Positions 1 to 64,000 of a stretch of DNA of 64,000 bases are shown piece after piece. Position 1 is the stretch's first letter, and each line of letters begins with the position of its first letter. Location: contig NZ_SCMX01000003.1 in NCBI RefSeq assembly GCF_005503625.1, positions 1-64,000 of the forward strand, read 5' to 3'. The translations under genes and the position numbers were made by a program. The stretch is from Cupriavidus sp. 2SB (lineage in GTDB: Bacteria; Pseudomonadota; Gammaproteobacteria; Burkholderiales; Burkholderiaceae). The notes under the pieces are model-generated. The model saw only the letters and a program-made list of their open reading frames with translations, did not search any database and was not told the origin of the DNA.

Positions 1-12
1 CCCTCTCCCCTG

Positions 13-35
13 CCCCTCTCCCAGAGGGAGAGGGG
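13..35. repeat. REP-like palindrome downstream of purM
   Basis: Two 10-bp arms (cccctctccc and gggagagggg) separated by aga form a perfect hairpin just beyond the purM stop codon. The arms match the palindrome family found at other gene ends in this window. An A-run follows on the plus strand, but no T-run follows on the purM strand, so it is not a textbook intrinsic terminator for purM. Confidence 0.75.
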
Positions 36-45
36 AAAAACACAA

Positions 46-1098
<1,053 letters not shown>

Positions 1099-1351
1099 GA
1101 GAACCTGCTTGTCTTTGAGGAGGGTGAAGTGCTGAAATCATCACCTATTAATCACACTCCGATGCCATTGAGGCGAATCGGGCGCGGATCGAGGGCGCGA
1201 CTCCAGTAAAATCGCGATTTTAACGGATACAGGCTCCCGGCGACCAGTGCCACACTGCCAGCCCTGCCCCGCGTACGCCAAAGTCACGGCTGAAGCCACC
1301 TTTTCGCCCTATTTGAAGTTTTTGACTTAATTCGCCCCAGTCACGCGCGCC

Positions 1352-2065
1352 ATGTCTTTGCGACCCTCCCACAAGCAGTTGTCACTCGAACTGGGCAGCC
1401 CTCCGCCGTCCACGTTCGAGAACTTCTTCGTGGCCGCCAACCGGGAACCCGTGCAGCGGCTTCGCGAGCTGCCCGGCCTCGTGGCGCGCGAGCAGGCCCA
1501 TGACCGCCTGTTCTACCTGTGGGGCGAGGCGGGTTCGGGCCGCACGCACCTGCTGCATGCCGTGTGCGACGCCGCGCTGCATGGGGGCCTGAACTGCCGC
1601 TACCTGAGTCCGCACCACGCGCTGTCCGATTTCATCTTCGACCCGTCATGCCAGTTGTATACGGTGGACGATGTGGAATTGCTGGACGAAGCACGCCAGA
1701 TCGCCGTGTTCTCGCTCTACAACGAAGTACGGGCGCATGTGCGCTGTGCGATCGTGGTGGCGGGGAACCTGGCGCCCCGCGCCATGCCCGTGCGTGAAGA
1801 TCTGCGCACACGGCTGGGCTGGGGCTTGGTGTACCAACTCGAATCGTTGTCCGACGATGACAAGATGGCCGCCCTCGTCCAGGCGGCACGCGAGCGCGGG
1901 CTCCAGCTTGCGCCGGAAATTCCGCACTGGCTCGTCACGCGCCACTATCGCGACATGCCCAGCCTGATGGCCCTGCTGGACGCCCTCGACATGTACGCGC
2001 TGGAGCGCAAGCGCGCCGTGACACTGCCGCTGCTTCGGGAGATGTTTGCCGAATTTCGCGAGTAG
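1352..2065 (+). CDS. hda: DnaA regulatory inactivator Hda
   Basis: Hda is a DnaA-related AAA+ protein that binds the DNA-loaded beta clamp and stimulates ATP hydrolysis by DnaA, so preventing re-initiation of replication. The 237-residue product carries a clamp-binding QLSLEL motif at residues 9-14. A Walker A-like GEAGSGRTH loop is at 58-66 and an acidic VDDVELL Walker B segment follows. It lacks the DnaA DNA-binding domain, as Hda proteins do. It is divergent from purM and heads a plus-strand run that continues with a HAD phosphatase and pcnB. Confidence 0.95.
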   Translation: MSLRPSHKQLSLELGSPPPSTFENFFVAANREPVQRLRELPGLVAREQAHDRLFYLWGEAGSGRTHLLHAVCDAALHGGLNCRYLSPHHALSDFIFDPSCQLYTVDDVELLDEARQIAVFSLYNEVRAHVRCAIVVAGNLAPRAMPVREDLRTRLGWGLVYQLESLSDDDKMAALVQAARERGLQLAPEIPHWLVTRHYRDMPSLMALLDALDMYALERKRAVTLPLLREMFAEFRE

Positions 2066-2170
2066 ATGTCCGCCAGCGCTGCCATCCCGGCGCGCTGGCA
2101 CAAAACCCGCTCCCAACCTGCGCCGGGACAACCCGCCCGCCTGTTGCACCTTAATGTAAAATCGCGCCCC

Positions 2171-2845
2171 ATGAATCTGGCACTGTTTGACCTCGACCAC
2201 ACCCTGATCCCGACCGATAGCGACCATGAATGGGGCCGCTTCCTGGTCCGCATGGGCGTCGTCGACGAGGAATCCTATCGTCGCAAGAACGACGAGTTCT
2301 ATAGCCAATACAAGGCTGGCACGCTCAATATCCAGGAATTCCTGCGTTTTGCGCTGGCCCCGCTGGCCGCCAATCCGCGCGATCGCCTGGACCAGTGGCG
2401 TGTGCGCTTCATGCACGAGGTCATCGAGCCCGTCATCACGCCGCAGGCCAAGGCCCTGGTGTACAAGCACCTGGAAGCGGGCGACCTGTGCGCCGTGGTG
2501 ACTGCCACCAACAGCTTCGTCACCGCCCCGATCGCCCAGGCGTTCGGTATCAAGCACCTGATCGCCACCGAACCCGCCACGCTCGACGGCAAGCCGGAGA
2601 GCCCCTTCACGGGCGAAGTGTTCGGCGTACCGAGCTTCCGCGAAGGCAAGATCACGCGCGTCAACAGCTGGCTGAAGAGTTTGGGCGCCAAGTGGGAAGA
2701 CTTCGGCACCACTACGTTCTACAGCGATTCGGCCAACGACCTCCCGCTGCTGGAAATCGTCAGCGAGCCGGTGGCCGCCAACCCTGACGATCGCCTGCGC
2801 AACCGCGCAGCCGAGGCCGGCTGGCGCATCATGGACCTGTTCTGA
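2171..2845 (+). CDS. HAD-superfamily hydrolase, SerB-like (HAD-IB type)
   Basis: This 224-residue protein starts with the HAD nucleophile motif FDLDHTL, whose two aspartates are residues 7 and 9. It ends with the metal-binding SDSANDLPLL motif typical of phosphoserine-phosphatase-like HAD-IB enzymes. The length and motifs fit a soluble phosphatase; the substrate cannot be read from the sequence. The frame is open upstream to 2066, but the N-terminal motif and the ATG at 2171 make that the likely start. It lies one base upstream of the pcnB GTG, so the two are probably co-transcribed and translationally coupled. Related proteins are often labelled phosphoserine phosphatase or histidinol phosphatase, neither of which is proven here. 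Confidence 0.85.
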   Translation: MNLALFDLDHTLIPTDSDHEWGRFLVRMGVVDEESYRRKNDEFYSQYKAGTLNIQEFLRFALAPLAANPRDRLDQWRVRFMHEVIEPVITPQAKALVYKHLEAGDLCAVVTATNSFVTAPIAQAFGIKHLIATEPATLDGKPESPFTGEVFGVPSFREGKITRVNSWLKSLGAKWEDFGTTTFYSDSANDLPLLEIVSEPVAANPDDRLRNRAAEAGWRIMDLF

Positions 2846-2846
2846 C

Positions 2847-4403
2847 GTGATCAAGAAGCTCATCAACCGGCTGCTCGGCAAGCCGGGCCCCAAGCAGCGC
2901 CGCATCGGCCGCGCCCATACGCCGCGCGTGGTCGGTGTGGACGAACATCGCATCGACCCGACGCTGATCTCGCGCAACGCGGTCAAGGTTACGTCCACGC
3001 TCCAGCAGGCCGGCTACCAGGCCTTCATCGTGGGCGGCGCCGTCCGCGATCTGCTGCTCGGCATCAAGCCCAAGGATTTCGACGTGGCGACCAACGCCAC
3101 GCCCGATCAGGTACAGGCGCTGTTCCGCCGCTCGCGCATCATCGGCCGCCGCTTCCAGATCGTGCACGTGACGTTCTACGGCGGACGCGACCAGGAAATC
3201 ATCGAAGTCTCGACGTTCCGCGCCCTTGTGGATGCCGTGGCCAGCGAGACGCTGCCCGAAGGCCGCCGCCTGAAGCGCGCCGAGCTCGACACCAAGACGC
3301 ATGCGATCGACGCCAGCGGCCGTGTGCTGCGCGACAACGTCTGGGGCTCGCAGGCCGAGGACGCCGAACGCCGCGATTTCACGATCAACGCGATGTACTA
3401 CGATCCGGCCGCGCAGACCGTGCATGACTACCATCACGGCATGGAAGACATCCGCGCGAAGACGCTGCGCATGATCGGCGATCCGGTCACGCGCTATCGC
3501 GAAGATCCCGTGCGCATGCTGCGCGTGGTGCGCTTTGCGGCCAAGACCGGTTTCGGCATCGATGAAGATACGCGCGTGCCCATCGCCGAACTGGCGCCGC
3601 TGATCCATAACGTGCCGAGCGCGCGCCTGTTCGACGAGATGCTGAAGCTGCTGATGTCCGGCCACGCCTGGGCATCGCTGCAGGAGCTGCGCAAGGCTGG
3701 CCTGCACAAGGGCCTGCTGCCGCTGCTGGATGTAGCGATCGAGCAACCGATGGGCCAGCGCTTCGTGCAGCTTGCCCTGGATAACACCGACCGTCGCGTA
3801 CAGGCCGGCAAGCCGGTTTCGCCGGGCTTCCTGTTCGCGTCGCTGCTGTGGCACCACGTGCTGCAGCGCTGGACCAAGCTGCGCGAAGGCGGCGAGCATC
3901 CGATCGCCGCGCTGAACACGGCCATGGACATGGTGCTGGAAAAGCAGACCGGCCAGTTGGCCATCCAGCGCCGCTTCGTGACCGACATGCGCGACATCTG
4001 GGGCATGCAGCCGCGCTTCGAGAAGCGCGTGGGCCGCATGCCCTTCCGCCTGCTCGAATCGCCGCGCTTCCGTGCCGGCTACGACTTCCTGCAACTGCGC
4101 TGCGAGGCTGGCGAACAGCCGGCTGAACTGGGCCAGTGGTGGACCGATTTCCAGAACTCGCCGCCTGACGAGCGCGAGGCGCTGATCCAGTCGGTGAAAC
4201 CTGCACGTGGCAAGGGCAACAAGGCCGTGGACGCAGGGGGTCCGGAGGTGGCGGACGAGGTGGAAGGCGAAGCGCCGGCACGCAAACGGCGCCGTCGGCG
4301 GAGTCCCCGGAAATCGGATACAGTGTCTTCCCGCAGCGGGGCGGATTCTGCCGACGGCGACCAGGCCGCGGAGGGGTCACGCCGCGCCCAGCCGGAGGAA
4401 TAA
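2847..4403 (+). CDS. pcnB: Poly(A) polymerase I
   Basis: PcnB adds 3' poly(A) tails to RNAs and so promotes their decay. The 518-residue product has the class II nucleotidyltransferase signature: the GGAVRD motif at residues 63-68 followed by the DFD metal-binding pair at 77-79. RNA-binding and neck helices follow, including RYREDPVRMLRVVRFAAK. The extreme C-terminus is rich in Arg and Lys (RKRRRRR), as in other proteobacterial PcnB proteins, and probably contacts RNA. Translation starts at a GTG one base after the stop codon of the HAD gene. The tRNA nucleotidyltransferase Cca is related, but the length and the basic tail favour PcnB. Confidence 0.95.
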   Translation: MIKKLINRLLGKPGPKQRRIGRAHTPRVVGVDEHRIDPTLISRNAVKVTSTLQQAGYQAFIVGGAVRDLLLGIKPKDFDVATNATPDQVQALFRRSRIIGRRFQIVHVTFYGGRDQEIIEVSTFRALVDAVASETLPEGRRLKRAELDTKTHAIDASGRVLRDNVWGSQAEDAERRDFTINAMYYDPAAQTVHDYHHGMEDIRAKTLRMIGDPVTRYREDPVRMLRVVRFAAKTGFGIDEDTRVPIAELAPLIHNVPSARLFDEMLKLLMSGHAWASLQELRKAGLHKGLLPLLDVAIEQPMGQRFVQLALDNTDRRVQAGKPVSPGFLFASLLWHHVLQRWTKLREGGEHPIAALNTAMDMVLEKQTGQLAIQRRFVTDMRDIWGMQPRFEKRVGRMPFRLLESPRFRAGYDFLQLRCEAGEQPAELGQWWTDFQNSPPDEREALIQSVKPARGKGNKAVDAGGPEVADEVEGEAPARKRRRRRSPRKSDTVSSRSGADSADGDQAAEGSRRAQPEE

Positions 4404-4404
4404 C

Positions 4405-4923
4405 ATGACGCTTGCCTTCATCGGCATTGGCGCCAATATGGGCGATACGCGCCAGGCGCTGAAAGACGCCATCGTGTGCCTGGCCCAGCAGGTCGGCATC
4501 ACGGTGGCCGCCCGGTCCTCGTTCTATCGGACCGCGCCGGTCGATGCCACGGGCAACGACTACTGCAATGCCGTAGTGAAGGTCGAGACGACGTTCACGG
4601 CGGCGCAACTGCTGCGCATCTGTCACCACATCGAGGACCAGTTCGGCCGCGAGCGCCCGTTTCATAACGCGCCCCGCACGCTGGACCTCGACCTGTTGCT
4701 GTTCGGCGATGTCTCGATCGATACCGAGACACTGACTGTGCCGCACCCTCGCATCACCGAGCGCGCCTTCGTGCTCGTGCCGCTGCTGGAACTCGATGCC
4801 GCGCTGGAAATTCCAGGCCGTGGCCGCGCCGCCGATTTTGTCGCTAACGTCAGCAATCAGCGCATCGAGAAGCTTTCCTCATGCAAATGCACGCGGCTGC
4901 AGGAAGGCGGCACGGCGTCGTGA
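4405..4923 (+). CDS. folK: 2-amino-4-hydroxy-6-hydroxymethyldihydropteridine pyrophosphokinase
   Basis: FolK transfers pyrophosphate from ATP to 6-hydroxymethyl-7,8-dihydropterin in folate synthesis. The 172-residue product shows the N-terminal IGIGANMGD motif and the family signature NAPRTLDLDLLLFGD, which holds the metal-binding aspartates. A strong ribosome-binding site (GGAGG, from 4395) precedes the ATG, one base after the pcnB stop. The C-terminus has about a dozen extra residues compared with short family members (ending KCTRLQEGGTAS), of no obvious function. panB and the PABA synthase fusion, which also serve cofactor synthesis, lie close by. Confidence 0.96.
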   Translation: MTLAFIGIGANMGDTRQALKDAIVCLAQQVGITVAARSSFYRTAPVDATGNDYCNAVVKVETTFTAAQLLRICHHIEDQFGRERPFHNAPRTLDLDLLLFGDVSIDTETLTVPHPRITERAFVLVPLLELDAALEIPGRGRAADFVANVSNQRIEKLSSCKCTRLQEGGTAS

Positions 4924-4961
4924 GACGCCTCACACGCGCTACGCCACGGAGCATCTGAACC

Positions 4962-5603
4962 ATGCTCGACCATCTGCGCCGCATCGTCGTGGAAGGCCCG
5001 ATCGGATCGGGCAAGACAGCGCTGGCCCAGCGCCTGGCGCAAACGCTGCGTGCCGGCGAACTGCCCGACAGTGCGCGTCACAATCCCTTCCTCGAACGCT
5101 ATTACCGCGAACCGCAGCGCTATGCGCTGGCCATGCAACTGGCCTGCCTGAATCAGCGCGCCACCCAGCTTCAGCAGTGGCATGCGGCAATGCTCGCCGG
5201 CCATCGGATGATCGGCAATTTCCTGTATCCGCGAGACCGTCTTTATGCGTCGCTGACGCTCGAAGCCGACGAGTTGGCGCTCTACGACACGCTGGCGGCA
5301 CGGCTGCAAGTGCCGACGCAGCGCGTGGACCTTGTCATCATGTTGCAGGCCACGCCGTCGCTGCTGCGCGAGCGCATTGCGCGCCGGGGCCTGCCAGGCG
5401 AAACCGGCATCGAGGAACAGTATCTGCAACGGCTCACCGATGCCTACGGCGAGATGTTCCACACGTACGATGATGCGCCCGTCATGATCGTCGATACCGC
5501 CCACTTCAATCCGGTGGACAACGACGGTGATTTCCGTACACTACTGTCGCGCATCGAGAACATGCGGGGCCGCAGAGCCTTCCTGAATCTCGCTGCGTCC
5601 TGA
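4962..5603 (+). CDS. Deoxynucleoside kinase (deoxyadenosine/deoxyguanosine kinase family)
   Basis: This 213-residue protein has an N-terminal P-loop, GPIGSGKT, at residues 12-19. Residues typical of the dNK family follow, including [11 protein letters not shown] and a later RIARRG segment resembling the LID arginines. Such enzymes phosphorylate deoxynucleosides in salvage. The substrate preference cannot be read from the sequence. It lies between folK and panB with short gaps on the same strand and may belong to their transcription unit. The start is the first in-frame ATG that precedes the P-loop. Confidence 0.88.
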
Positions 5604-5703
5604 GTCGCTGCAGCACCATACGATAACGACAACGGCCGCCGCCGGTGCGCACCTTCCGCACATTCCGGCGTACAACCTGGCCGCCACTCCTACGGGCACT
5701 GCC

Positions 5704-6525
5704 ATGAGTTACCTCCTCGAACCCTCCCGCAAGACCATCACCGCCCCGAAACTGCAGGCCATGCGCGACGCCGGCGAAAAGATCGTCATGCTGACCGCGT
5801 ACGACTCCAGCTTTGCCGCATTGCTCGACTACTGTGGCGTTGAAATGATCCTGGTCGGCGACTCGCTCGGCAACGTGATGCAGGGCCAGCAGACCACGCT
5901 GCCGGTCACGCTCGATCACATGGTCTATCACACCGAGTGCGTGGCGCGCGGCAACCAGACCGCGCTGCTAGTATCGGACCTGCCCTTCGGCACGTACCCC
6001 ACGCCCGAGAAGGCGTTCGAGAGTGCCGCCGCACTGATGCGCGCGGGCGCGCAGATGGTGAAGATCGAAGGCGGGGAATGGGCTGCGCCCATCGTGAAGT
6101 TCCTCGTCGAGCGCAGCATTCCGGTGTGCGCACACATCGGCCTGACGCCGCAGTCGGTGCACGCGTTTGGCGGATTCAAGGTGCAGGGCAAGACCGAGGC
6201 CGGTGCCGCGCAACTCAAGCGCGATGCACTGGCGCTGCAACAGGCCGGTGCCCAGGTGGTGCTGATGGAAGCCGTGCCAGCCAAGGTGGCAGGCGAAGTG
6301 ACCGAGTTGCTGACCGTGCCGACCATCGGCATCGGTGCCGGTGTGGACTGCACGGGCCAGGTGCTGGTGCTGCAGGACATGCTGAACATCTACCCTGGCC
6401 GCAAGGCCAAGTTCGTACGCAACTTCATGGACGGGCAGACGTCAATCGAAGCGGCGGTGCGCGCGTATGTGGCAGCGGTGAAGGACGGAAGTTTTCCGGC
6501 GGTGGAGCATACGTTTGCGGCGTGA
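5704..6525 (+). CDS. panB: 3-methyl-2-oxobutanoate hydroxymethyltransferase
   Basis: PanB makes ketopantoate from alpha-ketoisovalerate and methylene-tetrahydrofolate, the first committed step of pantothenate synthesis. The 273-residue product has the conserved [10 protein letters not shown] segment, the Mg-binding VGDSLGNV motif, and later the KIEGG and [14 protein letters not shown] stretches of the TIM-barrel active site. Length is normal. The enzyme depends on a folate cofactor, which fits its place after folK. panC is not in the window. A REP-like palindrome follows and separates it from the convergent pabB fusion. Confidence 0.97.
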
Positions 6526-6550
6526 GCGCGCCTCCATCCCACTGGTTGTC

Positions 6551-6579
6551 TCCCCTCTCCCGCACCGCGGGAGAGGGGA
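6551..6579. repeat. REP-like palindrome between convergent panB and pabB
   Basis: A perfect 13-bp stem (tcccctctcccgc with its complement) closes on a three-base acc loop. It lies between the panB stop and the end of the convergent pabB fusion gene. It has the same core as the other palindromes of this window. It could slow or stop transcription from both sides, but no T-run follows it in either direction. Confidence 0.8.
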
Positions 6580-6584
6580 ACAGG

Positions 6585-8435
6585 TTAGTGCGATACGAGG
6601 CGCAATACCGCCCGCATCACCCCTCGCAACGCATTCACCAGGACGATCTGTCCTGCCCGCAGCACCATCTCCCGCGTGATCGTCGCCTTAACCACCGGCC
6701 CATCGATCAGCGCATCGCCCTCTTCCAGCACCACCGCGCGCATGACGCCGGGCAGGATGTCCGCCGACAACGGTGGCGTCATCCACTGCCCATCCACCTG
6801 GACGAATACCGATGAGCGGCCGCCTTCGAGCAGTTCGTCGCGTGTGTTGAAGAACAGCGCGTCGAACGCGCCGTGTTGCTCGGCGGTCTGCCAGCCGGCG
6901 TCGTAGGTGGCGCGTGCGCTGAGTTTGTGTCGGCGCAGGACATCTGAGACCGGCAGTCGTTGCGTTGCGAGTTCCACCGCTACGACGCCATCGAGCAAGG
7001 CTACCAACGCGCCATGTGCGAAGGTGAGCGTGCCGCGTTTGTCGACGCTCATCCGCAGGCGCCAGTCGCCATTGCCGAGACGTGCCGCTTCGGCTTGCAA
7101 TGCGGCGCGCGTGGCGGAGAGGTCGAGTGCAAACCCGAATGCGCGCGCCGATGTCGCGATCCGCTGCAGATGCCGCTCGGCATGTCGCACGTCGCCATCG
7201 CATGCATGCATCGTCTCGAACAGCGTGAAGCCGGGGTCGTGCAAGGTCAGGAAGCGTGCCTTCCAGCCGCACTCGGCAAACTCGTCATCGGCCACGCTGT
7301 CATGGACGATGCCGCCGCCGACGCCCATCTCGGCGCGACGCAAACCCTCGGGATTCGCTGCACCCAGCACCAGCGTGCGGATGGCAACGGACATGCCGAA
7401 GGCACCAAGCGGCATGCTGTCCGATGGCGCATCAAGCCAGCCAATCGAACCGGTATAGAGGCCACGCGGCGAGTCTTCCAACTCGGCGATGATCTGCATG
7501 GTGCGACGCTTCGGCGCACCCGTGATCGAGCCGCAGGGGAACAGTGCCTGCATCAGTTCGCCGAACGTCGTGGCCGGGCGCGCGGTGGCCGTCACCGTCG
7601 AGGTCATCTGCAACACGCGGCCGAATGGCTCTACGACGAACCGATCGGGCACGGCCACGCTCCCCGGGACAGCGACACGGCCCAGGTCGTTGCGCAGCAG
7701 ATCGACGATCATCACGTTCTCGGCGCGATTCTTGGCGTCGGCGGCCAGCGCCTTCGCGGCCTGCCCATCCTGCTGCGCGTCGCCCGAACGTGGCGCGGTG
7801 CCTTTCATCGGACGCGCGACGAGATGTCCTTCGCCATCGTGTGCCACGAACAACTCCGGCGATAGCGACAGCACCCATTCGTCACCGGGCAACTGCGCCA
7901 GCACACCGAACGGGACCGGCTGCGCGGCACGCAGCGCCGCATAGAACGCCACCGGATCACCGAATGTGCCGAATCGAAGACGCTGCGTGAAATTGACCTG
8001 ATAGGTATCGCCGGCCTCGATGTAGGCGTGGATGCGGGCGATGGCATCGGCGTACTGCTGCGAGGTCAAGTTGCCGGCGATGTCGATGGCGCCAGCGGGG
8101 CCGGACGCCGCACGTTCGTCGACCCACTGGGCCGCCTGGCTCGCGTCGAGCATCGACAGGTTGCGGAACCACAGCAGGCGCAGCGCGCCATCGTGGAACG
8201 GCAGGTCATCACCGACATGCACCGGCGCACCGACCAGCGCGCCGCCAAATTCATAAGGGGCGAACAGCGTGACGTGGAGGCCCGCACGCCAGCCTGCATC
8301 GAGCAGGATGTCGAGTGTGGCGGTGTCGGCACCGGGCTGGACGCGATCCTCGCGAACGAAGTCGGTGTAGAGGCGCGAGGCGGCTACGCCGGGGGCGTGG
8401 GCGTCGTCGAGGAGGACGAAGGGGGTCGTTTGCAA
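6585..8435 (-). CDS. pabB: Aminodeoxychorismate synthase component I fused to aminodeoxychorismate lyase-like domain
   Basis: The 616-residue protein combines two steps of p-aminobenzoate synthesis. The first part is a chorismate-binding domain, with SLSPELFV, RPMKGTAPR and GSITGAPKRRTMQII motifs, which makes 4-amino-4-deoxychorismate. From about residue 400 comes a PLP-dependent class IV aminotransferase domain resembling PabC, which would release pyruvate to give PABA. Recognisable PabC-like elements are RRHKLSARATYD and FFNTRDELLEGGRSSVF. The glutamine amidotransferase PabA is not in the window. PABA feeds the folate pathway that also uses FolK. The fusion arrangement is known in several proteobacteria. 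Confidence 0.93.
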   Translation of the reverse strand: MQTTPFVLLDDAHAPGVAASRLYTDFVREDRVQPGADTATLDILLDAGWRAGLHVTLFAPYEFGGALVGAPVHVGDDLPFHDGALRLLWFRNLSMLDASQAAQWVDERAASGPAGAIDIAGNLTSQQYADAIARIHAYIEAGDTYQVNFTQRLRFGTFGDPVAFYAALRAAQPVPFGVLAQLPGDEWVLSLSPELFVAHDGEGHLVARPMKGTAPRSGDAQQDGQAAKALAADAKNRAENVMIVDLLRNDLGRVAVPGSVAVPDRFVVEPFGRVLQMTSTVTATARPATTFGELMQALFPCGSITGAPKRRTMQIIAELEDSPRGLYTGSIGWLDAPSDSMPLGAFGMSVAIRTLVLGAANPEGLRRAEMGVGGGIVHDSVADDEFAECGWKARFLTLHDPGFTLFETMHACDGDVRHAERHLQRIATSARAFGFALDLSATRAALQAEAARLGNGDWRLRMSVDKRGTLTFAHGALVALLDGVVAVELATQRLPVSDVLRRHKLSARATYDAGWQTAEQHGAFDALFFNTRDELLEGGRSSVFVQVDGQWMTPPLSADILPGVMRAVVLEEGDALIDGPVVKATITREMVLRAGQIVLVNALRGVMRAVLRLVSH

Positions 8436-8482
8436 ACGGGTTCAGGCGTGGTTGGTGATTCGAACGCTGGCCCTCCCCCCAG

Positions 8483-8509
8483 CCCCTCTCCCGCACAGCG
8501 GGAGAGGGG
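8483..8509. repeat. REP-like palindrome, first copy between pabB and dnaJ
   Basis: Arms cccctctcccgc and gcgggagagggg form a perfect 12-bp stem with an aca loop. It lies in the gap upstream of pabB and downstream of dnaJ, 37 bases before a second copy in the same gap. Confidence 0.8.
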
Positions 8510-8546
8510 AGCGAACCCACGGCGATTCGAATGCCATCGGTTTTCT

Positions 8547-8572
8547 CCCCTCTCCCGCTAGCGGGAGAGGGG
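8547..8572. repeat. REP-like palindrome, second copy between pabB and dnaJ
   Basis: The same 12-bp arms as the first copy are joined by only two bases (ta). The centre, gctagc, is itself palindromic. A G-rich tail (ggcgggggagaggg) follows on the plus strand; a similar tail is seen beside the copies near 26.2 kb. Confidence 0.8.
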
Positions 8573-8611
8573 CGGGGGAGAGGGCCAGCCTTTCAAACAC
8601 CCACAATACAT

Positions 8612-8646
8612 AAAAAAACCGGCCACGTTTATCACGTAGCCGGTTT
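8612..8646 (-). terminator. Intrinsic terminator of dnaJ
   Basis: Read on the minus strand, a 12-bp stem (aaaccggctacg pairing with cgtggccggttt, one G-T wobble) with a seven-base loop is followed directly by a T-run. It starts 23 bases after the dnaJ stop codon, a classic Rho-independent terminator for the dnaK-dnaJ unit. Confidence 0.9.
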
Positions 8647-8668
8647 CATCGTTCGCAGCAGTGCGCGA

Positions 8669-9808
8669 TCAGCTGAAGAACCCCTTCACCTTGTCCAGCC
8701 AGGATTGCTCTTGCGGGCTGTGGCGCGAGCCGCCATCGTGTACCGAGCGATCGAACTGGCGCAGCAGTTCCTTCTGCGCGTCGGTCAGCTTGATCGGCGT
8801 TTCCACGTTCACATGCACGTACAGGTCGCCCGGATAGCCCGAGCGTACGCCCTTGATGCCCTTGCCGCGCAGGCGGAACGTCTTGCCGGCCTGGGTGCCT
8901 TCCGGTACCGGGAAGCTGACCCGTCCGTTCAGCGTGGGCACCTCGATGTCGCCGCCCAGTGCCGCGGATGCGAAGGAGATCGGCATCTGGCAGTGCAGGT
9001 CGTCGCCATCGCGCTCGAAGACCTCGTGCTGCTTGATGTGGACTTCGACGTACAGATCGCCGGGAGGGCCGCCGTTGATACCCGGCTCGCCGTTGCCCGA
9101 CGAGCGGATGCGCATGCCTTCATCGATACCAGCCGGGATCTTGACCTCAAGGGTCTTCTGCGACTTCAGCTTGCCCTGACCATGGCACTTGGTACACGGC
9201 TTGGGAATGAACTTGCCGCTGCCGTGGCACTTCGGGCAGGTCTGCTGCATCGTGAAGAAGCCCTGCGACACGCGTACCTGACCCACGCCATTACACGTCG
9301 GGCAGGTCTCCACCGACGAACCCGGCTCGGCGCCGTTGCCGTGGCAGTGTTCGCAGTCGTCCCAGTGCGGCACGCGGATCTGCGCCTCGTGGCCGTGTGC
9401 GGCCTGCTCCAGCGAGATTTCCATGCTGTAGCGCAGATCGGCGCCGCGATAGGCTTGCGGACCGTTGCCGCGACGTCCACCGCCAGCCTGCTGACCGAAG
9501 ATGTCGCCGAAGATATCGCCGAATGCCTCGGCAAAGCCGCCGTTGCCGAAACCACCCGCGCCGAAGCCGCCGGCCATGTTCGGGTCCACGCCGGCATGGC
9601 CGTACTGGTCGTAGGCCGCCTTCTTCTCGGGGTCCGAGAGCATCTCGTAGGCCTCTTTGACCTCCTTGAATTTCTCTTCGGCTTCCTTGTTGTCCGGATT
9701 ACGGTCCGGGTGGTACTTCATCGCGAGCTTGCGATAAGCCTTCTTGAACTCGTCGTCGCTCGCGTCCTTGCCTACCCCGAGCACTTCGTAGTAGTCACGT
9801 TTTGCCAT
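8669..9808 (-). CDS. dnaJ: Chaperone protein DnaJ (Hsp40)
   Basis: DnaJ delivers unfolded clients to DnaK and stimulates its ATPase. The 379-residue protein has the complete class I layout. An N-terminal J domain carries the HPD tripeptide near residue 33. A Gly/Phe-rich linker follows around residues 75-110. Next come four zinc-binding CxxCxGxG repeats ([32 protein letters not shown]), and then the C-terminal substrate-binding domains. It lies 169 bases after dnaK on the same strand and ends at a strong intrinsic terminator. Confidence 0.98.
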
Positions 9809-9977
9809 GGTGGCTCATACCTGATGGGCCCGGCGGGCCTTGAAACCCCGCCGCGCGATAAGCAAAAAAGCCGAGCGCGGTGTCCGACCGTGGTTTTCAC
9901 CGCAAGTCAGACCACCGTCGCCCGGCGTCGGGACGGGCAGCGGCGCCGGCATCACCCGCGCCGCCGCCCCCTCCCGC

Positions 9978-11924
9978 TTACTTCTTGTCGTTCACTTCCT
10001 TGAACTCGGCGTCCACGACGTTATCGTCCTGCGGCTGCGCCTGTTGCTGGGCGCCGGCTGCACCGGCAGCGCCTGCGGCACCGGCTTCACCCGCCTGCGC
10101 CTGCATGTCGGCGTAGACCTTCTCGCCCAGCTTCTGGCTGACTTCCGACAGCGCAGCGACCTTGGCATCGATCTCGGCCTTGTCGCCGCCGCGTGCGGCG
10201 TCTTCCAGTTCCTTGATCGCAGCTTCGATCTTTTCCTTCTCGCCGGCTTCGAGCTTGTCGCCATGCTCGGTCAGCGCCTTGCGGGTCGAGTGGATCAGAC
10301 CATCGGCCTGGTTGCGAGCGTCAGCCAGCTCGCGGGCCTTCTTGTCTTCCTCGGCGTTGGCTTCGGCGTCCTTGACCATGCGCTGGATCTCGTCTTCCGA
10401 CAGACCCGAGTTCGCCTTGATCGTGATGCGGTTTTCCTTGCCGGTGGCCTTGTCCTTGGCGCCCACGTGCAAGATGCCGTTGGCGTCGATGTCGAACGCG
10501 ACCTCGATCTGGGGCGTGCCGCGCGGCGACGGCGGAATGCCTTCCAGGTTGAACTCGCCCAGCAGCTTGTTGCCGCTGGCCATCTCGCGCTCTCCCTGGA
10601 ACACCTTGATCGTCACGGCCGGCTGGTTGTCGTCGGCGGTGGAGAAGACCTGGGCGTGCTTGGTCGGGATGGTCGTGTTCTTGGTGATCATCTTGGTCAT
10701 CACGCCACCAAGCGTCTCGATACCCAGCGACAGCGGCGTCACGTCCAGCAGCAGCACGTCGGTACGGTCACCCGACAGCACCGAACCCTGGATAGCAGCG
10801 CCCACGGCCACGGCTTCGTCCGGGTTCACGTCCTTGCGGGCTTCCTTGCCGAAGAAGTCGCGCACCTGCTCCTGCACCTTGGGCATACGCGTCATGCCGC
10901 CCACCAGGATCACGTCGTCGATGTCGCTGACCTTGACGCCGGCATCCTTGATCGCGGTGCGGCACGGTTCGATCGTGCGCGTGATCAGTTCTTCCACCAG
11001 CGATTCGAGCTTGGCGCGCGTCATCTTCAGGTTCAAGTGCTTGGGACCCGAGGCATCCGCCGTGATGTACGGCAGGTTGATCTCGGTCTGCTGCGCGCTC
11101 GACAGTTCGATCTTGGCCTTTTCAGCGGCTTCCTTCAGGCGCTGCAGGGCCAGCACGTCCTTCGACAGATCCACGCCCTGTTCCTTCTTGAACTCGGCAA
11201 TGATGTAGTCGATGATGCGCTGGTCGAAGTCTTCGCCGCCCAGGAACGTATCGCCGTTGGTCGACAGCACTTCGAACTGCTTCTCGCCGTCCACGTCCGC
11301 GATCTCGATGATCGAGATGTCGAACGTACCGCCGCCGAGGTCATACACGGCGATCTTGCGGTCGCCCTTCTCGTTCTTGTCCAGGCCGAATGCCAGTGCG
11401 GCAGCCGTCGGCTCGTTGATGATCCGCTTGACTTCCAGACCGGCGATGCGGCCAGCATCCTTGGTGGCCTGGCGCTGCGAGTCGTTGAAGTAGGCCGGCA
11501 CCGTGATCACGGCTTCGGTCACCGGCTCGCCCAGGTAGTCCTCGGCGGTCTTCTTCATCTTGCGCAGCACTTCGGCGGATACCTGCGGCGGTGCCAGCTT
11601 CTGGTCACGCGCGCCTACCCATGCGTCGCCGTTGTCGGCCTTGACGATGGCGTACGGCATCAGGCCGATGTCCTTCTGGACTTCCTTCTCTTCGAACTTG
11701 CGGCCAATCAGGCGCTTCACGGCGTACAGCGTGTTGCGCGGATTCGTGACGGCCTGGCGCTTGGCGGGTGCGCCAACCAGGATCTCGCCATCTTCCATGT
11801 AGGCGATGATCGAGGGGGTGGTGCGAGTGCCTTCGGCGTTCTCGATGACCTTCGGGGCGTTGCCTTCCAGAATCGCGACGCAGCTATTTGTGGTACCGAG
11901 GTCGATACCGATGATCTTACCCAT
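9978..11924 (-). CDS. dnaK: Chaperone protein DnaK (Hsp70)
   Basis: DnaK is the ATP-dependent Hsp70 chaperone. The 648-residue product has the N-terminal signature [13 protein letters not shown], the ATPase motif [12 protein letters not shown] and the phosphate-loop VGGMTRMP. The linker [14 protein letters not shown] leads into the substrate-binding domain. The helical lid ends in an Ala/Gly/Gln-rich tail followed by the terminal acidic DAEFKEVND motif. A sigma-32-like promoter lies upstream. grpE, often next to dnaK, is not here; the upstream neighbour is a cobalamin adenosyltransferase. Confidence 0.99.
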
Positions 11925-11983
11925 AGTGTTCTCTCCTATTGAGCCCTGTCTCTCGTCAGGGACTGCAATTCAACCTGAGTGCG

Positions 11984-12011
11984 AAATGTGGCCGGTCGAG
12001 GCCATTTCAAG
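11984..12011 (-). promoter_or_regulatory. Sigma-32 (heat-shock) type promoter of dnaK
   Basis: On the minus strand the sequence CTTGAAA is followed after 13 bases by CCACATTT, close to the heat-shock consensus CTTGAAA / CCCCATNT. It lies about 60 bases upstream of the dnaK ATG. No CIRCE (HrcA) inverted repeat is visible. The match is by eye. Confidence 0.7.
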
Positions 12012-12095
12012 GGCGTAATCCGCAATTCCGAGTAATTTTCTCAGCTTATGGCGCCCTCACCCCATTTCGCTTGAAAGTAATTCAAACGTCACTAA

Positions 12096-12650
12096 TCAGG
12101 ACTTTCTCTCCCGCTGCCACAGCACGTCGGTACCGCCGGCAGCGCGGTTCAACACCCGGGACAGCACGAAGAGCAGGTCGGACAGCCGGTTCAGGTACTG
12201 GCGCGGCGCGTCGTTGAGCGGTTCAGTGGCGCCCAGGTCCACCAGCGCGCGCTCGGCGCGGCGGCACACGGTGCGGCAGACATGGGCCTGCGCGGCAGTC
12301 CGGCTTCCGCCTGGCAGGATGAACTCCGCCAGCCGGGGCAGCGCGGCGTTGTAATGCTCCAGCCATTCGTCGAGCTGCGCCACCTGAGGCGCCTGCAGCA
12401 GCGTGTAGCCGGGAATCGACAGCTCGCCGCCCAAATCGAACAGGTCATGCTGGATGTGGAGCAGCGCGCTGCTCACGTCCGGCGGCAGGCCGTCCTCGGC
12501 CAGCAGCACGCCGATATGGCTGTTCAGCTCGTCCACGTCGCCAATGGCGGCGATGCGCAGGCTGTTCTTGCCCACGCGGCTCCCATCGCCCAGGCCCGTG
12601 GTGCCAGCGTCGCCGGTGCGCGTGGCAATCTTCGACAGGCGGTTGCCCAT
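12096..12650 (-). CDS. Cob(I)yrinic acid a,c-diamide adenosyltransferase, PduO type
   Basis: The 184-residue protein starts MGNRLSKIATRTGDAGTTGL, where the TRTGDAGTTGL segment is the ATP-binding signature of PduO-type ATP:cob(I)alamin adenosyltransferases. The later CRRAERALV stretch and the C-terminal RLSDLLFVLSR helix also fit. It would attach the adenosyl group to reduced cobalamin for B12-dependent enzymes. The frame is open further upstream, but the conserved start is the ATG at 12650. No other cobalamin gene is nearby. It precedes dnaK on the same strand, whose own promoter lies in the gap between them. Confidence 0.92.
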   Translation of the reverse strand: MGNRLSKIATRTGDAGTTGLGDGSRVGKNSLRIAAIGDVDELNSHIGVLLAEDGLPPDVSSALLHIQHDLFDLGGELSIPGYTLLQAPQVAQLDEWLEHYNAALPRLAEFILPGGSRTAAQAHVCRTVCRRAERALVDLGATEPLNDAPRQYLNRLSDLLFVLSRVLNRAAGGTDVLWQRERKS

Positions 12651-12847
12651 GCCGGTCTCCTTGGTGTCGGTTGTGATGGTTTTCAGAAAGTGGCGCAATT
12701 ATGGCGCGCTTCCCGCCCGGATTGACCGCTGATCGGCCGTCGGCTGCAAATTGCCGGGCCGGCAGGTGACGCGCACGGTGTGGGGGAGTCGTAGAATAGC
12801 GGGCATTCCCTTGCATACAGAGCCGAACGGCCCCGACGGAGACCCGC

Positions 12848-14266
12848 ATGAACCACCCCACCCCTGCCGCCGCGCTGGCGCGCCGTCCGTTTCCGTCCGA
12901 GCTGGCCGATGCCCTGACCACCCGCTTTGGCGACCGGTTCACAACCTCGAATGGGGTACGCGAGCACCACGGGCGCGACGAATCGCCCTTTGCCCCCGCC
13001 CTGCCCGATGCCGTGGTGTTTGCGCACTCCACCGAGGAAGTGGCCGAGGTCGCCCGGCTCTGCAACGCGCACAACGTACCGCTGATTCCCTACGGCGCGG
13101 GCTCCTCGCTCGAAGGCCATCTGCTGGCCGTGGCGGGCGGCGTGAGCCTCGATCTTTCGCAGATGAACCGCGTGCTGGCCGTGCAGCCCGAGGATCTGAC
13201 CGTAACCGTGCAACCGGGCGTCACGCGCAAGCAGCTGAACCAGGAAATCAAGGACACCGGCCTGTTCTTCCCGATCGATCCTGGCGCCGATGCGTCGCTG
13301 GGCGGCATGTGTGCCACACGGGCCTCGGGGACCAACGCCGTGCGTTACGGCACGATGCGCGACAACGTGCTGGCACTGACCGTGGTTACCGCCGACGGCC
13401 GCGTCATCCGCACCGGCACCCATGCGCGCAAATCGTCGGCTGGCTACGACCTGACGCGCCTGTTCATCGGCAGCGAAGGCACGCTGGGCATCATCACCGA
13501 AGTCACCGTCAAGCTCTACCCGCAGCCAGAGGCCATCTCGGCGGCGGTCTGCGCGTTCCCGGGCATGGGCGATGCCGTGCGCGCCACCATCCAGACCATC
13601 CAGCTTGGCGTGCCCGTGGCGCGTGTGGAGTTTGTCGATGCGCTGGCCATCCGCGCGATCAACCGCCACGACAATCTGACGTTGCCGGAAACGCCGCACC
13701 TGTTCTTCGAGTTTCACGGCACCGAAGCCGGGGTGCGCGAGCAGGCCGAAACCGTGCAGGAAATCGCGGCCGAGCATGGTGGCAAGGGCTTCGAATGGGC
13801 CACGCGCCCCGAAGACCGCTCGCGGCTCTGGAATGCGCGCCACACCGCGTACTTCGCCATGCTGCAACTGAAGCCCGGCTGCAAGTCCGTGACGACCGAT
13901 GTCTGCGTGCCGATCTCGCGCCTGGCGGACTGCGTGACCGAGACCGAGCGCGATCTCAATGCGTCGTCGCTGCCCTGCCCGATCGTCGGCCACGTCGGCG
14001 ACGGCAACTTCCACGTGGCGATCCTGGTCGATCCGGACAAGCCAGAGGAAATGGCCGAGGCCGAGGACATCAACCGGCGCATTGTGCAGCGCGCGCTGGC
14101 GATGGGCGGCACCTGCACCGGCGAGCACGGCGTGGGCCTGCACAAGATGGGTTTCCTCGTGCAGGAGCACGGCGAGGATGCGCTGGATCTGATGCGCGCC
14201 ATCAAGGACGCGCTCGATCCGAATCACATCCTGAACCCCGGCAAGATCTTCAACGCCGCGCGCTGA
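12848..14266 (+). CDS. FAD-linked oxidoreductase, D-lactate dehydrogenase (cytochrome) type
   Basis: This 472-residue protein belongs to the FAD_binding_4 (vanillyl-alcohol oxidase-like) superfamily. The FAD-binding part includes YGAGSSLEGH near residue 83 and DASLGGMCATRASGTNAVRYG. The C-terminal domain has VGHVGDGNFH and GGTCTGEHGVGLHK, whose histidines bind metal in D-lactate and glycolate dehydrogenases. A D-2-hydroxyacid such as D-lactate is the likely substrate, with electrons passing to the respiratory chain. It is related to, but distinct from, GlcD encoded at 15370. A LysR regulator gene follows ten bases after its stop. Confidence 0.88.
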   Translation: MNHPTPAAALARRPFPSELADALTTRFGDRFTTSNGVREHHGRDESPFAPALPDAVVFAHSTEEVAEVARLCNAHNVPLIPYGAGSSLEGHLLAVAGGVSLDLSQMNRVLAVQPEDLTVTVQPGVTRKQLNQEIKDTGLFFPIDPGADASLGGMCATRASGTNAVRYGTMRDNVLALTVVTADGRVIRTGTHARKSSAGYDLTRLFIGSEGTLGIITEVTVKLYPQPEAISAAVCAFPGMGDAVRATIQTIQLGVPVARVEFVDALAIRAINRHDNLTLPETPHLFFEFHGTEAGVREQAETVQEIAAEHGGKGFEWATRPEDRSRLWNARHTAYFAMLQLKPGCKSVTTDVCVPISRLADCVTETERDLNASSLPCPIVGHVGDGNFHVAILVDPDKPEEMAEAEDINRRIVQRALAMGGTCTGEHGVGLHKMGFLVQEHGEDALDLMRAIKDALDPNHILNPGKIFNAAR

Positions 14267-14276
14267 GGCCGGCGCC

Positions 14277-15167
14277 ATGGCATCCGTCTTCCAGCGTGTT
14301 CCGCCGCTGCACCTGCTGATTGCGTTCGAATCCGCCGCACGGCTTGGCAGCTTCGCGCGTGCGGCCGAGGAACTCTCGGTCACGCCGAGCGCGGTCTCGC
14401 ACCGCATCAAGAACCTGGAGGAACTCTGGGGCGAGGACCTGTTCGTGCGCTCCAATGCCGCGCTGCGGCTCACCGCCGCCGGCATGCGCTACCACCGCAA
14501 TGTGGAGGATGCGCTGAAGTCCCTCAACGAACTTGCGCGCCCCGAGTACAACAAGCTGCGCACGCGGCTGCGCGTGGCCATCCCGCCCACGTTCGGCCGC
14601 CAGCACCTGGTGCCGCGGCTGCCGGAGTTCCAGGCGCTGCAGCCGCACATCGATCTCGAACTGCACCTGTCCGTGCCGTTCCTGGACGTGAAGGCAGAGG
14701 ACACCGATGTCGAGATCCGCTACGGCACCGGGCGCTACCACGACCTCAAGACCACGAAGCTGCTGGTAGAGCCGGTGTTCCCGGCGTGCGGCCGCGAATA
14801 CTACGAGCGCGTGAACGGCTTCGCGATCACCAAGCCCCAGGATCTGCACAATCTGACGCTGCTGCGCAGTCCGCTGGAGCCGTGGCGCCCGTGGTTCGAG
14901 ACAGCCGGCCTGGAGTGGCCCGAGCCGCAGACCGGTGCGCAGTTCAACGACATCGGCCTGATGCTGGAGGCTATCGTGTCCAACCAGGGCGTGGGACTGG
15001 TGCGGCAGCGCATGGCGCGGCAGTGGCTGGCATCGGGCCAGATGGTGAAGATGCTCGATGTGGAATCGGTCTCGCCGCACGGCTACTACATCGTCGAACG
15101 CGAACAGGCGCCGCTGATGCCCGAAGCGCGCGCGTTCATCGACTGGCTGCTCGGGCTGGACTGGTAG
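14277..15167 (+). CDS. LysR-family transcriptional regulator, GcvA-like
   Basis: The 296-residue protein has an N-terminal winged helix (residues about 10-68) with the typical AAEELSVTPSAVSHRIKNLE recognition segment, followed by a LysR substrate-binding domain. The PPLHLLIAFESAARLGSF start and the RPWFETAGL segment resemble the GcvA branch. It lies ten bases after the D-lactate dehydrogenase-type gene and about 200 bases before glcD, so it may control one or both. Unusually for LysR genes it is not divergent from its likely targets. The effector is unknown. Confidence 0.87.
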   Translation: MASVFQRVPPLHLLIAFESAARLGSFARAAEELSVTPSAVSHRIKNLEELWGEDLFVRSNAALRLTAAGMRYHRNVEDALKSLNELARPEYNKLRTRLRVAIPPTFGRQHLVPRLPEFQALQPHIDLELHLSVPFLDVKAEDTDVEIRYGTGRYHDLKTTKLLVEPVFPACGREYYERVNGFAITKPQDLHNLTLLRSPLEPWRPWFETAGLEWPEPQTGAQFNDIGLMLEAIVSNQGVGLVRQRMARQWLASGQMVKMLDVESVSPHGYYIVEREQAPLMPEARAFIDWLLGLDW

Positions 15168-15369
15168 CGGCGCAGCCACTACGCTGGAAGAGGTCTCCGG
15201 GCGTGCTGCGTTCTCCACGCGGCATGAACCATTTTGATCGGCCTGCCGTGCCGAATTCATGTGCGTTGACGTGCGCTCGGCGCGTGGGCTGCGCTATAGT
15301 CGGCCGTCCCCCTCCCCGGCCGCAGGCACGCAGTACATGCGCCGCGCCCGGTTCGTCACAGGAGTCACC

Positions 15370-16872
15370 ATGAACGCACCGCAAGACGCACAAACCGTGG
15401 CGGGCGAATCCGCCGAGGCCCGTCGCGCCTCCTTGCTGGCACAGCTCGCCAGAATCCTGCCCGATGCCGCCATCCTCTGGAAAGCCGAGGACACCGTGCC
15501 TTACGAGTGCGATGGCCTGGCCGCGTATCGCCAGGTGCCCGACGCCGTGGTACTCCCCGACACCGAAGCCCAGGTCTGCGCCGTGCTGCGCCTGTGCCAC
15601 GAACTCGGCGTGCCGGTGGTGCCGCGCGGTTCGGGCACGAGCCTGTCCGGTGGCGCGATGCCAATTGCAGGTGGCCTTGTGCTCTCGCTGGCGCGGTTCA
15701 AGCGCATCGTGTCGGTGGATCCTTATTCGCGTACCGCCGTGGTCCAGCCCGGCGTGCGCAATCTCGCCATCTCGGAAGCCGCGGCCGCGCATGGCCTCTA
15801 CTACGCACCCGATCCTTCCTCGCAGATTGCGTGCTCCATCGGCGGCAACGTGGCCGAGAACTCGGGCGGCGTTCACTGCCTCAAGTACGGCCTGACGGTG
15901 CATAACGTGCTGCGCGTGCGTGGCGTGACGATGGAAGGCGATGTGGTGGTCTTCGGCTCCGAGGCGCCCGATGCGCCGGGACTTGACCTGCTGGCCGCCG
16001 TCATCGGCTCCGAAGGCATGCTCGCCGTGGTCACCGAAGTCACGGTCAAGCTCGTGCCCAAGCCGCAACTCGCGCAGGTCATCATGGCCAGCTTCGACGA
16101 CGTGGAAAAAGGCGGCAATGCCGTGGCCGACGTGATCGCCGCCGGCATCATCCCGGCCGGCCTGGAAATGATGGATCGACCCGCCACAGCGGCCGTGGAG
16201 GAATTCGTCAAGGCGGGCTACGACCTCGATGCCGCCGCGATCCTGCTGTGCGAATCGGACGGCACGCCCGAGGAAGTGGCCGAGGAAATCGGCCGCATGA
16301 GCGAGGTATTGCGCGCCTCCGGCGCAACCCGCATCACGGTGTCGCAGTCCGAGGCGGAGCGCCTGCGCTTCTGGAGCGGCCGCAAGAACGCCTTCCCGGC
16401 GGCGGGTCGTATCTCGCCCGACTACTACTGCATGGACGGCACCATCCCGCGCAAGCACATCGGTACGCTGCTCAAGCGGATCGAGGAGATGGAACGGAAG
16501 TACAGCTTGCGATGCATCAACGTGTTCCACGCGGGCGATGGCAACATGCACCCCCTGATCCTGTTCGATGGCGGCGACGTTGACCAGTGGCATCGCGCCG
16601 AGCTGTTCGGTTCCGACATTCTCGAGACCTGCGTGGAACTGGGTGGCACGGTCACCGGCGAGCACGGCGTGGGCGTGGAGAAACTCAACTCGATGTGCGT
16701 GCAGTTCTCGACGGCCGAGCGCGAGGCATTCTTCGGCGTGAAGGCCGCCTTTGACCCGGCCAGGCTGCTGAATCCGGACAAGGCCATCCCCACGCTGGCC
16801 CGCTGCGCCGAGTACGGCAAGATGCACGTCAGGCGCGGATTGCTGCCGCATCCGGACCTGCCACGGTTCTGA
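15370..16872 (+). CDS. glcD: Glycolate oxidase (dehydrogenase) subunit GlcD
   Basis: GlcD is the large FAD-binding subunit of the GlcDEF complex, which oxidises glycolate to glyoxylate. The 500-residue product contains the FAD motifs PRGSGTSLSGGAMP and GGNVAENSGGVHCLKYGLT. The C-terminal metal-binding FHAGDGNMHP and GTVTGEHGVGVEK segments follow. The frame is open back to 15259, but the ATG at 15370 follows a ribosome-binding site (cacaggag) and matches the family N-terminus. glcE and glcF follow on the same strand, separated from glcD by an ion-channel gene. Confidence 0.95.
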   Translation: MNAPQDAQTVAGESAEARRASLLAQLARILPDAAILWKAEDTVPYECDGLAAYRQVPDAVVLPDTEAQVCAVLRLCHELGVPVVPRGSGTSLSGGAMPIAGGLVLSLARFKRIVSVDPYSRTAVVQPGVRNLAISEAAAAHGLYYAPDPSSQIACSIGGNVAENSGGVHCLKYGLTVHNVLRVRGVTMEGDVVVFGSEAPDAPGLDLLAAVIGSEGMLAVVTEVTVKLVPKPQLAQVIMASFDDVEKGGNAVADVIAAGIIPAGLEMMDRPATAAVEEFVKAGYDLDAAAILLCESDGTPEEVAEEIGRMSEVLRASGATRITVSQSEAERLRFWSGRKNAFPAAGRISPDYYCMDGTIPRKHIGTLLKRIEEMERKYSLRCINVFHAGDGNMHPLILFDGGDVDQWHRAELFGSDILETCVELGGTVTGEHGVGVEKLNSMCVQFSTAEREAFFGVKAAFDPARLLNPDKAIPTLARCAEYGKMHVRRGLLPHPDLPRF

Positions 16873-16934
16873 ACCACCGGGCAAGGTTGCGGGAAAGCGG
16901 CGTGCCGCGTGTTTCCGTTACCCAACCGTCCGAT

Positions 16935-17861
16935 ATGCCACAACGCAACCTCAACGCCCTCAACCGCCAACGTCTGGGCCAACCCGAATCGGGCTGGCGC
17001 CAGCGCTGGTACACGATCATCTTCGAAGCCGACACGCGCCAGGGTCGACTGTTCGATGTGGTTCTGCTCGTGGCCATCATGGCCAGCGTGGCCGTGGTGA
17101 TGCTCGACAGCATCCCGAGGATCAACGCGCGCTTCGGCACGCTGTTCACGGTCCTCGAATGGATGTTCACGCTGCTGTTCACGGCCGAGTACATCATGCG
17201 GCTGTCCGTGGTGCGACGCCCGCTGCGCTATGTGTTCAGCTTCTACGGCATCATCGATTTCATCTCGATCATGCCCACGTGGGCCTCGTTCTTCGTGCCC
17301 GAACTGGCGTTCCTGATCGACGTGCGCCTGCTGCGCCTGATGCGCGTGTTCCGGATCCTCAAGCTCACCGTCTACTTTGAGGAAGCCGAGGTCCTGGCCC
17401 GGGCGCTGTCCAACAGCCGCCGCAAGATCTTCGTGTTCCTCGGCACGGTGTGCATCATCACCGTGATCCTCGGGACCGTGATGTACGTGGTGGAAGGGCC
17501 CGAGCATGGCTTCACCAGCATCCCGCTCAGCATGTACTGGGCCGTGGTCACGCTGACCACGACGGGCTTCGGCGATATCGTGCCGCGCACGCCAATCGGC
17601 CAGTTCATCACGTCGCTGACCATCCTGCTGGGCTACGGGATCATTGCGTTCCCGACTGGCATCGTCGGCGCCGAGCTCGCCGCCAGCATCATCAAGCGAC
17701 CGTTGACCACCCGCTGCTGCGAGCATTGCCTGACCGAGGGGCACGAGCCCGACGCCAATTACTGCAAGCATTGCGGCACGGCGCTACCCGAGTACCAGTC
17801 CGATTCGAAACTCGAAGGCGCGCTCGACAACGCCCCACCCCCGAAGCGGCCTCGACGCTGA
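16935..17861 (+). CDS. Voltage-gated potassium-type ion channel with C-terminal zinc ribbon
   Basis: The 308-residue protein has the layout of a six-helix voltage-gated cation channel. Hydrophobic helices start near residue 42. An Arg-rich S4 segment (DVRLLRLMRVFRILK) covers about 129-143. The pore region contains the selectivity-filter-like TTTGFGD at 208-214, with Phe where K channels usually have Tyr. After the last helix comes a probable zinc ribbon with paired cysteines at 262/265 and 277/280. The ATG at 16935 lacks a good Shine-Dalgarno; a GTG at 16902 or TTG at 16887 would add 11-16 residues. It sits between glcD and glcE on the same strand. Ion selectivity and role are unknown. Confidence 0.85.
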   Translation: MPQRNLNALNRQRLGQPESGWRQRWYTIIFEADTRQGRLFDVVLLVAIMASVAVVMLDSIPRINARFGTLFTVLEWMFTLLFTAEYIMRLSVVRRPLRYVFSFYGIIDFISIMPTWASFFVPELAFLIDVRLLRLMRVFRILKLTVYFEEAEVLARALSNSRRKIFVFLGTVCIITVILGTVMYVVEGPEHGFTSIPLSMYWAVVTLTTTGFGDIVPRTPIGQFITSLTILLGYGIIAFPTGIVGAELAASIIKRPLTTRCCEHCLTEGHEPDANYCKHCGTALPEYQSDSKLEGALDNAPPPKRPRR

Positions 17862-17898
17862 TCCCACACGCATTCCAATAACGATACCCACGCCCCTC

Positions 17899-19014
17899 AT
17901 GCAAGCCACTCTCGACGCCACCCTCGGAGTCTTCCGCGATGCGATCCGCCAGGCCGGCGACAGCCGCACGCCGCTGCGCCTGCGCGGCAGCGGCAGCAAG
18001 GACTTCTATGGCCAGGCGCTGGCCGGCAACGTGCTCGACACCCGTGCGTATCGCGGCATCGTCGAATACGACCCAGCCGAACTGGTGATCACGGCGCGCT
18101 GCGGCACGCCGCTGCGGGAGATCGAGGACGTGCTGGCCGAGCGGCGCCAGATGCTGGCTTTCGAGCCGCCCCACTTCGCCGCACGCGGACAAGCCAGCGA
18201 AGCCACGCTGGGCGGCGCGGTGGCCGCCGGGTTGTCGGGACCGCGCAGGCAGTCAGTGGGGGCGCTGCGCGATTTCGTGCTCGGCGCGCAACTGATGGAT
18301 GGCCAGGGCGAGATCCTGAACTTCGGCGGACAGGTCATGAAAAACGTGGCCGGCTACGATGTCTCGCGGTTGCTGGCCGGATCACTCGGTACGCTTGGCC
18401 TCATCACCGAGGTCTCGCTGAAGGTGCTGCCCGTGCCGTTCGACGATGCCACGCTGCGTTTCGCGATGTCGCAGGCCGACGCCATCGACCAGCTCAACAA
18501 ATGGGGCGGCAAGCCGCTGCCGATTGCCGCCTCTGCGTGGCATGACGGCGCGCTGCATGTGCGATTGAGCGGTGCCACGGCAGCGGTCTGCGCGGCGCGC
18601 GACAGCCTGGGCGGCGAGGTGGTCGACAACAGCCACACCCAACTGCTGTGGTCTGCCTTGCGCGAGCAGACGCACCCGTTCTTCGGCCCGGCGCACGATG
18701 CCAACGCCGCGCTGTGGCGCATTGCCGTGCCCACCGTCACGCCGCCGCTGGACCTGCCGGGCGCGCAACTCGTGGAATGGGGCGGCGGCCAGCGCTGGTG
18801 GCTGGCGCCCGACGATAGTGCCGCTTCCGCTGACCATGTCCGCGCAGTGGCCCAGGCGGCGGGCGGACACGCCACGCTGTTCCGCAATGGCGACAAGTCA
18901 GTGGGCGTATTCACGCCACTGGCCACGCCACTCGCCGCGATCCACAAGCGACTCAAGGCCACGTTCGATCCGGCCGGCATCTTCAATCCGCAACGCATGT
19001 ACAACGGGCTCTGA
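17899..19014 (+). CDS. glcE: Glycolate oxidase subunit GlcE
   Basis: GlcE is the second FAD-binding subunit of glycolate oxidase. The 371-residue protein has a shortened FAD_binding_4 domain: RLRGSGSKDFYG near residue 31 and LGGAVAAGLSGPRRQSVGA near 108. The GGQVMKNVAGYDVSRLLAGS stretch that follows is very typical of GlcE. It lacks the large C-terminal domain of GlcD but ends with the conserved FDPAGIFNPQRMY. It begins 37 bases after the channel gene and 48 bases before glcF, so co-transcription is likely. Confidence 0.95.
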   Translation: MQATLDATLGVFRDAIRQAGDSRTPLRLRGSGSKDFYGQALAGNVLDTRAYRGIVEYDPAELVITARCGTPLREIEDVLAERRQMLAFEPPHFAARGQASEATLGGAVAAGLSGPRRQSVGALRDFVLGAQLMDGQGEILNFGGQVMKNVAGYDVSRLLAGSLGTLGLITEVSLKVLPVPFDDATLRFAMSQADAIDQLNKWGGKPLPIAASAWHDGALHVRLSGATAAVCAARDSLGGEVVDNSHTQLLWSALREQTHPFFGPAHDANAALWRIAVPTVTPPLDLPGAQLVEWGGGQRWWLAPDDSAASADHVRAVAQAAGGHATLFRNGDKSVGVFTPLATPLAAIHKRLKATFDPAGIFNPQRMYNGL

Positions 19015-19062
19015 TCCGGCGCAACACGTCAGACGCACAGGCCCATATAACGATCCCCCACC

Positions 19063-20313
19063 ATGCAAACCACCCTGGCCGAATTCCTGCGCAACACGCC
19101 CGAGGGCGAAGAAGCCAAATCGATCGTCGGCAAATGCGTGCACTGCGGTTTCTGCACGGCCACCTGCCCCACCTACCAGTTGCTGGGCGACGAGCTGGAC
19201 GGCCCGCGCGGCCGCATCTACCTGATGAAGCAGGTGCTCGAAGGCAATCCGGTGACCGAAAGCACGCGGCTGCACCTGGACCGCTGCCTGACCTGCCGCA
19301 ATTGCGAATCGACCTGCCCTTCTGGCGTGACGTATGGCCGGCTGGTCGATATCGGCCGGCAGATCGTCGACGAGCGGCTGGAAGCCCAGGGTGTACAGCG
19401 TCCGCTGGGGCAGCGCGTGATGCGCTGGGCGTTGCGTGAAGGGCTGACGCGTCCGGCGCTGTTCGGCCCGGCGCTGAAGCTAGGGCAGCTGGTTCGTCCG
19501 ATGCTGCCGCAGACCCTGCGCAACAAGGTGCCGGCGCATCCCACGGCACCCGGCACGTGGCCGCGCAACATCCACGCACGCAAGATGTTGTTGCTCGACG
19601 GTTGCGTGCAACCCGCGATGTCGCCCAACATCAATGCCGCCACGGCACGCGTGTTCGACAAGCTCGGCGTGGAATTGATCGTCGCGCCCCAGGCCGGCTG
19701 CTGTGGCGCAATCCGCTTCCACACGGGCGACCATCCGGGCGGCCTCGACAATATGCGCGCCAACATCGACGCATGGTGGCCGCAGATCGAAGCCGGCGCC
19801 GAGGCCATCGTCATGACGGCATCGGGCTGCGGTGCGATGGTCAAGGATTACGGCCACCTGCTGCGCGACGATCCCCAATACGCCGAGCGCGCTGCACGCG
19901 TATCGGCGCTGACGCGTGACCTTTCCGAACTGCTGCCAGCCTTCACCGACGACCTGCACAAGCTCGCCGGCGCCGTCCCGCGCGATGGCCGACGCGTGGC
20001 CTGGCATCCGCCCTGCACGCTGCAGCACGGCCAGCAGATCCGCGGCAACGTGGAAGCCCTGCTGACGCGCCTCGGCGTGGACGTGCGCCTTTGCGCCGAC
20101 AGCCACCTGTGCTGCGGCTCGGCCGGTACGTACTCGGTGCTGCAACCGGAACTGTCGTACAAGCTGCGCGATGACAAGCTGGCCAAGCTGCAGGCCACGG
20201 CGCCGGAATCGATCGTCACGGCGAACATTGGTTGCATCACGCACTTGCAGAGCGGGACGGAAACGCCGGTGATGCACTGGGTGGAATTGGTGGATCGGAT
20301 GGTGACTGTGTGA
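19063..20313 (+). CDS. glcF: Glycolate oxidase iron-sulfur subunit GlcF
   Basis: GlcF carries electrons from the GlcD/GlcE flavins to the membrane quinone pool. The 416-residue product has two ferredoxin-type 4Fe-4S motifs near the N-terminus, CVHCGFCTATCP and CLTCRNCESTCP. Two cysteine-rich CCG domains follow, with CCGAIRFH and CCGSAGTYS, as in GlcF and heterodisulfide-reductase-like proteins. It ends the glcD-channel-glcE-glcF run and is followed eleven bases later by a perfect 44-bp palindrome that may end or stabilise the transcript. Confidence 0.96.
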   Translation: MQTTLAEFLRNTPEGEEAKSIVGKCVHCGFCTATCPTYQLLGDELDGPRGRIYLMKQVLEGNPVTESTRLHLDRCLTCRNCESTCPSGVTYGRLVDIGRQIVDERLEAQGVQRPLGQRVMRWALREGLTRPALFGPALKLGQLVRPMLPQTLRNKVPAHPTAPGTWPRNIHARKMLLLDGCVQPAMSPNINAATARVFDKLGVELIVAPQAGCCGAIRFHTGDHPGGLDNMRANIDAWWPQIEAGAEAIVMTASGCGAMVKDYGHLLRDDPQYAERAARVSALTRDLSELLPAFTDDLHKLAGAVPRDGRRVAWHPPCTLQHGQQIRGNVEALLTRLGVDVRLCADSHLCCGSAGTYSVLQPELSYKLRDDKLAKLQATAPESIVTANIGCITHLQSGTETPVMHWVELVDRMVTV

Positions 20314-20323
20314 TTTTCCCTCT

Positions 20324-20367
20324 GGTTTTGCTCCCCTCTCCCGCGCGCGGGAGAGGGGAGCAAAACC
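20324..20367. repeat. Perfect 44-bp palindrome (REP-like) after glcF
   Basis: Each half is 22 bases and the match is exact, centred on ccgcgcgcgg. The core is the same cccctctcccgc element as in the other intergenic palindromes, extended outward by ggttttgct and its complement. It would form the strongest hairpin of the family here. It lies between glcF and the LrgA-type gene, both on the plus strand. Confidence 0.9.
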
Positions 20368-20455
20368 GTGGGAGACGGGACACCTCATCGGCACCTTGCA
20401 CGCATCTTGTACGGGAGTACCATGTCGGCAATTTTGGAAATCCCAAGTTGCCCCC

Positions 20456-20833
20456 ATGCTTCAGACGTTTGCCATTCTGCTGGTCTTTCAGACCGTGGGA
20501 GAGGTGATCAGCTACGCGCTGCGCCTGCCCGTTCCTGGCCCCGTGATCGGGATGTTGCTGCTGTTCGGCTGGCTGGTGTTCGACAACCGGCTGTTGCCCG
20601 TGATCCAGGGTTCGGCCAATGAACTGCTGAAGCACCTGTCCCTGCTGTTCGTGCCTGCCGGTGTCGGCATCATGGTGCACGCCAACCGTATCAGCAGCGA
20701 ATGGATGCCGATCATCATCGCGCTCGTTGTCTCCACCTGGGTGGCGATCGCGGTTACCGCGCTGGTCACGCGCGCGCTGATGCGCAAGCCGCCTGCCACC
20801 CCAACTGTGCCCAACGAGGGAGCGCAGCCATGA
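20456..20833 (+). CDS. CidA/LrgA family membrane protein
   Basis: This 125-residue protein consists mainly of four hydrophobic helices. It has the family's LPVPGPVIGMLLL and LLFVPAGVGIMVH motifs. LrgA/CidA proteins are holin-like inner-membrane proteins, linked in various bacteria to murein hydrolase control, cell lysis or export of small organic acids. The ATG at 20456 gives the normal N-terminus (MLQTFAILLVFQ); the frame is open upstream. The stop codon overlaps the start of the LrgB-type gene (ATGATG), so the pair is translationally coupled. Its place after glycolate oxidase genes hints at organic acid transport, which is only an inference. Confidence 0.9.
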   Translation: MLQTFAILLVFQTVGEVISYALRLPVPGPVIGMLLLFGWLVFDNRLLPVIQGSANELLKHLSLLFVPAGVGIMVHANRISSEWMPIIIALVVSTWVAIAVTALVTRALMRKPPATPTVPNEGAQP

Positions 20834-21555
20834 TGTCTCCGCGCCTCAACGAAATCTGGGTCTATCTGGCAGCAAGCCCGCTGATCGGGCTGACCGCCAC
20901 GCTGATCGCCTACGTCTTCGCGTTCCGCATCTATGAGCGCGCGCGATTCTCGCCACTGGCCAACCCCGTGATGATCTCGGTGGCACTGCTCGTCACCGTG
21001 CTGACCGTAACTGGCACGCCGTACAAGACGTATTTCGATGGCGCGCAGTTCGTCCACTTCCTGCTTGGACCCGCTACCGTTGCGCTGGCGGTGCCGCTCT
21101 ATACCCAGTTGCCGAAGCTGCGCAGCAACGTGCTGCCGCTGTTGATCGGGCTGGTGGCGGGTTCGTTGGCGGCTGTCGTGTCGGCGGTGGGCGTGGCATA
21201 TGCGCTGGGCGCGTCGCCAGAGGTCGTGCGATCGCTGGCGCCGAAGTCGGTGACGATTCCGATCGCCATGGGTGTGTCGGAGAAGATCGGCGGACTGCCT
21301 TCGCTGACCGCTGTGCTGGTGATGGCCACCGGCATCATCGGCGCGATCAGTGCCACGGGGTTGCTGAACCTGCTGCGCGTGCGCGACTACACAGTACGCG
21401 GCTTCGCCACGGGCGTGGCCGCGCATGGCATCGGCACGGCCCGCGCCTTCCAGGTCAGCCAGGAGGCCGGCGCGTTTGCCGCCCTCGGCATGGGACTCAA
21501 CGGCGTGCTGACGGCCATCCTCGTTCCCGTGCTGGCCACCTTCATGCCGCGCTGA
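20830..21555 (+). CDS. LrgB/CidB family membrane protein
   Basis: The 241-residue product is highly hydrophobic, with several predicted membrane helices. It carries LrgB-family motifs including LLGPATVALAVPLY and GVAAHGIGTARAF. It starts at an ATG overlapping the end of the LrgA-type gene; a second ATG follows directly. LrgA and LrgB act together, and a plant LrgAB-like fusion protein (PLGG1) is a chloroplast glycolate/glycerate transporter. With glcDEF directly upstream, a role in glycolate movement is worth testing but unproven. The gene ends 14 bases from the convergent glutathione peroxidase gene. Confidence 0.92.
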   Translation: MMSPRLNEIWVYLAASPLIGLTATLIAYVFAFRIYERARFSPLANPVMISVALLVTVLTVTGTPYKTYFDGAQFVHFLLGPATVALAVPLYTQLPKLRSNVLPLLIGLVAGSLAAVVSAVGVAYALGASPEVVRSLAPKSVTIPIAMGVSEKIGGLPSLTAVLVMATGIIGAISATGLLNLLRVRDYTVRGFATGVAAHGIGTARAFQVSQEAGAFAALGMGLNGVLTAILVPVLATFMPR

Positions 21556-21569
21556 TTCTCACCGTTCGA

Positions 21570-22067
21570 TCAGACGCCCGGGTCCGCGAGCAGCGATTCG
21601 ATGTCGCCGCGAATCTCGTCGGGCTTCGTCGTTGGCGCGTAGCGCTTGAAGACCGTGCCGTCGCGGCGCAGCAGGAACTTGGTGAAGTTCCACTTGATGG
21701 CCTGCGTGCCGAGCAGGCCGGGCTTCTCGGCAGTCAGCCACTTGTAGAGCGGATGGGCGTCGCTTCCATTCACGTCGATCTTTCCGAACATCGGGAACGT
21801 GACGTGGAAACGCGACTCGCAGAACGCGCCGATCTGCTCCGCATCGCCCGGCTCCTGCTTGCCGAACTGGTTGCACGGAAAGCCCAGCACATCGAAACCC
21901 TTCGTCTGATACGTATCCTGCAACGTCTGTAGGCCCGCATACTGCGGCGTGAAACCGCACTCGCTGGCCGTGTTGACGATCAGCAGCACCTTGCCGCGAA
22001 AATCGTCGAGCGGCACTGGCTTGCCCGACAGCGAACTGGCTTCGAATTCGTAGACATTGGCCATCAT
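21570..22067 (-). CDS. Glutathione peroxidase family protein (thiol peroxidase)
   Basis: The 165-residue protein belongs to the GPx/BtuE family, which reduces hydrogen peroxide and organic hydroperoxides with thioredoxin or glutathione. The peroxidatic cysteine is residue 37 in NTASECGFTPQY. The family segments FPCNQFGKQEPG and IKWNFTKFLL hold the Gln and the Trp-Asn of the active site. It is a non-seleno, monomer-length form with no signal peptide. Two ATGs are adjacent at the start. It follows pilU on the same strand across a stable hairpin. Confidence 0.93.
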   Translation of the reverse strand: MMANVYEFEASSLSGKPVPLDDFRGKVLLIVNTASECGFTPQYAGLQTLQDTYQTKGFDVLGFPCNQFGKQEPGDAEQIGAFCESRFHVTFPMFGKIDVNGSDAHPLYKWLTAEKPGLLGTQAIKWNFTKFLLRRDGTVFKRYAPTTKPDEIRGDIESLLADPGV

Positions 22068-22086
22068 GGGCTCCTCGGAATGTGAA

Positions 22087-22121
22087 ACGGGTCAGGCCGA
22101 AGAATACTCCGCCTGACCCGT
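22087..22121 (-). terminator. Hairpin between pilU and the glutathione peroxidase gene
   Basis: A perfect 11-bp stem (acgggtcaggc with its complement) encloses a 13-base loop, 38 bases after the pilU stop. On the minus strand it is followed by tttcacatt, so the T-run is short. It is a probable but weak terminator for pilU. Confidence 0.5.
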
Positions 22122-22159
22122 CCAGGGTGAAGGGTGAAGCTTGAACGCTGCCGTACTGG

Positions 22160-23305
22160 TCAGATAACGTTCAGATGCTCCGTACCTGCACCGAGATCGG
22201 TATCGCGATGGCGCGCACTGTGCAGCTTGATCATCAGTCGCAGGTCATTGAGCGAATCGGCGTTCTTGAGCGCATCCTCGTACGTGATCTTCTCAGCCTC
22301 GTAGAGCTCGAAGAGCGCCTGATCGAACGAGATCATGCCCTGCTCGCGGGATTTCTTGATCACCTCCTTGAGCTCGGCAATCTCGCCCTTGAAGATCAGG
22401 TCGGCCACCAGCGGCGTGCCGATCATGATTTCCACGGCCGGCACCCGGCCCTTGCGACCCGCGCGCGGCAGCAGGCGCTGCGAGATCATCGCCTTGAGGT
22501 TCAGCGACAGGTCGATCAGCAACTGATGGCGCTTCTCCTCGGGGAAGAAGTTGACGATGCGGTCAATGGCCTGGTTGGCATTGTTCGCGTGCAGCGTAGC
22601 CAGGCACAGGTGGCCCGTTTCGGCATACTGCATTGCGTACTCCATCGTCTCGCGGTCGCGGATTTCGCCGATCAGGATCACGTCGGGCGCCTGACGCAGC
22701 GTATTCTTGAGCGCGATGTGCCACGACTCCGTATCGATACCGACCTCTCGCTGCGTCACGATGCAGTTCTGATGCGCGTGGACGTATTCGATCGGGTCTT
22801 CGATTGTGATGATGTGCCCGTACGAGTGCGCATTGCGGTGGTCGAGCATCGCCGCCAGTGAAGTGGACTTGCCCGAACCCGTTGCCCCCGTCACGATCAC
22901 AAGGCCGCGCTTGGACATCACGATGTCCTGCAGCGACTTCGGCAGGTCCAGATCGTCCACGGACGGGATCTGCGTGTTGATCGTCCGCACCACCATGCCG
23001 GCCCGGCCCTGCTGGATGAACGCCGACACACGGAAGCGGCCCGCATTGGGCGCCGTGATCGCGAAATTGCACTCGCGCGACTCTTCGAACTCCCTCACCT
23101 GCCGCTCGTTCATGATCGAGCGCACCAGGCCCAGCGCCTGCGTCGGATTCAGCGGCTGCTGCGAGACCGGCGTGATCTTGCCATCCACCTTGATGGCCGG
23201 CGGGAATTCGGAGGTGATGAACAGGTCCGAGCCGCGGTTGTTCACCATCAGCTCAAGCAAGTCGTTGATGTACTTCGATGCAGATTCGCGGTCGAGCATA
23301 GTCAC
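22160..23305 (-). CDS. pilU: Type IV pilus ATPase PilU
   Basis: PilU is a PilT-paralogous hexameric ATPase that assists pilus retraction. The 381-residue product has the Walker A loop GATGSGKST, the Asp box around IITIEDPIEYVH, the Walker B GEIRDRETM and the His box HLCLATLHANNANQ. It is longer than PilT at the C-terminus, typical of PilU. It lies 126 bases downstream of pilT on the same strand. The other pilus genes are outside the window. Confidence 0.95.
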   Translation of the reverse strand: MTMLDRESASKYINDLLELMVNNRGSDLFITSEFPPAIKVDGKITPVSQQPLNPTQALGLVRSIMNERQVREFEESRECNFAITAPNAGRFRVSAFIQQGRAGMVVRTINTQIPSVDDLDLPKSLQDIVMSKRGLVIVTGATGSGKSTSLAAMLDHRNAHSYGHIITIEDPIEYVHAHQNCIVTQREVGIDTESWHIALKNTLRQAPDVILIGEIRDRETMEYAMQYAETGHLCLATLHANNANQAIDRIVNFFPEEKRHQLLIDLSLNLKAMISQRLLPRAGRKGRVPAVEIMIGTPLVADLIFKGEIAELKEVIKKSREQGMISFDQALFELYEAEKITYEDALKNADSLNDLRLMIKLHSARHRDTDLGAGTEHLNVI

Positions 23306-23431
23306 TCCGTTTCACTTGGAAACTGGTTCAGGAGGGAGCGTAGCGGTTCTGACCAGGCGCGCGGCCGCAGACAGTACAAACAGTACGGCAAGGCCGCGCA
23401 ACGACGCCAGAATCCTCCTGAAGCAGTTTCC

Positions 23432-24475
23432 TCAGCCCATGAAGGCGTCGGGGTTTTTGGCAATCGCCCGCGCATCGTTGTAGTTGATCGACCCGCGCTT
23501 GATCAGGTCACTCAGGCCCTGGTCCAGCGTCTGCATGCCCATGCCGCTGGAGGTCTGCATCATCGAGTACATCTGCGCGATCTTGTTCTCGCGGATGAGG
23601 TGTCGGATGGCCGGCGTGGCGATCATGATCTCGTGCGCGGCAATCCGGCCGTTGCCATCGCGCGTCTTGAGCAGCGTCTGCGAAATCACCGCTTCGAGCG
23701 ATTCCGACAGCATGGTGCGGACCATGTCCTTTTCTTCGGGCGGGAACACGTCCACCACCCGGTCGATCGTCTTGGCAGCGGAACTGGTGTGCAGCGTGGC
23801 AAAGACCAGGTGGCCCGTTTCGGCCGCGGTCAGTGCCAGCCGGATGGTTTCCAGATCGCGCAATTCACCCACCAGGATCACGTCCGGGTCTTCACGCAGT
23901 GCCGAGCGCAGTGCGTTGGCAAACGAGTGCGTGTGCGGACCCAGTTCGCGCTGGTTGATCAGGCTCTTCTTGGACTCGTGCACGAATTCGATCGGGTCCT
24001 CGACCGTGAGGATGTGGCCCATGTCGCTATCGTTGCGGTGATCCACCATTGCGGCCAGCGTGGTGGACTTTCCCGAGCCCGTAGGTCCGGTCACCAGCAC
24101 CAGCCCGCGCGGCTTCATGCAGAGATCCGCGAACACCGCCGGTGCCCGGAGATCGTCGAGCGTGAGTACCTTCGACGGAATCGTCCGGAACACGGCGGCG
24201 GCGCCGCGCTGCGTGGTGTAGGCATTGACCCGGAAGCGGGACAGGCCAGAGATCTCGAACGAGAAGTCGATTTCCAGCCGTTCCTCGTACATCTTGCGCT
24301 GCACGTCGCTCATGATGTCGTACACCATGGCGTGCACATCCTTGTGCGTCATGGCTGCGACATTGATGCGGCGCATATCGCCGTGAATCCGCACCATCGG
24401 CGGCATGTCAGCCGAGAGGTGAAGATCGGAAGCCTTGTTCTTGACCGCGAAGGCCAGAAGCTGTGCGATGTCCAT
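23432..24475 (-). CDS. pilT: Type IV pilus twitching motility ATPase PilT
   Basis: PilT is the cytoplasmic hexameric motor that drives pilus retraction and twitching motility. The 347-residue protein starts MDIAQLLAFAVKNKASDLHL, exactly as expected. It has a Walker A loop GPTGSGKST at about 130-138, an Asp box ILTVEDPIEFVH, Walker B LVGELRDLETI and the His box HLVFATLHTSSAAKTI. The late AIRHLIRENKIAQ segment matches the AIRNLIRE motif essential for retraction in other PilT proteins. It is divergent from yggS, a neighbour arrangement common in proteobacteria. Confidence 0.98.
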   Translation of the reverse strand: MDIAQLLAFAVKNKASDLHLSADMPPMVRIHGDMRRINVAAMTHKDVHAMVYDIMSDVQRKMYEERLEIDFSFEISGLSRFRVNAYTTQRGAAAVFRTIPSKVLTLDDLRAPAVFADLCMKPRGLVLVTGPTGSGKSTTLAAMVDHRNDSDMGHILTVEDPIEFVHESKKSLINQRELGPHTHSFANALRSALREDPDVILVGELRDLETIRLALTAAETGHLVFATLHTSSAAKTIDRVVDVFPPEEKDMVRTMLSESLEAVISQTLLKTRDGNGRIAAHEIMIATPAIRHLIRENKIAQMYSMMQTSSGMGMQTLDQGLSDLIKRGSINYNDARAIAKNPDAFMG

Positions 24476-24541
24476 CTATAATGACCCCACCCTAAAAACC
24501 CGCTTATTGTTTTACTTCTTGATATATATGTTCGCCGGATT

Positions 24542-25231
24542 ATGTCTGTAATCGCCGCCAACTTGCAAGCCGTGGAAAGTGACATCGCGGCGGCTGCACA
24601 ACAGGCGGGAAGACCCGCTTCGGAGGTCGCCTTGCTGGCCGTTTCCAAGACCGTTCCGGTGGCCAGGATCCGCGAGGCATATGAGGCCGGACAGCGCGCG
24701 TTCGGCGAAAACTATGTACAGGAAGGCGTGGAAAAGATCGGGGCGCTGGACGATCTGCGCGGCGGCATTGTCTGGCATTTCATCGGACCGTTGCAAAGCA
24801 ACAAGACCCGCGTGGTGGCCGAGCAGTTCGACTGGGTACATGCCATCGACCGGCTGAAGATTGCCGAGCGGCTCTCCGCCCAGCGGCCGGCCGGCCTGGC
24901 ACCGCTGCAGGTCTGCATCCAGGTGAATATCAGCGGTGAAGACACCAAGAGCGGCGTGGCGCCCGATGAAGTGCCTGCGCTGGCCCAGGCCATCGCAGCC
25001 TTGCCGAATCTCCAACTGCGTGGGCTGATGGCAATTCCGGCGCAGGCGAACGATCCGGTGGCACAGCGCCGGCCGTTTGCCGATTTGCGCAGGTTGCTTG
25101 ATCAACTACGCCAATCCGGGCTAAACGTGGACACGCTCTCGATGGGCATGTCTGCAGACATGGACGCGGCCATTGCCGAAGGCGCCACGCTCGTGCGCAT
25201 CGGTACCGCGATTTTCGGCGCGCGGGGCTGA
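24542..25231 (+). CDS. yggS: PLP homeostasis protein YggS (YBL036C family)
   Basis: YggS-family proteins bind pyridoxal phosphate and help balance PLP and amino-acid pools; they have no established catalytic activity. The 229-residue product has the PLP-lysine region LLAVSKTVPV near residue 32, AFGENYVQE, WHFIGPLQSNK and the C-terminal LSMGMSADMDAAI with the phosphate-binding segment. It is divergent from pilT and followed by proC, as in many proteobacteria. Confidence 0.95.
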   Translation: MSVIAANLQAVESDIAAAAQQAGRPASEVALLAVSKTVPVARIREAYEAGQRAFGENYVQEGVEKIGALDDLRGGIVWHFIGPLQSNKTRVVAEQFDWVHAIDRLKIAERLSAQRPAGLAPLQVCIQVNISGEDTKSGVAPDEVPALAQAIAALPNLQLRGLMAIPAQANDPVAQRRPFADLRRLLDQLRQSGLNVDTLSMGMSADMDAAIAEGATLVRIGTAIFGARG

Positions 25232-25324
25232 CTGCCCCAACGGGTCCGCGCCGGCCCCCGAACCCATGACAAGAACGCCAGCCGATCCAGCCAATGGCGG
25301 CGCGCTGGCAGACCAGGAACTTTG

Positions 25325-26146
25325 ATGCTCGATTCCCTCACCTTTGGCTTCCTTGGCGGCGGCAACATGGCCTCCGCGCTGATTGGCGGCCTGGTGGCCC
25401 GTGGCGTACCCGCCGGTTCGATCCGCGTGGTCGACCCCTCCGAAGACGCCCGCAAACGTCTGGCACAGGCGCCGGGCGTCCATGCACTGGCCGCTCCGGA
25501 CGCCGCATTCGGCGCCAGCGACGTCATCGTGCTGGCCGTCAAGCCGCAGCAGTTCCGCGACGCCCTGGCTCCGCTGGAAGCCCTGCTGGGCGACAGCCTG
25601 ATCATCAGCGTGGCGGCTGGCATCCGCCTGCAGGACATGGCCCGCTGGCTCGGCCGTACCCGTCTGGTGCGTGCCATGCCGAATACCCCGGCGCTGGCCG
25701 GCATGGGCATGACCGGACTGGCGGCCGCCCCGGGGCTGTCCGAGGCCGACCGCGCCGTCGCAAGCGCCGTGGCCGAAGCCGTGGGCCAGTGTGTCTGGGT
25801 CGACAACGACGACCAGATCGACGCCGTCACCGCCATCTCCGGCAGCGGCCCGGCCTACGTGTTCTATTTCGTGGAAGCGATGGAACGCGCCGCCATGGAA
25901 ATGGGACTCTCCGCCGAACAGGGCCGCCAGCTTGCGGTGGAAACCTTCCGCGGCGCAGCGGCGCTGGCCGCCGAGTCGCCCGAGCCCGTGTCGCTGCTGC
26001 GCGAGCGCGTGACATCGAAGGGCGGCACGACCTACGCGGCGCTGACGGCGATGGACGCGAGCGGGATGAAGGAAGCGTTTGTGAAGGCGATGCACGCGGC
26101 TGCGGAGCGCGGCCGGGAGATGGGGGCGGAATTCGGGAAGGATTGA
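25325..26146 (+). CDS. proC: Pyrroline-5-carboxylate reductase
   Basis: ProC performs the last step of proline synthesis, reducing pyrroline-5-carboxylate with NAD(P)H. The 273-residue protein begins with a Rossmann motif, FGFLGGGNMASAL. It contains AVKPQQ, MPNTPA and the C-terminal signature VTSKGGTTYAAL in the dimerisation domain. A TTG codon lies directly before the ATG at 25325, which I take as the start. proA, acting earlier in the pathway, is at 58.6-59.9 kb. REP-like palindromes follow the stop codon. Confidence 0.97.
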   Translation: MLDSLTFGFLGGGNMASALIGGLVARGVPAGSIRVVDPSEDARKRLAQAPGVHALAAPDAAFGASDVIVLAVKPQQFRDALAPLEALLGDSLIISVAAGIRLQDMARWLGRTRLVRAMPNTPALAGMGMTGLAAAPGLSEADRAVASAVAEAVGQCVWVDNDDQIDAVTAISGSGPAYVFYFVEAMERAAMEMGLSAEQGRQLAVETFRGAAALAAESPEPVSLLRERVTSKGGTTYAALTAMDASGMKEAFVKAMHAAAERGREMGAEFGKD

Positions 26147-26170
26147 GGGGTAGTCCACTCCGCTTGTTAC

Positions 26171-26222
26171 TCCCCTCTCCCGCTTCCATTCTTTCTCCCC
26201 TCTCCCGCTTGCGGGAGAGGGG
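26171..26222. repeat. REP-like palindrome with extra half-arm after proC
   Basis: A lone left arm (tcccctctcccgc, 26171-26183) is followed by a complete 12-bp hairpin (26197-26222) with a two-base loop. A G-rich tail (cgggggtgaggg) follows. The set lies between convergent proC and ubiA. Confidence 0.8.
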
Positions 26223-26292
26223 CGGGGGTGAGGGTTGGCCTGTGGTGAACGGAAGCGTTTGTCACGGGCGACACGCTTGCCCTCACCCCCAA

Positions 26293-26315
26293 CCCCTCTC
26301 CCTGAGGGAGAGGGG
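26293..26315. repeat. REP-like palindrome, inverted copy before ubiA
   Basis: A 10-bp stem (cccctctccc / gggagagggg) with a tga loop. Upstream, ccctcacccccaa mirrors the G-rich tail of the copy at 26197-26222, so the two elements face each other as an inverted pair about 70 bases apart, like paired REP units (BIME-type). Confidence 0.75.
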
Positions 26316-26347
26316 AGCAAACTCAGCGGAGTTTAGGGGCTTTGCGC

Positions 26348-27232
26348 TTACCTCATCCAATACGCCCCAAACGTCCCAGCAAACACACAGGCCCCCAGCC
26401 AGTTGTTATGCCGGAACGCCGCGAAGCATTTCATCCGGTCGCGCTCGCGGATCAGGGTGTAGTGATAGCCAGCGAGAACCGCCGCAGCCGCCAGCCCCGC
26501 GAAGTACGGCCAGCCCAGTTCCAGCAGCAGTCCAGCCCAAGCCATCAGGCCCAGGAACACCGCGTAGCAGATCATGATCGCGGCCACGTCAAAGCGTCCG
26601 AACGTAATGGCCGAAGTCTTCATGCCGAGCAGCAGGTCGTCATCGCGATCGACCATCGCGTAAGCGGTGTCGTAGGCCACGGCCCAGAACACATTGGCTG
26701 CCAGCATCAGCCAGGCCACAAAAGGCACCTGGCCCTGGATAGCCGCGAACGCCATCGGGATACCGAAGCCGAACGCGATGCCCAGATAAGCCTGCGGGAT
26801 GGCGAAGAAACGTTTGAAGAAGGGATAGGTGCCGGCCAGCACTGCCGCCACCACGGCCAGCCACTTGGTCAGCCCGTTCAGCGGCAGGATCAGCAGGAAC
26901 GACACCACGGTGAGCACGCCCGCCACCATCAGGGCTTCCCAACTCGCGATCAGGCCGGCGGTCAGCGGTCGTTCCTTCGTGCGCTTCACATGGCGGTCGA
27001 AATCGCGGTCTGCCCAGTCGTTCATTGCGCAACCCGCCGAGCGCATCAGGAACGTACCGACGAAGAAAATCCAGAACATCTGCCACGAAGGCGGCCCCCC
27101 ATCGGCCATCCAAAGCGCCCACAGCGTGGGCCAGAGCAGCAGAAGCGTGCCGATGGGCTTGTCGATGCGCACCAGCCGCGCGTAAAGCGCGAGGCGGCTC
27201 GGGTGTCGGGGGGCGGCAGAGGGTTGGGACAT
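26348..27232 (-). CDS. ubiA: 4-hydroxybenzoate octaprenyltransferase
   Basis: UbiA is an inner-membrane prenyltransferase that attaches the polyprenyl tail to 4-hydroxybenzoate in ubiquinone synthesis. The 294-residue product has multiple hydrophobic helices and the first Asp-rich motif [20 protein letters not shown] near residues 80-100. A second Asp motif, [13 protein letters not shown], lies further on. The frame is open further upstream, but the ATG at 27232 precedes the conserved [15 protein letters not shown] region. A strong terminator isolates it from dps. UbiC is not nearby. Confidence 0.95.
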
Positions 27233-27260
27233 GGCGGACTTCGTAGCAATCTGTAAAGCA

Positions 27261-27293
27261 AAAACGCGCCCCGGCATGGTTTGCCGGGGCGCG
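27261..27293 (-). terminator. Intrinsic terminator of dps
   Basis: A perfect 12-bp GC-rich stem (cgcgccccggca and its complement) with a five-base loop is followed on the minus strand by a T-run. It begins about 36 bases after the dps stop codon and precedes the ubiA start. Confidence 0.9.
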
Positions 27294-27328
27294 TCGTACC
27301 GGATCAACCGGTCACTGGCCGATGAGGA

Positions 27329-27814
27329 TCAGGCCAGCAGCGAGCGCAGCATCCACGCGGTCTTCTCGTGCGTCTGCATGCGCTGGGTCAGCAGGTCGGC
27401 CGACGGCTCGTCGCCAGCAGCATCGATAGCCGGGAACAGCGAGCGCGCGGTGCGCACCACGGCTTCCTGGCCCTCCACGAGCTTGCGGATCATGTCCGTG
27501 GCTTCGGGCACGCCCTCTTCCTCGGCGATCGACGACAGCTTGGCAAACTCGCGATACGTGCCCGGTGCCGGGTAGCCCAGCGCGCGGATACGTTCGGCGA
27601 TGGAGTCGACGGCCAGCGCCAGCTCGGTGTACTGCGTCTCGAACATCGTATGCAGGGTGTTGAACATGGGACCCGTCACGTTCCAGTGGAAGTTGTGGGT
27701 CTTGAGATAGAGGGTGTAGGTGTCAGCCAGCAGCTTGCTGAGCCCTTCCGCGATCTTCTTGCGGTCCTTGTCCGAAATACCAATATTCACGCTCATCTCA
27801 TTCTTCTTTGCCAT
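27329..27814 (-). CDS. dps: Dps-family DNA-binding ferritin-like protein
   Basis: Dps forms a dodecameric shell that oxidises and stores iron with hydrogen peroxide and protects DNA under stress. The 161-residue product has the ferroxidase-site segment [20 protein letters not shown], split between subunits, and a Lys-containing N-terminus. A good ribosome-binding site (ggagctgaaacacc) precedes the ATG. It lies downstream of oxyR and a small membrane-protein gene on the same strand, a sensible context because OxyR activates dps in other bacteria. Confidence 0.96.
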
Positions 27815-27914
27815 GGTGTTTCAGCTCCATTTTTTGTTCAAGCACGAGGATCGGCGTCCGCCGCCGGTTGCGAACATGATGGCGGACAAGACGGCGATCA
27901 TTATCGCACCAGGA

Positions 27915-28115
27915 TCACGCCGCGAGGAAGGTCAGACCCCGTGCCGCGTCGAGGAACATCGCCATTGCCCCCAGCGCGACAATCGCCATGCCGATCTCCT
28001 TGCGCACCACCTTGCGGCGCAGCCGGGCGGCATCGCCGGTGCGCGCCAGGCGCTGTTTAGTGGCCTGCGCCTGCAATTGCCGGAATTCGGAAACAAAAAG
28101 ATCAACCATTGCCAT
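27915..28115 (-). CDS. Small hypothetical protein with one membrane helix
   Basis: The 66-residue product has a basic, helical N-terminal half (QLQAQATKQRLARTGDAARL, RRKVVRKE) and one hydrophobic segment (IGMAIVALGAMAMFLDAA). It is probably a small inner-membrane protein. A ribosome-binding site (ggggagcacaac) precedes the ATG; a second in-frame Met is at residue 3. It lies between oxyR and dps on the same strand, with an AT-rich palindrome about 100 bases upstream. I do not recognise a family. Coding potential is supported by the ribosome-binding site and context only. Confidence 0.6.
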   Translation of the reverse strand: MAMVDLFVSEFRQLQAQATKQRLARTGDAARLRRKVVRKEIGMAIVALGAMAMFLDAARGLTFLAA

Positions 28116-28212
28116 GTTGTGCTCCCCATGCGGTCACTGGAGGTCTTGCGCCGCTGCAAGCAGCACCGCAAGACCCGATGGAATGGAGTGTATGCATCAA
28201 CTACTAATGTGA

Positions 28213-28241
28213 CTATTCGATAATTTAAAACTATTGAATAG
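28213..28241 (-). promoter_or_regulatory. AT-rich imperfect palindrome, possible OxyR-type operator
   Basis: Nine-base arms (ctattcgat / attgaatag, one mismatch) surround an AT-rich centre in an otherwise GC-rich region. Inside lies ATAA-N7-CTAT (28220-28234), one mismatch from an OxyR half-site unit. It is upstream of the small membrane-protein gene and dps, and just downstream of the oxyR terminator. Binding is a guess from sequence alone. Confidence 0.35.
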
Positions 28242-28275
28242 GCTGGGGCTATGTTGGCCGGACGGCGTTGGCGGG

Positions 28276-28306
28276 AAATAAAAAACGGCAGGAGAACCCT
28301 GCCGTT
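28276..28306 (-). terminator. Intrinsic terminator of oxyR
   Basis: A perfect 9-bp stem (aacggcagg / cctgccgtt) with a five-base loop is followed on the minus strand by a T-run (ttttttattt). It begins 24 bases past the oxyR stop codon. Confidence 0.88.
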
Positions 28307-28329
28307 GGCGATGGATTATCGAAAGGCTG

Positions 28330-29286
28330 TCAGGCCGCCACTGCCTCGACGGCGGACGCATCGGAGAGTCGGCGCACGCCGGACAGATCGCACGCGGCCA
28401 CGGCGCGGGCCAGGGCCTCCATGGCCGGCAGACGCGTGAAACTCTTGCGCCATGCCAGAACCACGCGGCGGTCTGGCACCGGATCGGCAAACGGCACATA
28501 GGCCAGCAGGTCGTTACGCGGCTTCAGGTCCGGCACCGACGTGCGCGGCAGCACGGTGATACCCACGCCGCTGGCCACCATGTGGCGAATCGTCTCGAGC
28601 GACGATCCTTCGAACGTCTTCTGGATACCGTCGGCGGCCTGCGAGAAGCGCGACAGTTCCGGGCACACGCCCAGCACGTGATCGCGGAAGCAATGCCCGC
28701 TGCCAAGCAGCAGCATGGTCTGCTGCTTGAGCTCGTCAGGGTCCACCTTGGCCTGTTCGGCCAGGGCGTGCCCGCGCGGAACAGCCACCACGAACGGCTC
28801 GTCATAGAGCGGACGCACGGTCAAACCCGAATCCGGGAACGGCTCGGCCATGATCGCGCAATCGATCTCGCCCTGCTTGAGCAGTTCTATAAGCTTGTTC
28901 GTGTAGTTCTCCTGCAGCATCAACGGCATTTGCGGCACGGTGTCGATCATCTGCTTGACCAGCGCCGGCAGCAGGTACGGCCCGATCGTGTAGATCACGC
29001 CCACGCGCAGCGGACCGGCCAGCGGATCCTTGCCCTGCTTGGCGATTTCGCGGATCGCCATGGTCTGCTCCAGCACACGCTGAGCCTGCGCCACAATCTG
29101 CTCGCCAATCGCCGTCACCGACACCTCGGAGGTGCCCCGCTCGAAGATCTGCACGGTCAGCTCGTCTTCCAGCTTCTTGATGGCGACTGACAACGTTGGC
29201 TGCGATACGAAGCACGCCTCGGCCGCACGGCCAAAATGGCGCTCGCGCGCAACGGCGACGATGTACTTCAGTTCGGTGAGCGTCAT
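28330..29286 (-). CDS. oxyR: Hydrogen peroxide-sensing LysR regulator OxyR
   Basis: OxyR activates peroxide-defence genes when two cysteines form a disulfide. The 318-residue protein has an N-terminal LysR helix-turn-helix (RAAEACFVSQPTLSVAIKKL). It has the redox pair in GSGHCFRDHVLGVC, at Cys199 and Cys208, the same numbering as in Escherichia coli OxyR. It lies downstream of recG on the same strand; recG-oxyR adjacency with dps nearby is known in Burkholderia relatives. A strong terminator follows. The C-terminus is slightly extended and Ala-rich. Confidence 0.96.
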   Translation of the reverse strand: MTLTELKYIVAVARERHFGRAAEACFVSQPTLSVAIKKLEDELTVQIFERGTSEVSVTAIGEQIVAQAQRVLEQTMAIREIAKQGKDPLAGPLRVGVIYTIGPYLLPALVKQMIDTVPQMPLMLQENYTNKLIELLKQGEIDCAIMAEPFPDSGLTVRPLYDEPFVVAVPRGHALAEQAKVDPDELKQQTMLLLGSGHCFRDHVLGVCPELSRFSQAADGIQKTFEGSSLETIRHMVASGVGITVLPRTSVPDLKPRNDLLAYVPFADPVPDRRVVLAWRKSFTRLPAMEALARAVAACDLSGVRRLSDASAVEAVAA

Positions 29287-29405
29287 GATTAATCAATTCC
29301 GGTTAGGCGATAGATTTTAGCTTCGATTCCGCCGTCTGTCAGATCGACGAAGTAATGTCAGGCATACATCACTTCGCTGACGCATCAAACATTCCGCGAA
29401 CAACG

Positions 29406-31589
29406 CTAGGCCTTCAGAAAGTGTTCCCGACCGCCAAGCCAGCGCGAGAGATGCGCCTCCACAGCCTCCGGGAACCGGGCGAGCATCAGCTCAGCAGCTT
29501 CCTGCGCGGGATCCACCAGCCAGGCATCGGTCTCCAAATCGGCAAACCGGAGCATGGCCTCCCCCGACTGGCGCGCGCCGAGGAACTCGCCGGGACCACG
29601 GATCTGCAGGTCGCGCCGCGCGATCTCGAAACCGTCGGTGGTCTCACGCATCGTGGCCAGCCGTTCCTTGGCCGTGGGCGACAGCGGGGCCTGGTACATC
29701 AACAGACAGACGGATTCCGCACTGCCCCGCCCCACCCGGCCGCGCAACTGGTGCAACTGCGCCAGCCCGAAACGCTCGGCATGCTCGATGACCATTAGCG
29801 AGGCATTGGGTACGTCCACGCCCACCTCGATCACAGTGGTGGCGACCAGCACCTGCATGCGGTTCGCGCTGAAATCTTCCATCACCGCCACCTTCTCGAC
29901 GGGCGGCAGCCGGCCATGCACCAGCCCGACGCGCAGGTCGGGCAGCGCGGCCACCAGCGTTTCATACGTCTCCACGGCGGTCTGCAACTGCAACGCCTCG
30001 CTTTCCTCGATCAGCGGACAGACCCAGTAGACCTGCCGACCTTCGGCGGCGGCATGATGCACGCGCTCGATGACTTCATCGCGACGCGCATCGTTGACCA
30101 GCCGCGTGACGATCGGCGTGCGGCCTGGCGGCAGTTCGTCGATCACGGACACGTCGAGGTCCGCGTAGTAGGTCATCGCCAACGTCCGGGGGATCGGCGT
30201 GGCCGACATCATGAGTTGATGGGGCGCCTTGTCCGATGGAGCCGTAGCATCGGCTGCCCCCGCCTTGCCGCGCAGCGCCAGCCGCTGCGCCACGCCAAAG
30301 CGGTGCTGTTCATCGACCACGGCCAGCCCCAGATTGGCAAAGCGCACGCCGTCCTGAATCAGTGCATGGGTGCCGATCACCAGCTTGGCTTCGCCCGATT
30401 CGGCCAGCGCCACGGCTTCGCGCTTCGCCTTCGCCTTGAGGCTACCCGCCAGCCACGCTACAGGCACGCCCAGTGGCTCCAGCCATGCCGAGAGTTTGCG
30501 GTAGTGCTGTTCGGCCAGGATTTCCGTGGGTGCCATCAATGCGGCCTGATAACCGGCATCGATGGCCTGGCACGCGGCCAGTGCCGCCACGATGGTTTTG
30601 CCGCTGCCCACATCGCCTTGCAGGAGCCGATGCATCGGGTGCGGCAAGGTCATGTCGGCGGCGATTTCCTCCACCACGCGCTGCTGCGCGCCGGTCAGCT
30701 TGAACGGCAACGCGGCCAGGAAGCGGGTCAGCAGGCCATCCGCGCGACGCGGCATTGATGGCGCATTCTTCTCGCGCCGGGCCGCCTGCGAGCGGCGCAG
30801 CGATATCTGCTGGGCAAGCAGTTCGTCGAACTTGATGCGGATCCACGCCGGATGCGAGCGATCGGCCAGCGCGGCTTCGCTCTCCTGCGGCGGCGGGTTG
30901 TGCAGCAGCCGCAGGCAATCCATCAGTGGCGCCAGCTTCAGCGACGCCAGCGGGCCGCGCAGCACCGGTTGCGGCAATGTCTCGGGCATCGGCGTCCGAG
31001 ACAGCGCGCCACCAATAGCCTTGCGAAGGTAGGCTTGCGAAATGCCGGCCGTGGCGGGGTAGACCGGCGTCAGGCGATCCGGCAGGGCCTCTTCGGCCAC
31101 CACGGGGCGCACCGTCGGATGAACCATCTCGGCACCGAAGAAACCGCCACGGATCTCCCCGCGCACGCGCAGCCGCACGCCCTCGGCCATCTGTTTGGTC
31201 TGGCTGCCGTAGAAGTTCAGGAAGCGCAGCGTGAGTTCGCCGGTGTCATCGGCGATCTTGACCACGAGTTGCCGACGCGGTCGAAATGTCACCTCGTTGG
31301 AGACCACTTCGCCCTCGACCTGCGCCGCCAGCCCAAGCCCTGCGCGCCGGGTGGCCTCGCCGATGGTTTCCAGCGTGGTCTCGTCCTCGTAGCGCAGCGG
31401 CAGATGCAGGACGAGGTCGACGGGCCGGCGCAAGCCGAGCTTGGCCAGCCGGGCGGCGGCCGTGGACGGCTTGGCCGCGTTCGGCCCCGACCCATCCTTG
31501 GCTGGGGTGGACTTGCCACGCCGGGCCGGTTTGCCGGGGGCCTCAGCGTGTGCGGGTTCGTCGATCGGATCGTTGGCGGTGCCTGGCAT
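29406..31589 (-). CDS. recG: ATP-dependent DNA helicase RecG
   Basis: RecG remodels branched DNA such as stalled forks and Holliday junctions. The 727-residue protein has an N-terminal wedge (OB-fold) domain, then superfamily 2 helicase motifs: Walker [13 protein letters not shown]-type box [25 protein letters not shown], and the late QLRGRVGRG motif. The frame is open upstream to 31643, but the ATG at 31589 gives the likely start; the first 35-40 residues are low-complexity and variable. It is divergent from queA, with oxyR downstream. Confidence 0.96.
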
Positions 31590-31759
31590 CAGCGCGGGAA
31601 TATGGAGATCACAAGCGGGGCGTGGGCAGCGCGGGGCGCCCAAGCCTTACAATATCGGATTCGCCGATTGTACCCATGCCATGCCGATGCCTGCGGCAGC
31701 ACTCCGTCACGAGTGCCGCCCGCGCATCGTTTTGCGTGGCCGCGCCGTTTGTCAAACCC

Positions 31760-32830
31760 ATGCTGACTCTGTCCGATTTCGATTTCCCGCTGCCGCCCGA
31801 ACTGATCGCGCAGTCCGCCCTGCCCGACCGTAGCGCCAGCCGCCTGCTGGTGGTGGATCGGACAGCCCCGGAAGACACTGCCGACGCCGTGCGGATGGTG
31901 GATCGCGCATTCAGCGACATCCTCGAATACCTGCGTCCCGACGACCTGCTCGTCTTCAACGACACGCGCGTGATCAAGGCGCGCTTCTTCGGCCAGAAGC
32001 CCAGCGGCGGCCGGATCGAGGTGCTGGTCGAGCGCGTGGTGGATACCCACACCGTGCTGGCCCAAGTACGCGCCTCGAAGACACCCGCCGAAGGTAGCGA
32101 ACTGCTGCTGGCCGACGATGCCTTTTCGGTGACCGTGGGCCCGCGCGTGGACCAGTTCTTCACGCTGCGCTTCCCCGAGCCTGCGCTCGACCTGATCGAG
32201 CGCTACGGCCGCCTGCCGCTGCCGCCGTACATCACGCACGACCCCGACGCCTACGATGAAACGCGCTACCAGACCGTGTATGCGCGCAATCCAGGCGCGG
32301 TGGCCGCGCCCACCGCCGGGCTGCATTTCGACGATGCGCTGTTCGCGCGCCTCGACGCGGCCGGTGTGCGCCGTGGCTTCCTGACGCTGCACGTTGGCGC
32401 GGGCACGTTCCAGCCCGTGCGTACCGAGAACCTGGCCGAGCACAAGATGCACTCGGAGTGGTTTTCGATTCCGCCCGAACTGGCCGATGCCGTGCGCGAG
32501 ACCCGCACGCGAGGCGGCCGCGTGATCGCCGTGGGCACCACGTCGCTACGCGCGCTGGAATCGGCGGGCGCCGAAGACGGCACGCTGGCCGTCGCCCAGG
32601 GCGACACCGATATCTTCATCACCCCCGGCTATCGTTTCCGCGTGGTCGATGCGCTGATCACCAACTTTCACCTGCCCAAGTCCACGCTGCTGATGCTGGT
32701 GTCGGCGCTGGCGGGCGTGGAAGCCATCCGCGCCGCCTACCGCCACGCCGTGGAAGGCCGCTACCGCTTCTTCAGCTATGGCGATGCCATGCTGCTGACT
32801 GTCCGTGACCGTTGCGAGACGCAGGACTGA
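31760..32830 (+). CDS. queA: S-adenosylmethionine:tRNA ribosyltransferase-isomerase
   Basis: QueA transfers and rearranges the ribosyl part of SAM onto preQ1-modified tRNA to give epoxyqueuosine. The 356-residue product starts [18 protein letters not shown] and has the family stretches [22 protein letters not shown] and [18 protein letters not shown]. The frame is open far upstream, but the conserved N-terminus sets the start at 31760. It precedes tgt by 21 bases, so the two queuosine genes are one unit. Confidence 0.97.
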
Positions 32831-33982
<1,152 letters not shown>

Positions 33983-34225
33983 CCTCCATGTATCCAAAAC
34001 CAGACAGGTAGCGGAAAGCCCGGTAGAACTTTTCGCGGCCTGATGGTCGAATACCTGCCCGCCGAGCGGGTGGTCTCCGGGAACGAGGTATTTCTGTCAC
34101 GTACTTAAAGTACTTTCGGAGCACCCCGAGCAAACCCGGAATTCGCCCTAGAATGCCCAAGGCGGGACGACAACGGGTGATAGAATGCCCGATTCACTGA
34201 ATGACCTTTGTGACGGAGAAGTAAC

Positions 34226-34552
34226 GTGCTGATTTCGAACGCTTTTGCTCAGACCGCTGGCGCTGGCGGCGCAGCGGGTGGCCTGATGAGCTTCCTGCCG
34301 ATCATCCTGATGTTCGCGGTGCTGTGGTTCATCATGATCCGCCCGCAGATGAAGCGGCAAAAGGAAGCCAAGGCCATGATGGAAGCACTGGCAAAGAACG
34401 ACGAAGTCGTGACCGCCGGCGGCATCCTGGGTCGTGTAACCAAGGTCAATGAGAACTACGTGACGGTAGAAGTGGCGGAAGGCACGGAAATCACCGTGCA
34501 GAAGAACGCCGTGACCACCGTCCTGCCGAAAGGCACGCTGAAGTCGCTCTGA
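34226..34552 (+). CDS. yajC: Sec translocon accessory protein YajC
   Basis: YajC is a small single-span inner-membrane partner of SecDF-YidC. The 108-residue product has one N-terminal hydrophobic helix (about residues 18-36) ending in the conserved FIMIRPQMKRQKE. A cytoplasmic domain follows with DEVVTAGGILGRV. Translation starts at a GTG with a good ribosome-binding site (cggagaag). It lies between tgt and secD. Confidence 0.96.
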   Translation: MLISNAFAQTAGAGGAAGGLMSFLPIILMFAVLWFIMIRPQMKRQKEAKAMMEALAKNDEVVTAGGILGRVTKVNENYVTVEVAEGTEITVQKNAVTTVLPKGTLKSL

Positions 34553-34761
34553 TCCGGACTGCCTCAATCGCCTGATCCCGGCACGGTCTACCGCAGCAAC
34601 CGCCGCGAGAGACCGCCCCCTGCGCAGCCGCCTGAACCAGCCCGCGGGTCCACCCGGACCCGGCCCGGAGCTGCCAGGCGGCTGTTTGCCAACCGGTCCG
34701 GCCGATCCGGCGCGCACTGCGCGCGACAATCGGCCACGCCAACTGCAACGACTGGCCAAAG

Positions 34762-36627
34762 ATGAATCGTTACCCGCTTTGGAAGTACATCGTGATTCTG
34801 GTGGCCCTGGCCATCGGGATCATCTACACCCTGCCGAACTTCTTCGGCGAGGCACCCGCTGTGCAGGTGTCCTCCGCAAAGGCCACGGTCAAGGTCGACC
34901 TGGCCATGCAGAAACAGGTCGAGGAAGTGCTGGCCCAGAACCAGCTGCAGCCCGACGGGGTCTTTTTCGATCTCGCCGGCCAGTCCGGCTCGGTCAAGGC
35001 ACGTTTCCGCACGACCGACGAGCAGCTCAAGGCCAAGGACGTCCTGTCCCGCGCGCTCAATCCCAACGCCAACGATCCCACCTATGTGGTGGCGCTGAAT
35101 CTGCTGTCCGGCTCGCCGCAGTGGCTCACCTCCCTGCACGCACTGCCGATGTACCTGGGCCTGGACCTGCGCGGTGGCGTCCACTTCCTGCTGCAAGTCG
35201 ACATGAAGGGTGCCGTCGACAAGAAGCTCGACAGCCTCTCGGGCGATGCCCGTACGTTGCTGCGCGACAAGAACATCCGCCATTCCGGCATCGACCGTGA
35301 CGGCGACCGCCTGACCGTGCGCTTTGGCAATGCTGGCGAGGCCGACCGCGCACGCGCTGTCCTGGCCGATAGCCTGCGCGAGCTGGCATTCACCGTGGAC
35401 GGCAACAACGTCACCGGCGTGTTTACCGATGCTGCCCGCAAGGCCGTGCAGGACGCCGCCGTCAAGCAGAACATCACCACGCTGCACAACCGCGTGAACG
35501 AACTCGGCGTGGCCGAGCCCGTGATCCAGCAGCAGGGCGCCGACCGTATCGTCGTGCAACTGCCGGGCGTGCAGGACACGGCCAAGGCCAAGGACATCAT
35601 CGGCCGTACCGCCACGTTGGAAGCCCGCCTGGCCGATCCGGACGCACCGCGCAACCCGCGTCCGGGCGACCCGGTGCCGTTTGGCGACGAACTGTTCACG
35701 CAAGGTAACGGCGCGCCGGTGATCCTGCGCAAGCAGGTGATCTTCACGGGCGACCGCATTGAAAGCGCGTCGGCCGGCTTCGACCAGAACCAGCGCCCCT
35801 CCGTCAACATCAAGCTCGATGCACAGGGTGGCCGCACGCTGCGTGACGTGTCGCGCGAGAACATCGGCAAGCCGATGGGCATCGTCCTGTTCGAAAAGGG
35901 CAAGGGCGAAGTGCTGACCGTGGCGACGATCCAGTCGGAACTGGGTTCGAGCTTCCAGATCACCGGCTCCTACTCGACCGAAGCTGCCAACGACCTGGCG
36001 CTGCTGCTGCGCGCCGGCTCGCTGGCCGCACCGATGGAAATCATCGAGGAACGCACGATCGGCCCGTCGCTGGGCGCGGACAACATCCAGAAGGGCTTTG
36101 ACTCCGTCGCCTACGGCTTTGCGGCCATGGGCGTGTTCATGATCTTCTACTACATGCTGTTCGGCGTGTTCTCGGTAATCGCGCTGGGCGTGAACCTGCT
36201 GCTGCTGATCGCGCTGCTGTCGATGCTGCAGGCCACGCTGACGCTGCCCGGCATCGCCGCTATCGCGCTGGTGCTCGGCATGGCCATCGATGCGAACGTG
36301 CTGATCAACGAACGTATCCGGGAAGAGTTGCGCGCGGGCGCGTCGCCGCAGATGGCCATTGCCATCGGCTTCGACCGCGCCTGGGCCACCATCCTGGACT
36401 CGAACGTGACCACACTGATCGCAGGCCTGGCGCTGCTGGCGTTCGGCTCGGGTCCTGTGCGCGGCTTTGCCGTGGTGCACTGCCTGGGCATCCTGACCTC
36501 GATGTTCTCGGCGGTGTTCTTCAACCGCGGCATCGTCAACCTCTGGTACGGCCGCAAGAAGAAGCTGCAGAGCCTGGCCATTGGCCAGGTCTGGAAGCCG
36601 GGCCCCGATACCCCGGTCACCAAGTAA
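34762..36627 (+). CDS. secD: Protein translocase subunit SecD
   Basis: SecD forms a proton-driven complex with SecF that pulls secreted proteins out of the SecYEG channel on the periplasmic side. The 621-residue product has an N-terminal membrane helix and the motif GLDLRGGVHFLLQVD near residue 132. A large periplasmic domain follows. Five C-terminal helices contain the IALVLGMAIDANVLINERIREE stretch (quoted in part: GMAIDANVLINERIREE). Its length is normal. secF follows 21 bases later. Confidence 0.98.
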   Translation: MNRYPLWKYIVILVALAIGIIYTLPNFFGEAPAVQVSSAKATVKVDLAMQKQVEEVLAQNQLQPDGVFFDLAGQSGSVKARFRTTDEQLKAKDVLSRALNPNANDPTYVVALNLLSGSPQWLTSLHALPMYLGLDLRGGVHFLLQVDMKGAVDKKLDSLSGDARTLLRDKNIRHSGIDRDGDRLTVRFGNAGEADRARAVLADSLRELAFTVDGNNVTGVFTDAARKAVQDAAVKQNITTLHNRVNELGVAEPVIQQQGADRIVVQLPGVQDTAKAKDIIGRTATLEARLADPDAPRNPRPGDPVPFGDELFTQGNGAPVILRKQVIFTGDRIESASAGFDQNQRPSVNIKLDAQGGRTLRDVSRENIGKPMGIVLFEKGKGEVLTVATIQSELGSSFQITGSYSTEAANDLALLLRAGSLAAPMEIIEERTIGPSLGADNIQKGFDSVAYGFAAMGVFMIFYYMLFGVFSVIALGVNLLLLIALLSMLQATLTLPGIAAIALVLGMAIDANVLINERIREELRAGASPQMAIAIGFDRAWATILDSNVTTLIAGLALLAFGSGPVRGFAVVHCLGILTSMFSAVFFNRGIVNLWYGRKKKLQSLAIGQVWKPGPDTPVTK

Positions 36628-36648
36628 GCCAGGACAGGAACACACATC

Positions 36649-37623
36649 ATGGAATTTTTCCGCATCAAGCGCGACTTTCCGTTCATGAAGCACGCGTTGA
36701 TCTTCAACGTGGTCTCCTTCCTGACGTTTGCCGCTGCCGTCTTCTTCCTCTGGCACAAGGGCCTGCACCTGTCGATCGAGTTCACCGGCGGTACGGTGAT
36801 GGAAGTCAACTACCAGCAGACCGCCGATCTCGAAAAGATCCGTGGCCAGGTAGGCAAGCTCGGCTATAGCGACGTGCAGGTGCAGAACTTCGGCACCTCG
36901 CGCGACGTGATGATCCGCCTGCCGCTGCAGAAGGGTCCGGACGGCAAGCCCGTAACCTCGGCGCAGCAGAGCGAACAGGTGATGGGCGCGCTGACCGCCT
37001 CCGCGCCTGACGCCAAGCTCCAGCGCGTGGAATTTGTGGGGCCGCAGGTAGGCAAGGAACTGGCCACCGACGGCCTGCTGGCGCTGCTCTGCGTGGTGGC
37101 CGGTATCGTGATCTACCTGTCGTTCCGGTTCGAATGGAAGTTCGCCGTGGCGGGCATCATCGCCAACCTGCACGACGTGGTGATCATCCTGGGCTTCTTC
37201 GCGTACTTCCAGTGGGAGTTCTCGCTGTCGGTGCTCGCGGCAATCCTTGCGGTGCTCGGTTACTCGGTGAACGAATCGGTCGTGATCTTCGACCGGATTC
37301 GCGAAGCCTTCCGCAAGTACCGCAAGATGAGCACCCACGAAGTCATCGACCACGCCATCACCAGCACGATGTCGCGGACCATCATCACCCACGGCTCGAC
37401 CGAAATGATGGTGCTGTCGATGTTCTTCTTCGGCGGCCCGACGCTGCACTACTTCGCACTGGCCCTGACCGTGGGTATCCTGTTCGGTATCTACTCGTCG
37501 GTGTTCGTGGCTGCGGCACTGGCCATGTGGCTGGGCGTCAAGCGCGAAGACCTGGTCAAGGGCGACAAGAAGGGAGGCGACTCCACCGACCGCAACGACC
37601 CGAACTTCGGGGCGCAGGCCTGA
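36649..37623 (+). CDS. secF: Protein translocase subunit SecF
   Basis: SecF is the partner of SecD. The 324-residue product has six hydrophobic segments, the periplasmic motif LSIEFTGGTVMEV near residue 44, and the C-terminal GYSVNESVVIFDRIRE segment typical of SecF. The cytoplasmic tail is charged (KGDKKGGDSTDRNDPN). An 11-nt tandem repeat and a bidirectional terminator follow the stop codon. Confidence 0.98.
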   Translation: MEFFRIKRDFPFMKHALIFNVVSFLTFAAAVFFLWHKGLHLSIEFTGGTVMEVNYQQTADLEKIRGQVGKLGYSDVQVQNFGTSRDVMIRLPLQKGPDGKPVTSAQQSEQVMGALTASAPDAKLQRVEFVGPQVGKELATDGLLALLCVVAGIVIYLSFRFEWKFAVAGIIANLHDVVIILGFFAYFQWEFSLSVLAAILAVLGYSVNESVVIFDRIREAFRKYRKMSTHEVIDHAITSTMSRTIITHGSTEMMVLSMFFFGGPTLHYFALALTVGILFGIYSSVFVAAALAMWLGVKREDLVKGDKKGGDSTDRNDPNFGAQA

Positions 37624-37650
37624 CGGTCATCGCTGTCATCGACAAAGAAA

Positions 37651-37691
37651 GCGACAAAGAAGCGACAAAGAAGCGACAAAGAAGCGACAAA
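37651..37691. repeat. 11-nt tandem repeat after secF
   Basis: Three perfect copies of gcgacaaagaa (37651-37683) and a partial fourth (to 37691) follow one another. A degenerate copy lies just before them. The array sits between the secF stop and its terminator. Copy number could vary between strains by slippage. Confidence 0.85.
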
Positions 37692-37693
37692 AT

Positions 37694-37724
37694 AAAAAGG
37701 CACCTTCGGGTGCCTTTTTATTTT
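37694..37724. terminator. Bidirectional terminator between secF and phcQ
   Basis: An 11-bp stem (aaaaaggcacc / ggtgccttttt) with a stable ttcg tetraloop has a T-run on each strand. It sits between convergent secF and phcQ and can end transcription from both sides. Confidence 0.95.
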
Positions 37725-37750
37725 CCTCCGGGCCGCTACCGGCCGAGCCA

Positions 37751-38743
37751 TCAGACTTCCGTCAGGTTCTCGATCCAGACCGCCAGGCGATCCGACGCAA
37801 ACGACTCGGTACGGGTGCCGGTGCGCGCCGAAATGGCATCGCCCTCGCGCACCAGTTGCAGCGCCCCGCCTGCTTCCTCCAGCCACAGCAGCGTAGCCAG
37901 CCAGGCAGCGTGTTCGGCCGACACGGCTTCGCCCACTGGATTGGCGACAAACTCGCTCAACGCTGCGGGGGACGTCCAGGTGATGACGTCGCCATCACGG
38001 CGCACGGACGCGCCAAGCGCCTCGGCCAACACCGCCGCCACATCGCCAGCGCCACGGCCCGCTGCGCGCAACGCCGCGAGCCTCAAGCCGACCGCATGGC
38101 CAAACGATCCACTGCGCTGGCTTTCCGCGCCGATCACGTCCGCGTAGTCCATGCGCTGCCAGTCCGGCTCGGCATTCTTCGCACCGGCCAGCGAGGTACC
38201 CGACAGATACGTCTCCACCGGCTGGAATTTTCCAGGACCGATCAGGCTCGCACACAGCGCATGCACCATGCCCACGCGCGTCGCCACGGTCTGCTTCTGC
38301 AGCACCATCAGCTTCTCGCGTACAAGCTGGTCGCGCTCGCGGCGCAGCCCGGACAGTTCCAGCGCTTGCTTCAGTTCCATGCGCAGCGCCGTAATGTCCC
38401 ACGGCTTCTTGATGTAGCGATGGATCTGGCCCTGGTTGACTGCCTCGACGGTCTGGTCGAGCTCCGAGTAGGCCGTGGTCAGGATGCGCACGATGTGCGG
38501 GTAGCGCTCGCGCGCATACCGCAGCAGTTCGTTGCCATACTCGCCCGGCATACGTTGGTCGGACACCAGCACGGCAAGGCTCTCGGCGTGGGCATCGAGC
38601 AGCGCCTTGCCCTCCTCCACCGACTGGCCGGTCACCACCGGTGCAAGCTGCCCGATGGCGCGCTGGAAATACTTGACTGCGGTAGCTTCGTCGTCGACGA
38701 ACAGAATCGCCGGGGGTGCCTGCGTCATATTCGGTTCGCTCAT
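37751..38743 (-). CDS. phcQ: Response regulator PhcQ
   Basis: The 330-residue protein has an N-terminal receiver domain with the acidic pair at residues 17-18 (FVDDE), phosphoacceptor Asp62 (VLVSDQRMPG) and conserved Lys near 112 (YIKKPWD). A coiled segment (about 130-150) leads to a C-terminal domain of about 170 residues that I cannot assign to a known output fold. In Ralstonia solanacearum PhcQ takes part in the phc quorum-sensing relay. The ATG overlaps the phcR stop codon (ATGA) and has a good ribosome-binding site (aggag). The name rests on locus order and architecture. Confidence 0.85.
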   Translation of the reverse strand: MSEPNMTQAPPAILFVDDEATAVKYFQRAIGQLAPVVTGQSVEEGKALLDAHAESLAVLVSDQRMPGEYGNELLRYARERYPHIVRILTTAYSELDQTVEAVNQGQIHRYIKKPWDITALRMELKQALELSGLRRERDQLVREKLMVLQKQTVATRVGMVHALCASLIGPGKFQPVETYLSGTSLAGAKNAEPDWQRMDYADVIGAESQRSGSFGHAVGLRLAALRAAGRGAGDVAAVLAEALGASVRRDGDVITWTSPAALSEFVANPVGEAVSAEHAAWLATLLWLEEAGGALQLVREGDAISARTGTRTESFASDRLAVWIENLTEV

Positions 38744-39873
38744 CGATCACTCCTGTGCATACGATTCTTGAAATTGGGGAAATCGAGGGTAACGGTGGTG
38801 CCTGCGCCCGATGCGGACGCTATCCGGATGCCGCCACCAAAAGATTGCATTACGCGATTACAGAAAATCATGCCCATGCCGCTGCCACCCGCCGAGGCGT
38901 GCGTGGTCACCGGGTCCACCAGCAGCCGGCCCATCACCTCGGGCGGGATGCCGGGGCCGTTGTCCGCGATGCGGATTTCCGGCCGGTCACCGGACTCCAC
39001 GACAAAGCGCAGCAACGGCGCCTCGACGTCGGCCAGTGCCCGCAATGCATTGCTCATAACCGACGACAGCACCAGCGCCACGCAATTGGGCAGCGTGAGC
39101 ACCGGAAAATCACCGATCACATCGACCTGTACCCAACTACGCTGGTTATCGGCAAAAGGGTAGCTATCCAGTAGCGATGCCACCAGCGCGCCCGCACTGA
39201 CCTCCTGCCCCGGTCCGGTCCGGGGCTTGGTACCACCCGCGCTGCTCCGCACCGACTGAAGGAATGACGACAGCACCGCCAGGCAATACTGGGCGTTATC
39301 GTGCATCGCACCAGCGGCATGGCCGATCTCGGTCTGGCGCTGCTGGCTCAGTTCACCTCCGACGCGTGACTCGATGCCACGCGCGAAGTTGGCGATGGCC
39401 GCCAGCGGCGTATTCAGTTCGTGGGCAAGAAAGGCCAGCGTCTCGTCGATGGCCATCAGCCGCTGCTGGCGCACCGCGCGCTCGCGGAACCGTTCGCCGG
39501 CCAGCCGCAGGACATCCCGCGCACCCGCCACGCCAATCGGCTTCTCCAGGATGCGGAAGACCTCGCCGTTGTTCACGGTTTCGAGCAGCACATCCTTGTC
39601 CGCGTAGGCCGTGACCAGAATCCGCACGATCTGCGGATACTCCAGCGACACCTGGCGCAACAGGTCGCCACCATCGCGGCCCGGCATCCGGAAATCGGTC
39701 ACCAGCACGGATATCCGCGCGTGCTCCGCACGCAGGATGGCGATGGCTTCGTCGGCACCCGTGGCCGACAGCACTTCGTACTCGCTGCCCACAGCGCGGG
39801 CAAAATACTTGCAGGCCATCTCCTCGTCATCGACGTAGAGAATGGTAGGACGCGCCTGCGTAACTTCGATCAT
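38740..39873 (-). CDS. phcR: Hybrid response regulator/histidine kinase PhcR
   Basis: The 377-residue protein reverses the usual order. A receiver domain comes first, with acidic pair at 15-16, phosphoacceptor Asp60 and conserved Lys near 111. A histidine-kinase output follows, with an H-box around His151 (AFLAHELNTPLAAI) and a C-terminal ATPase domain (SNALRAL, IADNGPGIP, GGSGMGM). PhcR of Ralstonia solanacearum is known for this arrangement. The ATG at 39873 lies seven bases after phcS; an upstream in-frame extension is unlikely. It probably receives phosphate from PhcS and may pass it to PhcQ. Confidence 0.88.
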   Translation of the reverse strand: MIEVTQARPTILYVDDEEMACKYFARAVGSEYEVLSATGADEAIAILRAEHARISVLVTDFRMPGRDGGDLLRQVSLEYPQIVRILVTAYADKDVLLETVNNGEVFRILEKPIGVAGARDVLRLAGERFRERAVRQQRLMAIDETLAFLAHELNTPLAAIANFARGIESRVGGELSQQRQTEIGHAAGAMHDNAQYCLAVLSSFLQSVRSSAGGTKPRTGPGQEVSAGALVASLLDSYPFADNQRSWVQVDVIGDFPVLTLPNCVALVLSSVMSNALRALADVEAPLLRFVVESGDRPEIRIADNGPGIPPEVMGRLLVDPVTTHASAGGSGMGMIFCNRVMQSFGGGIRIASASGAGTTVTLDFPNFKNRMHRSDR

Positions 39874-39880
39874 GACAACA

Positions 39881-41212
39881 TCACTCCGCGCGCGGCAGGT
39901 CAAAACTGAAGGCAGCCCACTGGCCGACCTCGCTCTCGGCATAGAGCACGCCGTCGTGGCGCTCGATCACCGCATAGCTGATCGACAGGCCCAGCCCCAA
40001 CCCCTGCCCCACTTCGCGCGTCGTGAAGAACGGTTCGAACACCCGCGCGAGGTTTTCCGGCGCAATGCCGGGGCCGTTGTCGCGCACCGTCACGTGCAGG
40101 CGCTTGACGTCCCAGCGCACGGTCGTATGGATCGCCGGTTCCTTCGTGCCCGCCTTGCGCATGGCCAGCGCGGCATTCGAAAACAGGTTGATCAGCACGC
40201 CGATGATCGCAGCCTCGTCGCCGAGCACCAGCGTATCCATCGGCATCTCGCGCGTCATCTTGACGCCGCGCAATTCGTGCGCCGTCAGCCGCTGGGACGA
40301 GTCGAGCGCCTTTTCGAAAAGGAAAGGTGTGCCCTCCACCTCGGCGCCGGGCTTGCGGTACGCAAACGTCTTCAGGTCGGAGACGATATGCTGGATGCGT
40401 TGCATACCCTGCTTGGCATCCACCAGGCACTCCTGGATCCCCGGCTCGTTCTTGGCCGCCGGCTCCTCCATGGCCACCTCGATGGCCATCAGGCAGAAAT
40501 TCACCGGATTGTTGACTTCGTGCAACAGCCCCGCCGCCAGCGTACCGATGGCGGCCATCTTTTCCTGCTGCAGCATCTGGCCCTTGATATCCACCAGCTT
40601 GCGATTGATGACTTCGAGCTCGGTGTTCTTGTCTGCCACCTCGGCCTTGAGCCGGAACAGCATGAAGCGCGCGCGTTCATTGAAGAACGTGTACACGCCG
40701 CTGGCAGCCGCCGCGAACAGCAGGAATAGCGAGTTCACGATGAACGTGCCCATCGGCTCGATGCCGCCGGAATGCAGCAGGCAAGCCAGCGCGTAGAGCA
40801 CGTACGAGAGAATGCCGAACACCAGGTTCTGCCAGAGTCCGAATGGCAGGGCGATGCCCGAGGCGAAGATCGCGAGGTTCAGGCCCACGTAGTAAGGCGA
40901 CTGCACCCCTTCGGTCTGCGAAATCATCCACGCAATCATGATCTGCGGCAGCAGCAGCCACGACATCGTCAGCCAGGGCGCGAAGCGGCGCCCCGCCTGG
41001 CTGTAGAGCGCCACCACCACGCCGGCAATCAGCAACGACACGACGACCCGCGCAATCGCAAAAGGCAGTTGCAGATGCGGGTACTGGCCGTAGTCGAGCC
41101 CGACACCAAGGAGCACGAGGGCGATGGCCGTGTAGGCGCCGCCCCGACTGAACGCAAGGCGGAAGTCGGCCAGTTCCGACTGATAGCCGGCATAGAGTTG
41201 GTTCGAGCTCAT
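39881..41212 (-). CDS. phcS: Membrane sensor histidine kinase PhcS
   Basis: PhcS is the sensor for 3-hydroxy fatty-acid methyl esters in Ralstonia solanacearum. This protein has about six hydrophobic helices in its first 180 residues, a coiled linker, an H-box (AAGLLHEVNNPVNF) and an ATPase domain (NLFSNAALAM, VRDNGPGIAP, GLGLGLSISY). From the ATG at 41212 it has 443 residues and the phosphorylated His is residue 231, close to the His230 I recall for PhcS. An in-frame ATG at 41302 has a better ribosome-binding site (ggagaattcgc) but overlaps phcB by 65 bases, so the start is uncertain. Confidence 0.87.
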   Translation of the reverse strand: MSSNQLYAGYQSELADFRLAFSRGGAYTAIALVLLGVGLDYGQYPHLQLPFAIARVVVSLLIAGVVVALYSQAGRRFAPWLTMSWLLLPQIMIAWMISQTEGVQSPYYVGLNLAIFASGIALPFGLWQNLVFGILSYVLYALACLLHSGGIEPMGTFIVNSLFLLFAAAASGVYTFFNERARFMLFRLKAEVADKNTELEVINRKLVDIKGQMLQQEKMAAIGTLAAGLLHEVNNPVNFCLMAIEVAMEEPAAKNEPGIQECLVDAKQGMQRIQHIVSDLKTFAYRKPGAEVEGTPFLFEKALDSSQRLTAHELRGVKMTREMPMDTLVLGDEAAIIGVLINLFSNAALAMRKAGTKEPAIHTTVRWDVKRLHVTVRDNGPGIAPENLARVFEPFFTTREVGQGLGLGLSISYAVIERHDGVLYAESEVGQWAAFSFDLPRAE

Positions 41213-41237
41213 GACCCTGGCAGGCGCCGCCTCTATC

Positions 41238-42629
41238 TCAGCGGATGGTGGCTTCGGCGAAGACATTGACGCCGGTTTCATCGACATAGAGTCGGTGGGC
41301 ATGCGAATTCTCCGGCAGCAGCGAGGACATCCCCGCCTCGTCGCGATAGATCAGGTACCACTCCAGCAAATGTTCCATGCCGAATTTCTCGGGATTGTCG
41401 GAGTGGACATTGGTGACCAGCATCTCCCCGCCCGGCTTCGATCGCGATGCGAAATAGGACAGCAGACGCGCGCAGACCTTGTCCGAGAGATAGTCGAACA
41501 GGCCGGCGCAGTAGACCGCGTCGAACTCCCGCACGCTCGGGTCGTCCATGGCAATCCGGCGCTTGAGCAGTTCATGCACCGACTGATGCAGCATCTCCAC
41601 CGATACCTTGTGCCCGGCCGCCGCCGCCGATCGCTCGATCGAGCTGCGTGTGTATTCGAGCGTTTCCTCGCTGAAATCGACCAGCTGGAACGACAGCAAC
41701 TCCGGATTCGGGTACTCGCGCACGAAGCGCTGGATCTCGAATGCCGGCCCGCACCCCACGTTGAGGATGCGGAACGGACGCCCCGCGGCCCGCGCGCGCT
41801 CGGCCTGCCGTGTCAGGAAGTCCACCAGCAGGTCGATGCGGTTGCGGTGCGCCGTAGCCACCGCAGCCTTGAGGAACGCGGTGTTGACGATCTGGAAGTA
41901 CGTGGTCGGACCCTGCTGCGGATCGCTGAGGATCTGGTTCACCATCTCGTAGTCGCCGGCGTAGCCCAGCGGCTTGGTGAAGGTGCGGTACACGAACGGT
42001 GCCCGCAGCAGCAGCGGATGCAGCGCGGCCTGCGCATAGGTGCGGTGCACCGGCGCCAGTTCGCTGTCCACGCTCTGTGCTTCACCCTCGAGCCAGTCGA
42101 GGTAGGTCTTCACCTTCCCCATCAGCGGCGAGGCCAGTTCGTAGAACACGTCCTCGCGCAGCCGGCCTTCCTTCTTCGGCAGCGACTCGGTCAGGTCCAC
42201 CTGCTCGACCCAGCGCGAGACTTCCGAGAGGAATGCGCGCATCTCGTTGACCACGATCTGGTAATCGCGCCGGATATTGAAGCGCGTGTCCCAGTCCTGG
42301 ACAAAGAGATTCGCCTCGTGGGCGACCGACTTGGGCGCGTCGCCCACGTCCGTCAGCTCGCGCCATTCGTCGATCAGCGTCAGCGAGACCACAGCGGTCA
42401 GGCCCGTGTTGACGAGACTCATGACGACGGCCTTGCCGAGGTAAGCGTTCTTGGCGCCCATGCGGACGTTCAGTTCGCTGAGTACCTCGCTGACCTGGAC
42501 AATCGAATAGGGATTGTAGATTTCCATCACCAGCGACTTGCGCTGGAGATTGATAATCGTGCCCCGCACCTGCTCGCCCTGCGAGTTGCGGAAGCTGACT
42601 ACCGGATCGATTTGCGTTTTGGAGTACAC
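41238..42629 (-). CDS. phcB: SAM-dependent methyltransferase PhcB (3-hydroxy fatty-acid methyl ester synthase)
   Basis: By homology PhcB methylates a 3-hydroxy fatty acid to make the phc quorum-sensing signal. From the GTG at 42629 the protein has 463 residues. The C-terminal half is a class I methyltransferase with SAM-binding motif NVGCGPAFE near residue 290 and an acidic post-motif QLVDFSEE. The N-terminal 90 residues (about 7-87) form a small beta-rich domain that looks PilZ-like, and a helical region follows. A TTG at 42677 would add 16 residues; neither start has a strong ribosome-binding site. It is the first gene of phcB-phcS-phcR-phcQ. Confidence 0.87.
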   Translation of the reverse strand: MYSKTQIDPVVSFRNSQGEQVRGTIINLQRKSLVMEIYNPYSIVQVSEVLSELNVRMGAKNAYLGKAVVMSLVNTGLTAVVSLTLIDEWRELTDVGDAPKSVAHEANLFVQDWDTRFNIRRDYQIVVNEMRAFLSEVSRWVEQVDLTESLPKKEGRLREDVFYELASPLMGKVKTYLDWLEGEAQSVDSELAPVHRTYAQAALHPLLLRAPFVYRTFTKPLGYAGDYEMVNQILSDPQQGPTTYFQIVNTAFLKAAVATAHRNRIDLLVDFLTRQAERARAAGRPFRILNVGCGPAFEIQRFVREYPNPELLSFQLVDFSEETLEYTRSSIERSAAAAGHKVSVEMLHQSVHELLKRRIAMDDPSVREFDAVYCAGLFDYLSDKVCARLLSYFASRSKPGGEMLVTNVHSDNPEKFGMEHLLEWYLIYRDEAGMSSLLPENSHAHRLYVDETGVNVFAEATIR

Positions 42630-42857
42630 GGTATCGCGCCAGGGGAATTCCGAGAAACACTGCGGGCTCGGCGCCAAGGGGCAGCCGGCCGATTACGGCT
42701 CAGGCAAGGGACTTGAGGCGAACTACCAGTCAGGGAATGCAGCCTATGCTCATATCGATGCGCGTGACCTGTTGCGGGAAGGCGCGCACCGGCAGGCTGG
42801 CGGAACTGGCCATTGCACTGGCGGGCGCCGCCCCAGAGGGTGGGACTGCGGCGACCC

Positions 42858-42887
42858 ATTGTACTGTGGCTGTTCGACAACGCACAA
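42858..42887 (-). promoter_or_regulatory. Possible sigma-70 promoter of phcB
   Basis: On the minus strand TTGTGC and TACAAT are separated by 18 bases, about 230 bases upstream of the phcB GTG. The -10 is one mismatch from consensus and the -35 is weaker. This is the best match by eye, not a mapped start. Confidence 0.35.
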
Positions 42888-42928
42888 CCGGCCAGTCCAG
42901 CCAAATAGTGGGGTATGCCAACACGCAT

Positions 42929-42960
42929 AAAAAATGGGCCGGCATTCCCTGCCGGCCCAT
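42929..42960 (-). terminator. Intrinsic terminator of the cytochrome b561-yceI operon
   Basis: A perfect 11-bp stem (atgggccggca and complement) with a five-base loop is followed on the minus strand by a T-run. It lies about 105 bases past the stop codon of the second yceI gene. Confidence 0.88.
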
Positions 42961-43065
42961 GTCTTGGGAAGATGACATCTCCCCGATAGCGCCGATGCAC
43001 CGAAATATTGCATCGCGCCGTGATCCGTCCTTGTGTACGGATCACCGTCGAACCCAGTCCGAACC

Positions 43066-43656
43066 TTAGTCCGCCTTGACGGCCTCGACCTGGATCGCCA
43101 GCTTCACGTCCTGCTTGAAGCCGTACTTCACACCGTAGTCGATGCCGAAGTCGGCGCGGTTGAACTCGGCCACGGCATCGGCGCCGCAAGCTTCACGCTT
43201 GAGCATCGGGTGCTGGATGCACTTGAATTCCTTGATCTCGAGCTTGACCGGCTTCGATACGCCGCGCAGCGTCAGCACGCCTTCCACTTCGGTCGGCACG
43301 TCGCCCTTGAACTTCGAGAACTTGCCCTTGTACGTGGCATCCGGGAAAGCCTGTACGTCAAACATCTCCGGGCCCTTGGCGTGCTCGTTGAGCTTGCCGT
43401 TGCCGAAATCGATCGACGCCGCATCGATCTTGATGTCCACCGTGCCGGTCTTGGCAGCACGGTCCAGCGTCACCACGCCGGTGGACTTGTCGAACTTGCC
43501 ACGCCACTTCGACAGGCCGCCCAGGTGGTCGGCTTCGAAGCTCGGGTACGTGTGGGTCGGATCGATGTTGTACGTCGACGCGTTGGCCATGGCGGCGCCG
43601 GCGGCGAACGTGGCGGAGGCTGCCGCGGCAGCGGCGATCAGGGTGCGCATTTTCAT
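43066..43656 (-). CDS. YceI family periplasmic lipid-binding protein (second copy)
   Basis: The 196-residue protein has a Sec signal peptide (about residues 1-26, [20 protein letters not shown], cleaved after ANA). A YceI beta-barrel domain follows, with the conserved [20 protein letters not shown] start and [10 protein letters not shown]. YceI proteins bind isoprenoid or amphipathic ligands in a lipocalin-like fold and are periplasmic. It has Cys residues within the barrel ([14 protein letters not shown]). It follows another yceI paralogue by 76 bases, downstream of a cytochrome b561 gene. The ligand is unknown. Confidence 0.92.
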
Positions 43657-43732
43657 CTTGAATCTCCCGTCAAAAAGTTGGAGAGGAAGGTCATAAATCG
43701 GCCAAGGAGCGGTCAGCGGGACTAAGCCTGCC

Positions 43733-44308
43733 TCAGCCCTTCTTTGCCGGGGTCACGATATGGAACTTGATCTGGACGTCGTCGGCCACCACGGAAGTGT
43801 CCTTCCACTCGCCGTCGCCGATGTTGAACACGGTACGCTTGATCGGCAGCACGCCGTCGAAGACCTGCGCACCGCCGTCCTGCTTGTACGTGGCCGGCAC
43901 GGTCACGTCGATGGTCTTGCCCTTGATGGTCAGCTTGCCCACCACGTCGTACCTGCCTGCGGCGCCAGCCTTGATGCTGGTGGACTGGAACACGGCCTTC
44001 GGAAACTTGCCTGCATCGAACCAATCCTTGCCCTTGACCTCCTTCGTGGTCTCGGCATCGCCGATCTCGAAGCTCGACACATCGATCTCGACCTTGGCCG
44101 ACGAGGTGGCGAGCTTGGCCGGATCGAAGTCGAGGGTGGCATCGAACTTCTTGAACTTGCCTTCCATCGGCACGCCAATCTGCTTGGCAACGGCCGTGAC
44201 CGAGCTCTTTGCGGCATCGATCTGGGCCCATGCCAGGTTGGCGGCCATGCCCGCCGTGGCCAGCACGGCGGCCACGAGGATTGGACCGGAACGGGACATG
44301 CGTTTCAT
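43733..44308 (-). CDS. YceI family periplasmic protein (first copy)
   Basis: The 191-residue product has a signal peptide (about residues 1-28, ending NLAWA) and a YceI domain starting [20 protein letters not shown]. The [20 protein letters not shown] segment is typical of the family. It is clearly a paralogue of the next gene but only distantly similar. The gene lies 48 bases after the cytochrome b561 gene, a common pairing that suggests work on a quinone- or isoprenoid-type ligand. Confidence 0.92.
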
Positions 44309-44356
44309 CTGAGACTCCAGTGGTAATGGGGTGATCGGGTGATGGATTCGCGCGGT

Positions 44357-44920
44357 TCAGCGCAGGAACGGGATCATGCGGCCCAGCGTGCCGTCACGGT
44401 CGATGATCTGGTGCTTGATGGCTGCAGCGGCATGCACCACGACAATCGCCGCCATCAGGTAGTTGAGCCAGATATGGGCATTCTGGAGGATCGGCTTCCA
44501 TGTGTCGCTGGCCTCGATCAGGACCGGCAGCTTCCAGAGCCCCAGGTAGACCACCGGCACGCCAGCAGCCAGGCTGTACAGATAGCCGGTGATCGGGACG
44601 ACGATGATCAGCAGGTAGAGCAGATGGTGCGCGGCGGCCGCGGCCCGTGCCTGCCAGGCCGGCGTGCCCGGCGCCACGGCCGGTGCGGCATGGGTGGCGC
44701 GCCAGATCACGCGCAGCACGGCCAGCACGAAGATCGTTACGCCAAGCCACTTGTGCCAGGAGAACAGCTTGAGCTTGGTGGGCGTGAAACCGGGGATACC
44801 GGTCATGTAGAGGCCGAGGCCGAACGCGGCAAAGATGCCGAACGCAATCAGCCAGTGCAGGCCGATCGCCGTAGGCGTATAGCGCGCCGGCGCCCCCGTC
44901 GAGGATCCAATGGAACCCAT
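44357..44920 (-). CDS. Cytochrome b561 family protein
   Basis: The 187-residue product has four hydrophobic helices with conserved haem-ligand histidines (IGLHWLIAFG, FSWHKWLG, and later residues in NAHIWLNYLM and VVHAAAAIKHQ). Such proteins are inner-membrane dihaem cytochromes that move electrons to or from quinones. The ATG at 44920 follows a ribosome-binding site (aaggga); a TTG three codons upstream is less likely. It is first in an operon with two yceI genes. Confidence 0.92.
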   Translation of the reverse strand: MGSIGSSTGAPARYTPTAIGLHWLIAFGIFAAFGLGLYMTGIPGFTPTKLKLFSWHKWLGVTIFVLAVLRVIWRATHAAPAVAPGTPAWQARAAAAAHHLLYLLIIVVPITGYLYSLAAGVPVVYLGLWKLPVLIEASDTWKPILQNAHIWLNYLMAAIVVVHAAAAIKHQIIDRDGTLGRMIPFLR

Positions 44921-45100
44921 GTCAGTCAATCCCTTCGTTTGTTGCTTTTATTTGTTGCGCCGGCCTGTCTGGCGACCATCCATCATGCAAGACGATCCGC
45001 CACGACAATCACGTCAGGCCCCAAGGCCGCCTGCGCCGCGCCATGCGTGACCAGCAATCTTCGCATTATTGGGTGCGCGCCCGATGCTGGGAAGCCCCGA

Positions 45101-45128
45101 ACTTCATGAAGTCGTTCAAATCATTTGA
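45101..45128. promoter_or_regulatory. Paired palindromes upstream of the cytochrome b561 operon
   Basis: A perfect 12-bp palindrome (acttcatgaagt, 45101-45112) is followed three bases later by tcaaat-c-atttga (45116-45128). Both are AT-rich against a GC-rich background and look like operators. They lie about 190 bases upstream of the cytochrome b561 start. Confidence 0.4.
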
Positions 45129-45250
45129 TGTGCCGTAATGTCGCACCAGCCAACCGGGAACCGATCGTAGCGCACACCGGTGACAGACGGCACTGGCCGA
45201 TGGTGTCACCCTGTCCGGCCAGTCGTTGCCCGTTTGAAACCGCGCCAAAC

Positions 45251-45277
45251 AAAAAGGGCCGACCCGAAGGTCAGCCC
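45251..45277 (-). terminator. Intrinsic terminator of purB
   Basis: On the minus strand a 9-bp stem (gggctgacc / ggtcggccc, one G-T pair) with a ttcg loop is followed by tttttgttt. It lies about 42 bases past the purB stop. Confidence 0.9.
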
Positions 45278-45319
45278 CTGTTGTCCTGCCGCCACGCTCC
45301 TTGCGGAGCGCGAAGGTAA

Positions 45320-47051
<1,732 letters not shown>

Positions 47052-47666
47052 ATGAAGCTGTATGCGTCCCACACCAGCCCGTATGCGCGCAAGGTGCGCG
47101 TGGTGCTGGCGGAAAAGAAGATCGACTACCAGATGATCGAGGAGAACGTCTGGTCACCCGACACCACCATTTCCCAGTTCAACCCGCTCGGCAAGGTGCC
47201 GTGCCTGGTCATGGAAGACGGCGGCGCGGTCTTCGATTCGCGCGTCATCGCCGAGTATGCCGACACGCTGTCGCCAGTCGGCCGACTGATTCCGCAAGGT
47301 AGCCGTGAACGCCTGGAAGTGCGTTGCTGGGAAGCACTGGCCGATGGCCTGCTCGACGCCGCCCTGCTCGTGCGCCTGGAAGCCACGCAACGCCAGCCGA
47401 ACGAACGCAGCGAAAGCTGGGTAGCCCGCCAGCGCGGCAAGATCGACGCGGCACTGGCCGCGATGTCCGCCGGCCTGGCCGACAAGCCGTGGTGCACCGG
47501 CATCCACTTCACGCTGGCCGACGTGGCCGTGGGCTGTGCGCTGGCCTACCTGGACTTCCGCTTCCCGGATCTGGCATGGCGCGAGCAGTACGCCAACCTC
47601 GTCGCGTTCCAGGAGAAGATCGAGAAGCGCCAGTCGTTCATCGACACTGCAATTCCCGCCGCCTGA
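47052..47666 (+). CDS. Glutathione S-transferase
   Basis: The 204-residue protein has an N-terminal thioredoxin-like domain starting MKLYASHTSPYARKVRVVLAEK (first 20: MKLYASHTSPYARKVRVVLA), with the catalytic Ser/Tyr region and the FNPLGKVPCLVMEDG glutathione-binding loop. A helical C-terminal domain follows with FTLADVAVGCALAYLD. It resembles YibF-type GSTs. The substrate is unknown. The ribosome-binding site ggggag is right after a 15-bp inverted repeat. It converges with mnmA. Confidence 0.93.
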   Translation: MKLYASHTSPYARKVRVVLAEKKIDYQMIEENVWSPDTTISQFNPLGKVPCLVMEDGGAVFDSRVIAEYADTLSPVGRLIPQGSRERLEVRCWEALADGLLDAALLVRLEATQRQPNERSESWVARQRGKIDAALAAMSAGLADKPWCTGIHFTLADVAVGCALAYLDFRFPDLAWREQYANLVAFQEKIEKRQSFIDTAIPAA

Positions 47667-47713
47667 CCGGCGCGCCCGGGTGGCCGGCTCCGGCCACCCT
47701 CTGCATCCCTGCA

Positions 47714-48793
47714 CTACTGAATAATCCCCCCGCCCAGGCACACCTCGCCGTCGTAAAGCACCGCCGACTGTCCGGGCGTAACCGCCCACTGCGCCTCGGC
47801 GAACGACAGCTTCAGCGCCTCGCCGTCCGCCGACACCACGGTACACGGCGCATCGCTCTGCCGGTAACGCGTCTTGGCCGCCATCACGGCACCTGCAGCC
47901 GGGGGTTCACCAGCCACCCACGAGAGATCGGCCGCGTTCAGCGCCGGCGTCAACAGCCACGGATGATCGTGTCCCTGCACGACATACAGCGTATTCGCCG
48001 CCATGTCCTTGCGCGCCACGTACCATGCATCGCCATTGCCGTCCTTGCTGCCGCCCAGACCGATGCCTTTGCGCTGGCCCAGCGTGTAGAAGGCCAGGCC
48101 GATATGCTCGCCCACCACCTTGCCTTCGTCGGTCTTCATCGGACCGGGCTTGGTCGGCAGGTAGCGGTTCAGGAAATCCCGGAACGGACGCTCGCCGATA
48201 AAGCAGATGCCCGTCGAATCCTTCTTCTTCGCGTTGGGCAGGCCGATTTCCGCGGCGATCTCGCGCACGCGCGTCTTCGGCATTTCCCCGAGTGGAAACA
48301 GCGTGCGCGACAGTTGCGACTGATTCAGGCGATGCAGGAAGTAGCTCTGGTCTTTCGTGTGGTCGAACGCCTTGAGCAGTTCGAATCGACCATTCGTCGC
48401 CTGCCGCACGCGGGCGTAGTGGCCCGTGGCGATGGTGTCCGCGCCCAGCGACATTGCATGGTCGAGAAACGCCTTGAACTTGATCTCGGCATTGCAGAGG
48501 ACATCGGGATTCGGCGTGCGCCCTGCCGAGTACTCGCGCAGGAAATCGGCGAACACGCGATCCTTGTACTCGGCCGCGAAGTTCACGGCTTCGACATCCA
48601 CGCCAATGACGTCGGCAACCGACGCCACATCGAGCCAGTCCTGCCGCGTGGAGCAATACTCGCTGTCGTCATCGTCTTCCCAGTTCTTCATGAACAGGCC
48701 GATGACCTCGTAGCCCTGCTGCTTGAGCAGCCATGCCGTGACCGACGAATCCACGCCGCCGGACATGCCCACCACTACGCGCTTGCCGGTCAT
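47714..48793 (-). CDS. mnmA: tRNA-specific 2-thiouridylase MnmA
   Basis: MnmA thiolates U34 of Lys, Glu and Gln tRNAs using sulfur relayed from IscS. The 359-residue product has the PP-loop MSGGVDSSV at residues 10-18. The catalytic cysteines lie in [12 protein letters not shown] and [13 protein letters not shown]. The ATG at 48793 overlaps the stop codon of the upstream Nudix gene (ATGA), so the two are translationally coupled. Confidence 0.97.
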
Positions 48794-49320
48794 GATGCCG
48801 ATCCGGTCGTTGCGGGAGTTGCAGGCGTTGCGACAAGCGCCGCCTCCGCCACCGCAGTGGGATGAGTATGCAGCACATCCAACGCAAAGCGCTTGCCGGC
48901 CAGGTAGTCTTCGACGCACGCCATCAGCAGCGGCGTGCGATGCCGGTCGGTACTCGCGCGCAGTTCCTCGGCGGTCATCCAGACGGTGCGTACGATGCCC
49001 GCGTCGAGTTGACGGCCGGCGTCGAGCGCGCCGAGGTCACCGGTGAAGGCAAAGCGGATATAGGTGGTGTCGCCCTGATCGCGCGACGAACGGCCGCGGC
49101 TCATGTAGCAGCCCACCAGTGCGCGCGGCTCGAAGGTGTGCGCGGTTTCCTCGAGCGTTTCACGGATCACCGCATGGATCAGGCTTTCGCCCGCTTCGAG
49201 ATGGCCCGCCGGCTGGTTCAGGCGCAGGCCATCCGCCGTTTCCTCTTCCACCAGCAGGAAGCGGCCACCCCGTTCGATAACGGCGGCAACCGTGACACTG
49301 GCATTCCATTCACGTGACAT
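48790..49320 (-). CDS. Nudix hydrolase, NudJ-like
   Basis: The 176-residue protein has a Nudix box, [20 protein letters not shown]. The final Gly position after the box is Ala, as I recall for many Burkholderiales relatives. Nudix enzymes cut nucleoside diphosphate linkages; NudJ acts on thiamine pyrophosphates and nucleotides. Placed directly before mnmA, it may share a transcript. An ATG three codons upstream (49329) is an alternative start. The C-terminus is Ala/Thr-rich and variable. Confidence 0.9.
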
Positions 49321-49386
49321 GATGCACATTTTTTAAGCAATCCGGCATTTTACCGGTTGCCGTTCGAACGTGCATGGCTCGGGGTG

Positions 49387-50295
49387 TCACGCAGCCTTGG
49401 CGATGAACACAGGCGGCAGCAACGCCATGGCCGCATCGATCTGCGCCGTGAGCGCCTTCGATGCCGGCATCAGCGGACGGCGCACCTCTGCCGTCGCCTG
49501 ACCGAGCAAGGCCAGCGCCGCCTTCACCGGCGCGGGATTCGGTTCGGCGAACATCAGGGCGATCAGCGGCGACAGTTGTTGGAACAACGCACGCGCGGCG
49601 TCGGCGCGACCCGTGCGGGCATATTGCAGCAACCGCACGAACAGGTCAGGCCGCACATGCGCGGCGGCCGGCACCACCCCCTGCCCGCCATCCAGCAAAT
49701 GGTCGAGCATCGATGCATCGTCGCCGCAATAGACGCCGATCAGATCCTGCATTGCCAGCGTGCGCATGTTCGCGGGATCGCATTCCTTGATGGCGACGAT
49801 CTGCGGATGCGCCGCCAGTCGCCACGCCAGTTCCGGGGAGATCGTGCAGCCGGTGCGCTTGGGCACGTTGTAAAGCATCAACGGCTTGTTGGTGTGGCCA
49901 GCGATGCTGCGCATGTGCCAGGCGATCCCCTCATCGGAAACACGCAGATAGTAAGGCGGCGGCACGAGGTAGCCGGCCAGCGGCAGGCGGTCGAGCCTGC
50001 GCACCTGTTCGCACACCGCATGCGTGGCCACGCCTCCTACGCCAGCCATCACAGGTATGGCGCCATGCACGGCTTCGGTCACCGACGCCGTCAGCATGAA
50101 GCGTTCGGCGTCCGTCAGCAGCCCGCCCTCCCCCGTGGTGCCCAGCACGATCAGGCCATCGACGCCGGCTTCCGCATAGTGCAAGGCCAGCCGTTGTGCT
50201 GCGTCCAGATCCACCTGGTCGTTGCGCAGCGGCGTGACCATCGGTAGCCACAAGCCGTCGGTAACGGTGCCACGCTGCGTTTCAGTGCGCGGCAT
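49387..50295 (-). CDS. Dihydrodipicolinate synthase family aldolase (DapA-like)
   Basis: The 302-residue TIM-barrel protein has the LGTTGEGGLLT pyruvate-binding motif, the YNVPKRTG segment and the Schiff-base Lys in VAIKECD. Family members include 4-hydroxy-tetrahydrodipicolinate synthase and various pyruvate-dependent aldolases. This copy may be the lysine-pathway DapA or a paralogue. The ATG at 50295 lies inside the 3' end of a small upstream gene (14-base overlap), implying translational coupling. No other lysine genes are nearby. Confidence 0.85.
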   Translation of the reverse strand: MPRTETQRGTVTDGLWLPMVTPLRNDQVDLDAAQRLALHYAEAGVDGLIVLGTTGEGGLLTDAERFMLTASVTEAVHGAIPVMAGVGGVATHAVCEQVRRLDRLPLAGYLVPPPYYLRVSDEGIAWHMRSIAGHTNKPLMLYNVPKRTGCTISPELAWRLAAHPQIVAIKECDPANMRTLAMQDLIGVYCGDDASMLDHLLDGGQGVVPAAAHVRPDLFVRLLQYARTGRADAARALFQQLSPLIALMFAEPNPAPVKAALALLGQATAEVRRPLMPASKALTAQIDAAMALLPPVFIAKAA

Positions 50296-50602
50296 GGTCG
50301 GCTCCCAGCACGGTGGCCGCACCGAACTCGGCGGCGGGCAGCGCTTCCATGATGGCGTGCATGGCCGCGTCGCGGTCGGCGCGCTCCACTTCCACATGCA
50401 GCGTGGTCTCGCCATGGCGATGATCGACTTGCACCACGTAGATCCGCGCCATGTTGCCGATAGCCCGATGCAGGGTCTGGCGCAGGGCAAAGACCTGCGT
50501 CGACGATACGGCGAGGCGCAGGCGGATCCAGGCGTCGTCCGCAACGATCCGGCGTCGCGGTACGGATGCAAAGGCGATGGCGAGACTCGATGACTGTCGC
50601 AT
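50282..50602 (-). CDS. Small conserved-looking protein overlapping the DapA-like gene
   Basis: The 106-residue product has a central pattern (RIYVVQVDHRHGETTLHVEV, then a helix DRDAAMHAIMEAL) that suggests a ferredoxin-like or ACT-type small-molecule domain. I do not recognise the family. The start is uncertain: ATG at 50602 has no strong ribosome-binding site and the frame is open to 50671. Its 3' end overlaps the DapA-like start by 14 bases, the main argument that it is real. Confidence 0.5.
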   Translation of the reverse strand: MRQSSSLAIAFASVPRRRIVADDAWIRLRLAVSSTQVFALRQTLHRAIGNMARIYVVQVDHRHGETTLHVEVERADRDAAMHAIMEALPAAEFGAATVLGADHAAH

Positions 50603-50735
50603 GAAGCGATGATCCGCGCGTGGCGGATCGTCTGTTGAACATGCCTCCCATGCTAGGGAGGCGGGCATCAATTTGATGCAGCGTTACGGGCGGGGCGCAT
50701 CAAGAACGCGTAAAAGACCCCGCCATCGGCAACGA

Positions 50736-51536
50736 TCAGAACGTCTTGGTCAGCGAGACGAAGGCCGTAGACTTGCCGAGGTATCGGCCGCGTGTATTCG
50801 TGTAGACCGATTGCTTCGCATTGGTGTCGATATATGCCACGGCCACGGAGAAGCCCTGACCAAGATCCTTCGTCAGGCCGATCTTCCAGTCCGCGTACGA
50901 GGCATCGCTGAAATGCTGCACGCCCTGGTAGCCCACATGCGCATTCAGCGTCAGGCCCCACACATCGAGCGGCACGTTGGCCGAGAGATCGACGTAGTAG
51001 CTGTTTTTGCTGTCGGCGAATCCGAACAGGTTCGTCACGGCATGCGAGTACTTCAGGAACACGGGACCCCAGCCGATGCCGGCGTACAGCTCGGTGGTGT
51101 ATGGCCGCGTGGCCGTGTACGCGCCGGGGTAGTAGTACTCCAGCACGCCGAGGTCGTAGTTGAAGTCCTGGCCGCCTAGCTGGAACGTGTTCTTGAAGCC
51201 GCCGTAGAAATCCATCTCGATCGGCGCAGACACTGACGCGTCAGAATCTCCAAGCCAGCTGATGCTCGAATTCCAGTTGCCCAGATAGAAGCCGCTGGCA
51301 TGCGCATAGTCGAAGCCGCCCTGAATGGCGGGGCGACGGTCGGTCTGACTGATACCGCGGTAGCGGTAGTCGGAGACCACCGAGACATTGGCGGTGAAGG
51401 TGTGCGGCGAGGTTTGCGAAGGCGCTTCGGGCGTGGCGGTGGCTTCTTGCGCAAATGCGGTAGAGAACGGGGCGACGAGGAGGATGGCGGCGGCCAGCGA
51501 GGCAGGCACCGAAGTCATCAGGCGGGTGGCAATCAT
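50736..51536 (-). CDS. TorF-family putative outer-membrane porin
   Basis: The 266-residue protein has a signal peptide (about residues 1-29, cleaved after AFA). A predicted beta-barrel follows, starting FTANVSVVSDYRYRGISQTD, the hallmark of the TorF/conserved porin family, with alternating aromatic strands and a terminal Phe (SLTKTF). It is probably an outer-membrane channel of unknown substrate. The ATG at 51536 gives the signal peptide; the frame is open further upstream. It is divergent from the pnt operon. Confidence 0.9.
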   Translation of the reverse strand: MIATRLMTSVPASLAAAILLVAPFSTAFAQEATATPEAPSQTSPHTFTANVSVVSDYRYRGISQTDRRPAIQGGFDYAHASGFYLGNWNSSISWLGDSDASVSAPIEMDFYGGFKNTFQLGGQDFNYDLGVLEYYYPGAYTATRPYTTELYAGIGWGPVFLKYSHAVTNLFGFADSKNSYYVDLSANVPLDVWGLTLNAHVGYQGVQHFSDASYADWKIGLTKDLGQGFSVAVAYIDTNAKQSVYTNTRGRYLGKSTAFVSLTKTF

Positions 51537-51875
51537 GAAATGGAATAGCGTTGCGTTGGGAATGCGCCCCTTGAGGAGGCGTGGGCGCCACGATACGCAG
51601 ACGCATATCAAATCGGCATCAAGAAAAGGGACGGTGCCGACACCTTCCGATAAAGACGCTTTTCAACAGGAATCAGCCTTGCATGAAAGGAGTCGTTTCA
51701 TGCGGAACAAAAATGAGTCGCCGCCGACGCACAAATCTCTGACCGGCCAGCCACCACCGAGCGTAAGTTTCGGGTAAGCTGCGCAAAAATTGGTGCGGGT
51801 TTTGCAATGCACCAACGGGCATGGACGTAGCCCCGACAACCAGATTCGAACGACGCCAGACAGGAGAAATTGACG
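51537..51875. other. Intergenic region between the porin gene and pntAA
   Basis: About 340 bases of divergent promoter region without a credible gene. It contains an 8-bp inverted repeat (51681-51703) and ends with the pntAA ribosome-binding site (caggaga). Confidence 0.7.
51681..51703. promoter_or_regulatory. 8-bp inverted repeat upstream of pntAA
   Basis: gcatgaaa and its exact complement tttcatgc are separated by ggagtcg, about 170 bases upstream of pntAA and 145 bases upstream of the porin gene start. It could be an operator or a small hairpin; there is no T-run for a terminator. Confidence 0.4.
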
Positions 51876-52997
51876 ATGCATATCGGTATCCCGCTCGAGA
51901 CGCGGGCAGGTGAGACGCGTGTCGCCGCCACCCCGGAGACCGTCAAGAAGTACGTGGCTCAGGGCCATCAGGTGACGGTGCAGACCGGCGCTGGCGTACG
52001 TGCCAGCATTCCGGATGCAGCGTTCGAGGCGGCTGGTGCGCGCATCGGATCTGCATCCGATGCGCTGGGCGCCGAACTGGTACTCAAGGTACGTGCTCCC
52101 GACGATGCCGAGCGTGCGCAGTTCCGGGCCGGGTCCGTGCTCGTCGGCATGCTCAATCCCTTCGATATCGAAAACAACGCCCGCATGGCCAGCTCGGCGA
52201 TCACCGCCTTCGCGCTGGAAGCCGCGCCGCGCACCACGCGCGCGCAAAGCATGGACGTGCTGTCGTCACAGGCCAACATCGCTGGCTACAAGGCAGTACT
52301 CGTGGCTGCGCACCACTACCAGCGCTTCATGCCGATGCTGATGACTGCCGCGGGTACCGTGAAAGCGGCACGCGTGCTTATCCTTGGCGCTGGCGTGGCC
52401 GGCCTGCAGGCCATCGCCACGGCCAAGCGGCTGGGTGCGGTGATCGAAGCCTCCGATGTGCGTCCCGCAGTCAAAGAGCAGATTGAGTCTCTTGGCGCCA
52501 AGTTTCTCGACGTGCCCTTCGTCACTGACGAGGAACGCGAGATTGCCCAGGGTGTTGGCGGCTATGCCCGCCCGATGCCCGCTGACTGGATGCGCCGCCA
52601 GGCCGAACTGGTCCACCAGCGCGCCATCCAGGCCGATATCGTCATTACCACGGCACTGATCCCGGGTCGCAAGGCGCCGGTGTTGCTGCAGGAAGACACC
52701 GTCAAGCAGATGAAGCCCGGCTCGGTCGTAGTGGACCTGGCGGCCGCGCAGGGTGGCAACTGTCCGCTGACTGTGGCTGACGAGGTTGTGGAACGCCATG
52801 GCGTGACGCTGATCGGACACACCAACCTGGCAAGCATGGTGGCCGCCGATGCGTCGGCGCTCTATGCGCGCAACGTGCTGGACTTCCTCAAGCTGATCAT
52901 CGACAAGGACGGCCGCTACACGTTGAACCTCGAAGACGACATCGTCGCCGCCTGCCTGATGTGCAAGGACGGCCAGGTCATCCGCGAAGCCGCCTGA
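51876..52997 (+). CDS. pntAA: NAD(P) transhydrogenase subunit alpha, NAD-binding part
   Basis: The 373-residue soluble dI component binds NAD(H) in the proton-pumping transhydrogenase that makes NADPH. It begins [20 protein letters not shown] and has the Rossmann region [19 protein letters not shown] and the later [12 protein letters not shown] segment. The membrane part of the alpha subunit is a separate gene here (pntAB). The ATG at 51876 follows a ribosome-binding site (aggaga). Confidence 0.97.
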
Positions 52998-53106
52998 TTT
53001 AATCGCCCCTGATGTTGCCGTGGTGCGCCGAGCCTGCGCGCCACGGTACGCCGCGCCCCGCACGCGTGGGCGTGGCACCGTATTCAAAGCAACGGAGGAG
53101 AAGTCG

Positions 53107-53438
53107 ATGGAGATGGTGAACCACACGGTGATCAACCTGATCATCTTCGTGCTGGCAATCTACGTGGGTTACCACGTGGTCTGGACAGTCACACCCGCGC
53201 TGCACACCCCGCTGATGGCCGTGACCAATGCAATCTCGGCCATCATCATCGTCGGCGCCATGCTGGCCGCTGGCCTCACCGAAGGCAACGTCGGCCGCAT
53301 CATGGGCACGCTGGCTGTGGCACTGGCCGCGGTGAACGTGTTCGGCGGCTTCCTGGTGACGCAGCGAATGCTGGAGATGTTCAAGAAGAAGGAGCCAAAG
53401 GCCAAGGCCGGGGCTGAAGCCGCCAAGGGAGGTGCGTG

Positions 53439-53439
<1 letters not shown>
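53107..53439 (+). CDS. pntAB: NAD(P) transhydrogenase subunit alpha, membrane part
   Basis: The 110-residue protein has about three or four hydrophobic helices and corresponds to the C-terminal membrane portion (dII) of an undivided PntA. It ends in a charged tail ([18 protein letters not shown]). It is 109 bases after pntAA and its stop codon overlaps the pntB start (TGATG). Confidence 0.96.
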
Positions 53440-54911
<1,472 letters not shown>

Positions 54912-54997
54912 GTTGCCGTTAACCCTGCGGACGGCGTCAGGTCCGCAGGGTGAATAAAGCAACGCGCAGACCTGAAATCAATAAAATCGAACTGGTG

Positions 54998-55029
54998 CGG
55001 CCGGCAACCAACGCCGGCCGTTTCCTTTT
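54998..55029 (+). terminator. Probable terminator of the pnt operon
   Basis: An 8-bp stem (cggccggc / gccggccg) with a seven-base loop is followed by tttccttttg. A second 10-bp hairpin without T-run lies closer to pntB, at 54923-54950. Confidence 0.7.
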
Positions 55030-55122
55030 GTGCGACTGGCTTGCATGCGGGAATTCCGGCGCTATACTGGCTTGCCCCTTTCCATTCCCCCTTTGCAGCA
55101 GGCGGCCAGATTCAATCGCACC

Positions 55123-56172
55123 ATGACATTTACCGCGCATGACAGGAACCTGTCGGTCTTCCATCACCCCGTTCTGACGGTGCTGGTGGACGACAGCAAG
55201 TCGTTCATCGACAGCCTTGCATTCCAGATGGATGCATCGCGCGCGGTCGTCAATTTCACGGACCCGCGCGAAGCACTCGCGTGGATTCGCGAAGCCTATG
55301 CCACGCGGCATCCGGCCTTCCTCCCGGTGCGCGTCACCCACGACGACCTGACGTTCCTGTCGGAGCGCCGCACGGTGCAGCTCGATGTCGACCGCATCCA
55401 TCGTCAGATTCACGATGTGCATCGCTTCCTGCAGCCCGGCGTCATCGTGGTCGATTACTCGATGCCACAGATGGATGGCCTCGAGTTCTGCCAGGCACTG
55501 GAAGACCTGCCGTGCAAGACAATTCTCCTGACCGGCACGGCCGACGAAAGCATCGCCGTGCAGGGTTTCAATCACGGGCTGATCGATCGCTACGTCAAGA
55601 AGCATGACCCGGACATGGTGGCCCGGCTGAACGAGGAAATCGACGCGCTGCAGCAACAGTATTTCGCGTCGATTTCGCGCACGCTGCGCGATTTGCTGAC
55701 ACGGCATTCGTACTCGTTCCTGTCGGACCCGGTCATGGCCGAGCGTGTACGCCAGACGGCGGCGCGCTATGGCTTCGTGGAGTATTACCTGTATCCGAAT
55801 CCCGTGGGCATGCTGCTGCTGACTGCGCAGGGCCATGCCACGCTGATGGTGATCGAAACGCGCGCCGGCCTGCTGAACCAGGTGGAGTCGGCCGAAGCCT
55901 ACGAGGCGCCCGCCGCGCTGATCGAGGGTCTGCGCGAAGGCCGTATCGTGCCGTTCTTCTGGCCCGGCAACGGCATGTACACCCCGGCCTGTGTAGACTG
56001 GGAACAGTACTGCCTGCCGGCCGAACGTTGCGAAGGCCGCGAGGAATACTTCTACGCCCTGTTCGACCTGCCGCGTCACTTGCTGCAGGAACCGATCGTC
56101 AGCCTGCAAAGCTTCCTGTCGGAGTTCTCACGCAATGGGCAGGCAATGACGGGTAGGAACAAGCTGGCTTAG
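55123..56172 (+). CDS. Orphan response regulator with an interrupted receiver domain
   Basis: The 349-residue protein has receiver-domain signatures: an acidic pair at 23-24 (VLVDDS), phosphoacceptor Asp111 (VVDYSMPQMDG), Thr137 (LLTGT) and Lys159/160 (YVKK). The acidic pair and Asp111 are 87 residues apart instead of about 45, so roughly 40 residues (about 60-100) are inserted. The C-terminal half (about 175-349) is an unassigned globular domain rich in aromatic residues. The ATG at 55123 gives the natural start. No kinase gene is adjacent; it converges with an rlmL-like gene. Confidence 0.8.
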   Translation: MTFTAHDRNLSVFHHPVLTVLVDDSKSFIDSLAFQMDASRAVVNFTDPREALAWIREAYATRHPAFLPVRVTHDDLTFLSERRTVQLDVDRIHRQIHDVHRFLQPGVIVVDYSMPQMDGLEFCQALEDLPCKTILLTGTADESIAVQGFNHGLIDRYVKKHDPDMVARLNEEIDALQQQYFASISRTLRDLLTRHSYSFLSDPVMAERVRQTAARYGFVEYYLYPNPVGMLLLTAQGHATLMVIETRAGLLNQVESAEAYEAPAALIEGLREGRIVPFFWPGNGMYTPACVDWEQYCLPAERCEGREEYFYALFDLPRHLLQEPIVSLQSFLSEFSRNGQAMTGRNKLA

Positions 56173-56186
56173 AATCCGCCGCTTGT

Positions 56187-56225
56187 TTTTCTCCCCTCTC
56201 CCGCAAAACGGGAGAGGGGAGAAAA
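56187..56225. repeat. REP-like palindrome between the response regulator and rlmL-like genes
   Basis: A perfect 17-bp stem (ttttctcccctctcccg and its complement) closes on a five-base caaaa loop. The gene ends on both sides converge on it. A-runs and T-runs flank the core, so unlike the other copies it could terminate in both directions. Confidence 0.85.
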
Positions 56226-56230
56226 CCACC

Positions 56231-57490
56231 TCACTCCTTCTTCCCCTCCCGATTCCCGCCACGCACCATATCGAACCGGAACAACCGGCATTCGATGTTG
56301 CCGTTGTATAGCGGGGTACGGCGCGACTCCTTCAAACGCAGACGTTTCGGCATCGACAGATCGCCTGTGAATACCCATGCCTGCCAGCCGGAAAAATGCT
56401 GCTTCAACGTCGTGGCAAAGGCCGCTGCGAATTGGTTGGCTGCCGCTTCCTCGGCTTCGTCCGGCGGAGCGTCATACGTGGGATCGCGACGTTCGCCGCG
56501 CACTGCGATACGCTCGCCATAAGGCGGGTTCATGATTGCCAGTCCCGCCTCGGCAAACGGCGGTTGCACGAACCGTGCATCGACCTGTTTCAACTGCACG
56601 TCACCGGGCAATCCGGCGCGGCGCCAGTTGGCTTCCGCCATGTAAAGCATGTCGGTGGAGATATCCGAGCCTGCGATATGCAGCGCATCGCCTCGGTTCG
56701 CGGCCCGCTCGCGGGCATGCTGGGCATCGCTGCGCAGCGCCTGCCATGCCTTCATGTCGGCGCCCTTGAGCCATTCGAACGCAAACGTGCGGGCCACGCC
56801 CGGTGCAATGCCCAGCGCCACCTGCGCGGCTTCTACCAGGAATGTGCCGCTGCCGCACATCGGATCGAAGAACGGACGGTTGGTATTACCCGGCGTCCAG
56901 CCCGCCAACCGAAGGATGCCGGCCGCAAGGTTTTCCTTGAGCGGCGCCTCGCCTTTCTCCATGCGCCAGCCGCGCTTGAACAGCGGCTCGCCCGTGGTAT
57001 CGAGATAGAGCGTGCAGTCGGTCTCGGTCAGGTGCGCGTAGATGCGGACATCCGGGCTGACGGTATCCACACTCGGCCGCTCGCCCAGGCGTTCGCGCAT
57101 GGCATCGCACACACCATCCTTGACCCGCAACGCCGTGAAATTAAGGCTGCGCAACGGCGACTTGTGCGACGTGATATCAACGCGCAGCGTCTCGTTGGGC
57201 GAGAACCATTGTTCCCAGCGCTGCTGGCGCGCCAGCGTGTAGATATCGTCCTCGTGCCGATAGCCGCGCTGCGCCACACGCAGCAGCACGCGGCTGGCAA
57301 TCCGCGAATGCAGGTTGACCGCGTACGCCGCAGACATGTCGCCGGAGAATGTCACGCCGCCGGGCACATCGCGATGCACCGTGAACGGCGCCGAGGCCAC
57401 CACAGCCGGGTACTGCGCGATCTCGCGCAACTCCTCGGCCAGTGCCTGTTCAAGGCCGCGTGGGCAGGGAGCGAAAAATGCTTGGGTCAT
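56231..57490 (-). CDS. THUMP-domain class I RNA methyltransferase, RlmL-like
   Basis: The 419-residue protein has an N-terminal THUMP RNA-binding region, the HLTETDCTLYLDTTGEPLFK segment and a methyltransferase domain. The latter carries the SAM motif DPMCGSGTFLVEAA and catalytic NPPYGER, typical of N2-guanine methyltransferases acting on 23S rRNA (G2445). Escherichia coli RlmKL has an extra C-terminal RlmK half that is missing here, so this is the RlmL part alone, as is common outside the enterics. Confidence 0.88.
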   Translation of the reverse strand: MTQAFFAPCPRGLEQALAEELREIAQYPAVVASAPFTVHRDVPGGVTFSGDMSAAYAVNLHSRIASRVLLRVAQRGYRHEDDIYTLARQQRWEQWFSPNETLRVDITSHKSPLRSLNFTALRVKDGVCDAMRERLGERPSVDTVSPDVRIYAHLTETDCTLYLDTTGEPLFKRGWRMEKGEAPLKENLAAGILRLAGWTPGNTNRPFFDPMCGSGTFLVEAAQVALGIAPGVARTFAFEWLKGADMKAWQALRSDAQHARERAANRGDALHIAGSDISTDMLYMAEANWRRAGLPGDVQLKQVDARFVQPPFAEAGLAIMNPPYGERIAVRGERRDPTYDAPPDEAEEAAANQFAAAFATTLKQHFSGWQAWVFTGDLSMPKRLRLKESRRTPLYNGNIECRLFRFDMVRGGNREGKKE

Positions 57491-57558
57491 GACGTGTCAT
57501 CCTGAAACAAAAACGTCCGCAACAGCAGCGGACGGGAAAGCGTGGTGTTGACCGTCTC

Positions 57559-58164
57559 TCAGCCCGCCGCAAGTGCGCGATCGAGGAAATCGAGACGGTC
57601 CTGGCCCCAGTACGGCTGGCCGTCGTGGACATACCACGGGGCGCCGAACACATTGGCCGAAATGGCATCCTGCGTATTTTGTGCATAAGCCGCCTGCACG
57701 GCCTGTGCTTCACTGGCCTTCAGCAGACTCGCACCGTCGAAATCCAGTTCGTCGGCAATCAGCGACAGCGTGGCAGCATCGGCGATGTTGCGTTGGTCGG
57801 CCCAGACACCACGGGTGATGGCGCCGGTCAACTCCAACGCGCGTGCCGTGCCGTGCGCCAGTTGCGCGGCAATGATGAGCCGTGCGGCGGCATCGCCGGA
57901 TACCGGAAAGAACGTGGGATGCAGGTTGAACGGGATGTCGAGAAACTTGCGCCAGCGCTCGAGTTCGACCAGCCGGTACGCCTGCCGCTGCGGCGGACGC
58001 TGTGCCAGCGGTAGCCCGCCCGAAACGGAAAACAGCTTGCCCAGGTCCATCGGCTTGAGCAGCACCTGCGCATCATGGCGCCGGGCGATTTCAACGAAGC
58101 GCGCATGCCCCATATAGACATACGGGGAATGCGGCGCCAGAAAATACTCGACCTGCTTGCTCAT
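57559..58164 (-). CDS. 2-hydroxychromene-2-carboxylate isomerase-like protein (DsbA fold)
   Basis: The 201-residue protein belongs to the thioredoxin-fold DsbA/kappa-GST family. The catalytic Ser sits in HSPYVYMGH (Ser13), in place of the DsbA cysteine. The C-terminal NVFGAPWYVHDGQPYWGQDR motif is diagnostic. In naphthalene degradation such enzymes isomerise 2-hydroxychromene-2-carboxylate, but no aromatic-degradation genes are nearby and the substrate is open. A GTG directly upstream is an alternative start. Confidence 0.9.
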   Translation of the reverse strand: MSKQVEYFLAPHSPYVYMGHARFVEIARRHDAQVLLKPMDLGKLFSVSGGLPLAQRPPQRQAYRLVELERWRKFLDIPFNLHPTFFPVSGDAAARLIIAAQLAHGTARALELTGAITRGVWADQRNIADAATLSLIADELDFDGASLLKASEAQAVQAAYAQNTQDAISANVFGAPWYVHDGQPYWGQDRLDFLDRALAAG

Positions 58165-58200
58165 CACGACCTCATCAGATATCAGGAAAGATCCGACAGC

Positions 58201-58623
58201 TTAGAACGGCTTTACGACAACCAGAATCACGATGGCCAACAGCACCAGCACCGGCACTTCGTTGAACCACCGATAGAACGTGTGCGAGCGCTTGTTGGCG
58301 CCCCGCTCGAACTTGCGCAGCAGCACGCCGCAGCCATGGTGATAGCCGATCAGCACCAGCACCAGTGCCAGCTTGGCATGCATCCAGCCCTGCCCCGTGC
58401 CGCGTCCGATGCCATAGCCGAGGTAGAGCCAGAGCCCGAGCACCACGGCAGGCACTGCCAGCATCGTCATGAACCGGAACAGCTTGCGCGCCATCAGCAG
58501 TAGCCGCTGTACGCTGGCCGCCTCGGTTTCTATCGCTAGGTTGACAAAAATACGCGGCAGGTAGAACAACCCGGCAAACCACGAAGTCACGAACAGGATG
58601 TGAAACGCCTTGACCCAGAGCAT
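58201..58623 (-). CDS. hemJ: Protoporphyrinogen IX oxidase HemJ
   Basis: HemJ oxidises protoporphyrinogen IX in haem synthesis in bacteria lacking HemG and HemY. The 140-residue membrane protein begins MLWVKAFHILFVTSWFAGLF with the conserved His and has about four helices. Conserved segments are KLFRFMTM, GQGWMHAKLALV and YRWFNEVPVLVL. It lies 17 bases after proA and precedes the HCCA isomerase-like gene. Confidence 0.93.
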   Translation of the reverse strand: MLWVKAFHILFVTSWFAGLFYLPRIFVNLAIETEAASVQRLLLMARKLFRFMTMLAVPAVVLGLWLYLGYGIGRGTGQGWMHAKLALVLVLIGYHHGCGVLLRKFERGANKRSHTFYRWFNEVPVLVLLAIVILVVVKPF

Positions 58624-58640
58624 CTGTTTACTGCCTCCGC

Positions 58641-59921
58641 TTAAACGCGAATCTCGCCGTGCCCGAACACGACGTACTTGAGCGAAGTCAGCCCTTCCAG
58701 GCCCACCGGACCTCTCGCATGCAACTTGTCGTTGGAGATGCCGATCTCCGCGCCGAGCCCATACTCGAAGCCATCGGCAAAGCGCGTGGACGCGTTGATC
58801 ATGACGCTGGCCGAATCCACCTCGCGGATGAATCGCATGCCCGTGCTGTAGTTTTCGGTCACGATCGAATCAGTGTGTGCCGAGCCGTACGTGTTGATGT
58901 GGTCGATGGCCGCATCGAGTCCGTCGACAGTGCGGATCGCCAGCACCGGCGCCAGGTACTCGGTACGCCAGTCTTCCTCGGTGGCATCCACCAGCCCCGA
59001 GAAGCCTGCGGCTTCGAGCATGGCGCGCGTTTCGGCACAGACCCGCAGCTCGACACCCTTCTCCTGATAGATGCGGCACAGCGGCAACAGCGCCTGCCGG
59101 GCAACCGGACGCGACACCAGCAGCGTCTCCATGGTGTTGCACGGCGCATAACGCTGCGTCTTGGCGTTGTCGCAGATGCGCACCGCACGGTCGAGATCGG
59201 CGTCATCGTCGATATAGACGTGGCAGATGCCATCCAGATGCTTGATCATCGGCACGCGTCCCTCCTCGATCAGCCGCGCGATCAGGCTCTTGCCACCACG
59301 CGGCACGATCACGTCCACGTATTCGGTCATCGTGATCAGGCGGCCCACTGCGGCCCGATCCGTGGTCTCGATAACCTGCACGGCCTCGGCGGGCAGTCCG
59401 GCCGACGACAGCCCTTCTGCCACCAGCGCGGCCAGCGCCGTGTTCGATTCGATGGCTTCGGAGCCGCCGCGCAGGATCGTCGCGTTGCCTGATTTCAGGC
59501 ACAGCGCCGCGGCGTCGATCGTCACGTTCGGGCGCGACTCGTAGATGATGCCGATCACGCCCAGCGGCACGCGCATCTGCCCCACCTGGATACCGGTCGG
59601 GCGGAACTTCATGTTGGAGATTTCGCCGATCGGGTCCGGCAACGCCACGATCTGTTCGAGGCCCGCAGCCATGGTGTCGATGGCCTTGTCCGACAACGTC
59701 AGGCGATCGATGAAGGCGGCGTCCTGCCCGTTGGCGCACGCGCGCTCCACATCGCGTGCATTGACGGCCTTGAGCTTGTCGGCGTCGCGGCGGATCGCGG
59801 CGGCAATGGTCATCAGCGCGCGGTTCTTGTCAGCCGTGGAGGCACGCGCCATGGCGCGCGATGCCGCGCGGGCCTGCTGGCCGACGCGGTTCATGTATGC
59901 GTGGAGATCGGACTCGGTCAT
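58641..59921 (-). CDS. proA: Gamma-glutamyl phosphate reductase
   Basis: ProA reduces gamma-glutamyl phosphate to glutamate semialdehyde in proline synthesis. The 426-residue enzyme has the aldehyde-dehydrogenase fold with catalytic Cys in [12 protein letters not shown], the [10 protein letters not shown]-like segment ([14 protein letters not shown]) and the C-terminal [16 protein letters not shown] signature. The ATG at 59921 fits the family; the frame continues upstream without similarity. proB is outside the window; proC is at 25.3 kb. Confidence 0.97.
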
Positions 59922-60042
59922 GATGTGTCCGGGCACGAGCCCGGTCTGCTGTGGGTGCGGCACTGCGTGGTGCCACGATTCATGGTGCCGCGATGCTTGG
60001 CGCCGGCGCGGCTGCCGGCGAAATTCCATTTGGGTGAGGATG

Positions 60043-61113
60043 TCAGGCTGGCCGGGCGATCAGCAACGCCAGTTGCAGCAGCCCATCCCAAGGCTCGGCG
60101 GGCAGCCCCCCTGCCGTGCCCCCTGCACCCGGTAGGTCTCCCAGTCCCTTGACCTGTCGGTCCAACCGGGCAGCCATGGCCAGCGCCGCTTCCAACTGCG
60201 GCATCGACAGCCGCTGGGCCGCCTGCGGCACGAGCCGCTCGCGCGGCCCCCAGACGCGCAGTTCGCGCATCAGCACACCGGCCGGCTTACCGCCCGCCAG
60301 CCCTTGCCGGACCTTGGATAATACGCGAATTTCCTCGGTCAGCGCCCACAGCACCAGCACCGTGGCCTCGCCCTCGCCCCGCAGCCCTTCGAGCATGCGT
60401 GTCAGGCGCGGCACATCGCCGCCAAGCATGGCTTCGGACAGCTTGAAAACATCGAAACGCGCCACGTTGAGCACGGCATCATGTACCTGATCGAACGTCA
60501 GCACACCGGGCGGATACAGCAGTCCGAGCTTCTGGATTTCCTGATGCGCGGCCAACAGGTTGCCTTCCACCTTGTCCGCGATGAACTGCAACGCGCGCCG
60601 GCCCGCTTCGCCGGGCTCCACGCGCTGCTGCTGCAGGCCAAGCCGCTCGCCCACCCAGGCGGGCAGCCGGGTGCGATCCACGGCATCCACCTTGATCGAG
60701 ACGCCTGCAGATTCCAGCGCCTGGAACCACGCCGACTTCGCCGTGGCAAAGTCCAGCCGGGGCAGCGTCACCAACATCACCACATCCTGCGACGGCTGCG
60801 CCGCGACAGCGCGCAGCGCTTCTCCACCATCCTTGCCGGGCTTGCCCGTCGGAATGCGCAGTTCCACGATCTTGCGGTCGCCGAACAACGACATCGACTG
60901 CTGGGCCTCGACGAGCTGGCTCCAATGGAACCCGCGCTCCGCCACCAGCACCTCGCGCTCCGTAAAGCCGGCATCACGCGCCGCACGCCGCAGCCGATCG
61001 GCCGCTTCCAGCACGAGCAGGTGTTCGTCGCCATGCACCACGTAAAGCGGCGCCAGGCCCTTGGCCTGGGCCTGCTTCAGATGTCCGTCGAGTGCGTCGA
61101 GCTTGAGTTGCAT
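60043..61113 (-). CDS. holA: DNA polymerase III subunit delta
   Basis: HolA is the clamp-loader subunit that opens the beta clamp. The 356-residue product has the N-terminal AAA-like domain with [20 protein letters not shown] (conserved GDE) and the [20 protein letters not shown] stretch. The C-terminal collar domain is less conserved. It starts 25 bases after lptE on the same strand; leuS-lptE-holA is a conserved order in proteobacteria. Confidence 0.95.
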
Positions 61114-61137
61114 CGCCAATGCGTGGCCAGAAGGGGG

Positions 61138-61653
61138 TCAGATCGTCTTGACGGCCGCCAGACGGCGCATCAACTGCTGCACCACATCCTTCTGCATGTC
61201 GCGATAAAGCTGCTCTTCCTCGTACGCCTTGGCTAGCGTACTGGCTTCGTTGTACGTCAGGTCCCGCGTCAGCAGCAGCGTCGACGGCGGAATCAGTTCC
61301 TTGCCCGCGGCGTCGCGCAGTTGGAACACGAACCGCTGGCTCAACCGGAACTCGCGCACCACGCCCTGGGCCGTGATCGAGAGGATCGACTTGCCCCGCG
61401 TATCGGCCAGCACGTCGAGGAAGGCATCGGCATCCGCCTTGTCCTCGACGACCTTGGTGTCCGACCCGTTGCGGATGTTGCGGCGCAGGTCGGCGCCCAT
61501 GAGCGAACCGGCCGGCAGACCGATATAGAGCCGCTTGAATGCGAAGTCGGCATTGCCACGCATGTGGAAGCCGCAGCCAGCCAGCAGGCCGGCCGCTGCC
61601 ATTGCAGCACCGATGGCGAGAAATCCGCGGCGTCCCATGTCCGGTCGATCCAT
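61138..61653 (-). CDS. lptE: LPS-assembly lipoprotein LptE
   Basis: LptE plugs the LptD barrel and helps place LPS in the outer membrane. The 171-residue protein has a lipoprotein signal with an Arg-rich start (RRGFLAIG) and lipobox LLAGC at about 23-27, then the GFHMRG motif. Its body has the typical short alpha/beta fold with NEASTLAKAYEEEQLYRDM near the end. It lies between leuS and holA. Confidence 0.94.
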   Translation of the reverse strand: MDRPDMGRRGFLAIGAAMAAAGLLAGCGFHMRGNADFAFKRLYIGLPAGSLMGADLRRNIRNGSDTKVVEDKADADAFLDVLADTRGKSILSITAQGVVREFRLSQRFVFQLRDAAGKELIPPSTLLLTRDLTYNEASTLAKAYEEEQLYRDMQKDVVQQLMRRLAAVKTI

Positions 61654-61694
61654 TCTGTTTCCTGGCTGTTGCTGGCGATATCTGGCGACTTGCG

Positions 61695-64000
<2,306 letters not shown>

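Follow-up and report, generated by a model that had tools for sequence, protein, structure and literature searches.

The phc locus analysed here very probably encodes a complete and functional system for Phc quorum sensing, of the type found in Cupriavidus and Ralstonia, and the catalytic part of its predicted signal synthase (PhcB), together with the sensor part of its receptor (PhcS), appears from sequence comparison to form a block that is exchanged between lineages. The locus lies in a 64,000-nucleotide stretch of DNA, hereafter the window, from a soil Cupriavidus near C. agavae (PhcB 98%). It is ordinary for the genus: the Phc system was described earlier in Cupriavidus (2000, 2010), and the present locus adds another copy. 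We have not seen the three-class block of Cupriavidus described among the publications listed in our literature searches.

Gene order, domains and conserved residues

The original prediction was of four packed or overlapping minus-strand genes, for a methyltransferase, a six-helix sensor kinase, a receiver-kinase hybrid and a receiver protein, in the order and with the architectures of the Ralstonia solanacearum phc system. The four reading frames do lie consecutively, their start codons were checked, and Pfam domains agree with the four assignments, as a hydropathy scan does with the six helices of PhcS (Table 1).

Table 1. Features of the phc locus and its flanks, in window coordinates.
Feature	Position	Strand	Description
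secD	34762-36627	+	Pfam SecD/SecF; convergent with phcQ; flank control, outside the Phc system
secF	36649-37623	+	Pfam SecD/SecF; convergent with phcQ; flank control, outside the Phc system
phcQ	37751-38743	-	Receiver protein; Response_reg only (Pfam)
phcR	38740-39873 (ORF to 39942)	-	Receiver-histidine kinase hybrid; Response_reg, HisKA and HATPase_c (Pfam)
phcS	39881-41212 (ORF to 41302)	-	Six-helix sensor histidine kinase; HisKA and HATPase_c (Pfam)
Putative exchangeable block	40705-42481	-	About phcB codon 50 to about PhcS residue 200; class I here; borders projected from L041/L102
phcB	41238-42629	-	GTG start, 463 aa; SAM-dependent methyltransferase, predicted signal synthase
Candidate promoter-like site TTGTGC-N18-TACAAT	42858-42887	-	About 230 nt upstream of phcB
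Two YceI genes	43066-43656, 43733-44308	-	Pfam YceI in both; flank controls, outside the Phc system

For phcS and phcR, the ATG codons at 41212 and 39873 agree better with relatives than do the longest frames (from 41302 and 39942). With these preferred starts, 25 nt separate phcB from phcS and 7 nt phcS from phcR, while phcR and phcQ overlap by 4 nt. The phcB frame is open upstream of its GTG as far as a TTG at 42677; the GTG start is also supported by the invariance of PhcB R22 (22/22 aligned sequences), the residue at which the change R22C is reported in R. solanacearum (PMC6989110). In the promoter-like site, CACAGTACAAT is identical in 22/22 aligned upstream regions, the TTGTGC part being less conserved.

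PhcB carries Methyltransf_25 at residues 288-401 (Pfam) and, by hydropathy, a single hydrophobic segment at 68-86. Ahead of the kinase, PhcS has six segments at a hydropathy cut-off of 1.2 (49-67, 81-99, 110-128, 138-156, 160-178 and 185-203), four of which also pass a cut-off of 1.6; the same simple scan marks an extra segment at 363-381, within the ATPase domain. The expected phosphorylation residues of PhcS, PhcR and PhcQ are all present. The H-box histidine of PhcS, residue 261 of the long frame and 231 from the preferred start, is invariant (12/12 aligned) and compares with the H230 reported in R. pseudosolanacearum (PMC11960443); so are D83 and H174 of PhcR (long-frame numbering, 12/12) and D62 and R156 of PhcQ (23/23). 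Counted by eye on the alignment, PhcQ R156 corresponds to residue 154 of L069, a Ralstonia row; the change R154C is reported at this residue (PMC6989110).

Several searches were empty. By eye the N-terminus of PhcB looked PilZ-like, but the idea was rejected, as no such Pfam family was found in 22 members at E up to 1 with HMMER filters that drop most weak matches. For the C-terminal half of PhcQ, the only Pfam family shared by more than 3 of 18 members is the receiver itself, and solved structures gave no match to the PhcB profile at E 0.01. The AHL synthase family PF00765 has no match in the genome, a result that carries no weight because a control search of 14 genomes was likewise empty.

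The PhcA partner and the identity of the system

Two-component and LysR proteins abound (this genome has at least 146 LysR helix-turn-helix matches, with 150 of 248 candidates scored), so that similarity in a single gene would be weak evidence; it is operon order and linkage to PhcA that carry the case. The genome search for phcA that had been proposed as a check found an orthologue 24 kb from the phc operon, adjoining a FUR-family gene (fur): a 331-aa LysR protein (G000:C108:66682-67677) with Pfam HTH_1 and LysR_substrate. It was identified through its likeness within Cupriavidus and Ralstonia and through the published layout. When every LysR candidate was scored in 14 phcB-carrying genomes (another scoring run took the best five per genome), PhcA was found at 77-100% in all 5 from Cupriavidus or Ralstonia, our own included, and no LysR match above 33% in the other 9. 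Among the genomes searched, PhcA turned up in these two genera alone, so that Paraburkholderia and other phcB carriers must use another output.

Near full-length PhcB matches (58-83% identity) occur in 8 other genomes of the 399 of the order searched, one of them (G294) with a stop inside the match, and all 9 PhcQ matches of at least 44% fall in the same 9 genomes as PhcB, our own included; the number of matching genomes and the co-occurrence of PhcQ indicate that the observation is not due to chance. The order B-S-R-Q is found in 31/31 fetched loci titled Cupriavidus. Among 60 sampled Cupriavidus genomes, every one has PhcB (in two pieces in 3, with an internal stop in 1) and every one has PhcA (short or split in 2, with an internal stop in 2). 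These broken copies may reflect either a dispensable system or errors in the draft assemblies. On the single contig that carries both genes in 46/60 genomes, phcB and phcA are always on the same strand, 23-40 kb apart. The bridge to Ralstonia consists of R. pickettii and other Ralstonia loci, none named R. solanacearum: against 7 such loci, identity is 69-71% for PhcB, 59-62% for PhcS, 56-57% for PhcR and 52-54% for PhcQ, and, in a difference from the window, their fetched flanks hold no secDF or YceI match.

It might still be proposed that a different two-component and methyltransferase operon merely resembles phc. PhcB does lack an NCBIfam match at E 0.001, and the best NCBIfam hits of the kinases and receivers are to other families, far below the cut-offs. 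Against this stand the near full-length similarity of PhcB, the operon order, the linkage to PhcA and the published identification of the system in the genus, and we regard such a look-alike as extremely improbable. Best hits to unrelated families, or a genome without phcA, had been named as grounds for abandoning the prediction. Neither applies, since the gene order, the architectures, the invariant residues and the PhcA orthologue at a distance of 24 kb fit the Phc system.

Earlier reports describe the Phc system in C. metallidurans CH34 and C. necator JMP134 (2010; PMC2864759, PMC2842291), which belong to the same genus and have the same five genes as our strain, itself of another species. 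In CH34, phcBSRQ is Rmet_2949-52 and phcA lies next to fur at Rmet_2977 (PMC2864759), as it does here. The original prediction left open what the system controls. For the genus the question is partly answered in print: according to PMC2864759, citing Garg 2000, PhcA activation stimulates motility in CH34 and phcA inactivation leaves siderophores unaffected, and according to PMC5995829 PhcA takes part in the symbiosis of C. taiwanensis with Mimosa. The CH34 targets, as printed, differ from those in R. solanacearum, whose Phc system shares with ours the operon order, the domains, the phosphorylated histidine and aspartate residues, the R22/R154 positions and PhcA. According to the same CH34 report, purification of 3-OH PAME from that strain did not succeed (PMC2864759), and the signal may therefore be another than the textbook compound.

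In mechanistic terms, PhcB would methylate a 3-hydroxy fatty acid to give a diffusible methyl ester, as its family suggests. The six-helix part of PhcS would sense the ester and alter autophosphorylation of the conserved histidine, and phosphate would then pass to the receivers of PhcR and PhcQ. By analogy with work on R. pseudosolanacearum, PhcQ, helped to a smaller extent by PhcR, would let the LysR regulator PhcA act on its targets.

A block of three allele classes in phcB and phcS

A block of about 1.8 kb, ending with the sixth and last membrane helix of PhcS, falls into three allele classes among the sampled Cupriavidus. Classed by PhcB identity, the 60 genomes comprise 47 of class I, the commonest and that of the window, 8 of class II, 2 of class III and 3 with a two-piece phcB (85-92%); from this list, only the 10 class II/III loci were fetched and placed on trees. 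C. pinatubonensis HN-2 (L030) belongs to class I, C. yeoncheonensis (L055) to class II, and L102 and L103 to class III. The picture is cleanest in the C. gilardii pairs L040/L102 and L041/L102. In the latter the borders lie at +148 and +1918 from phcB codon 1, with 68.5% identity within the block versus 94.8% outside it, and identity at four-fold sites is 68% in PhcB 81-463 versus 83-100% elsewhere in the locus; three same-class pairs have 81-86% four-fold identity in the block.

We compared 20 class I rows (the window and 19 loci) with the 10 class II/III rows pooled, using 28 rows for SecD and SecF, whose genes are missing from some loci. The excess of within-class over between-class identity, in percentage points, is 28.3 for the PhcS sensor, 16.7 for PhcB 81-463, 1.5 for the PhcS kinase, 1.9 for PhcR, and less than 0.3 for YceIa, YceIb, PhcQ, SecF and SecD. 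Of 1000 shuffles, 6 reach the small class signal of PhcB 1-50, 5 that of the PhcS kinase and 22 that of PhcR. The classes are thus not followed by the flanking genes or PhcQ, and barely by PhcR and the PhcS kinase.

Trees of block and flanks (27 rows, without L024, L034 and L036) were of a quick kind, as were the wide trees, with a simpler model, of 77 rows (14 of 90 loci omitted as same-genome copies, near-copies or incomplete). In the block, monophyly is rejected for the C. gilardii group (p ~1e-57) and for the C. basilensis group (p ~1e-56); in the flanks it is rejected for class I (p 1.2e-4). Among the rows listed in the wide trees, two of the three Cupriavidus classes group with Paraburkholderia alleles, and class III is common to both genera. 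The placement of L051 (P. translucens) in the wide backbone tree was discarded as an artefact, its PhcQ having come from a neighbouring second operon. In 67 of the 77 wide-tree rows, leaving aside 10 of other lineages, the nearest neighbour is of the same class in 67/67 for both PhcB 81-463 and the PhcS sensor, most rows having near kin in the set. Distances in PhcB 81-463 correlate with those in the PhcS sensor at r 0.974, compared with 0.706 for PhcB and the PhcS kinase, values that are descriptive only as the rows are related.

Competing readings of the block

Instead of being exchanged, the block might have diverged by rapid adaptive amino-acid substitution inside the individual lineages, driven for instance by phages, hosts or signal thieves. 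Reports of balancing selection on phcB and phcS in R. solanacearum (PMC6580516) and of positive selection in C. taiwanensis (PMC5995829) would fit, as would an R. solanacearum phage-selection paper that mentions phcS 12 times (PMC10959482). Adaptive change within lineages is nevertheless hard to reconcile with the sharp borders in L041/L102, where four-fold sites drop along with the protein, with the rejection of both tested host lineages as block clades and of class I as a flank clade, and with the grouping of class III with Paraburkholderia alleles; we consider it improbable. A less remote reading, possible if on the doubtful side, is that the classes are neutral old alleles shuffled by ordinary recombination, all making and hearing the same signal. 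The classes are defined here by sequence, and borders sometimes stray from the domain edge, the block being wider in pairs other than the two cleanest. The right border lies at +2923 to +3890, well beyond the PhcS sensor, in L035/L054, L026/L099, L026/L101 and L023/L098; in the last three, with right borders at +3650 to +3890, the divergence takes in phcR as well, and L026/L099 and L023/L098 have four-fold identities of 60-69% in the PhcS kinase and PhcR, as low as in the block. The left border is upstream of phcB in L031/L055 and L029/L055. What weighs against neutral alleles is that PhcB 81-463 and the PhcS sensor agree in class throughout and move together in distance, and that in R. solanacearum two PhcB/PhcS sequence groups follow signal type, not phylotype (PMC8578825).

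Exchange of a matched synthase-receptor cassette is the likely reading, and the block would set which signal is made and heard. We lean, with some reserve, towards a broader view of phc in Cupriavidus and Paraburkholderia as a modular dialect system. The cassette of about 1.8 kb, PhcB-catalytic and PhcS-sensor parts together, would be traded within and between genera, so that one recombination changes both signal and hearing; the constant ends (PhcB 1-50, the PhcS kinase, PhcQ, and PhcA where present) would keep the old output, and the site at which the constant parts influence signal synthesis would be the constant, R22-bearing N-terminus of PhcB.

Implications

In the agr system of Staphylococcus, the signal-making part and the sensor part of the receptor change in concert, as one block flanked by constant ends. 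The same co-variation is seen in the sampled phc loci, although the proteins are unrelated and the agr signal is a peptide, that of phc a fatty-acid methyl ester; phc has been likened to agr on the point of balancing selection (PMC6580516). Unlike the two groups of R. solanacearum, the sampled Cupriavidus have three allele classes.

The swap of signal-making and sensing parts between species looks like a change of dialect. The comparison indicates where in PhcB and PhcS signal specificity probably sits, and the C. gilardii loci L040 and L041, set against L102, provide natural pairs of near relatives in which the cassette is the main difference. The comparison also makes it directly testable whether fatty-acid methyl-ester dialects that are deaf to one another exist outside plant pathogens.

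The phc genes of the window

The four tightly packed minus-strand genes of the original prediction were recovered at their positions by a check of open reading frames and start codons, and a domain search bore out the architectures it described: a methyltransferase, a HisKA/HATPase protein, a receiver-HisKA-HATPase protein and a receiver. The best start for PhcB is the GTG at 42629; numbered from it, an arginine invariant in 22 of 22 aligned proteins is residue 22, which in R. solanacearum is the site of R22C (PMC6989110). At least one stop falls within the stretch matching the long PhcS reading frame in 23 of 78 relatives. Because the open frame begins downstream of the stops in the two loci inspected (L037 and L089), a PhcS start at 41212 appears more likely than the start of the long frame. 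Alignment places the PhcR start at 39873. The key residues of the window's Phc proteins are present, and they are conserved in the PhcQ, PhcR and PhcS alignments.

PhcB, otherwise soluble-looking, has a hydrophobic stretch in its constant N-terminal part. A promoter-like site lies about 230 nt upstream of phcB, which would imply a long leader; its core, CACAGTACAAT, is identical in all 22 aligned Cupriavidus upstream regions.

Features of the phc locus and of related loci (L, phc loci of relatives; G, searched genomes; G000, the window's own genome)
Feature	Location	Remark
phcB	41238-42629	minus strand
phcS	39881-41212	minus strand; more likely start
phcR	38740-39873	minus strand
phcQ	37751-38743	minus strand
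PhcB hydrophobic stretch	42372-42428	residues 68-86
Promoter-like site	42858-42887	upstream of phcB
phcA	G000:C108:66682-67677	331-aa LysR gene
Kinase-less phcR (example)	L089:12691-13337	Paraburkholderia
No separate phcR found between phcS and phcQ	L079:11440-13777	Janthinobacterium sp. CG3
No separate phcR found between phcS and phcQ	L083:11413-13795	Burkholderiales MAG
phcB genomes without a PhcA orthologue	G225, G037, G082, G197, G294, G323, G049, G400 (L079), G401 (L089)	

C. metallidurans CH34 is reported to have phcBSRQ and a phcA adjoining fur; the same work complemented a phcA mutant of R. solanacearum, saw motility stimulated and failed to purify 3-OH PAME (PMC2864759). JMP134 carries a complete system at 56-75% identity to R. 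solanacearum (PMC2842291), and evolved C. necator H16 acquired phcR and phcA mutations (PMC10164946). In the R. pseudosolanacearum pathway, which involves PhcS H230, PhcQ has the main role and PhcR a small one, and PhcA is bound and stabilised by PhcQ (PMC11960443, PMC8578825, PMC13320629). With these reports in print, the locus in the window adds one more copy of a system already known.

Distribution of phcB and phcA

When named genomes were scanned with an eight-row PhcB alignment, Cupriavidus agavae (98%) came first among the top 80 of 242 confirmed stretches, followed by other Cupriavidus, Paraburkholderia and Ralstonia. Eleven of the 399 genomes searched in the order, counting the window's own, have a PhcB match; nine of these are near full-length at 58-100% identity, and the nine PhcQ matches of at least 44% fall in the same nine genomes.

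The phcA expected to accompany the locus was found outside the window, adjoined by a convergent FUR-family gene. Scoring the five best candidates per genome, we find a PhcA match at E 1e-50 in two of the 399 genomes, the window's own and one of the same genus. Of 14 phcB-carrying genomes checked, five (Cupriavidus or Ralstonia) have PhcA at 77-100%; in the other nine no orthologue was found, no LysR match exceeding 33% identity, and three of these nine lack any match at E 1e-5. The locus without phcA has been reported in B. phytofirmans PsJN (PMC3639386), and PMC5995829 states that the intact system is found only in Cupriavidus and Ralstonia.

Both PhcB and PhcA occur in every one of the 60 genomes sampled from the window's genus. 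That genus is identified as Cupriavidus through C. pinatubonensis HN-2 (L030): the positions of its phcB and phcA reappear in G445, one of the genus's genomes. The two genes share a contig in 46 of the 60, on the same strand in all 46, at 23 to 40 kb (median 25 kb). In a few Cupriavidus genomes phcB is in two pieces or carries a stop (G425, G454, G455, G450), or phcA is split, short or carries a stop (G452, G461, G450, G459); these may be either natural losses or draft errors.

Outside Cupriavidus, phcR lacks its kinase part in 17 Paraburkholderia loci (L070, L072, L073, L075-L078, L081, L082, L085-L089, L091-L093). Sixteen of them keep a stand-alone receiver frame of about 134 aa and L086 only about 47 aa, and most have out-of-frame or decayed ATPase-end remnants ahead of phcQ. 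One contig of Paraburkholderia translucens bears two facing operons, L051 (class I) and L086 (class III, with decayed phcR), whose phcQ ends lie about 5 kb apart.

Allele classes of phcB and phcS

PhcB identity to the window is 85-100% in 47 of the 60 genomes of the genus, 73-76% in eight and 69-70% in two; in the other three, phcB is in two pieces at 85-92%. We examined the ten low-identity loci, four of them from named genomes (L054, L055, L057, L058). Their divergence exceeds that of class I relatives of similar distance in PhcB and PhcS but, for the most part, not in YceI, PhcR, PhcQ, SecF or SecD. Per 40-column window, the six-helix part of PhcS shows 43-61% identity between classes versus 84-91% within class I; the difference is nearly gone in the PhcS kinase and small across PhcB residues 1-80.

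The within-minus-between gap is 28.3 points for PhcS 31-198 and 16.7 for PhcB 81-463, values reached by none of 1000 label shuffles. Small gaps occur in PhcB 1-50 (1.0 points), the PhcS kinase (1.5) and PhcR (1.9), reached in 6, 5 and 22 of 1000 shuffles, respectively; the same test finds none in YceIa, YceIb, PhcQ, SecF or SecD.

Borders and exchange of the block

Scanning from -900 to +4800 of phcB codon 1, we find that L041 (C. gilardii) and L102 are 68.5% identical inside a single stretch, +148 to +1918, and 94.8% outside it; L040 against L102 gives +150 to +1920. The +1918 border falls near PhcS residue 200, where the sixth hydrophobic segment ends. In the seven other cross-class pairs one or both borders differ, some only slightly (L033/L054, +148 to +2068) and others by far (L026/L101, +263 to +3890). 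None of the five same-class pairs has a comparable block: their gains are 10 to 17 log units, those of the nine cross-class pairs 89 to 349. Four-fold degenerate sites of L041/L102 are 68% identical in the block versus 83-100% elsewhere; because these sites fall too, the alleles are old and more than a product of selection. The pairs L026/L099 and L023/L098 show four-fold identity as low in the PhcS kinase and PhcR as inside the block, which fits a wider exchange there.

The block tree resolves three well-separated groups on starred branches: class I, class II and class III, the last being the pair L102/L103. The class label changes nine times on the flank tree (at least six forced by starred branches) and six times on the PhcS kinase-PhcR-PhcQ tree (at least five forced). 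Monophyly of class I is rejected by an AU test for the flanks (p 1.2e-4) and the inner genes (p 1.2e-5); within the block the test rejects the C. gilardii group (p ~1e-57) and the C. basilensis group (p ~1e-56). In a wide tree of 77 rows, the class I blocks from 20 Cupriavidus rows cluster with 13 loci whose titles name Paraburkholderia or Burkholderia, and those of class III, from L102 and L103, cluster with 17 other Paraburkholderia loci, each grouping with full support; in the backbone tree L102 and L103 remain with C. gilardii. We found no description of phcB-phcS block exchange in Cupriavidus in literature searched largely outside subscription journals.

Probable meaning of the cassette

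In all 67 rows compared, PhcB and the PhcS sensor have nearest neighbours of matching class. PhcB distances correlate with those of the PhcS sensor at r 0.974 and with those of the PhcS kinase at 0.706, values that are descriptive since the rows are related. R. solanacearum PhcB and PhcS form two groups by signal type, and PhcR and PhcQ track phylotype (PMC8578825, citing Kai 2015); the phc genes have been likened to agr with regard to balancing selection (PMC6580516). The cassette most likely joins the portion of the synthase PhcB that chooses the substrate to the signal-binding part of the receptor PhcS, a reading to which the R. solanacearum groups lend support.
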